From NCBI GenBank assembly GCA_023248635.1, contig JAHFED010000029.1, positions 35,974-73,258 on the forward strand: a stretch of DNA of 37,285 nucleotides, written 5' to 3'. The DNA comes from Myxococcales bacterium (lineage in GTDB: Bacteria; Myxococcota; UBA727; VGSZ01). Within the stretch, counting starts at the first letter, position 1; each line of letters begins with the position of its first letter. The position numbers and the translations under genes are program-made. The notes under the pieces are model-generated. The model did not search any database, was not told the DNA's origin, and was given only the letters and a program-made list of their open reading frames with translations. Positions 1 to 37,285 of this stretch are shown here, one piece after another.

Positions 1-1339
<1,339 letters not shown>

Positions 1340-1343
<4 letters not shown>

Positions 1344-1945
1344 CGTTCGTCTTCTCCCAAGGTGCGGATGACACGGGCCGGGTTGCCGGCGACGACCGTC
1401 CACGGTGCCACATCCTTGGTGACCACGGACCCCGCGCCAACGATGGCGCCTACTCCGATCTGCACCCCCGCCAGTACGATGGCATCGAAGCCAATCCACA
1501 CCTTGTCGGCGATGGTGACGGGCGCAACGCTCACGTGGGTCCAGTCCTTCTCGCCCCGGCCCCAGAGGACGACGTCGCGGCTGCGTTTGCTGAACGCGAG
1601 GGCGTGAGAGTGATGATCGACGATGGTGACGCCCCAGGCCACCAGCACGTCGTCGCCGATGACGACGCGCTCGGCTGCCACGATCCTGCCGTTCATGAAC
1701 GTGCGCGCGCCGATGATCACGCGCGCACCAGGACGATCGAAAGCGATGCTGCCTTCGACCAAGGCGTCAGCGCCGACGACGAGGGCACAGCCTTCCTTCG
1801 ACGTCACGCCTCGGCGGTGTAGGCGCGCGGAGCGGGCCACGTCGAGAGTCATGCCGTCAAGGCGCGCGCCGAGGGCGACATCGTCGAGCGCGCGGACAGC
1901 TCGGCCCAGCGCGGCCAGGGCCCGGCGGGGCGCTCTCATGCTCAT
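1340..1945 (-). CDS. Hexapeptide-repeat (left-handed beta-helix) acyltransferase
   Basis: The 201-aa protein has the imperfect hexapeptide rungs of the WbbJ/maltose-acetyltransferase type: an early stretch around VVGADALVEGSI and VIIGARTFMNGRIV, a loop with HHSHAL containing the likely catalytic His, and a C-terminal VTIADKVWIG, VQIGVGAIVGAGSVV, then VVAGNPARVIR, which is the diagnostic family ending. It probably O-acetylates a sugar of the surface glycan using acetyl-CoA. It is the last gene of a minus-strand operon: its ATG overlaps the stop of the upstream methyltransferase gene by 4 nt. Its own stop overlaps the stop of the convergent fusion gene. The acceptor cannot be told from sequence. 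Confidence 0.88.
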
Positions 1946-2796
1946 GCGGAGGCTCCTCGGAGCAGGTCATGGTCGGCGTCGGTGCGCGGCCGATAGCCGC
2001 CGATTCGACGCAGGAGTGGCTCAGGCAGCAGCCCGCTGACGCGACCTGCGAAGGGTTGTCGGACCAGGCCCTGGACCAGGGCTCGCCGAGCGCCGCGCAA
2101 GGCGCCCTTTCTGGCAAAGAGCGTGTGCGTGGGACCGGCCATCTCGTCGTAGCCAAAGGTGTCGGCGATGAAACGCATGGTGCGGCGCGCGTAGAAGGCG
2201 ACGTGCTGTCCGCTCTCGAGCAGGTAGTACCACCAGCCCGGCCGGTGCCCGTCGTGCAACACAGTGGCGATGAACACGAAGTCGTGGCGCGGGCCGAAGA
2301 GCTGCTCGAGGTCTTGGTGCACATCGGCGAAGTGCTCGAGCACCTCGAAGGCCGTGACGAGCCGACAGGAGCGTTGCACGTCGCCGCCGAAGCCACGGGC
2401 AAAGAGATTCTCGGCGTGCTTGTCCCACCAGCGAAAGTCCAGACCGACATCGCGCATCATGCGCGTCAGCACGCCGTAGCCGCCGCCGTAGTCGAGGCAA
2501 GGTTCGTCGGCTGCGATCCCGAGAGCCGCAGCGAGCAAGGCGGTCTGACGGGACTCAGTCTGGTTGCGCCTCAAGGCGCCGGTGTCGAGCCGCGAGAGCG
2601 CCGACGCGTAGGCTTCGTCAAGCCAATGGGGCTGCTGGGTCTGCAGCAGCTCGCAATGCGAGCAGAGGAAGTAGTCGACATCGTGGCGGGCCAGCAGCCG
2701 TTGCTGACACACCCACGTGGCGTTGGCCCGGCACAGGCGGCAGGGGATGGAGTTCATCGACGGCGATCCACCGACGGAGTGTATGCGACCCATCAA
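1942..2796 (-). CDS. Zinc-ribbon class I SAM-dependent methyltransferase
   Basis: The 284-aa product has an N-terminal CxxC pair (Cys19, Cys22) and a second CxxC (Cys45, Cys48) that suggest a small zinc-binding lobe. The SAM-binding motif I reads CLDYGGGYG (about residues 100-108), followed by FEVLEHFAD, a common methyltransferase motif. The shape resembles the methyltransferase part of sugar methyltransferases in O-antigen loci but lacks the C-terminal domain of the TylC3 type, so I leave the reaction open (O- or C-methylation). An internal Met14 directly before the first Cys pair (NSIPCRLC) is an alternative start. It overlaps both neighbours by 4 nt, indicating translational coupling. Confidence 0.82.
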   Translation of the reverse strand: MMGRIHSVGGSPSMNSIPCRLCRANATWVCQQRLLARHDVDYFLCSHCELLQTQQPHWLDEAYASALSRLDTGALRRNQTESRQTALLAAALGIAADEPCLDYGGGYGVLTRMMRDVGLDFRWWDKHAENLFARGFGGDVQRSCRLVTAFEVLEHFADVHQDLEQLFGPRHDFVFIATVLHDGHRPGWWYYLLESGQHVAFYARRTMRFIADTFGYDEMAGPTHTLFARKGALRGARRALVQGLVRQPFAGRVSGLLPEPLLRRIGGYRPRTDADHDLLRGASA

Positions 2797-3944
2797 TGCG
2801 GCCGCGCCACCGCAGCGCGGACGATGTCCAGATAGGTGGCGCCGAAGACCTGTTCACGGGCCGGCAACGACGACGCAGCCCGTGCCTGGGCAGCCGCTTC
2901 GTGGCCGGGGTCGACGCTGTCCAGCGCCTCGTTGAGCAGCGCGGCGAGTGAGGAGGCATCGTGGGGCGCGAAGAAGCGCACACGCTCGGGAGCCTGCTCG
3001 CGGTGCACGGGGATGTCTGAGAGCAGCACCTGTTTGCCGAGGGTCTTGGCCTCTTCGACGGTGCTGCTCCAGCCCTCGAACAACGACGGGTTCACGACGG
3101 CGACGGAGTGCTGCATCAGCGCGAGCAGCTCGTCGTGGGGCACCATCCCGAGGTGTCGGAAGCGCGACCCGAGGCCCAGGTGCGCGGCGCGCTCCAGCAA
3201 TGCTTGGTAGAGGCCGGGATGGCGGTAGTCCTCCTGCGCGCCGGTGGCCACCACGCTGACGTCGGGGGCCAGGGCCAGCGCGTCGAGGACCACGGCGTGG
3301 TTCTTGTGCTTCCACAGCTGGTTGGGGAGATGGAAATAGCGCGCGGGCAGGCCGAGTCTCGACGTCAACGCCGCCCGGCTGGGCAACGACGCCAATGGCA
3401 CGCGCAGCCCGCTGACGAACTGCAACACACGGATGCGATCGAGCGCGACGCCAAAAAGACGCGACAACTGCTGGCGCTCGCCGGCGTTGCTGGTCACGAG
3501 CAACGATGCGTATCGGGCCGCACAGGCGATGGCCGCGTCGCGGGAGCGAACCTCGGCCTTGCTGAAGAACTCCGGGTGCGCGCGGTGCTGGAGGTCGTAG
3601 ATCCAATAAATCCACGGGATGCGACTGCGGCCCAGCGGGCGACCGTGGGAGTAGACGTCGACGCCGGCGTCGCGCAGCCACAGCTCCTCGACGACGTCGA
3701 GGCCGAAGAGCCGCCGACCCACGGAGCCGATGCGCTGCGCCCGAAGGTGGGCCAAGAGTCCACTGCGCTCGGCGACGGCGACGCCGGGCAGACGCAGATC
3801 GCCTCCTTCGCCCCGGTGGCACAACAACACGGGCTGCACCTCGTGGGGCGGCAGGCTCATGAGCGCGCGCAGCAGGTTCCAGAGGTAGTTGCGCCCTCCT
3901 TGCCACGCTGGACCCCCGAGGGCCGGCAACCCGACGCGGATCAC
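2793..3944 (-). CDS. GT4-family (GT-B fold) glycosyltransferase
   Basis: The 383-aa frame is placed from the GTG at 3944, which overlaps the TGA of the upstream SDR gene (GTGA). The frame stays open further upstream, but that part is antisense-like shadow of the SDR gene. The protein starts VIRVGLPALGGPAWQGGRNY, the Gly-rich acceptor-side loop of GT-B enzymes. A late LFEGWSSTVEEAKTLG block (about residues 288-303) is the GT4 nucleotide-sugar binding E-x7-E region, with VPHDELLALMQHS before it. The role is transfer of one sugar during assembly of the repeat unit. Donor and linkage cannot be inferred. Confidence 0.87.
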   Translation of the reverse strand: MIRVGLPALGGPAWQGGRNYLWNLLRALMSLPPHEVQPVLLCHRGEGGDLRLPGVAVAERSGLLAHLRAQRIGSVGRRLFGLDVVEELWLRDAGVDVYSHGRPLGRSRIPWIYWIYDLQHRAHPEFFSKAEVRSRDAAIACAARYASLLVTSNAGERQQLSRLFGVALDRIRVLQFVSGLRVPLASLPSRAALTSRLGLPARYFHLPNQLWKHKNHAVVLDALALAPDVSVVATGAQEDYRHPGLYQALLERAAHLGLGSRFRHLGMVPHDELLALMQHSVAVVNPSLFEGWSSTVEEAKTLGKQVLLSDIPVHREQAPERVRFFAPHDASSLAALLNEALDSVDPGHEAAAQARAASSLPAREQVFGATYLDIVRAAVARPH

Positions 3945-4813
3945 CGCTGTTCTCCAAACCAGCGCACGTATTCGGCGACGCCGGCTGCGACGTCGACGCG
4001 GGGCGCCCAACCGAGGGCCCGGGCCCGCCCGACGTCGGCCATCATCAGGGCCGGATCGCCGGCGCGCGTCGCTCCCGAGAACGTGGGCTCGCCCGCCCCG
4101 AGCGCCCCAAACACCGCCCCCACGATGGCCCGCACGCAGGTCGCTGTGCCGGTGCCGCCGTTGACGATCGGGACCTGCGGAGATGCCGAGCGCGAGGCCG
4201 CCAGCAAGAGCGCGACAGCGTCGTCGACGTGCAGCCAGTCGCGTGCCTCGTCGCCGGTGCCGTGAAAGGTCCGATCGCCCTCGCGTGCCTTGCAGCAGGC
4301 ATCCCACATCAGCTGCTTGCGTTGCCCGGGCCCATACACAGAGAACAGGCGCACGATCACGGCCGCCGTCTGGAAAGTCTGCGCCCACGACGCACAGAGA
4401 GACTCGGCCAGGCGCCGATGGTGTCCATAGGGAGAAGCAGGATGCAGGGGCGCGTCTTCGGCTAGAGGCCGACCTGCTCCGTCGCCATACACGGCGCCAC
4501 TGGAAGCGAGCACCAGCCGCGCCGTCGGCGACGACGTTCGCAGCCATTCGAGCACCTGCGCCAGCGGTGGCAGCGTTTGCTCGAAGTCGATGAGGGGGGC
4601 CTCGAGCGAGCGGCCCACCGAGCTGCCGCCCGCGAGATGAACGACGAGCGACGCGGGGCGATCGATCCCAGCCAGGCCCGCCATGGTGATGGAAGAGCGA
4701 GCGGTGCCCCGACCGACGCCAACGACGTCATGGTCGATGGAAAGAGCACGCACCACCCGCGCCCCGATGAAGCCCGCGGCACCCGTGACGACAGCGAGGG
4801 GTCGCGGCATCAC
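3941..4813 (-). CDS. NAD(P)-dependent sugar epimerase/dehydratase (extended SDR), YxxxR active site
   Basis: The 290-aa protein has the Rossmann motif TGAAGFIG (residues 10-17), an ASSGAVYG catalytic Ser region (about 103-110) and the block SPYGHHRRLAE. The canonical YxxxK lysine is replaced: Tyr129 is followed four residues later by Arg133. Arg at this place is unusual in active SDRs. Members of the family modify nucleotide-linked sugars in the cytosol. It is the second gene of the minus-strand operon (93-nt gap from the GT2 gene, 4-nt overlap with the GT4 gene). The substrate is unknown, and loss of activity is possible. Confidence 0.85.
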   Translation of the reverse strand: MMPRPLAVVTGAAGFIGARVVRALSIDHDVVGVGRGTARSSITMAGLAGIDRPASLVVHLAGGSSVGRSLEAPLIDFEQTLPPLAQVLEWLRTSSPTARLVLASSGAVYGDGAGRPLAEDAPLHPASPYGHHRRLAESLCASWAQTFQTAAVIVRLFSVYGPGQRKQLMWDACCKAREGDRTFHGTGDEARDWLHVDDAVALLLAASRSASPQVPIVNGGTGTATCVRAIVGAVFGALGAGEPTFSGATRAGDPALMMADVGRARALGWAPRVDVAAGVAEYVRWFGEQR

Positions 4814-4906
4814 ATGCCCGTCGGGCGCTCGAGTACCCGCAGACAGCTCATGGTCGCAGCATGCCCGCCGCCCGCAGGCCGCCGCAACTGCCTCCCTCGT
4901 CGACGT

Positions 4907-5746
4907 TCACAGGCGCGCGCGCGCACGGCGTGCACAACGGCGCAAGGTGGCCTCAGCAGCAAAGCGGGCAGCGGCGGCGACGCCGACGACGGGGCCCCAG
5001 TTCTTCTCGTAGAAGGAGCGCTTCCAGACGACATTTTCGTCGAAGCGTTGGTCGAGCAGGTGCTGGGCAAAGGCGCTCCACGACGACGACGCGGGAATCT
5101 TGCGGCCCGCGCGCCCGGCGTCGACATAGACCGAGGCATCGCTGACCACCAAGGGCACTCCCTGGCGTCGGGCGCGCCAGGAAAACTCGAAATCGCTGCC
5201 GTAGTGCGGGAAGCGCTGCCAATCGATGCCACCGACACGCTGATAGGTCGCGATGCTGAGCCCCATGCCCATGCCCGGCAGCCAGCGCAGCGGTCGCCAG
5301 CGGCGACGTCGATGAGAGACGCGTCCCAGCAGCGGGAGGAAGGTGCCGCCGATGGCATAGATGCGATGCGGTGGCGCGGCTTCGACGGCGGTGGAGCCGA
5401 CGACCGCGTCGGGGTGCGCCTGCATCGTGGCCAACAAACGGCGGACGTAGTCGGGCCGAAGCTCCAGGTCGTCGTTGATCATGACCACGCGGCTGCTGAG
5501 CTGGGCGGCGGCGACGGCAGCAATTCCTTCGGCGGTGCCTCGCCCCCAAAACCAGCTCGCGTCACCGCGCACTACATGCACTGGCAGCGGGGCGGCGGCG
5601 AGCATCAAGGCGGTGTCGTCGGTGGAGCCGGCGTCGACGACGACGACGACGAAGTCCTGCTGATCCTGCCGGGCCAGTGCCTGAAGGAAAGTGCGCGTGA
5701 CAGCGGCGCGGTTGTGCACCGGCACGACGAAGGCGACTTCGGCCAT
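4907..5746 (-). CDS. GT2-family glycosyltransferase
   Basis: The 279-aa frame is placed from the ATG at 5746. The open frame continues upstream antisense to fcl, but GT2 similarity begins exactly at MAEVAFVVPVHNR. Motifs in order: VVVDAGSTDDT (nucleotide binding), MINDDLELRPDYV (the metal-binding DD) and GSDFEFSWRARRQG (acceptor-side acidic motif with W). The C-terminus is rich in Arg/Ala, perhaps membrane-associating. It resembles rhamnosyltransferase-type GT2 enzymes, but the sugar is not assignable. It heads the minus-strand operon running to 1340 and is divergent from fcl, with 93 nt between the starts. Confidence 0.87.
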   Translation of the reverse strand: MAEVAFVVPVHNRAAVTRTFLQALARQDQQDFVVVVVDAGSTDDTALMLAAAPLPVHVVRGDASWFWGRGTAEGIAAVAAAQLSSRVVMINDDLELRPDYVRRLLATMQAHPDAVVGSTAVEAAPPHRIYAIGGTFLPLLGRVSHRRRRWRPLRWLPGMGMGLSIATYQRVGGIDWQRFPHYGSDFEFSWRARRQGVPLVVSDASVYVDAGRAGRKIPASSSWSAFAQHLLDQRFDENVVWKRSFYEKNWGPVVGVAAAARFAAEATLRRCARRARARL

Positions 5747-5839
5747 GGCGCCACTGTGGCAGAAGAGACTGCATGATGCGGGGGGTGGTGGTGCATTTCG
5801 GCGGGCGTGCAGTAGGCTGCCCGACGGAACTGAAGCTGC

Positions 5840-6781
5840 ATGAACCCCCAGTCGCTCGTTTTTGTCGCCGGACACCGAGGCATGGTCGGCGCCGCCATCA
5901 TCCGCGTGCTGCGGGCAAAGGGCTGCGACAACATCCTCACCCGGACCCGCGCGGAGCTCGAGCTGCGGGACTCCGCTGCTGTCGATCGCTTCTTTGCCGA
6001 GCACCGGCCCGCGGTGGTCGTGCTGGCTGCGGCCAGGGTCGGTGGCATCGCGGCAAACATGAGCGCGCCGGCGGCGTTCCTCGTCGACAACCTCCGCATC
6101 GGCGTCAATGTGCTCACGGCCGCGGCAGCCCACGGCGCCACCGACGTCCTCTACTTTGGCAGCTCTTGCGTCTACCCGCGGGATGCTCCGCAGCCCCTTC
6201 GCGAGGACTGCCTGTTGAGCGGCCCCCTGGAACCGACCAACGAGGGTTATGCGCTGGCGAAGATCGCCGGCATCAAGCTCGCGGAATACCTGGGCCGCTC
6301 GACGTCGCTGCGGGTGGTCGCTGCCATGCCGACGAACCTCTATGGACCGGGCGATCACTACGACCCTGAAAAGAGTCATGTGATTCCTGGGCTCCTCCAG
6401 CGTTTTCACAAAGAGAAGGCCCGCGGCTCCACCGAGGTCGAGTGTTGGGGCTCGGGCCGCCCGCTGCGTGAGTTCATGCACGTCGACGACCTCGCGGCGG
6501 CCGCCGCGCACTTGCTCGTCCGTCACCCAGGCTTCGGCCTGGTCAACATCGGCACCGGCGAAGAAGTCACCATCGCCGCCCTCGCCCAGCTGGTCGCCGA
6601 CGCCGTCGGCTTCACAGGTCGCATCCGTTGGGACAGCACGCGGCCGGACGGAACGCCCCGCAAGCTCCTCGATCTGACCCGGCTGTCGTCGACGGGGTTT
6701 GTGCCGCGTGTGCGCCTCCGCGAGGGACTGGCGGCGACCTATGCCGAGGCCGTCGCCGCCGGGCGGTTCGACGATCTCTGA
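5840..6781 (+). CDS. fcl: GDP-L-fucose synthase-type epimerase/reductase
   Basis: At 313 aa it is close to the ~320 aa of E. coli Fcl (WcaG). It has the NADP motif GHRGMVG at the N-terminus, AAARVGGI, the SSCVYPR active-site loop with the Cys implicated in epimerisation, YALAK as the YxxxK pair, TNLYGPGDHYD and SHVIPGLL with the conserved His. The family converts GDP-4-keto-6-deoxy-mannose to GDP-L-fucose by 3,5-epimerisation and 4-reduction; related enzymes act on GDP-6-deoxy-heptose intermediates. No clear GDP-mannose 4,6-dehydratase sits beside it. A dehydratase-like SDR lies at 28265-29272. Because the cluster also holds heptose genes, a GDP-heptose substrate is a real alternative. A TAGGCT box at 5813-5818 could be its -10 element. 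Confidence 0.9.
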   Translation: MNPQSLVFVAGHRGMVGAAIIRVLRAKGCDNILTRTRAELELRDSAAVDRFFAEHRPAVVVLAAARVGGIAANMSAPAAFLVDNLRIGVNVLTAAAAHGATDVLYFGSSCVYPRDAPQPLREDCLLSGPLEPTNEGYALAKIAGIKLAEYLGRSTSLRVVAAMPTNLYGPGDHYDPEKSHVIPGLLQRFHKEKARGSTEVECWGSGRPLREFMHVDDLAAAAAHLLVRHPGFGLVNIGTGEEVTIAALAQLVADAVGFTGRIRWDSTRPDGTPRKLLDLTRLSSTGFVPRVRLREGLAATYAEAVAAGRFDDL

Positions 6782-6797
6782 GCCCGCGACCCAGGCG

Positions 6798-7907
6798 TCA
6801 CGGCGACCTCGGATGGCGCGCTGCGATCGCGCGCAGCAGCTCGCCCCCGTGTTTGATGATGGACTCCGGTGTTTCGGGTGAGGTGATCAACTTCTGGTCA
6901 GCGACAAAATGCGGAAAGCGCAAGACGTCGCCGTGCTGCTCCGCATCCACCCACAGCTCTGTGGGGATGCCGTGGGTCCACATCACGTAGGGTCGATCGC
7001 TGAACTCAGCGACCACGCCAGGCCCGGATCCCGTGCCGAGATGCCCCGCGGCGCAGGAGACGAGCGCGAGGTCGAGGAGCAGCGATGTGCCGAGCTTCTT
7101 GGCGACGAGGACGTTCGGCAGCTCTTCGCTGAAATGGTCCGCCTCCTCTTGGGATCCGATCAGCACGAAGCCGACGTCGGGGTGCTGCTCGCGTGCGAAG
7201 GCGAAGAAGGCCTTCCAGGCTGCCCATTGGGAATTTCTCTCGGACTGAAATGAGCTGTGCCGCAACTGTACGGTGACGTTGATTCGTGCAGCGGTCTGTC
7301 GCAGGATGTCTGCGGCTTTGCGCTTCGGCTCCTCTACGAAATGAAGCTGCGGCAACGTGCAAAGTCTAATGATGTCATTATGCAGTGAGTAGTGCATGTA
7401 TTCACCAGTGATATACTGCCTCCATTCCGGCCACACATAGTCGTTGCGTGCGGCGTGTGCGAGGAAACTCTCGAAGCCAGCGCGTTCGTCGAAGAGATGA
7501 ACCTGCGCGACACCTGCCGTGTTGCGGGCCACCTCGGCCATCCGGCTGGCGAGAGAGGCAATGTATGCAGGGGGCCAGCCGCGCCAGAGCGAATGACGCA
7601 CCCGCGGATTGCCGAGGAAAGCGACGTCGAGAGTCGCGTGAGCAAAGCGGTCGCGCAGCGCAAGACCCAAGGCTACGAAGGTCAGGGAGTCACCGACGCT
7701 GAGCGGTTGTTTGTGAAAGTCATAGGCGACGACGATGCGCTCGATTCGGCGCCCGCCCCGCTCGCGCTTTCTTTCCTCGATTCGCCAGGTGATCAGATTC
7801 GGTAGGCGACCCGTGAGCAGAAGCCGGGCCCAGTTTTTCCCGGTGCCCAGAGCCGCCCTGAGCTCGCTCGCGCGACGACGAAGCAGGCTGTGCCGGGAGA
7901 GCTTCAT
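6798..7907 (-). CDS. Putative glycosyltransferase-like protein, unassigned family (paralogue of 8097-9707)
   Basis: The start is taken at the ATG at 7907 (369 aa); an upstream ATG at 8015 would add 36 residues. I do not recognise a named family. Near the N-terminus is AYDFHKQPLSVGDSLTF (residues 61-77). In the C-terminal half there is VTVQLRHSS, HPDVGFVLIGSQEE, LPNVLVAKKLG and GTGSGPGVVAEFSDRPYVMW. The last block looks like the donor-binding end of a GT-B enzyme: a Gly/Ser loop, then a short helix, then a P-Y strand. All of these have counterparts in the divergent neighbour. No signal peptide or membrane segment is evident. The 3' end is convergent with fcl, 16 nt away. It probably transfers or handles a sugar of the same glycan, but that is inference from context and fold-like pattern. 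Confidence 0.7.
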   Translation of the reverse strand: MKLSRHSLLRRRASELRAALGTGKNWARLLLTGRLPNLITWRIEERKRERGGRRIERIVVAYDFHKQPLSVGDSLTFVALGLALRDRFAHATLDVAFLGNPRVRHSLWRGWPPAYIASLASRMAEVARNTAGVAQVHLFDERAGFESFLAHAARNDYVWPEWRQYITGEYMHYSLHNDIIRLCTLPQLHFVEEPKRKAADILRQTAARINVTVQLRHSSFQSERNSQWAAWKAFFAFAREQHPDVGFVLIGSQEEADHFSEELPNVLVAKKLGTSLLLDLALVSCAAGHLGTGSGPGVVAEFSDRPYVMWTHGIPTELWVDAEQHGDVLRFPHFVADQKLITSPETPESIIKHGGELLRAIAARHPRSP

Positions 7908-8096
7908 GGCCGCACAGCGTGATATCAGCGGAGCGGTGCTGGCGTCCACCCGCCTTGCGATCCACCGTTCGCCGGACAACGAGTTCACTGGGAGCAGCCA
8001 TTTCGCCCAGGGCAAGTCAGGACCTTGACGCGGCGAACAATACAGACATCACTCTCGTCACGCAGTCATCCTCCGCCACAAATGGAATAGGGACCG

Positions 8097-9707
8097 ATGG
8101 TCGATCCAAGTTATCTTGCAATCTACGATTTTGGGTTGTTTCCATACGCTCTTGGAGATGTTCTTACATGGAACATACAGACAGCAATTCGCTGCGAAGA
8201 GCTGGGCCGTAGCCAAGTCGACATCTATCTTTGTGTGGATGGGAAGCAGCCGGCGAACTATTTCCAGCTCGAGCTGGTCAACACGGATAACTGTGATTTG
8301 ATCTTTAATGAGCTTCTAGCCGCGTTTGGCATGCACCCGAAAATTGGCAATATCTTCATCTACCGACAGCGCGATCAAATGGTGCTTGCTTTGCGCGAGG
8401 CGTGCGGCACAGACACACCGAATTCAAAGGTCTTGGGCGACTACGAAGCGGCTCTGGGCGACTATCAACGTATTCTGACCGCCGGTGAGGGCACGCCCCA
8501 TCTGATGCTGAGTTATTTCTCTAATCACGTAACCTCTCATGATAGAATTAATTCATACGCAGCAGCACATGGCAGCGTTCCGCTCCTGCGCCCCAGCCTG
8601 GGTTGTGGGCCAGACGTGTCCGGGCTGCTGACGAAACGCTTCGCTCGCAACCGCATCGTGACGGTTCACATGCGGCTGCGCCGGCTCGATGCGGGGTATG
8701 GCGGTTCGCACACCTACGCGCGCGACTCTGATTTCGTGGAATGGTACGAGTTTTTGAGGGACGCGGAGAAACATCATCCTGATGTGCAATTTGTTGTCAT
8801 GGGACGCCTGCAGGAGAAGCCGCTCGAATTGCTCCGGCTTCCGAACGTACTCAGTCTGAGGGCGCTGGGCTTGGGCCTGGGGCACGAACTGACCCTGCTC
8901 ATGAACAGCGATCTCTTTATCGGCGCATCCAGCGGGTTTGCGGCGGTGGCCAACTTCTCAAAGACTCCATGTTTTATCACTAAAATGGACCCGGGCGCCT
9001 GCCGCGCCTATGGTATTGCGCCAGGGAGCGCGCGGCTGCCCTTCACGGGCGAGCGCCAGATTCTCGTCCATGAGCCCGAAACCCGGGATCTTCTGCTGCA
9101 GCTGCTGGAGCGAGGACTGCGCGGAGTACCACCACGCAACGGACCCTCCGGTGGGCCCGACGCGGGCATCGATCCTCGAAGCTGGGAATGGGAGCAGTCT
9201 CGCTGGCTTCATCCGGGAGCGACGACGCATCGGTTTTTCACCGATGATGGCTATCGTGAGAAGGAGACCGCCTTTCTCGTCTGGCCCGCGGTGCGAGAGG
9301 CTGCTGCTGCGCGCAAAGGCGGACAGCGAGATCAAGCTTGGACGATGCTCGATCGCCTGGACTCCTGTTTTCCGAGCCTGTGCGCGAAGTTCCCGGACTT
9401 CCTCTCCCTTCGCGCAACGCTGGCGCTCGAGAGGAACAACACCGACATTCTTACCTTGTGCAACGAGCACCTTGCGAAGCTCGGCGTGCCCACTGGGCTT
9501 GCAGTGCTCACCACCGCCCTGAGAAGAGGCTGGCGCCGGAGTTACGGGGCCAGAAAACGAGTGTGGCAGCGGCTCTTTGGTGAGGGGGTCCAGGCAGCAC
9601 GCCCAACGCCGGCGGGCCTTGCCTCCTACATCTGGAACCACCGCCACAAGATTCCTGGGAAGCTGAGGTGGGAGGCGAAGAAGCTCCTGCGTTGGGTGGG
9701 CGCGTAG
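8097..9707 (+). CDS. Putative glycosyltransferase-like protein with a C-terminal helical extension, unassigned family
   Basis: This 536-aa protein begins at the ATG at 8097, preceded by an AGGGA-like ribosome site. It has IYDFGLFPYALGDVLTW at residues 9-25, VTVHMRLRRLD, HPDVQFVVMGRLQE, LPNVLSLRALG and GASSGFAAVANFSKTPCF. These match the divergent neighbour at 6798-7907 in order and spacing, so the two are paralogues. After about residue 345 it carries an extra ~190 residues, helix-rich (EWEQSRWL, RKGGQRDQAWTMLDRLD), perhaps TPR-like, that the neighbour lacks. The first ~450 bases are visibly poorer in G+C than the rest of the gene. The catalytic role is inferred only from fold-like motifs and context. 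Confidence 0.72.
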   Translation: MVDPSYLAIYDFGLFPYALGDVLTWNIQTAIRCEELGRSQVDIYLCVDGKQPANYFQLELVNTDNCDLIFNELLAAFGMHPKIGNIFIYRQRDQMVLALREACGTDTPNSKVLGDYEAALGDYQRILTAGEGTPHLMLSYFSNHVTSHDRINSYAAAHGSVPLLRPSLGCGPDVSGLLTKRFARNRIVTVHMRLRRLDAGYGGSHTYARDSDFVEWYEFLRDAEKHHPDVQFVVMGRLQEKPLELLRLPNVLSLRALGLGLGHELTLLMNSDLFIGASSGFAAVANFSKTPCFITKMDPGACRAYGIAPGSARLPFTGERQILVHEPETRDLLLQLLERGLRGVPPRNGPSGGPDAGIDPRSWEWEQSRWLHPGATTHRFFTDDGYREKETAFLVWPAVREAAAARKGGQRDQAWTMLDRLDSCFPSLCAKFPDFLSLRATLALERNNTDILTLCNEHLAKLGVPTGLAVLTTALRRGWRRSYGARKRVWQRLFGEGVQAARPTPAGLASYIWNHRHKIPGKLRWEAKKLLRWVGA

Positions 9708-9776
9708 CTGACGACGACGAAGCACGGGCTGGCAGCGGCGTCTTCGTCATCGGGGTCTGCTGCGCCGAGAGCAGAG

Positions 9777-9805
9777 GTGACGTCCGCGCTGCGGTTCTCT
9801 AGCGT
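9777..9805 (+). promoter_or_regulatory. Candidate sigma70-like promoter of the heptose operon
   Basis: GTGACG (9777-9782) and TAGCGT (9800-9805) are separated by 17 nt, 39 nt before the ATG at 9844. The spacing is right; the boxes are only partial matches. Confidence 0.3.
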
Positions 9806-9843
9806 GGGCGCCGTGGCTGCGACCGCAGCTCTGTGGGGACCCG

Positions 9844-10890
9844 ATGGGCGATCCAATGCACGAGCTCGCAGCCTTTGTGACCCGCTTTCGCGCTCTCCAC
9901 GCCTTCGACGACGTCGTCGGCTGGCTGGACCGCGTGCGTCCGCTGAAGGTGCTCACCGTGGGCGAGACCATCATCGACGAATACGCCTACTGCCGCGCCG
10001 TGGGGAAATCGTCGAAGGAGCCCATCCTCGCCGTCAACGTCACCAGCTCCGAGGCCTTCGCCGGCGGCATCCTCGCGGTGGCCAATCACCTCTCGCAGCA
10101 ATGCAACGATGTCAGCGTGTGCTCGATGCTGGGGACGGTGAACCCCAGACACGACGTCGTCGATCGAGCTCTGGCCGCAGCAGTGCAACGCCGTTTCGTC
10201 CCCCAGGAGGGAGCGCCCACCATCGTGAAGCGCCGTTACATCGATCAGTATTTCTTTCAGAAGTTGTTCGAAGTCTATGAAATGAATGACGTGCTCTCGG
10301 CGAAGGATGACAGCAGCATGTGTGGGGCCCTGGAAGAGCTGGTACCCAAAGCCGACGTCGTCGTCGTCGTCGACTTCGGCCATGGTATGCTGAGTGCACG
10401 CGCCGTATCGATCATTGTTGAAAAGTCAAAATTTCTTGCGGTCAATGCACAGTCGAATGCTGGGAATGTGGGGTATCACACGATCTCTCGCTATGCACGC
10501 GCAGACCACGTCTCGCTGGCCGAGGGCGAGCTCCGGCTCGAGATGCGCGATCGGCACGAGCCCGTCGAGAGTTTGGTCGAGAAGCTCTGCGAGCGTCAGG
10601 GCTACCGCCGCATCGTCGTGACCCAGGGGAGCCGCGGCTGCCTGCTGTGGAGCGCCGACGAAGGGCTGTGCCGGGTGCCGGCGTTCGCCGATAAGATCGT
10701 CGACCGCATCGGCGCCGGCGACGCCTTCCTGTCCATCACGGGGCCTCTTTCGGCGCTGGGTGCCCCGCTGACGATCACCGGCTTCGTCGGCAGTGCGATG
10801 GGTGCGGAGGCGGTGGCGACGGTGGGCAACCGCGCGCCGGTGAGTCGCGAGGCGCTCAGCACGCGCATGCGCGCTACACTCGGAGCGTGA
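9844..10890 (+). CDS. PfkB-family sugar kinase (HldE/RfaE N-terminal-domain-like)
   Basis: The 348-aa protein shows LTVGETIIDEYAYC near residue 40 (the heptose-kinase type opening), GGILAVANHL, a VVVVVDFGHGML strand-loop, VTQGSRGCLLW and the PfkB anion-hole/catalytic motif GAGDAF with Asp293. The layout matches the kinase half of bifunctional HldE, which phosphorylates D-glycero-D-manno-heptose 7-phosphate at C1. No nucleotidyltransferase half is attached; a separate nucleotidyltransferase lies at 17798. It heads a tight plus-strand operon and meets the SIS isomerase gene at a TGATG junction. A short AT-richer patch occurs at about 10390-10500. A kinase for another ketose/aldose phosphate is possible, but the SIS partner favours heptose. 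Confidence 0.85.
   Translation: MGDPMHELAAFVTRFRALHAFDDVVGWLDRVRPLKVLTVGETIIDEYAYCRAVGKSSKEPILAVNVTSSEAFAGGILAVANHLSQQCNDVSVCSMLGTVNPRHDVVDRALAAAVQRRFVPQEGAPTIVKRRYIDQYFFQKLFEVYEMNDVLSAKDDSSMCGALEELVPKADVVVVVDFGHGMLSARAVSIIVEKSKFLAVNAQSNAGNVGYHTISRYARADHVSLAEGELRLEMRDRHEPVESLVEKLCERQGYRRIVVTQGSRGCLLWSADEGLCRVPAFADKIVDRIGAGDAFLSITGPLSALGAPLTITGFVGSAMGAEAVATVGNRAPVSREALSTRMRATLGA
10875..10880 (+). promoter_or_regulatory. TACACT -10-like box just upstream of the SIS isomerase gene
   Basis: TACACT lies inside the 3' end of the kinase gene, nine bases before the ATG at 10890. It matches the position of the TAGACT box before 17238. A transcript from here would be almost leaderless. No convincing -35 box is seen. 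Confidence 0.25.
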
Positions 10891-11474
10891 TGCGAATTCC
10901 GAAAGCCTCCCACTACGTCCAGGATCTCGTGGCCCTGCTGCAGCAGGTGCAGTGCACCGGGCGGGACCAGGCGCCCATCGCCTTCGACCAGGGGATGCAG
11001 CGCATCGTCGATGGGCTCATCGCGGCACGCAGCGAAAACAAGAAGGCCATCCTCGTCGGCAACGGCGGGAGCGCCTCCGTCGTTGGCCACCTGCAGATGG
11101 ACCTCTGCAATGCCGTGCGCGTGCGCGCACTCTGCTTTCACGACGCCCCCCTGCTCACCGCGTTGTCCAATGACTTCGGCTATCCGGCCGCCTTCGAGCG
11201 CTGTGTGCAGCTTTGGGCCGAGCCAGGGGACCTGCTCTTCGGCATCAGCTCGTCGGGGCGCTCGGAGAACATCCTGCGGGCCGTCGACGCCGCCCGTGCC
11301 AAGGGCTGCACCATCGTCACCTTGTCGGGATTCGCCGACGACAACCCCTTGCGCCAGCGCGGCGACCTCAACATCTACGTGGGCTCGAAGGAGTACGGCC
11401 CCGTCGAAACCGCTCACGCTTGCCTCGCGCACATGATCACCGATCTCGCCTGCGCGAGCGGAGCCCCGACATGA
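10890..11474 (+). CDS. gmhA: SIS-domain sugar-phosphate isomerase, GmhA-like (sedoheptulose-7-phosphate isomerase)
   Basis: About 194 aa, as in GmhA. It has VGNGGSAS (phosphate loop), ALSNDFGY, GISSSGRSENILRAV and ETAHACLAHMI, the ordered SIS motifs of phosphoheptose isomerase, which turns sedoheptulose 7-phosphate into D-glycero-D-manno-heptose 7-phosphate. By unaided alignment with E. coli GmhA, the metal/catalytic set is altered: the HFAEE segment reads HLQMD (His67 kept, catalytic Glu replaced by Asp71), and the C-terminal Gln ligand is Glu, while the last His is kept. The start is either the ATG at 10890 or the GTG at 10887, both overlapping the kinase stop. The gene ends in an ATGA overlap with the transketolase gene. 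Confidence 0.8.
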   Translation: MRIPKASHYVQDLVALLQQVQCTGRDQAPIAFDQGMQRIVDGLIAARSENKKAILVGNGGSASVVGHLQMDLCNAVRVRALCFHDAPLLTALSNDFGYPAAFERCVQLWAEPGDLLFGISSSGRSENILRAVDAARAKGCTIVTLSGFADDNPLRQRGDLNIYVGSKEYGPVETAHACLAHMITDLACASGAPT

Positions 11475-12280
11475 GCGTCGACGTCGACGCTCTCGAGCGA
11501 CGGGCTCGGGAGATACGCAGACGGGTCATCGAGGTCTCGCACAACAATGGCGTGCCCCACCTCGCGAGCAACCTGTCCTGCATCGACATCATCGTGGCTG
11601 CCTACTGGGGCTGCTTGCGGGTCGAGGCTGATCCCTCCAACGTGCCGCGCGATCGCTTCATCCTGTCGAAGGGGCACGCCGCGTCGGCGCTCTACACGGC
11701 CTTCGCGCAGCTGGGCTTCCTCGACGACAAAGAGCTCAACACCATCGCCAAAGACGGCAGCCGGCTCGCCGAGCATCCGAGCCGCAAGACCCCGGGTGTG
11801 GAGGCAGCGACAGGCTCGCTGGGTCATGGGCTGGGCATCGGCATCGGCCTGGCCCTCGCCGCGCGGCTCAGAGGACAGCAAGAGCGCGTCGTCGTCTTGA
11901 TGAGCGATGGCGAGCAAAACGAAGGCTCCGTCTGGGAAGGCGCCATGTTTGCGCCACGCCACCAGCTCTCGGCCCTGACCGCCGTCGTTGACTTCAATGG
12001 CTGGCAGGCGACCGGGCGCAGCCGCGACGTGCTGGCGCTCGAACCGCTGGCCGACAAATGGCGGGCATTTGGCTGGACCGTCACCGACGTCGACGGACAC
12101 GACATGGGCGCTCTCGTCGACGTCTTGAACCGACCAGCCGCCGACGCACCGACGATGATCATTGCCCACACCATCAAGGGCAAGGGTGTGTCCTTCATGG
12201 AGGACGACAACAATTGGCACTACCGCATCCCCACCGCCGATGAAGTCGTCGCTGCCCACCGCGAGCTCGTCGGTCGATGA
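11471..12280 (+). CDS. Transketolase, N-terminal (ThDP-binding) subunit
   Basis: The ATG at 11471 overlaps the previous stop (ATGA), giving 269 aa, the usual size for a split transketolase N-subunit; the open frame upstream is shadow. It shows LSKGHAASALY, GSLGHGLGIGIGLALA and MSDGEQNEGSVWEG, the ThDP/Mg signature in which the first Gly of the usual GDG is Ser. VVDFNGWQATG and HTIKGKGVSFME follow. The enzyme moves two-carbon ketol units between sugar phosphates. Within this operon the obvious product of interest is sedoheptulose 7-phosphate, the substrate of the SIS isomerase encoded just upstream. Use of other acceptors to build a branched or higher-carbon ketose is possible. Confidence 0.9.
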   Translation: MSVDVDALERRAREIRRRVIEVSHNNGVPHLASNLSCIDIIVAAYWGCLRVEADPSNVPRDRFILSKGHAASALYTAFAQLGFLDDKELNTIAKDGSRLAEHPSRKTPGVEAATGSLGHGLGIGIGLALAARLRGQQERVVVLMSDGEQNEGSVWEGAMFAPRHQLSALTAVVDFNGWQATGRSRDVLALEPLADKWRAFGWTVTDVDGHDMGALVDVLNRPAADAPTMIIAHTIKGKGVSFMEDDNNWHYRIPTADEVVAAHRELVGR

Positions 12281-13206
12281 GGAACGCTTTTGCCCAGGAG
12301 CTCGTCGAGTGCGCCGCGCGCGATGAGCGGGTGATTCTGCTCGCCGGCGACATCGGCAACCGCTTGTTCGATGCCTTCCAGGCCCGTTTCCCTGGTCGCT
12401 TCTTCAACTGCGGCGTCGCCGAAGCCAACATGATGAGCATGGCCGCGGGTCTCGCTTTGGGTGGGTTGCGGCCGGTCGTCTACACCATCGCTCCCTTCGT
12501 CACCTATCGCTGCTACGAGCAGATCAAGATCGATGTTTGTTACAACGCCGCCCCCGTCGTCATCGTCGGCGTCGGTGCGGGGCTCGGCTATGCGGGTCTC
12601 GGACCGACCCATCACAGCCTCGAGGACATCGCTGCGCTGCGGGTGCTCCCCGACATGAGCGTGGTGTGCCCCGCCGACGCGCACGAGACCCGTGCGGCGC
12701 TGCGCGATGCTCTGTCTGCGCCCAGGCCGATTTACCTGCGCATCGGCAAGAAGGGCGAGCCCCTGGTGCACGCGACGGAGCCCCCATTTCGCATCGGTGA
12801 GGCCCTGCCGCTGCGCACAGGTGTCGACGTGGCGCTGCTCAGCACGGGCACGATCCTGCCCGACGTCCTCGCCGCTGCCGACCAGCTGTACAAGCACGAC
12901 GTCGACGTTGGCGTCGTGCATTTCCACACGGTCAAGCCGCTCGATGCCGCCGCACTTCGACGGCTCGCCACCACGTGCAAGTTGCTCGTCACCGTCGAGG
13001 AGCACTCCTTGATTGGGGGCTTCGGCAGCGCCGTTGCCGAGTGGATGGCCGACGAAGGCGTGGGTCGACGGTTGGTGCGCATGGGCACTCCCGATGCCTT
13101 CTTTCACGAGGCTGGCGAAACCGAGCACGCGCGCCACCGGCTGGGTCTGAGCAGCGAAGCGATCGCCGCTCGGGTGCTGCAAGCGCTGGCGCCGCGCGAA
13201 GCTTGA
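12277..13206 (+). CDS. Transketolase, C-terminal subunit
   Basis: The 309-aa product starts at an ATG overlapping the N-subunit stop by 4 nt, fitting co-translation of a heteromer. It has LLAGDIGNRLFDAF, FFNCGVAEANMMSMAAGLALGG (carrying the conserved Glu that activates ThDP), YAGLGPTHHSLEDIAALR (the His pair of the active site), YLRIGKKGEP and VEEHSLIGGFGSAVAEW of the C-terminal domain. Together with 11471-12280 it makes one complete transketolase. Split transketolases are common in secondary-metabolite and polysaccharide loci as copies additional to the housekeeping enzyme. Confidence 0.9.
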   Translation: MRNAFAQELVECAARDERVILLAGDIGNRLFDAFQARFPGRFFNCGVAEANMMSMAAGLALGGLRPVVYTIAPFVTYRCYEQIKIDVCYNAAPVVIVGVGAGLGYAGLGPTHHSLEDIAALRVLPDMSVVCPADAHETRAALRDALSAPRPIYLRIGKKGEPLVHATEPPFRIGEALPLRTGVDVALLSTGTILPDVLAAADQLYKHDVDVGVVHFHTVKPLDAAALRRLATTCKLLVTVEEHSLIGGFGSAVAEWMADEGVGRRLVRMGTPDAFFHEAGETEHARHRLGLSSEAIAARVLQALAPREA

Positions 13207-13214
13207 GGGAGCGC

Positions 13215-13820
13215 GTGACCACCATCGGCGTCGACTTCGACAACACCCTGGTCTGTTACGACGAGCTCTTTCCGTCTCTGGCCCGAGAGCAAGGCCTCGT
13301 CCCCGACGACGTCCGGGGTACCAAGCAAGCGGTGCGCGCCCACCTGCGCGGCTGCGGTCGTGAGGTCGACTGGACGCGGCTGCAAGGGGAGGTCTACGGC
13401 CCCTACATCCAGCGCGCCCCACCCTTCGCGGGTGCGCTCGCCTTTGTGAAAGAGGCCCGGGCCGTCGGCATCGACGTCGTCGTCATCAGCCACAAAACCG
13501 CGGTGCCGATCCTGGGTGCGCCCCACGATCTCATCGCCGCGGCCCGAGCATGGCTCGAGCGTCATGGCTTCTTCGACGACGGCGCCCTGCCCCGTCACGC
13601 CGCCTTCTTCGAGCCCACCAAAGAGGGCAAGATCGCGCGCATCCGGGAGCGCCAGTGCGCGCATTTTGTCGACGACCTCCCCGAGCTCTTTCGCGATCCC
13701 GCCTTTCCGCCGGCGGTGGGCAAGACGCTCTTCGACCCCCACGGCCAACATCCCGACGTTGGACTGCACTGCGCGGACTCGTGGGAGACCATCGCTGTGG
13801 AGTTGCTGCGTGACCGATGA
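13215..13820 (+). CDS. HAD-superfamily phosphatase-like protein
   Basis: The GTG at 13215 is preceded by GAGGGA (13205-13210) at good spacing and starts VTTIGVDFDNTLVCYDE, giving 201 aa. Motif I is DFDNTL (DxDxT), VVVISHKT fits motif II, a Lys appears in FEPTKEGKIARI, and HFVDDLPELF is the acidic motif IV. This suggests a Mg-dependent sugar phosphatase in the same pathway. It is distinct from the GmhB-type phosphatase at 17238, so the locus carries two HAD enzymes. A TTG at 13203 is an alternative start. The 3' end overlaps the next gene by 11 nt. Confidence 0.82.
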   Translation: MTTIGVDFDNTLVCYDELFPSLAREQGLVPDDVRGTKQAVRAHLRGCGREVDWTRLQGEVYGPYIQRAPPFAGALAFVKEARAVGIDVVVISHKTAVPILGAPHDLIAAARAWLERHGFFDDGALPRHAAFFEPTKEGKIARIRERQCAHFVDDLPELFRDPAFPPAVGKTLFDPHGQHPDVGLHCADSWETIAVELLRDR

Positions 13821-14793
13821 CGACGACGTCCGCGCCGCCGCCGGGGAGTTGCTCGGTGATCCGCACGTCGCCGTGCAGAACCTGGTCGGCGGGGCCAACA
13901 ACCGAGTGTGGCTCGTCACCGGGGCGAGCGGCCGCTTCTTGGCGAAGCGCTCCCCCCCTGCCGCAGCCCACGAGCGACAACGCGCGCGTTCAGAGTTCGA
14001 CTTCTCCTCGTTCCTCTGGCGCCACGACGTGCGCTGCATTCCCCGACCAGTGGCCTTGGACGCCGTGCACCAGATCGGCCTCTACGAGTACGTCGACGGC
14101 TCACCGATCTCGACCCTGCAAGAACACCACGTGCATCAGGCTGTTGCCTTTGCGCGCGCCCTGGGCGAGCTCGGCGCCGAACCCGATGCTGCTGTACTCG
14201 GAGCCGCTGCTGATGCGCGCTTCTCGTTGCGGGAGCATCTCGACCTCGTCGAAGCCCGCGTCGAGCGCCTGAGAGCCGTGGCGGTCCCCGACGACGCCGT
14301 CGAATTCGTCACCACGCTGCTGGTGCCTGCTTGGCGGCGCGTGCACGACGCGGCGAGCAAAGAGCAAGTGGCCGGTCGCCTGCCCCCTGCTCTTTCGGTG
14401 CTGTCTCCCTCGGACTTCGGCTTCCACAACGCGCTTGAGCGCTCCGACGGCAGCCTCGTGTTCTTCGACTTCGAATACGCCGGCTGGGACGACCCGGCCA
14501 AGATGCTCGGCGACATCTTTCTGCAGCCCGCTCTGCCCGTGCCGCGCGCCTACTTCGAGCGCTTCACTGCCGCGATCACCAAGCCCACCAATCGGGCTTT
14601 CGTCGTCGAGCGAACGCGCATCCTCTTCCCCGTCCTGCGCCTGAAATGGGTGACGATCCTCTTGAACGAGCTCCTCCCCGGCGGGTGGGCCCGCCGCGCC
14701 TTTGCGGGTCGCAGCGATCGAACACGGCGAATTGCCGAGCAGCTGGCGAGAGCGCGTAGCCTGCTGCTCTCCTCCGACGATCTGGGTGGCTGA
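13810..14793 (+). CDS. APH/choline-kinase-family small-molecule phosphotransferase
   Basis: From the GTG at 13810 the product is 327 aa. It has a nucleotide-loop region NLVGGANNRVWLV, RFLAKRS (candidate ATP Lys), YEYVDGSPI at the hinge, and the catalytic block LSPSDFGFHNAL with Asp and Asn in Brenner-type spacing; the usual His of HxD is Ser. Metal-binding FFDFEYAGWDDPAKMLGD follows. These kinases phosphorylate sugars, choline or related small molecules. In this operon it may phosphorylate a free sugar released by the HAD enzyme encoded upstream (inference). An antibiotic-resistance role is unlikely given the context. Confidence 0.8.
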   Translation: MTDDDDVRAAAGELLGDPHVAVQNLVGGANNRVWLVTGASGRFLAKRSPPAAAHERQRARSEFDFSSFLWRHDVRCIPRPVALDAVHQIGLYEYVDGSPISTLQEHHVHQAVAFARALGELGAEPDAAVLGAAADARFSLREHLDLVEARVERLRAVAVPDDAVEFVTTLLVPAWRRVHDAASKEQVAGRLPPALSVLSPSDFGFHNALERSDGSLVFFDFEYAGWDDPAKMLGDIFLQPALPVPRAYFERFTAAITKPTNRAFVVERTRILFPVLRLKWVTILLNELLPGGWARRAFAGRSDRTRRIAEQLARARSLLLSSDDLGG

Positions 14794-14797
14794 ACAC

Positions 14798-15853
14798 ATG
14801 AAGACGATGGCCGCCATTCTCGAAACGCTGGGTGCCCCTCTCGTCATCAGCGAGATCACGTTGCCCGACGAACTGGTCTGGGGACAGAGCCGGGTGCGCG
14901 TGCTGATGTCGGGCATCTGCGGATCCCAGCTCGGCGAGATCGACGGCGTCAAAGGCGCCGACAAGTTCCTGCCTCACCTGCTAGGCCATGAAGGCTTCGC
15001 CGTCGTCGAGGAAGCCGGACCAGGCGTCACCCGCGTGAAGAGCGGTAATCACGTGGTGCTGCACTGGCGCAAGGGTCCGGGCATCGAAGCTCCGGTGCCG
15101 CGCTACCGCTGGGGCGAGCGCGCGCTGAACGCAGGTTCGGTGACGACGTTCAATGAGCGAGCGATCGTGTCGGAGAATCGGATGACAGTGGTCGCGAGAG
15201 AGACGCCGCCGGCTCTTGGTGCCCTGCTCGGATGCGCGCTCACCACTGGCTTCGGCGTGGTCTGCAACGACGCCGCCCTCCAATTCGGGGAGTCCGTCGT
15301 CGTCTTCGGCGCTGGCAGCGTCGGTCAAAGCGTGGTGCTCGGCGCTCGTCTGGCATCCGCCTACCCCATCGTCGTCGTCGACACCGTCGCCAGCAAGCTC
15401 GTGCTTGCCCGCTCCTTCGGAGCTACCCACGCCGTCAACGCAGCCGAACAAGACGTGGCGGCCGAGCTGCGCACGATCCTCGGCAACGACGGAGCCGACG
15501 CCGTCGTCGAAACCACCGGTCGACCGAGCGTCATCGAGCTGGCCTACGAGTCGACGTCGCCCTCGGGACGCACGGTACTCGTCGGCGTTCCACCTGTCGG
15601 CGAGAAGGCGCGCCTGCACACGCTGCGCTTGCATTTCGAGCAGCGGCTGCTCGGCTCTCACGGCGGCGGCAGCGAGCCCGCGCGTGACATCCCGCGCTAT
15701 CTCTCTATGGCCTCGCGCGGCGTCTTCGATGCCCTGCCCATGGTCGATCGCGTGTGCACGCTCTTCGACGTCAACGCTGCCATCGCCGATCTCCGCGCGG
15801 GTCGTGCCACCAAATGCATGATCGATCTGCGCAGCGCGGCAGCACAGCCCTGA
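14798..15853 (+). CDS. Zinc-binding MDR-family (alcohol/polyol dehydrogenase-like) oxidoreductase
   Basis: The 351-aa product starts at the ATG at 14798, 4 nt after the kinase stop. It has the catalytic-zinc Cys in SGICGSQLGEIDG, the LLGHEGFAVVEEAGPGV motif and the NAD-binding VVFGAGSVGQSV. The lobe with four structural-zinc Cys of classical ADHs is absent: no CxxC cluster follows the GHE motif. MDR enzymes of this type oxidise or reduce polyols and sugars. It closes the plus-strand operon and could interconvert a ketose and polyol or a keto-sugar made by the transketolase (inference). Its stop lies 1 nt from the stop of the convergent methyltransferase gene. Confidence 0.85.
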   Translation: MKTMAAILETLGAPLVISEITLPDELVWGQSRVRVLMSGICGSQLGEIDGVKGADKFLPHLLGHEGFAVVEEAGPGVTRVKSGNHVVLHWRKGPGIEAPVPRYRWGERALNAGSVTTFNERAIVSENRMTVVARETPPALGALLGCALTTGFGVVCNDAALQFGESVVVFGAGSVGQSVVLGARLASAYPIVVVDTVASKLVLARSFGATHAVNAAEQDVAAELRTILGNDGADAVVETTGRPSVIELAYESTSPSGRTVLVGVPPVGEKARLHTLRLHFEQRLLGSHGGGSEPARDIPRYLSMASRGVFDALPMVDRVCTLFDVNAAIADLRAGRATKCMIDLRSAAAQP

Positions 15854-15854
15854 G

Positions 15855-17123
15855 CTATTCGTCGACGATCGCGACCTTCGGCAGGGGCACGATGAACCGA
15901 CATCCCTTCTTCAGGAGCGCCGCTTCTCGCACTTTAAAAGATGGAATAAAGTGCCACGCCAGCGCGAGAAGATAGTCAGGGTTTTGCGCCCGCATCTCAT
16001 CTTCAGAAATGATTGGAATTCCGGATCCCGGCGTCAGCGCGCCCCACTTCCGCGCGTTGCGATCGGCGATGGCCGGGAGAAGCTCTGGGGTGATACCGCA
16101 ATATTGCAGTGTGACGTTGCCTTTGGTCGACGCGCCGTAGCCAAAAACCTTCTTTCCCTGTTTCTGAAGGCTTTCCAGCAATGCAGGAAGAGCAATGCGA
16201 TTGCTCTCAATTCTCTCACGAAAGGCATTGTAGGGGGCTGGTTCATCCAGCATCAGTTCCAGCTCGCGCCTCTTCAGATTGTAAACCCGGGCCTTGGCGG
16301 CGTCGCTGCGTTCGCTGAGCCGTCCCCCCTCGCGGGCGATGGTCACCTGCAAGCTGCCGCCATTGATGTCGTTGAGGGCGGCGTCGACGATGGTCAGGCC
16401 GTGGCGCGCGAGCAGGCGCTCAAGCGGCCCGAGCGCCCAGTAGGTGAGGTGCTCGTGGCAGATGGTGTCGAAAGAGTTCTGCGAGAGCATCAGCGGGAGG
16501 TACGAGAGCTCGAGGATCCAGACGCCATCTGGAGACAGGATCGAAGCGACGTCGGCGGCAAAGCGGCCCGGATCTTCGAGGTCGTAGAACATGGCGATCG
16601 AAGTGACGACCTTGGCCTCCGGTGGGAAACCGCGGCTGCGGAGTGCCACTGCGGAGAAATAGTCATGAATGAAAGAGATGTGCGGCGTTGGCGCGTCCGG
16701 TCGGATGTCGGAGGGCTCGAAGCCGACCAACGTCGCTCCCGGAGCCTGCAGCGCGAGGAGCAAGGTCCCGTCGTTGGCGCCGATGTCGACGACGAGATCG
16801 CCGGGGCCGAGTTTCACCAAGGTTTGCGCGCGCGCGGCGATGGAGGCCAGATGTCGGGCCATCGATTCGTTCAAGCCGGAGCGGTAGCCGTAGGCGGCGT
16901 ACATCAAATCGCCAGGAACCGTGTGGCTGAGCTGCACCAAGCCGCAGGCATCTTCTGAGCGCGAAGGATCGCAGCGCACGAGATCGAGGGGGACCCGCCG
17001 GTCCACCGGGGGATAGTCCGGCGTGAGGTGGAACCCGCTCGCGATCATCTGACCACCGAGGGAGAGCAGCGGGACCAGGGAAGCACAGCCACAGGCGCGA
17101 CAGGTTTGACGACGGGTGAGCAT
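15855..17123 (-). CDS. NDP-sugar C-methyltransferase-like protein (TylC3/NovU type)
   Basis: The 422-aa protein has the three-part architecture of sugar C-methyltransferases: an N-terminal zinc region (Cys8, Cys11 and further Cys near 50-64), a SAM domain with VVDIGANDGT and a C-terminal domain with FGYGASTKGNVTLQYCG. The catalytic-type Glu-His pair appears in ICHEHLTYW. In characterised relatives, a deprotonated keto-sugar nucleotide attacks SAM to make a branched-chain deoxysugar. It is divergent from the gmhB-type gene, with 114 nt between starts; a TTGACG on this strand (17158-17163) may be part of its promoter. The stretch around 15930-16280 is slightly AT-richer than the rest. Confidence 0.87.
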   Translation of the reverse strand: MLTRRQTCRACGCASLVPLLSLGGQMIASGFHLTPDYPPVDRRVPLDLVRCDPSRSEDACGLVQLSHTVPGDLMYAAYGYRSGLNESMARHLASIAARAQTLVKLGPGDLVVDIGANDGTLLLALQAPGATLVGFEPSDIRPDAPTPHISFIHDYFSAVALRSRGFPPEAKVVTSIAMFYDLEDPGRFAADVASILSPDGVWILELSYLPLMLSQNSFDTICHEHLTYWALGPLERLLARHGLTIVDAALNDINGGSLQVTIAREGGRLSERSDAAKARVYNLKRRELELMLDEPAPYNAFRERIESNRIALPALLESLQKQGKKVFGYGASTKGNVTLQYCGITPELLPAIADRNARKWGALTPGSGIPIISEDEMRAQNPDYLLALAWHFIPSFKVREAALLKKGCRFIVPLPKVAIVDE

Positions 17124-17222
17124 GGTTCTGGCCAGTTGGCCACCGAGCGTCGTCCCTCGTCAAGCCGCGAACCGGGAGGTGCAGGGTTTGGCAGATGCGA
17201 GATGCGCTCTGCCGCTAGCCGC

Positions 17223-17228
17223 TAGACT
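17223..17228 (+). promoter_or_regulatory. TAGACT -10-like box nine bases before the ATG of gmhB
   Basis: TAGACT is followed by nine bases and the ATG at 17238, leaving almost no 5' leader and no Shine-Dalgarno site. This suggests a leaderless message. No clear -35 box. Confidence 0.3.
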
Positions 17229-17237
17229 CGGCGCGCA

Positions 17238-17819
17238 ATGCCCCGTCGTCGCCGCGCTGTGTTCCTTGATCGAGATGGTGTGCTCGTGCGTGACGAGGGC
17301 GACGCCGGCGGTGAGCGCTTGTCGATCCTGCCGAAGGTCCCCGAGGCTCTGCATGCCTTGCACGACGCGGGCTGGCTTCTCATTGTCTGCACCAACCAGC
17401 CCATCGTCGCCCGAGGAAGGGCGACAGAGGGTGACGTGATCGCGCTCCACGCCCGCCTTGACACCGAGCTGCGGCAAGCAGGAGCGCCGCCGTTGACGTC
17501 GTGGCGCTTCTGCCCCCACCATCCCAACGCCACCGTCGCGGCCTATCGGCAGCAGTGCCAATGCCGCAAGCCCCGACCCGGTCTGCTGATGGATGCTGCG
17601 CGCGACTTCGACGTTGAGCTGGGCGCGAGCTTCATGGTGGGTGACCGCATCACCGACATCGAGGCCGGCCGCCGCGCCGGCTGCAAGACCGTCCAGGTGC
17701 TCAGCGGCGAGCACGCGGCTGCGCGGATCGAGACCCCAGACGACGTCGTCGACGGCACACCCGACTTTTTGGGAGCAGGACTCGCGGAGGCAGCGGCGTG
17801 GATCCTCATTCAGCCCTGA
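17238..17819 (+). CDS. gmhB: HAD-IIIA histidinol-phosphatase family, GmhB-like heptose-1,7-bisphosphate 7-phosphatase
   Basis: The 193-aa product shows FLDRDGVLVRDEG (the DxDGV nucleophile motif), VCTNQPIVARG (motif II), the GmhB zinc loop CPHHPN ... CQCRKPRPGL (Cys, His and two Cys ligands) and FMVGDRITDIEAG (acidic motif). Length and motif order match GmhB, which removes the C7 phosphate from D-glycero-D-manno-heptose 1,7-bisphosphate. It supplies the step between the PfkB kinase (9844) and the nucleotidyltransferase whose GTG lies inside its 3' end (22-nt overlap). Histidinol-phosphatase activity is the main alternative, but the context argues for heptose. Confidence 0.88.
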   Translation: MPRRRRAVFLDRDGVLVRDEGDAGGERLSILPKVPEALHALHDAGWLLIVCTNQPIVARGRATEGDVIALHARLDTELRQAGAPPLTSWRFCPHHPNATVAAYRQQCQCRKPRPGLLMDAARDFDVELGASFMVGDRITDIEAGRRAGCKTVQVLSGEHAAARIETPDDVVDGTPDFLGAGLAEAAAWILIQP

Positions 17820-18526
17820 AAGCGGTGGTGCTCACAGCCGGCATCGGCTCGCGCCTCGGGTCTCACACCCAGGAGCGGCCTAAGCCCCTGCTCGATGTCG
17901 ATGGCGTCCCCTTGATTGATCACATCTTGCTGAACCTCGCGCGGGCCGGCTTTCAGGACGTCGCGCTCAACCTCCATTTTCGCGGCGAGATGATCTGCGA
18001 TCACGTCGGCGACGGCGCGCGCTTTGGTCTTCGTGTCGTCTACTCGAGCGAAGAGTCGCTGCTCGGCACGGCGGGCGGCGTCGCGCGCATGTCGGCGCTC
18101 CTCGGCGGCGGACCCCTTTTGGTCCACTATGGCGACATCCTGACCGACCACGATCTGGCCGCGCTGTGGCGGCGCCACGTCGACGTCGACGCCGCGGTGA
18201 CGATGCTGGTGCACCGACGCGTCGGGTCCAACAGCATCGTCACTCTCGACGAACAGCAGCGCGTCGTCGCCTTCGTCGAGCGCCCGGCGCGGCCCGAGGC
18301 CGTGGAGCACTGGGTCTATTCGGGCGTCGCCGTTCTTTCGCCCCGCAGCGTCGCGCGCATTTCGACGCAGGGGCCAAGTGATTTGCCGCGCGACCTCTTT
18401 GTGCCTTTGGTGGCGGAACGAGCCGTCGTTGTCGCCGTCCCTCTCGCTGGGTACCGCTTCGCCATCGACTCGCCGACGCGCCTCGAGGAAGCACGGGCCG
18501 CGTTGCGCGCTCGTGCCAGGAGCTGA
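17798..18526 (+). CDS. Sugar-1-phosphate nucleotidyltransferase (HddC/MurU/ManC-like)
   Basis: From the GTG at 17798 the product is 242 aa. It opens with VVLTAGIGSRLGSHTQERPK, the GxGxRL...KP signature of nucleotidyltransferases, and continues with VVYSSEESLLGTAGGVARM and LLVHYGDILTDHDL, where Asp binds metal. The short length without a left-handed helix fits the HddC and MurU types. By pathway logic the substrate is heptose 1-phosphate from the GmhB-like enzyme encoded directly upstream, giving an NDP-heptose. If so, GDP would suit the fcl-type reductase nearby. Base specificity cannot be read from the motif. It overlaps gmhB by 22 nt. Confidence 0.85.
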   Translation: MDPHSALKAVVLTAGIGSRLGSHTQERPKPLLDVDGVPLIDHILLNLARAGFQDVALNLHFRGEMICDHVGDGARFGLRVVYSSEESLLGTAGGVARMSALLGGGPLLVHYGDILTDHDLAALWRRHVDVDAAVTMLVHRRVGSNSIVTLDEQQRVVAFVERPARPEAVEHWVYSGVAVLSPRSVARISTQGPSDLPRDLFVPLVAERAVVVAVPLAGYRFAIDSPTRLEEARAALRARARS

Positions 18527-18609
18527 ACTCCAACTGCGCCGCCTCGTCGGGCCCAAAGCGGACGAGCTCCGGGGCACGGCTCATGTGCTGATCGTGTGCG
18601 CGGCGATAT

Positions 18610-18625
18610 CCCCGATCTATCGGGG
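18610..18625. other. Perfect GC-rich hairpin between nucleotidyltransferase and WbuC-type genes
   Basis: CCCCGAT and ATCGGGG flank a 2-nt spacer (equally a 6-bp stem with a 4-nt loop). No T-run follows, so it is not a classic intrinsic terminator. It lies in the 136-nt gap before the preferred WbuC start. Confidence 0.6.
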
Positions 18626-18650
18626 CACCCCAGTACGGCTCGATTTCGGC

Positions 18651-18656
18651 TATCTT
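18651..18656 (+). promoter_or_regulatory. TATCTT -10-like box six bases before the GTG of the WbuC gene
   Basis: TATCTT at 18651-18656 is followed by six bases and the GTG at 18663. As at 17223 and 10875, it sits too close to the start codon to leave room for a Shine-Dalgarno site. Confidence 0.25.
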
Positions 18657-18662
18657 GGCCGC

Positions 18663-19199
18663 GTGCGTTTCCAAGAAGTCAGCCCCGAAGTCCTGCAATC
18701 CCAAGGGCCCATCGTCCAGATCAGCGGCGATGACATCCGCTCGCTGAAAGAGCGCGCCGAACGAAGTCCACGTCGACGGGCCCGCATCTGCGCGCACCCC
18801 GGCCCCGATGATCGAACGCACGAGATGCTGATCGTGCTCTTGCGTGGAAATCTCATTCGACCGCACTTCCATCCTGGCAAAGTGGAGTCTTTTCATGTGA
18901 TGGCCGGCCTGATGTCCGTCGTTCAGTTCAACGAAGACGGCTCCATTCTCGAGGTGGTCCGCATGGGCGACTACGGCTCGGGGCGCACGTTCTACTATCG
19001 TCAGACCCGACCGATTCACCACACTCTGCTGTGCGAGTCCGACCACGTCGCCTTCCATGAGACGACCCAAGGACCTTTCTCCCGCGACGGCACCACCCAT
19101 CCCGCGTGGGCCCCCGACGAAAACGCTGGTGACGCATTGAAGATTTATCTCGACGATCTTCGTCGTCGCACGGGAGTTGAGCCTGACCCGCCGCGCTGA
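18663..19199 (+). CDS. wbuC: WbuC-family cupin-fold protein
   Basis: The GTG at 18663 gives 178 aa, close to the ~150-170 aa usual for WbuC. The frame is open back to a GTG at 18513, but the extra 50 residues have no family-like content and cover a hairpin. Core motifs: RRARICAHPGPDDRTHEMLIVL, split here as RRARICAH and HEMLIVL; then RPHFHPGKVESFHVMAG (cupin metal-ligand motif with two His, a Glu and a later His), FNEDGSILEV, HHTLL and a GPF block followed by AWAPDEN, the diagnostic WbuC ending. WbuC proteins recur in O-antigen loci, but their reaction is not established. It overlaps the following methyltransferase gene by 23 nt. Confidence 0.83.
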   Translation: MRFQEVSPEVLQSQGPIVQISGDDIRSLKERAERSPRRRARICAHPGPDDRTHEMLIVLLRGNLIRPHFHPGKVESFHVMAGLMSVVQFNEDGSILEVVRMGDYGSGRTFYYRQTRPIHHTLLCESDHVAFHETTQGPFSRDGTTHPAWAPDENAGDALKIYLDDLRRRTGVEPDPPR

Positions 19200-20415
19200 T
19201 TGTCGTCTCTGCGGCTCGACGGACCTCGAGCTCGTGGTGCCGCTGACACCAACGCCGCCCGCCGACGAGTACGTGCCGCGGGCGCGCGTCGGCCAGCCCC
19301 AGGCGGTGTTTGGCCTCGATCTCTATTTCTGCGGCGCGTGCACGCACCTGCAACTCCTCGACATCGTCCCGCCGGACCTGCTCTTTCCGGCGGACTACTC
19401 CTTCCTCAGCGGGGCTTCGCCGGCCATCGTCAAGCACTTCCGCGAATACTCGAGTGCACTGCTGGCCCAAGAGCAGCCAGCACCTGGTGCCCTCGTCGTC
19501 GACATCGGCAGCAACGACGGCACCTTCCTCGGCTTCTTTCGCGCCGCCGGCCTCTCGGTGTTGGGCATCGACCCCGCGACGGATCTCGCCGCCCGCGCTT
19601 CGGCATCGGGGACAGAGACCTGGCCGACGTTTTTCTCGACCGCAGTCGCCCAGCGCATTCGCGATGAGCGCGGCCCCGCGCGCCTGATCACGGCCAACAA
19701 CGTCTTCGCTCACGCCGACGACCTCGGGGGGATGGCCGACGCCGTACGCCTCTGCCTGGCTGCAGATGGCGCCTTCGTCTTCGAGGTCTCCTACGTTGTC
19801 GACGTCGTAGAGCACATGTTGCTCGGCACCATCTTTCACGAGCACGTTTGCTACCACGCGGTCCGCCCTCTGCGTGCCTTCCTCCGGCGCCACGGTCTCG
19901 AGCTTGTCAACGTCGAGCGGAACGCCCTGCAAGGGGGCTCGATCATCGGCACGGCGCAACACATAGGTGGTCCCCGATCGGTGGCCGCCGTCGTCGACGA
20001 ACTCGATCGCATGGAGCTCGAGCGCCACATGAACGACGCCGAGACCTACCGCGCCTTCGGACGCAAGATCGAAGCTCTCAAGACCGATGTGGCCAAACAA
20101 CTCGATCAGATCGCAGCCGAGGGAAAGATCGTCGCCGGCTTCGGCGCCGCGCGCAGTGGCACCACTTTTTTGTGTCATTTCGATCTGGGCAAGCACCTGC
20201 GTTTTCTCGTCGACGACAACCCGGCCAAGCAAGGACTCTTCAGCCCGTTGCACCACATTCCAGTGCTCCCGTCGACCGCGCTCTACGAGCACAAGCCCGA
20301 CTACGTGTTCATCCTGGCCTGGGTCCACGCGAGCTCAATCATGCAGAAGCATCGCGCATTTCTCGAAGCTGGTGGCCATTTCATAACCCCATGTCCGATC
20401 GTCAAGATCGTATAG
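19177..20415 (+). CDS. NDP-sugar C-methyltransferase-like protein, second copy
   Basis: A TTG start at 19177 gives 412 aa beginning SLTRRADCRLCG. The zinc region has Cys9, Cys12 and a later FCGACTH pair; the SAM motif is VVDIGSNDGTF; the Glu-His block is FHEHVCYH; and the C-terminal domain has VAGFGAARSGTTFL. The architecture equals that of 15855-17123, but the sequences differ widely, so this is a second enzyme and not a recent duplicate. Methylation of a keto-sugar nucleotide is the expected reaction; some relatives only bind and do not transfer. It lies after the WbuC gene (23-nt overlap) and is convergent with the FkbM gene, 20 nt away. Confidence 0.86.
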   Translation: MSLTRRADCRLCGSTDLELVVPLTPTPPADEYVPRARVGQPQAVFGLDLYFCGACTHLQLLDIVPPDLLFPADYSFLSGASPAIVKHFREYSSALLAQEQPAPGALVVDIGSNDGTFLGFFRAAGLSVLGIDPATDLAARASASGTETWPTFFSTAVAQRIRDERGPARLITANNVFAHADDLGGMADAVRLCLAADGAFVFEVSYVVDVVEHMLLGTIFHEHVCYHAVRPLRAFLRRHGLELVNVERNALQGGSIIGTAQHIGGPRSVAAVVDELDRMELERHMNDAETYRAFGRKIEALKTDVAKQLDQIAAEGKIVAGFGAARSGTTFLCHFDLGKHLRFLVDDNPAKQGLFSPLHHIPVLPSTALYEHKPDYVFILAWVHASSIMQKHRAFLEAGGHFITPCPIVKIV

Positions 20416-20435
20416 TTCACTCCTTGAATGTCAGG

Positions 20436-21431
20436 TCACTGGGGCCCAAAGTTGCGGCGCAAGATTTCGCGGAATTTTTGTTGTTGTTTCTGGTGATGCG
20501 TGCGGCGCGTTGCGTCTGTTTCCCACACCGATTTCTCGCACACCTCCAGATGGGCCAGGAGCTTGCCGTGCAGCATTTCCCGATCTGACGCTGCGAGCGC
20601 ATTAACAATTGGAGCCAAGTAGTTCATCTCAGCCAACTCGAAAATAAGATCCAGACCCACCGACCCGATGCGATTGTTCAAAGCAAAGAGAACAGAGCGA
20701 AAAAGCAGCGCCCCAGATTCTTGAGGTGCCTGAGCGGCCCACTTGGGCAGCGGCGGCGTCTTCAGGAAAATTGCATCTGCCCATGCCGGAACACCATCAG
20801 CTACCGACTCGCTGAATGGACCGGAATCCGTCGACACACCGGCCTCGCCTGAGCCACATTTTTCAATGCGAATCAGTCGAAATCCGTTGCCAAACATGAA
20901 CGCCAACACACGATCGAAGAGGGGCTGACCTCGGTACACAGAAAGGAATTCGACTTCGACGCGCACAGAAAGAACGCAGCGGGCCAGCACATTGGTCGCC
21001 CCCTCCAGGATCGCGAGAGATGCTCCCTGGGCGTCAATGGTGAGACTGTCGGGCGCCTCCCCCCTGCTCTTGGCGATTTCGTCGATGGTCGTACAATCCA
21101 GCGTCGTCGTCTTCAGATGCCGCACGTCGGAATATCTGAAGCGGTGCGTAATCTTTTCATCGAACAGAAATGTACTTGAGAGTGTCGGTATATCGTAGAC
21201 GTGAAAATCAATCGGTCCATTGTGGCTGAACACAGGACGCGCTTCGACAAACATCCGCGTATTCTTATCAGCCCCCTTTTCGGCCGCCGCTTTAAGCTCT
21301 GCAGCCGCGGACTCTTCTGCGTCAAAACAGACGTAATTTACTACGCCAGGATAATCGATCCAGGCTCGGTGCATCCCTCCGGCCGCACCGACGTGATAAA
21401 CAGTTGTGTGAATTTGATCAGACTTGGTCAT
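20436..21431 (-). CDS. FkbM-family methyltransferase
   Basis: The 331-aa protein has a short SAM loop, YHVGAAGGMHRAW, at the N-terminus and the FkbM block TTTLDCTTIDEIAKSRG, LTIDAQGASLAILEGA, VRVEVEFLSVYRGQPLF. The usual Glu of the DxQGxE segment is Ser here. FkbM-type enzymes O-methylate sugars or lipids. The C-terminal ~100 residues, ending in a Gln/His/Lys-rich tail, go beyond the standard domain. It is the last gene of a minus-strand run 27111-20436 and clearly AT-richer than the genes on its left, suggesting later acquisition. The substrate is unknown. Confidence 0.84.
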   Translation of the reverse strand: MTKSDQIHTTVYHVGAAGGMHRAWIDYPGVVNYVCFDAEESAAAELKAAAEKGADKNTRMFVEARPVFSHNGPIDFHVYDIPTLSSTFLFDEKITHRFRYSDVRHLKTTTLDCTTIDEIAKSRGEAPDSLTIDAQGASLAILEGATNVLARCVLSVRVEVEFLSVYRGQPLFDRVLAFMFGNGFRLIRIEKCGSGEAGVSTDSGPFSESVADGVPAWADAIFLKTPPLPKWAAQAPQESGALLFRSVLFALNNRIGSVGLDLIFELAEMNYLAPIVNALAASDREMLHGKLLAHLEVCEKSVWETDATRRTHHQKQQQKFREILRRNFGPQ

Positions 21432-21444
21432 ATTAAAGATGCCT

Positions 21445-22338
21445 TCAGCGTGGTTCGGTGTTCGTTGCCGCCGTAATGAGCTCGCGTATCGCGTCGCTCA
21501 TTGAGATGAATCGATGGGGGCCAGCCGCTGCCAATATTTTGGTGTTTCGCAGCGCCATCGACACCTTCGGCCTCGTCCTGGCCCGCTCCTCGACGTTCAC
21601 GGCGCGCCCGAGCTGGGTTCCTATCTGGGATAGTATTTCTCGATATGAAACAGCGCCGCCGCTGCATAGATTATACGTCCCCACAATTTTTCGTTCAGCC
21701 ACTAGGTCCATTACTGCGCATACATCTCGAATATGAATGAAGTCCCTAATCTCCTCGCCATCGCCCCAAATCCTGATGCACTCGCCGTCGAGTGCGCGTC
21801 GGATAAAGCCCGGCGGAAGATAGTATTCGTCGGCGTTCCTATTACCATAAACTAAAGACGGACGGAGAATGGTAAGAGCCAATCCTGGTTGCTGCTCAGC
21901 CAACAGCGCAGCAGCCTGTTCGCAGGCCAGCTTGGCAACTCCGTAGTAATTTGATGGAGCGGGTACCGTTTCTTCAACAATGTTTAGATTGGTCACTCGC
22001 TCACCGTAGACGGCCGCCGAACTGAGATAGATCAGATGTCGAATTTGCCGTTCCTGGAGCAAGCGCAGCACATTTGAAACCATCAGAATGTTTTTTTCGA
22101 AGACTGCTAAATCGTCATGGACCCATTTTTGAATCGCGGAGCAATGGATCAGAATGGCATCTTCATCCAGATGTGGAGCCAGCGTGGTGACGGCATCAAA
22201 ATCGGTTAGATCCATCTCAGACGAGGAAAACCCGAGAACAGGAACGTGGACATGTCGCTGCTGAAAATACTCCAACAAATGAGAGCCAATAAAGCCTGAG
22301 TGCCCCAGCAATATGATCTTGGAACAGTCCTTCACCAT
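21445..22338 (-). CDS. NAD-dependent sugar epimerase/dehydratase (extended SDR)
   Basis: The 297-aa protein has LLGHSGFIGSHL (GxxGxxG), a catalytic LSSAAVYGE region, YYGVAK (complete YxxxK), TILRPSLVYGNRN and GEEIRDFIHIRDV. The organisation fits UDP-glucose 4-epimerase-like and dTDP-sugar reductase-like enzymes. It has low G+C like its neighbours and lies 13 nt upstream of the FkbM gene in the same operon. It probably finishes a nucleotide sugar used by the local glycosyltransferases; stereochemistry cannot be told. Confidence 0.85.
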   Translation of the reverse strand: MVKDCSKIILLGHSGFIGSHLLEYFQQRHVHVPVLGFSSSEMDLTDFDAVTTLAPHLDEDAILIHCSAIQKWVHDDLAVFEKNILMVSNVLRLLQERQIRHLIYLSSAAVYGERVTNLNIVEETVPAPSNYYGVAKLACEQAAALLAEQQPGLALTILRPSLVYGNRNADEYYLPPGFIRRALDGECIRIWGDGEEIRDFIHIRDVCAVMDLVAERKIVGTYNLCSGGAVSYREILSQIGTQLGRAVNVEERARTRPKVSMALRNTKILAAAGPHRFISMSDAIRELITAATNTEPR

Positions 22339-22404
22339 GCCGCACCCACTTGAGGCTGCCGACCGTATCGCCGGACGTGCGGCGACTTCGAGTTGCGAAG
22401 GGTC

Positions 22405-24783
22405 TCAACCATCATCAGGGGCCATCTCCTTCGGTGGGTCGGGGACCAGCACGCAGCGAAATCCGCGGTCCCAAAATGCCTGGTCGGGGTAGTCCCTCCG
22501 CAGCGGTCCCAACAAACGCTGAGCCTTGGCGGGCGTCGCCAGGTCACTCCAATGGTCCGCCCACCCGCCCCCTTTGGAGACCTTGAACCGCGGGTCGCTG
22601 GCGCTGTCCAGGCACCACTCCCACACGTTGCCAAAGACATCGCTGAGCCCGAGTTCGTTCGGCTGCCGGCTGCCAATGGGTGCAGTACTCCAGCGAACTT
22701 CGTCGTCTGAAGTCACTGCCGTGGCAGGCGAGATGGATGGAGTAGAAAGCTGATCGAACTCGGCCAGCGTCGGCAGCCGATAGCCAAATCCGGGCGGCAG
22801 CGTCGCGTTGCGCCGCTCGAGTTCAGTCAGTCGACCGCAGAAATCGACGGCGTCGTTCCATGAAACGCGCTCGACCGGACGAAATGGATCCTTGAATAAG
22901 CTGGGATTGTGTTTCATTATATTTTCATACTGTCTTTGAGTCGTCTCGAACCTGCTCGCCCACCATCCCCAGGGTGTGCGCACGAATCTCATTCCCTGAT
23001 CGTTGGTGAAGTCGCTTTCAGGGCTCTCGCTCCCCACCTCCGCGCCATCCGAAATGTTGTCGAATTCGTGCTGCACCGGATGCGTCGCGCCCTTCAATAT
23101 CCTGGTCTTTACGGTCACAAGAGACGCCAGGAATTCGTCGAGCGCCGCGGGAGTTCCAAAATGGCGTAGCGCGAAATACCGGACCGCCAGGTGCGCATCC
23201 GTTTCGGCATTGCGATGTCTTTCGGCTACTAGCTCAATCTGCTGTCCTGAAGGATCAACATCATTGAATTCGTTCGGTAAGACGGTGGTTCGAAGCAGCG
23301 CGGTTTCGATCTCATTTGGCGAATAAAATGCCCCGTTCCTTGGTGCTGCACGCGAGACCAGACGCGTCAAGTCGCCGAAATATCGCTTGAACCCATACAC
23401 CCCATAAACCGCTTGTCCGGTGAATGAGTAGTTGTCCATCAATATGATGGAACTATGGCGTACCACCTCATTCTTGCTGGCTACATGTAGGAGAGAACGG
23501 CTGAAGATCCATTCCGCTCGTTCGGAAAGATAGACGGCTGGAATCTGGCAGCCAAGCAGGATGACGGCGACGGCGACGGCGGCCGACAGCCACCGACTCG
23601 TTCTACGTCCCCCGCGGTAGGCGATCGCCCTGAAGGCGGCAAACAACAGCACAGCAGCAGGCAGCGTTGTCAGGATGCAATAGCGACTCGGATCGCCGAC
23701 GGGCGTCGGCGAGCAGCTCTTGCCGGCCGCCGCGTAGGGAAAAATCGCGAGCACGAGAAGGACCCCACCGAAGCTGGCCATCGACAGCGTCGTCCGGGGG
23801 CCGCGCGCGAGGCTCCACCGGTGGCGGCCGGCAAGCGCGTAGCACATTCCAATTCCAAGAAGGGAGACCACGACGAAATGCTGAGACGACCAATGGGCCA
23901 GATTTTGGATGTGGTATTTGGGCATCGCGCTCAAGAACGACGCAAAATTTGCAGGCAGCCGCGCGAGATTCTCGATCGGACTGTTGTATTTCTCATACCA
24001 GCCATACTGCGGCGTGACGATCTGCCTCGCCGCCCATGCGGCGGGTGGCAGGAGAGTGAGTTCAGGATAGCGCGCCAAAAATTGGGGTAGCGCTGACCTC
24101 CACTTCAAGCCTGTCAGCTGGCAACGGTGGAATAAGAACAAGAGCCAGAATCCCGCATAGAACACCAGCAGGGCAGCATTAGAAAAGCTTGCTGTGAAGG
24201 TGCCGACCGCCAATAAGCGAAACGCCCAATGACTCTGGCCAGTTCGACGCTCGGCCGCCAACGAAAAGGCAATACCCAGGAAGAAAAGCAGCTCCGTTAA
24301 TAAAAAAAAGCACATCACGAGATCCTGCGCCGCCGTAAAAACCGGCATCGCAAGCGATAGAAGCGAGATGCTGACCGCCTCGCTGCGATTGATGCGAGCC
24401 ATGTCAATCGCAATATTATAGGCAAGAACATGCACACCTAACAGACAAGAAAATGACGCAATCATCACACATGGCACCACTTCTGGCGCCGCGGAAAATG
24501 CTCGGTACATCCAGCCATACTGTGGAATTCCGACGGCACCAAAGAACTCGTGCAGTGGCGCCCAATTTTTGGTCTCGACCCAGCTCAGGACGTACCAGCC
24601 ATCCCAAATCGGTCCGTCGTTAGTCAGCAGTAATCCATGACAAAGTAGCGCCCCGACGCAGATCAGCAGACAATGCCTGATTCGGGTCTGGGAAGACGAC
24701 GCAGCGACTGCAAGCGACGCTGGCGGCTGCGTCGATGACGTCGTCGTGGCCTCGTCCTCAAGATCTCGCATTTCCGTCGACAC
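22405..24783 (-). CDS. Polytopic membrane protein (GT-C-like) fused to a C-terminal FGE/SUMF1-like domain
   Basis: This 792-aa protein starts at a GTG sharing one base with the stop of the upstream FkbM gene. Residues ~35-420 hold roughly ten or more hydrophobic segments, with a periplasm-type loop near the start containing DGWYVL, as in GT-C-like sugar transferases. Residues ~420-590 are soluble. Residues ~590-785 form a formylglycine-generating-enzyme/sulfatase-modifying-like domain: GWWASRFETTQRQYE, PVERVSWNDAVDFCGRL, YRLPTLAEFD, GLSDVFGNVWEWC, KGGGWADH, WDRGFRCVLV. The paired Cys that make true FGEs catalytic appear missing; only the Cys of GFRC is kept in that area. The domain may therefore be a binding module (the fold is related to C-type lectins). 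I know of no described protein with this fusion. AT-rich segments suggest transfer. Confidence 0.78.
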   Translation of the reverse strand: MSTEMRDLEDEATTTSSTQPPASLAVAASSSQTRIRHCLLICVGALLCHGLLLTNDGPIWDGWYVLSWVETKNWAPLHEFFGAVGIPQYGWMYRAFSAAPEVVPCVMIASFSCLLGVHVLAYNIAIDMARINRSEAVSISLLSLAMPVFTAAQDLVMCFFLLTELLFFLGIAFSLAAERRTGQSHWAFRLLAVGTFTASFSNAALLVFYAGFWLLFLFHRCQLTGLKWRSALPQFLARYPELTLLPPAAWAARQIVTPQYGWYEKYNSPIENLARLPANFASFLSAMPKYHIQNLAHWSSQHFVVVSLLGIGMCYALAGRHRWSLARGPRTTLSMASFGGVLLVLAIFPYAAAGKSCSPTPVGDPSRYCILTTLPAAVLLFAAFRAIAYRGGRRTSRWLSAAVAVAVILLGCQIPAVYLSERAEWIFSRSLLHVASKNEVVRHSSIILMDNYSFTGQAVYGVYGFKRYFGDLTRLVSRAAPRNGAFYSPNEIETALLRTTVLPNEFNDVDPSGQQIELVAERHRNAETDAHLAVRYFALRHFGTPAALDEFLASLVTVKTRILKGATHPVQHEFDNISDGAEVGSESPESDFTNDQGMRFVRTPWGWWASRFETTQRQYENIMKHNPSLFKDPFRPVERVSWNDAVDFCGRLTELERRNATLPPGFGYRLPTLAEFDQLSTPSISPATAVTSDDEVRWSTAPIGSRQPNELGLSDVFGNVWEWCLDSASDPRFKVSKGGGWADHWSDLATPAKAQRLLGPLRRDYPDQAFWDRGFRCVLVPDPPKEMAPDDG

Positions 24784-25703
24784 TACGGAGCTCGCTCCAA
24801 GAAAAGGTTCGTGTGCTGTCGTTCCTTTTCGAGGTGTGCCAGCGAAGCGATGCTGTTGATTGGCACCAATTTATGGTGGTCACCGTCGATTTCGAAGATC
24901 TGAAAGCCGTATTCAAGAAATTGCTCTAACAAGAGTGTCGGGGACCTTCCGGTCTGGCGAATCCCCCAAGGCCAGTACTCGATCAGTATTTTGATTTTCG
25001 GACTCTCACGCAGCATCAAATCCATTCCTTGCAACACAAATGATTCAAATCCTTGCGTGTCTATTTTGAGCACATCGACAGCGACGGCATTGAGCTCCTT
25101 CATCAGGAAATCAAGTGTAATCATCTCGATCTCGATGCGTTCACGATCCCCAGAAATATCATATACTCTGTGGTCGGCCTTATTGGTTTCGCACAAGAAA
25201 AGCGCGGCGGGCCCGCACCTTTCGCCCGCGGCTTTCTGCACTACAGAGACACACGAAAATGCATTGCGTTTAATGGTCTTTCTGATGAACGCACAGTTCT
25301 CCGCGCCGGGCTCCACGGCCACAACCATTCCAGCGGGGCCGACGACGGCGGCGCCGATGGCGGTGTAGAGCCCGATGTTCGCGCCGACGTCAACGACGCA
25401 CATTCCGGGTTTCAAGAGCGATTGAAAGAACTCGAGGTTGAAAGGTTCATAGCAACCAAGCGCAACGGTGCCAGAAACAATGGCGTCTTGCTGATTCAAC
25501 ACAAGTGTGATGCCGTGAATTTCAACTTCCTTTGGAATCAGTAATCGGATGGCAGATTGGGCCAGTCTCCTGATGGGAGCTGGCTTCAATAGTACTGTGT
25601 AGATATAGGCTGCCGCTGACGGTGGCAGCCACCAGAGCAACCCACGCCGACGTCCAGAGCGGAGATTACCATTGGGTTGACTTTCCATCTTGTTTCTCAG
25701 CAA
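24783..25703 (-). CDS. FkbM-family methyltransferase, second copy
   Basis: The 306-aa protein carries VVDVGANIGLYTAIGAAVVG (SAM motif I), VAVEPGAENCAFI, MITLDFLMKEL and VLKIDTQGFESFVLQGM, the full FkbM pattern with the conserved Asp, Gln and Glu. The N-terminus contains a hydrophobic WWLPPSAAAYIY stretch that could associate with the membrane. The first start at 25703 overlaps the preceding gene by 38 nt; Met6 at 25688 is an alternative. Unlike the copy at 20436, this one keeps the canonical active-site residues, so it is the more likely active sugar O-methyltransferase. The gene is AT-rich. Confidence 0.87.
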   Translation of the reverse strand: MLRNKMESQPNGNLRSGRRRGLLWWLPPSAAAYIYTVLLKPAPIRRLAQSAIRLLIPKEVEIHGITLVLNQQDAIVSGTVALGCYEPFNLEFFQSLLKPGMCVVDVGANIGLYTAIGAAVVGPAGMVVAVEPGAENCAFIRKTIKRNAFSCVSVVQKAAGERCGPAALFLCETNKADHRVYDISGDRERIEIEMITLDFLMKELNAVAVDVLKIDTQGFESFVLQGMDLMLRESPKIKILIEYWPWGIRQTGRSPTLLLEQFLEYGFQIFEIDGDHHKLVPINSIASLAHLEKERQHTNLFLERAP

Positions 25704-27111
25704 TAATCACCGCTTGTATGAACAGGTCTTGAACATCAAATCGATAATTAATCAGTGTGAAGTTGGCGCGCGCTAGCAGTTCCTCCGCTTGGTGGCGGCC
25801 GCGCAAGAGCGAGATCTCTGGCGGATGCAGGGGAGACTTGTTCTCCCCCAGGCGACGGCGAACGGCGTGTACACCGCGCAGCACGGCGACACTCGTAGCT
25901 CTGCTGTGCGGCCAAAAGAGTACGAGCTTGCCTTGCGGCCGGAGCACGCGGTGAGACTCAGAGAGAATTGTGGCGATGGCTTCGGGGGTGAAGTGCTCCA
26001 TGACCCCGAGGTTGTAGACGCCGTCGAAGGTTGCCGCGGGGAAGGGCATGTCGAGAATGCTGCCGTGCTGCACCAGCGCCGCGAGGGGATTGTGTCGAGC
26101 ATAGAGGCTGAGGGCGGCGGCGGAGATGTCGAGCGCAGTGATGCGCATCGTGCGTTGGAGGTCCACATCCACCTGGCCGCTGCCACAGCCGGCGTGCAAC
26201 AACGACGACCCAGGTGCAAAGGTGCGCTGGATTGCGCGGTTTAGATTTCGCCGAATGAATGTGCGCCGATAGGCGCTGGCTATTAATCCGTATACTGCTC
26301 CTCCCTGGTCGTTTTTCTTATCCCAATAGGTGTCCCAATTCTGCGGATCGCGGAGCTCCGCATCAAGCTCTATCCCCGATGCGTTCATCAGAAAATGCGT
26401 GGGATCTCGAACGTTTTTCAGAAAAAGATCGAAGACGAATCCACCGCTCTTTGCAATGGCGGAAAAGTCCATCTTGGAGTGGCCGTAGGTGCGAGCAGGA
26501 AGAACGATGGGGATCTCGGCGATGGAAAAACCGTTCCGATTGAGGACGAAGAGGCTCTCGAAGAAAAAGGCGTAGCCGCGCGCTCGGACGAGATCGAACA
26601 GCCGACGGGGCACACGATCAAGCCGGTAGGCGCGAAAGGCACCGGTCGCGTCCTGGGGGATCTCCAGCACCCGCTCGGTGAGGACCCGCCCCAGCTTGGT
26701 GAGAGAACGCCGCGGGAGATTCCAGCCCGGCAGGCTGTTTTCGCTCATCCACCGCGAGCCGACGGCGGCGTCGCAATCACCCACCGCTGCCATGAGCGTG
26801 GGGATGTCCGAGGGCGCATGGGTGAAATCGCAATCCAGGGTGACGAGGAGCTCGTAGCCCTGATCGTAGGCCCACTGGATGCCGTCAAGGTGAGCGCTGC
26901 CGATCCCGAGCTTAGCTGCGCGGTGGTGGACGATGAGTCGGGGAAAGCTGGCCCGGAGCCCCTCCAGCAGCTCGCCGGTGCCGTCAGGCGAGCCGTCGTC
27001 TACAAAGAGCAAGTCGGCATCCAAACCAAGCTGGCTAATTTCTCGGACCATCCGAGGCGCATTCTCGGACTCATTGTATGTCGGAACGAAAATGAGAGTC
27101 TTTCTTGGCAT
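25666..27111 (-). CDS. DPM1-like GT2 glycosyltransferase fused to a class I SAM methyltransferase
   Basis: Start at the ATG at 27111 (481 aa); the open frame upstream has no family-like content. Residues 1-235 are a polyprenol-phosphate mannosyl/glucosyltransferase-type GT2 domain: IFVPTYNESEN, FVDDGSPDGTG, TLDCDF (metal-binding Asp near 93-95), then the RTYGHSKM block. Residues ~255-481 are a methyltransferase: NWDTYWDKKNDQGG, LLHAGCGSGQVD (motif I, ~304-315), LDISAAALSLY, NLGVMEHF and VLRPQGKLVLFW. No transmembrane pair follows the GT2 domain, so the protein should be cytosolic. It may make a polyprenol-phospho-sugar and methylate it, or act on linked steps. The gene heads the minus-strand operon. 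Confidence 0.86.
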   Translation of the reverse strand: MPRKTLIFVPTYNESENAPRMVREISQLGLDADLLFVDDGSPDGTGELLEGLRASFPRLIVHHRAAKLGIGSAHLDGIQWAYDQGYELLVTLDCDFTHAPSDIPTLMAAVGDCDAAVGSRWMSENSLPGWNLPRRSLTKLGRVLTERVLEIPQDATGAFRAYRLDRVPRRLFDLVRARGYAFFFESLFVLNRNGFSIAEIPIVLPARTYGHSKMDFSAIAKSGGFVFDLFLKNVRDPTHFLMNASGIELDAELRDPQNWDTYWDKKNDQGGAVYGLIASAYRRTFIRRNLNRAIQRTFAPGSSLLHAGCGSGQVDVDLQRTMRITALDISAAALSLYARHNPLAALVQHGSILDMPFPAATFDGVYNLGVMEHFTPEAIATILSESHRVLRPQGKLVLFWPHSRATSVAVLRGVHAVRRRLGENKSPLHPPEISLLRGRHQAEELLARANFTLINYRFDVQDLFIQAVIIAEKQDGKSTQW

Positions 27112-27269
27112 AAGCGTCGCGGTGCCTAATGCAGTGAACCGACGTCCGGGTGCCCGACCGTAGCGCAGGACTGCAGCCTGAGCGACCCGACGGACTTCTG
27201 GCCACGGCGCTGGCAGCCCTCGAGGCCCGGCGCTTTGCGCGAGGCCGACCCACAGCGCTACTGAGCCCC

Positions 27270-28259
27270 ATGCAGTTTCCACGTCTCTTCATCACCGGCG
27301 CTGGCGGCTACGTTGGCAGCGCACTCGTCCCAGCCCTCCTGGCCCGCGGCCACGACGTCGTCGCTTACGACCTCTTCCTCTACGGCGACGTGCTCGCTCC
27401 CCATGCCAACTTGCGCCTGGTCAAAGGGGACATCCGCGACGCCGCCCACGTCGTGAAAGCTTCCGCTGGCTGCGACGCCGTCATCCACCTCGCCTGCATC
27501 TCCAACGATCCTTCCTTCGACCTCGATCCCGCCCTGGGCAGGGCGATCAACTACGACGCTTTCCGCAACGTCATCGACGCCTGCACGCACAACCAGGTCC
27601 GGCGGCTCATCGTCGCCAGCTCGACCTCGCAGTATGGCGTCAAGCCCGCTCACGTGGACGTCACCGAGGACATCGAGGCCGAGCCCATCACCGACTACGC
27701 GCGCTTCAAGATCGCCTGCGAGCGGATGCTGCTTCAGGCGCCGACGTCGTCGTTGGAGTTCGTCTTCGTGCGGCCGGCGACCTTGTGCGGCTACGCCCCG
27801 CGCTTGCGGCTCGACCTCAGCGTCAACATCCTCACGATCAACGCCCTGGTGAATCGCAAGATCAAGGTCTTCGGCGGCGACCAGATGCGACCGGCGCTGC
27901 ACATCCTCGACATGGTGCGCTTCTACGAGCTGATGCTCGAGGTGCCTGCCGAGAAGATCCACCGCCAAGCCTTCAACGTCTCCTACGGCAACCTCACCAT
28001 TCTCGAGATCGCCCAGCTGGTGAAGGAGACCCTCGGAGACGACGATGTGGCCCTGGAGGTGACGCCGTCGAGCGACCCACGCAGCTATCGGGTCAACACG
28101 GACAAAGCCGCGCGCGTGTTGGGCTTCCACTGCACGCACGATCTGCGCGCTGCGGTCTTGAGCCTGCGCGATGCCTGGCAGGCCGGCAGGCTCAGCGATC
28201 CGCTCGAGAATCCAATGTATTACAATATTAAGCGCATGAAGCAGCTTGATCTGAGGTAG
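27270..28259 (+). CDS. NAD-dependent sugar epimerase/dehydratase (extended SDR)
   Basis: The ATG at 27270 (329 aa) is chosen because FITGAGGYVGSAL, the dinucleotide motif, begins at residue 7; the frame is open 120 nt further. It continues with VIHLACISNDPSF, VASSTSQYG, DYARFKIACE (YxxxK), FVRPATLCGYAPR and LHILDMVRFYELML. Members are common in O-antigen and heptose loci as nucleotide-sugar epimerases or reductases. It pairs with the next SDR gene 5 nt downstream. It is divergent from the GT2-methyltransferase gene, with 158 nt between starts. The final ~15 codons turn AT-rich. Confidence 0.86.
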   Translation: MQFPRLFITGAGGYVGSALVPALLARGHDVVAYDLFLYGDVLAPHANLRLVKGDIRDAAHVVKASAGCDAVIHLACISNDPSFDLDPALGRAINYDAFRNVIDACTHNQVRRLIVASSTSQYGVKPAHVDVTEDIEAEPITDYARFKIACERMLLQAPTSSLEFVFVRPATLCGYAPRLRLDLSVNILTINALVNRKIKVFGGDQMRPALHILDMVRFYELMLEVPAEKIHRQAFNVSYGNLTILEIAQLVKETLGDDDVALEVTPSSDPRSYRVNTDKAARVLGFHCTHDLRAAVLSLRDAWQAGRLSDPLENPMYYNIKRMKQLDLR

Positions 28260-28264
28260 AAAAT

Positions 28265-29272
28265 ATGACCTACCAACGCGTCGCCGTCCTGGGCTCCAAT
28301 TCGTTCTCAGGCGCGCATTTCGTCAACCATGTGCTGGGCGCGAGCACGGCCCAGGTGCTGGGGATCAGCCGCGCCCCCGAATACGACGACGTCTTCCTGC
28401 CCTATCGCTACCGACGTCCCAAGCCAGCCCGCTTCACCTTCGCCCAGATCGACCTGAACAACGACCCCGAGCGCGCGGTAGAAGCACTCTACGATTTCGA
28501 GCCTGACCTCGTGGTGAATTTCGCCGCACAGGGAGAGGTGCGAAACAGCTGGAAATGGCCCGAGCAATGGTTCCAAACCAATTGTATCTCGGTCGTCCGC
28601 ATTGCCCAAGCGCTGAAGAACAAGACCTGGCTCAAGCGCTACATCGCGATCTCCACGCCCGAGGTCTACGGCAGCACCGCTCCCGACATCAAAGAGAGCA
28701 ATTCCGCCTTCTCCCCCAGCACGCCCTACGCAGCCTCCAAGCTCGCCGGCGACCTCTTTCTCATCGCGCTGCTGAAGGAGGGATCTCTGCCCGTGACCTT
28801 CGTGCGCAGCGCCAACGTCTATGGCCCGCACCAGCAGCTTTTTCGCATCGTTCCCAAGACCATCCTCTCGCTGCGCATGGGCCAGAAGCTGACGCTGCAT
28901 GGTGGGGGACGCAGCCAGCGCGCCTTCCTGCACATCCAAGACGCCTGCGACGGCATCTGGCGAGCGGCCCACCAGGGGGGCGTCGGCGAGGTCTACCACC
29001 AGGCCCCCGAGGGCGGCGTCGTCTCCATCGCCGATCTGGTGCGGATGATCTGCGCGCGGCTCGGCGCTTCCTTCGAGGACTCCACCATCGTCGAAGCCGA
29101 GAACTTCGGCCAGGACGCCATGTACAGCCTCAATGCCGAGAAGGCGCGGCGCGAGCTGCAGTGGTCGCCGTCGAGGTCCTTGTCCGAAGGCGTCGACGAA
29201 ACGGTGCAGTGGATCGACGACAACCTCGAGCAATTGCGCCGCCTGCCGCACGACTACGTGCACCAGAAGTAA
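28265..29272 (+). CDS. 4,6-dehydratase-like extended SDR
   Basis: The 335-aa product starts VAVLGSNSFSGAHFV (a variant GxxGxxG), then NFAAQGEVRNSW, ISTPEVYGST, PYAASKLAGDL (YxxxK), RSANVYGPHQQLFRIVPK and GGGRSQRAFLHI. It resembles dTDP-glucose and GDP-mannose 4,6-dehydratases. The catalytic loop reads TPEVYG, whereas dTDP-glucose dehydratases have TDEVYG, so the acidic Asp is Pro while Glu is kept. It could supply the 4-keto-6-deoxy intermediate for the fcl-type reductase and the C-methyltransferases (inference). The stop lies 5 nt from the stop of the convergent exporter ATPase gene. Confidence 0.86.
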   Translation: MTYQRVAVLGSNSFSGAHFVNHVLGASTAQVLGISRAPEYDDVFLPYRYRRPKPARFTFAQIDLNNDPERAVEALYDFEPDLVVNFAAQGEVRNSWKWPEQWFQTNCISVVRIAQALKNKTWLKRYIAISTPEVYGSTAPDIKESNSAFSPSTPYAASKLAGDLFLIALLKEGSLPVTFVRSANVYGPHQQLFRIVPKTILSLRMGQKLTLHGGGRSQRAFLHIQDACDGIWRAAHQGGVGEVYHQAPEGGVVSIADLVRMICARLGASFEDSTIVEAENFGQDAMYSLNAEKARRELQWSPSRSLSEGVDETVQWIDDNLEQLRRLPHDYVHQK

Positions 29273-29277
29273 GCGAA

Positions 29278-29982
29278 TCAGTTCGTCGTCGGCTGGTCGC
29301 TGACAACGACACCGTCGCCGATCTCAATCACGCGTCGGCAGAACGACGCAACCAGCACCGGATCGTGGCTGACGAGCAGCACGGTGACGCCGCCGTCGGC
29401 CAGGGAGCGCATCTTCTCCAGGCACCGGGCCTGAAAAGCGACGTCGCCGACGGCCAGGGTCTCGTCGACCAATATGATGTCGGCGTCGACGTGGACGGCG
29501 ACGGCGAACCCGAGACGCGCCTGCATGCCGGAGGAGTAGAAGCGCACCGGCGTGTCGATGAACTCGGCCACACCAGCGAAGGCGACGATCTCATCGAAGC
29601 GATCGTTGGCCTCTTTGCGGGTGAGGCCAAGCAGCACGGCGTTCAGCAGCAGGTTCTCCCGACCGGTGAGGTCCAAAACGAGACCCGAGGTGATCTCGAT
29701 CAGGGGAGACACGCGTCCGCCGACGTCGATGACACCGCGTTCGGGCTGCAGAATCCCACTCATGATGCGAAAGAGCGTGCTCTTGCCCGCACCATTCTTG
29801 CCGATGATCCCGACGCGCTCGCCGGGTTTCACCCGCAGCGAAACGCCGCGCAGCACCTGGCGGCGCTCGGTGAGCGGCTCGCGCCGCACGATTCGAATCG
29901 CCGACTCCTTGAAGGAGCGCGAATGGTAGGCGCGGAAGCTCTTGTGAACGTCGTCGAGCAGGATCTCACCGGCGCTGACCAT
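29278..29982 (-). CDS. wzt: ABC transporter ATPase for polysaccharide export (Wzt/KpsT/TagH type)
   Basis: The 234-aa product has Walker A GKNGAGKST (61-69), signature SSGMQARL (150-157), Walker B IILVDETLAVGD (169-180) and the switch His in VSHDPVL. The pattern RFYSSGMQARLGFAVAV is the polysaccharide-exporter variant. The N-terminal region, KSFRAYH, is also typical. The protein ends soon after the nucleotide-binding domain and lacks the C-terminal carbohydrate-binding domain found on Wzt proteins that recognise terminally modified O-antigens. It follows the permease gene with a TGATG junction. It powers export of the finished, lipid-linked glycan across the inner membrane. Confidence 0.92.
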   Translation of the reverse strand: MVSAGEILLDDVHKSFRAYHSRSFKESAIRIVRREPLTERRQVLRGVSLRVKPGERVGIIGKNGAGKSTLFRIMSGILQPERGVIDVGGRVSPLIEITSGLVLDLTGRENLLLNAVLLGLTRKEANDRFDEIVAFAGVAEFIDTPVRFYSSGMQARLGFAVAVHVDADIILVDETLAVGDVAFQARCLEKMRSLADGGVTVLLVSHDPVLVASFCRRVIEIGDGVVVSDQPTTN

Positions 29983-30767
29983 CAGATCAGATCCGAAACG
30001 GTGGATTGCGTCCTGCGAAAGAACACGACGCCTGCGACCAAGATGAGCGCGCTGCCTACGACGGCCACCGTCAGGGCCAACGTCGACGGGTAGCGTTCGT
30101 TCGAGGCAAGACCACTAAAGCAGCCCAGAATTCCCACCAACGGGTTCAGCTCGTAGGCACTCACCAGCCAGCGGGGAACCTTCGACACTGGATAGATGAT
30201 CGGGCAACCATAAAAGCCGAGCCGGAGGGCGAAGCGCACCAGGAAGCCGGTATCGCGCAAGATCACCTGCAGCGCCGCGGCAACGAGGCTCAGTCCCGTC
30301 GTCAACGCCACGATCAGCACGCAGCCCACCAGCACCAGGGGAGCGCTCGACCAGTGCAGCGCCGCGCCGCGCGCGGTCCAGACGATGGCCCAAAGGAAGG
30401 CCAGGCCCAGGCCCAACACCAGCGTCGTGAAGCGCGCGACGACGAGGCTCACGACCAGCAGCTCGCGTCGAAAGGAAATCTTGCGCACCAGAGCCGCATG
30501 GTCGAGCAACACACCGCTCGCATTGTCGATGGTCGTCGAGAAGAACAACCAAGGCAGCACGCTGAAAATGATGAAGAGGGGATAGCTCTCGACGCTGTTT
30601 CTGCCGCCCAGCACGAAGCCAAAGACCAAGACGTAGACGACGACGTTCATCATCGGCTCGGCCAGGGCCCACGCCACGCCCAGCCATGAGCGCTTGTAGC
30701 GAACGGTCAGCTCGCGCCAGACCAGCACCCAGGCCAGGTCGACAGAATTGCTTCGAGCAGCGCTCAC
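29982..30767 (-). CDS. wzm: ABC-2 type polysaccharide export permease (Wzm/KpsM/TagG type)
   Basis: A GTG at 30767 gives 261 aa with the N-terminal WRELTVRYKRSWLGVAWAL signature of Wzm/TagG permeases. About six hydrophobic segments follow: VYVLVFGFVLG, FIIFSVLPWLFF, the long segment after RFTTLVLG, the VALTTGLSLVA region, FYGCPIIYPVSKVP and the C-terminal VGSALILVAGVVFF. LNPLVGILGCF near the end is also diagnostic. It pairs with the ATPase encoded downstream (TGATG overlap). The start lies 1 nt after the stop of sctV, so these genes may share a message although their functions differ. Confidence 0.92.
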   Translation of the reverse strand: MSAARSNSVDLAWVLVWRELTVRYKRSWLGVAWALAEPMMNVVVYVLVFGFVLGGRNSVESYPLFIIFSVLPWLFFSTTIDNASGVLLDHAALVRKISFRRELLVVSLVVARFTTLVLGLGLAFLWAIVWTARGAALHWSSAPLVLVGCVLIVALTTGLSLVAAALQVILRDTGFLVRFALRLGFYGCPIIYPVSKVPRWLVSAYELNPLVGILGCFSGLASNERYPSTLALTVAVVGSALILVAGVVFFRRTQSTVSDLI

Positions 30768-30768
30768 G

Positions 30769-32922
30769 TCAGCCCAGGCTGATGCGGGCGATGGGTTGGA
30801 TGTTCATCTCTGGGCTCAGCTCCTGATAGGAAAGCACCGCGAGATGGGGAAATTCAAGCTCCACCAATTTCCGGAAATAGCGCCGGATTTCCATCGTCGT
30901 CAACACCACGGGCTGCTGCGCCGACGGCGGCAGATTCCCGACTTCGTTGCGCACCGCCGCCAGGATCTCCTGCGTGATCTCAGGCTCGAGCGCCAGGTAG
31001 CTGCCCGAGCTGGTGTGCTGCACCGACGAACGCACCGTCTCTTCGATCTGCGGATCCAGCAAATACACAATCAACGTCGACTGACCACGCGTATACTTAT
31101 GTGAAATATAACGCTTCAACGCCGCACGCACATACTCGGTGAGCATGACGGTGTCGTTCTCGACCGGGCCCCACTCGGCCAACGCCTGCAGGATGTTGCG
31201 CAAGTCGCGGATGGAGATTTCCTCCTCGACCAGGCGGCGCAAGATGTCGGTCAGCTGGAAGGGCGAAACGGCCTTCGGCACCACCTCTTTGACCAGGGCC
31301 GGGAACGCCTGCTCGAGCTGCTCGAGCATGTTCTGGGTCTCCTGAATCCCAACGAATTCAGCAGCGTTCTTTCTCAGCACCGCCGACAAGTGCAACACAA
31401 CATAACCAGGAGCATCCCAAGTGGTGAGGCCGGCGTCTTCGGCGAGCTTGCGCTGATCCATCGAGATCCAGCCGCAGGCGTTGCCGTTGGCGGGGTTCTG
31501 CGCGGGCTCGGCCTCGATGCCCAGCAAGCGCAGGCGATCGGGCGTGTCGTTGACCAGGCACTTGTTCTTATCGACCGTTCCCATCACCAAGGGAATTTCA
31601 TTCACCATGATGATGTAGCTGCCCGGTGGCAAATCACCCTCATTGCCGCGCACACGCAAGCCCGGATAGCGAACGCCAAGCTCGTAGAACAACCCGTCCC
31701 GCATCATGGGAATGAGCTCGTTCAAGAAGTTGGATCCGCCGGTGTCGTCGACGAGGGGCACCAGGTCGGCGGCGACTTCGAGGGCGATGGGCGTGACCAC
31801 CGGCATCATCTGCGCCGACTGTCCTTCTTGGGCCTTGGCCTTCTGCACGGCCGCCTTCTTCTCCTCCTTGACCGCTTCTTCGCGCTGCTCGACGACGGCG
31901 CCGCTGCCACCGCCTCCGCCGTTCTTGGCGTCCGCCGACTTCTTCAGGCCGTAGGCGAGGCCGCCGACGGAGACGGCGACGATGGTGAAGGGGATGCCGG
32001 GCAAACCGGGGATCATGCCGATGGCCATGATGAAGCCCGAGGCGATGATGAAGGCCTTGGGCTGCGCCAGCACCTGCATCGCGAGGTCTTTGCCGAGGTT
32101 GCTGTCCTCTTCCTCCGACGCCACGCGGGTCACGATCAAGCCGGCGCACAGCGACATCAAGAGCGCGGGAATGATGGCCACCAGGCCTTCGCCGATGGTC
32201 AAAATCGAATAGGTCTCGACGGCTTCGGCAGCGGTCATGCCCTTCTGGGTCACGCCGATGATGATGCCGGCGACGATGTTAATGGCGACGATGATCAAGC
32301 CGGCGATCGAATCGCCCTTCACGAACTTCATCGCGCCGTCCATCGAGCCGAAGAGCTGCGATTCGCGACCGAGATCGTTGCGGCGGCGGCGGGCTTCGTC
32401 GAGGTCAAAAGCGCCAGCGCGCAGGTCGGCGTCGATGGACATCTGCTTGCCCGGCATGGCGTCGAGGGTGAAGCGGGCAGCGACTTCGGCGACGCGCTCG
32501 GAGCCCTTGGAGATGACCAGGAAGTTCACCAGCATCAAGACCAAGAAGATGACGGCGCCGACGACGAAGTTCCCTTGCACGACGAACTTGCCGAAGGATT
32601 GGATCACTTCGCCGGCGTGGGCGTGCAGCAAAATCAGGCGCGTCGAGCTCACGTTCAGCGAGAGCCGAAACATGGTCGTGACGAGGATGATGGTCGGAAA
32701 GGACGCCAGCTTCAGGGCCTGGGGGATGTACATCGCGATCAACAACATGATCACGCTGACGCTGATGTTCACGACCAGCAGCACGTCGAGCAGCGGCGTG
32801 GGGACGGGGATGATCATCATCCCGACCACGAGCATCACGAGGATGGCCAGGCCGATGTCGGCGTAGCGCTTCAGCACGGTGACCAGGTCACCTTGCGTGA
32901 TGATGTCGAGGAACTTCTTCAC
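30769..32922 (-). CDS. sctV: Type III secretion export apparatus protein, SctV (FlhA/HrcV/InvA family)
   Basis: The 717-aa protein has ~7 N-terminal membrane segments (within residues 22-330), the FHIPEP family signature around RFTLDAMPGKQMSIDADL (150-167), a Gly/Lys/Glu-rich linker (~335-380) and a large cytosolic domain to the end. The closing part, QPVVLTTMEIRRYFRKLVE ... VLSYQELSPEMNIQPIARI, favours the virulence-type SctV over flagellar FlhA. In injectisomes, the cytosolic domain forms a nonamer that receives substrate-chaperone complexes. No other secretion gene is seen in the window. Its stop touches the wzm start. It is divergent from the AbiE pair (171 nt between starts). Confidence 0.9.
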   Translation of the reverse strand: MKKFLDIITQGDLVTVLKRYADIGLAILVMLVVGMMIIPVPTPLLDVLLVVNISVSVIMLLIAMYIPQALKLASFPTIILVTTMFRLSLNVSSTRLILLHAHAGEVIQSFGKFVVQGNFVVGAVIFLVLMLVNFLVISKGSERVAEVAARFTLDAMPGKQMSIDADLRAGAFDLDEARRRRNDLGRESQLFGSMDGAMKFVKGDSIAGLIIVAINIVAGIIIGVTQKGMTAAEAVETYSILTIGEGLVAIIPALLMSLCAGLIVTRVASEEEDSNLGKDLAMQVLAQPKAFIIASGFIMAIGMIPGLPGIPFTIVAVSVGGLAYGLKKSADAKNGGGGGSGAVVEQREEAVKEEKKAAVQKAKAQEGQSAQMMPVVTPIALEVAADLVPLVDDTGGSNFLNELIPMMRDGLFYELGVRYPGLRVRGNEGDLPPGSYIIMVNEIPLVMGTVDKNKCLVNDTPDRLRLLGIEAEPAQNPANGNACGWISMDQRKLAEDAGLTTWDAPGYVVLHLSAVLRKNAAEFVGIQETQNMLEQLEQAFPALVKEVVPKAVSPFQLTDILRRLVEEEISIRDLRNILQALAEWGPVENDTVMLTEYVRAALKRYISHKYTRGQSTLIVYLLDPQIEETVRSSVQHTSSGSYLALEPEITQEILAAVRNEVGNLPPSAQQPVVLTTMEIRRYFRKLVELEFPHLAVLSYQELSPEMNIQPIARISLG

Positions 32923-33016
32923 CGGGGCAAGCTAGTCAGCAGCCCGACTCGACGTCAAACTGCGCTTCCGCACGCCGAGGAGTGCTCCGGTCCCGTGCCG
33001 GCGAGATGGGCGGACG

Positions 33017-33046
33017 TTGGCCGCCCACTCAGCGGAGCCTTAGAAT
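33017..33046 (+). promoter_or_regulatory. Sigma70-like promoter of the AbiE pair
   Basis: TTGGCC (33017-33022) and TAGAAT (33041-33046) are separated by 18 nt, 48 nt before the toxin ATG. Transcription should begin near 33053, just at the edge of the palindrome. Confidence 0.55.
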
Positions 33047-33053
33047 GATCGCT

Positions 33054-33079
33054 AGTTGTTGCACTCTGCTGCAACAACT
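33054..33079. promoter_or_regulatory. Perfect 10-bp inverted repeat, probable AbiEi operator
   Basis: AGTTGTTGCA and TGCAACAACT flank a 6-nt centre (CTCTGC). The palindrome starts at the predicted transcription start and lies 14 nt before the toxin ATG. AbiEi antitoxins are known to bind inverted repeats in their own promoter, so autoregulation is a fair inference. It could also form an RNA hairpin in the leader. Confidence 0.6.
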
Positions 33080-33093
33080 GGCATTTATTCTTC

Positions 33094-33870
33094 ATGAGTG
33101 GCCCGGTGCCGTTGTTGTCAGACCGCGCCGTGGTTGAAGTGTTCCACCTCGTGTTCTTGCGGACGCTCCTCGCCGGCACGACGGAGAAGGCGCACATCGC
33201 GATCAAGGGCGGGTGCAACCTGCGCTTCTTCTTCGGCAGCCAGCGCTACTCCGAGGACCTCGACCTCGACGTCGCCGTCATCGCGCCACACACCTTGAGA
33301 AAGGACGTCGAAAAGGTGCTGTCGGGGTCACTGCTGGCGCGGCAGCTGACGGCGCTGGGGATCGGCCTCGGCGACACCAGCGCCCCGAAGCAAACCGAGA
33401 CGACCCAGCGGTGGAAGGTGCAACTGCGAAGTGCCGGCGGGGCAGCCATGCCGACGAAGATCGAGTTCTCGCGTCGCCCGATCACGGGTTCGGCGGAGCT
33501 GGCCAGCATCGACCGCAGGCTGCTGGATGCCTACCGTTTGCCGCCAGTGCAGGCGCGCCACTACCTCATCGATGACGCCATCCGCCAGAAGATCGTGGCC
33601 CTCGCCGATCGCGACGTGGCCCAAGCGCGTGACGTCTTCGATCTCGACCTGCTCCTCACACATTCAGGCGGGAAGCTGCCAGCGGCCGACACCCTGACGA
33701 GGGAGCTCCAACAAGGCCGAGAGCGGGCGCTGAGCATCCAGTACGACGACTTCGTCGCCAAGGTGGTCGCCTACCTCGAACCCGAGGAGCAGCCGCTCTA
33801 CCAAACACCCGAAATCTGGGAGGCGATCCAGCTGCACGTTGCCGAGGCTCTCGATCGGATGGTCCCTTGA
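33094..33870 (+). CDS. abiEii: AbiEii/AbiGii-family nucleotidyltransferase toxin (type IV toxin-antitoxin)
   Basis: The 258-aa protein has the AbiEii core: IAIKGGCNLRFFFGSQRYSE (split: KGGCNLRF at 38-45, RYSEDLDLD at 51-59), the nucleotidyltransferase metal site; a mid-domain IEFSRR; IRQKIVALADRDVAQARDVFDLDLLL, in which the RDVFDL segment is a family hallmark; and a C-terminal helical end. Characterised relatives transfer nucleotides to tRNA or GTP-dependent targets and stop growth, some with phage-abortive effect. It precedes the AbiEi-type gene (25-nt gap), which reverses the usual antitoxin-first order. Promoter and palindrome lie directly upstream. Confidence 0.87.
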   Translation: MSGPVPLLSDRAVVEVFHLVFLRTLLAGTTEKAHIAIKGGCNLRFFFGSQRYSEDLDLDVAVIAPHTLRKDVEKVLSGSLLARQLTALGIGLGDTSAPKQTETTQRWKVQLRSAGGAAMPTKIEFSRRPITGSAELASIDRRLLDAYRLPPVQARHYLIDDAIRQKIVALADRDVAQARDVFDLDLLLTHSGGKLPAADTLTRELQQGRERALSIQYDDFVAKVVAYLEPEEQPLYQTPEIWEAIQLHVAEALDRMVP

Positions 33871-33895
33871 TGTTTGCTCGCCAGATTGACCCATC

Positions 33896-34543
33896 GTGAA
33901 CAGCGCGCGCGCTCTCGCTCGCCTACGACGGGTGGGGCTGTCGGTGTTTACGACGGCCGACGCTCGCGCCCTCTTCGGCGGCAGCACCGCAAATGCCAGC
34001 CAGACCCTGGCGGCGCTGGCGAACGAAGGGTTGGCGCTCCAACTGCGGCGGGGACTCTGGGCTCTCGATCGCAACATCGATCGCCTGTCCCTCCCCGAGG
34101 TCCTGAGCGCGCCGGCACCCAGCTACGTCTCGTTGCTGACCGCCCTCTACCGTCATGGCGTCATCGAGCAGGTGCCGGCCGTCGTCTACGCCGTCACGCT
34201 GGGCAGAACGAAACGGTACGAAACGACCTTGGGCACCTTCTCGTTGCACCAGGTGGCGCCCGAGCTCTTCGGCGGTTTCGAGCTCAGCCCGACGGGTGCG
34301 AAACTGGCGACGACGGAAAAGGCGCTCGTCGACGTGGCCTACTTGAGCGGCGTGAAGAGCCGCCTCTTCACCGAGGTGCCTGAGATCGAGCTCCCAAAAA
34401 ACTTCGACCTCGCGCTCGCGCTCGCCTGGATCGCTCGCATCCCCTCCCGACGACACCGCACCCTCGCGAAGCAGTGGTTTGAGGCAAACGTCCTCCCCCA
34501 TGTGCCGCTGCGTCGGGGGCGGCGGCCCAGTGAGGCACGATGA
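33896..34543 (+). CDS. abiEi: AbiEi-family antitoxin/transcriptional regulator (type IV toxin-antitoxin)
   Basis: The GTG at 33896 gives 215 aa. An N-terminal winged-helix-type region (~10-60) reads FTTADARALFGGSTANASQTL and then LRRGLWALD, typical of AbiEi DNA-binding domains. The C-terminal domain has LPEVLSAPAPSYVSLLTALYRHG and TTEKALVDVAYLSG, the EKAL-D motif shared by the family. The family represses its own promoter and counteracts the AbiEii toxin without binding it. The palindrome at 33054-33079 is the expected target. The tail is Arg-rich. Confidence 0.85.
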   Translation: MNSARALARLRRVGLSVFTTADARALFGGSTANASQTLAALANEGLALQLRRGLWALDRNIDRLSLPEVLSAPAPSYVSLLTALYRHGVIEQVPAVVYAVTLGRTKRYETTLGTFSLHQVAPELFGGFELSPTGAKLATTEKALVDVAYLSGVKSRLFTEVPEIELPKNFDLALALAWIARIPSRRHRTLAKQWFEANVLPHVPLRRGRRPSEAR

Positions 34544-34616
34544 GGCCCGTACCTTCCGCTCGATCGCGCTCGCTGAACCGAGATGCAAGCACGCGACGAC
34601 CCCGCCCACCTCGCAT

Positions 34617-34805
34617 TCAGCGATCAGCGATCACCGATGGCCGATGGGACGCGCGGCTTCGAACCTGGCGGGCTTTCTTTGGCTTTCCCGGGGTCGCCTT
34701 GCCTTCGAATGCCGCAGTGATCCGGGCCGCTGCGACATGGACGGGATCGCCGGGCTCGTGCGCGCTGACGAACCTCCCGCTCGGCCCCAGCGCCAGCGAC
34801 GTCAA
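34617..34805 (-). CDS. Doubtful small ORF after the conserved 97-aa gene
   Basis: A TTG start at 34805 overlaps the stop of the 97-aa gene (TTGA) and opens 62 codons with no recognisable motif. The surrounding 34544-34801 stretch has ordinary high G+C and no repeat or hairpin that I can support, so this may be untranslated. Confidence 0.18.
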   Translation of the reverse strand: MTSLALGPSGRFVSAHEPGDPVHVAAARITAAFEGKATPGKPKKARQVRSRASHRPSVIADR

Positions 34806-35095
34806 CGACGACCTTGGGGCGCCCCTGGCACCTCCTGGCTCTCGGCTTTGCCAGCTGGCCCGTCGCGGGCGTCAGGGCGCTTCTTGCCAAAGCGATCCTC
34901 GTACAGCTGCTCGATGAATGCTGGCAGCGGAGCCTTCCACGGCTGCTGGCGGTGGTTGTCGAGCTTGCCGAGCCTGGCCGGGTCGAGCCCGAGCTCGCGC
35001 GCCATCTGCGCTTGCACCTCGGTCAGGTGATGACGTTTGCGGGCTTCGATCCAAGCACGCGTTTTCTGATCGCTGCGCCGCTGCTTCGTCGCCAT
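34802..35095 (-). CDS. Small conserved hypothetical protein
   Basis: The ATG at 35095 gives 97 aa: a basic N-terminus (ATKQRRSDQKTRAWIEARKR), then HLTEVQAQMARELGLDP, KLGKLDNHRQQPWKAPL and PAFIEQLYEDRFGKKRP. I recall this pattern from widespread small proteins of unknown function in proteobacteria; the central MARELGLDP...LGKLDN segment resembles a short HTH-like recognition region. The frame is open far upstream through lexA, which is shadow. It lies 50 nt downstream of lexA on the same strand, so it may be read from the SOS promoter. I know of no function. Confidence 0.72.
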   Translation of the reverse strand: MATKQRRSDQKTRAWIEARKRHHLTEVQAQMARELGLDPARLGKLDNHRQQPWKAPLPAFIEQLYEDRFGKKRPDARDGPAGKAESQEVPGAPQGRR

Positions 35096-35145
35096 GGGGA
35101 CCCATCGCACCGGCGCCAGACTCCTGCAAGAGCGCGGCGACCAGC

Positions 35146-35862
35146 TCAAACCTTGCGGTAGACGCCGACGACGACGCCGAGGATGTCGGTCTGCCGGAAG
35201 CTCTTTTTGTCGACGAAGATGGGCTCCATGCGGCTGTTGCCCGGCTGAAAGCGAATGCGCGATCCCTCGGGGAAATAGCGCTTCACCGTCGCCTCCCCAT
35301 CGATCATGGCGACGACGATCTCGCCGTTTCTGGCCACGGGCTGCTTCTTCACGAAGAGGTAGTCGCCGTGAAAGATCCCGTCCTCGATCATCGAGTCGCC
35401 GACCACCGAGAGGGCAAAGACCTTCTGCTGCGACGCGCCACCGAGAAAGAAGGAGCTGACCTTCACGGTGTCGGTCGACGTCTGCTCGGCGAGGATGGGC
35501 AGGCCCGCAGCCACCTTGCCCAGCAGCGGAACAATCACCATATCGTCGTCGCCCCGATCCAAGCCCGGCATCCGTTCGTCGACGTCGTCGTTGGCCACGT
35601 CGTCGTTGCTGGAATGCACCAGCTGCAGCGTGCGGCTCTTGCCCTCGGTGCGCGTCAAAAAGCCCTTTTTCTGCAGCGCGTTCAGATGGTCGTTGACGCC
35701 GTTGGTGCTCTTGATGCCCAGGTGCAGCCCGATCTCGCGAATGGTCGGCGGAAAGCCGTGCTGCTTGATGTGGCTGTCGATGTAGCCGAGGACCTTCTTC
35801 TGCCTCTCGGTGAGCTCGGACGGGCTGCCCGAAGAAACCACCGATTCGTCGACGTCGCGCAT
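35146..35862 (-). CDS. lexA: LexA SOS repressor
   Basis: The ATG at 35862 (238 aa) is preferred over the ATG at 35892, because it has an AAGGG ribosome site 8 nt upstream and leaves the operator outside the gene. The winged-HTH has LTERQKKVLGYIDSHI, PPTIREIGLHLGI and STNGVNDHLNALQKKGFL. The self-cleavage site is Ala119-Gly120 in KVAAGLP, and the Ser/Lys dyad is Ser157 (VGDSMIEDG) and Lys194 (ATVKRYF). A long acidic linker (~85-107, rich in Asp) separates the domains, longer than in E. coli LexA (202 aa). RecA-stimulated cleavage derepresses SOS genes. Two operator sites in its own promoter indicate autoregulation. Confidence 0.94.
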   Translation of the reverse strand: MRDVDESVVSSGSPSELTERQKKVLGYIDSHIKQHGFPPTIREIGLHLGIKSTNGVNDHLNALQKKGFLTRTEGKSRTLQLVHSSNDDVANDDVDERMPGLDRGDDDMVIVPLLGKVAAGLPILAEQTSTDTVKVSSFFLGGASQQKVFALSVVGDSMIEDGIFHGDYLFVKKQPVARNGEIVVAMIDGEATVKRYFPEGSRIRFQPGNSRMEPIFVDKKSFRQTDILGVVVGVYRKV

Positions 35863-35881
35863 GGCTGCACCCTTTGAAGAA

Positions 35882-35898
35882 CCTGAACGCATGGATAG
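35882..35898 (-). promoter_or_regulatory. LexA-binding site 2 (over the -10 and transcription start)
   Basis: Minus strand CTATCCATGCGTTCAGG agrees with the recalled M. xanthus motif CTRHAMRYBYGTTCAGS at 16 of 17 positions (mismatch at position 5). It covers part of the -10 box and the probable start of transcription. Confidence 0.72.
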
Positions 35899-35924
35899 TA
35901 CCTGAACAGGCGTGTCGAACGCAA
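35895..35924 (-). promoter_or_regulatory. lexA promoter, TTGCGT-N18-TACTAT
   Basis: On the minus strand, TTGCGT occupies 35924-35919 and TACTAT 35900-35895 with an 18-nt spacer. The spacer is filled by LexA site 1. Confidence 0.7.
35901..35917 (-). promoter_or_regulatory. LexA-binding site 1 (between -35 and -10)
   Basis: Minus strand CGACACGCCTGTTCAGG matches the same recalled motif at 16 of 17 positions (mismatch at position 2). It sits exactly in the promoter spacer, where bound LexA would exclude RNA polymerase. Confidence 0.78.
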
Positions 35925-36104
35925 AAAAAGCTGCTCGGGCGCTCGGCCCCCGAACAACGACGCAACGCGGGCCGCGGCCATCGAAGCGCTCGTTGCCCTC
36001 GAGCTCTGCCGGCGCCGAGGTGATTCATGCGCCTGGCGCCCGTGCGACGACGAAGAACTCCATCGCCGGCAACAGCTCGAGGGAACGCGTCCACACAAAG
36101 GGCA

Positions 36105-36132
36105 GGGGTCCAGGGGGGTTGCCCTGGACCCC
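36105..36132. repeat. 10-bp perfect inverted repeat, REP- or terminator-like
   Basis: GGGGTCCAGG (36105-36114) and CCTGGACCCC (36123-36132) flank an 8-nt loop. No T-run follows. It could be a dispersed palindromic element or a transcript hairpin between the divergent lexA and pyrH genes. Confidence 0.7.
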
Positions 36133-36156
36133 CTTGGCCCGGCCGGAGGCCTTCTC

Positions 36157-36192
36157 CGCACGAAGCGCGTTCCCCGCGCGAAGCGCATTCGT
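36157..36192. repeat. Two tandem copies of an 18-bp degenerate repeat
   Basis: CGCACGAAGCGCGTTCCC is followed directly by CGCGCGAAGCGCATTCGT, identical at 14 of 18 positions. A partial third copy (CGCACGCGAGG) follows. The role is unknown. Confidence 0.5.
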
Positions 36193-36251
36193 CGCACGCG
36201 AGGCGAGGGCGACTCGACGGGCCAGACGTCGGCTGCTACCCGCGCGACAGC

Positions 36252-36256
36252 GGAGG
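36252..36256 (+). promoter_or_regulatory. Ribosome binding site deciding the pyrH start
   Basis: GGAGG lies 6 nt before the ATG at 36263. It supports this start over the long upstream open frame (which runs from 35912). Confidence 0.75.
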
Positions 36257-36262
36257 CCGCCA

Positions 36263-37039
36263 ATGACGAGCAGCAGCAAGACCCTTGAGCCCCAGTCGCC
36301 CTTGCCCAAGGTCGCGGCGCCCCCAGGGTCGAAATACGGCCGCATCTTGTTGAAGCTCTCGGGCGAGGCCCTGCAGGGTGACAAGGGCTACGGCATCGAT
36401 CCCGCCATCCTCGACGTCGTCGCCGACGAAGTCACCGCTGTTCATGCCCTGGGCGTGCAGACGGCCATCGTCATCGGCGGCGGCAATATTTTCCGCGGGC
36501 TCAAGGCCTCCGTCGACGCCGGCATGGATCGGGCGACGGCGGATTACATGGGCATGCTGGCGACGGTGATGAACTCCATTGCCTTGCAAGATGCGCTCGA
36601 ACGCAAGGGCATTCATACGCGCGTGCAGTCTGCAATCACCATGCAAGAATTGGCGGAACCCTACATCCGCCGCCGCGCCATCCGCCACCTTGAGAAAGGG
36701 CGCGTCGTCATCTTCGGCGCCGGCACCGGCAACCCCTTCTTCACGACGGATACGGCGGCCTCGCTGCGGGGCATGGAGATCGGCGCCGAGGTCATCATGA
36801 AGGCCACCGGCGTCAACGGCGTCTACGACAAAGATCCCAAGATTCACGCCGACGCCAAAATGTTTGATAATCTGTCCTTCATCGACGCATTAAAGATGGG
36901 ATTGAAAGTCATGGATGCGACGGCGTTGTCGTTGTGCATGGACAACAAGATGCCGATACTCGTCTTCAACATGCACGAGCGCGGCAACGTGCTGCGCGCG
37001 GTGAGCGGCGAGAAGGTCGGCACCGTCGTCAACGGCTGA
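36263..37039 (+). CDS. pyrH: UMP kinase
   Basis: The 258-aa product has [15 protein letters not shown] at its start, the phosphate loop [33 protein letters not shown] (UMP site), [33 protein letters not shown] and a C-terminal [12 protein letters not shown]. It phosphorylates UMP to UDP with ATP, is hexameric in known bacteria, and feeds UTP and UDP-sugar synthesis. The first ~22 residues ([20 protein letters not shown]) are an extension absent from E. coli PyrH (241 aa). The usual partner frr (ribosome recycling factor) is not evident in the 246 nt that follow. The second half of the gene has a short AT-richer patch around 36840-36960. Confidence 0.94.
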
Positions 37040-37285
37040 TCCTCGAGTCCTCCTGCGTCCGGTCGACGTCGGCGCCAAGGCATCGGGCGCAGGGGCCCCA
37101 GGCTTCACCACGCGCGCTTGCGGCGACAGGTCGCCCAAGAAGCCCTCGACGACGGTGTAGCCGATGTGTAGTTGCCCCCGCAAGAACGAACAGGTCGGTG
37201 ATTGAAACGTGAGGGCTCCGGCTCGGGTGAGGTTGGCATCCGTGCTCTGTCGCCCTCACCGTCGCGTCGCCCCTCGGCGCTGCGC
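37040..37285. other. Window end after pyrH; no supported gene
   Basis: A minus-strand frame is open from the window edge and runs antisense into pyrH to 36890 (with FLRGQLHIGYTVVEGFLGDL). It could be the 3' part of a convergent gene whose start lies outside the window. Because it would overlap pyrH by ~150 nt I do not call it. frr is not seen. Confidence 0.4.

Follow-up and report, generated by a model that had tools for sequence, protein, structure and literature searches.

We found that an open reading frame on the minus strand (22405..24783) of the window, which is the whole 37,285-nucleotide stretch of Myxococcales DNA analysed here, encodes a 792-aa protein in which the open frame and Pfam place a polytopic membrane part, a soluble stretch and a C-terminal domain resembling the formylglycine-generating enzyme (FGE) in a single chain. 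This protein is probably an inner-membrane GT-C-type transferase that moves a lipid-linked sugar to O-polysaccharide and uses its FGE-like domain as an acceptor-binding module. More tentatively, a dead FGE domain may have been taken up as a lectin-like reader of acceptors by a family of transferases that depend on polyprenyl-phosphate sugars and fall outside Pfam. Each half of the protein has precedents, and the joined form was found only once; in the open-licence literature searched, we found no description of a GT-C enzyme paired with an FGE-like domain, and an FGE-like type of CBM for GT-C enzymes is not described there. FGE-like domains occur widely among bacteria, mostly with no known role; the attachment of the present one to a probable sugar transferase within a defined pathway makes its role directly testable. 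The protein is also a sign of an uncharacterised family of membrane proteins found alongside GtrB/DPM1-type synthases in O-antigen clusters from Myxococcota and Legionella.

The membrane part covers aa 36-417 (23533..24678, minus strand). When hydropathy was averaged over three homologous sequences, we observed 10 clear hydrophobic segments and a weaker 11th at aa 241-258, close to the ten or so segments claimed in the preliminary description; we set the limits of the segments manually on the hydropathy profile, and the TM count is an estimate. Together with a positive-inside count, this gives a prediction of about 11 TM helices with the N-terminus in and the C-terminus out. Beyond the last TM, alignment and topology place a soluble stretch (aa 418-560; 23104..23532, minus strand) that is present in all three family members and matches the soluble middle part described earlier. 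Under the 11-TM model, the K+R fraction is 0.16-0.19 in the assumed cytoplasmic loops and 0.06-0.10 in the periplasmic loops in 3/3 family proteins. Because K+R density is about twofold higher in the cytoplasmic loops, the N-terminus is placed inside and the ~140-residue stretch and the FGE-like domain outside, so that the periplasmic position suggested for the C-terminal domain holds as a prediction.

GT-C enzymes are recognised by 7-13 TM helices, a first large extracytoplasmic loop after TM1 and an acidic residue shortly after TM1. In the predicted topology of about 11 TM, loop 1 after TM1 is 50-53 aa long in the three homologues, and just after TM1 lies Asp61, in a W-D motif of the first predicted periplasmic loop (codon at 24601..24603, minus strand). 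In the three-sequence alignment, Asp61 is the sole acidic residue ahead of the last TM that is invariant (3/3). The catalytic residue of GT-C enzymes usually lies just after TM1, and Asp61 is likely to be the catalytic base, judging from its conservation and place. In profile searches of the ORF with Pfam and NCBIfam, the membrane part matched no family, and the AlphaFold2 model of this part, with only 2 sequences in the alignment, had a pLDDT of 36. Nor was there any signal when the profile of the membrane part was compared with that of PMT_2 proteins from the same genome, which, with only 3 versus 5 sequences, says little. The earlier GT-C-like assignment of the membrane part thus stands on topology and on the donor-synthase gene in the operon, but not on a profile match or on the model; we regard the GT-C reading as supported by gene context and topology.

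The membrane-part family as defined here has three members. In addition to the window protein, there is a homologue of 560 aa from an Anaeromyxobacter MAG (24% identity over aa 41-553, E 9e-26) and one of 527 aa encoded on a plasmid of Legionella adelaidensis (23% identity to the window protein over 395 aa; E 2e-11 in a one-to-one comparison), and these two match each other with E 3e-17. Neither homologue carries an FGE domain, and the C-terminus of each falls near the point at which the FGE-like domain starts in the window protein. A full-length alignment was set aside, as the Anaeromyxobacter protein was misplaced in it. Of the searches for membrane-part homologues, the genome-contig search yielded only the Anaeromyxobacter MAG and the plasmid search yielded the Legionella protein, and none were found in viral contigs (three queries) or in phages. 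A search of 195 + 384 relatives, with few candidates scored per genome, returned only the two members already known. Samples from two other phyla gave nothing convincing, and a weak match over 64 positions in another phylum's sample was judged unrelated.

In the window, the gene directly upstream encodes an FkbM-family methyltransferase (24783..25703, minus strand; Pfam/NCBIfam), and its stop overlaps the GTG start of our ORF by one base (TAGTG). Two genes upstream sits the presumed donor synthase (25666..27282, minus strand), a dolichol-phosphate-mannose-synthase-related GT2 fused to a class I methyltransferase (5mlz, PF00535, PF08241); the GT2 matches 5mlz (DPMS) with E 6e-19 over aa 53-276, and the true start of this ORF is probably near 27111. 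The next downstream gene encodes an NAD-dependent sugar epimerase/dehydratase (21445..22338, minus strand; Pfam), and there is a second FkbM-family methyltransferase gene at 20436..21431 (minus strand; Pfam/NCBIfam). Wzt/Wzm-type ABC exporter genes (29278..30767, minus strand) suggest an ABC-dependent O-polysaccharide cluster. Three further ORFs in the same cluster (4577-5776, 6798-8015 and 8097-9707; 399-536 aa) have no Pfam match, and two of them show faint similarity to the TIGR04372 glycosyltransferase profile. Adjoining the polysaccharide cluster is a gene for SctV, a type III secretion export gate (30769-32922, minus strand; TIGR01399 above cut-off, 826 bits), and an AbiEii-like nucleotidyltransferase gene lies at 33094-33870 (plus strand).

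Each of the three family members is encoded in an O-antigen-type cluster that also holds a polyprenyl-phosphate-sugar synthase of the GtrB or DPM1 type. In the Anaeromyxobacter MAG, a GtrB-like GT2 gene (E 5e-47 to 5ekp, sll0501, GtrB) ends 6 bases ahead of the homologue's start, and the homologue adjoins Wzm/Wzt and CDP-sugar genes. In the Legionella cluster, the GT2 matches 5ekp with E 3e-55, and a GtrA gene (PF04138, E 2.5e-15) and an O-antigen-ligase-family protein are also encoded. In Legionella, the methyltransferase has a gene of its own after the GtrB-like gene, whereas GT2 and methyltransferase form one chain in the window. Since such a synthase is present in the window, Anaeromyxobacter and Legionella clusters, it is the recurrent partner of the family. 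No GtrA-family flippase (PF04138) was found in the source genome, a draft of 135 contigs that is 96.7% complete, so the flippase, if there is one, would be of another family.

On the transferase reading, the DPM1-like GT2 would load a sugar onto polyprenyl phosphate at the cytoplasmic face of the membrane, and some flippase would turn the charged lipid over to the other side. In the periplasm, the membrane part, with Asp61 as base, would then pass the sugar to O-polysaccharide, and the FGE-like domain may act there as an acceptor-binding module, by analogy with the CBMs of GT136, EmbC and AftD. The system is like GtrA/GtrB/Gtr O-antigen glucosylation in that a membrane protein is encoded with a GtrB or DPM1-type synthase, and the Legionella homologue has GtrA too; however, none was found in the source genome, and the window protein has no Pfam link to known Gtr proteins and carries the extra FGE-like domain. 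In GT136, the catalytic Asp follows TM1 and the periplasmic domain after TM11 is a CBM (Kelly et al., 2024; PMC11127046), and EmbA/B/C and AftD likewise carry CBMs (PMC11127046). Similar to GT136 ORF12 of Citrobacter youngae, the window protein is polytopic, with an Asp past TM1, a periplasmic domain after about TM11 and a donor synthase within the same polysaccharide cluster. In contrast, the C-terminal module of ORF12 is an immunoglobulin-like CBM where that of the window protein is FGE-like, and the GT136 donor route is phosphoribosyl-based; the likeness drawn here is one of layout.

The FGE-like domain (PF03781, C-type-lectin superfamily; aa ~593-785; 22429..23007, minus strand) was delimited by Pfam, alignment and model and is the part that both homologues lack. 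That the C-terminal domain is FGE-like, as stated in the preliminary description, is confirmed by PF03781 (FGE-sulfatase) at aa 613-778, with E 8e-18 and a score of 65.4 bits (cut-off, 23.3); NCBIfam gave only weak FGE-type matches to the same region. The AlphaFold2 model of the domain has a pTM of 0.65, with block pLDDT of 77-92 in the core; confidence is low midway along the domain and around the former cysteine loop. When the model was compared by VIA-align, the top matches were TvpA (2y3c; Z 15.7, 167 residues, 3.1 Å), CarF, PvdO, PorK (Z about 12) and FGE (Z about 11), the last being the fold comparison that had been proposed earlier. Foldseek concurs (TvpA, FGE, PorK), EgtB and SenA also match the model, and PorK is in addition among the close sequence matches. 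TvpA, the best structural match, is a DGR variable protein with a C-type-lectin-like fold, and homology shared between FGE and C-type-lectin domains accounts in part for its rank. An origin of the domain as a DGR variable protein was rejected: we found no template-repeat copy of the gene's C-terminal DNA in its own draft genome, where the gene itself was the sole match, no local repeats around the gene and no sign of diversification. Because there is no template-repeat copy in the genome, the resemblance to TvpA is one of fold only.

The match to PorK bears on what the domain binds. PorK (T9SS) has an FGE fold without the cysteines, binds PorN via the old substrate groove and serves as a docking scaffold (PMC12421860), so an FGE fold that has shed its cysteines can take on the part of an extracytoplasmic binding scaffold. 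With its own FGE-like fold, lost cysteines and predicted extracytoplasmic place, the window domain could be a docking or protein-protein module of the PorK/GldK kind on a GT-C-like membrane part, and no glycan binder, a reading to which we give a limited chance and which the structural and sequence matches to PorK favour. PorK itself differs: it is a lipoprotein that forms part of a ring, carries large insertions and is not fused to a polytopic protein. Against the docking reading, the FkbM methyltransferases and the donor synthase of the window, which would be the obvious partners, are expected in the cytoplasm, whereas the FGE-like domain is predicted to be periplasmic; and the C-terminal periplasmic modules of known GT-C enzymes serve acceptor binding (PMC11127046). 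By analogy with those modules, acceptor binding is the most likely role of the FGE-like domain.

For the membrane part, a Wzy-like O-antigen polymerase or another polytopic polysaccharide-assembly protein without transferase activity is an alternative that fits a polytopic protein in O-antigen clusters with no family match, but we consider it improbable. ABC-dependent polysaccharide assembly requires no Wzy, and Wzm/Wzt-type exporters are encoded both in the window and in the Anaeromyxobacter cluster. Moreover, the Legionella cluster already carries its O-antigen-ligase-family protein, and the 50-residue loop with an invariant Asp directly past TM1 is the layout of a GT-C transferase, the reading that we prefer.

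The preliminary description had also claimed that the catalytic Cys pair is absent while the motifs NVWEWC, GGGWADH and GFRC remain, and we found both to be so. In an alignment with the Cys-bearing FGE-type ORFs L035 and L057 (GGSHLCAPNYCLRYR), the stretch from Asp743 to Leu748 (22540..22557, minus strand) spans the FGE cysteine-pair positions, which are occupied by these two residues, and the middle of the domain is shorter than in relatives. The domain shares its Pfam family and fold with SUMF1 (formylglycine-generating enzyme), but the catalytic cysteines are replaced; because the alignment shows both to be gone, the domain cannot act as such an enzyme. The loss is real but ordinary, although it had been presented as notable: by a simple motif, 33/107 FGE-type ORFs at loci from the same phylum have the pair and about 74/107 do not, in a sample of search matches with some overlapping loci that is not a census. 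The source genome has about 14 FGE-type genes, this one included. Only one other of the 107 ORFs is polytopic, a 651-aa protein from another genome of the phylum (L106, 2548-4503, minus strand) in which about 10 TM are predicted and an FGE-like domain forms the C-terminus; it was rejected as a relative, the two membrane parts being unrelated. That the window domain retains some other catalytic function, such as oxidising or modifying a sugar or peptide in the manner of PvdO or EgtB/OvoA, seems to us very doubtful: PF03781 does include enzymes without the FGE cysteine pair, and PvdO, EgtB and SenA match structurally, but here both cysteines are missing, the centre of the domain is shortened, and the DinB-like domain with iron-binding histidines found in the EgtB/OvoA sulfoxide synthases is not matched in the protein (Pfam).

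The ORF is a single open frame of 792 codons with a GTG start and no internal stop, in agreement with the single chain claimed earlier. We looked for frame evidence of two merged genes and found none: in the linker, no start codon is accompanied by an obvious ribosome site, there is no signal peptide in front of the FGE part, and GC3 in the two halves (0.64 and 0.70) is at the low level of the local island, compared with 0.80-0.85 for the genes on either side and an average of 0.79 across the genome's remaining FGE-type genes. Fusion of two adjacent genes by a sequencing or assembly error is unlikely, with very little probability left to it, although both homologues stop just where the FGE-like domain starts and the fusion was found once, in one genome: the frame is continuous, the two halves share their low GC3, the start overlaps the upstream gene, and an FGE part on its own, lacking a signal peptide, would remain cytoplasmic. 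The searches turned up no other copy of the fused gene, which leaves the artefact a small residual probability. The low-GC island itself extends over 20436-27282 of the window, with a GC content of 54-58% over most of its length and GC3 of 0.56-0.69, which suggests horizontal gain.
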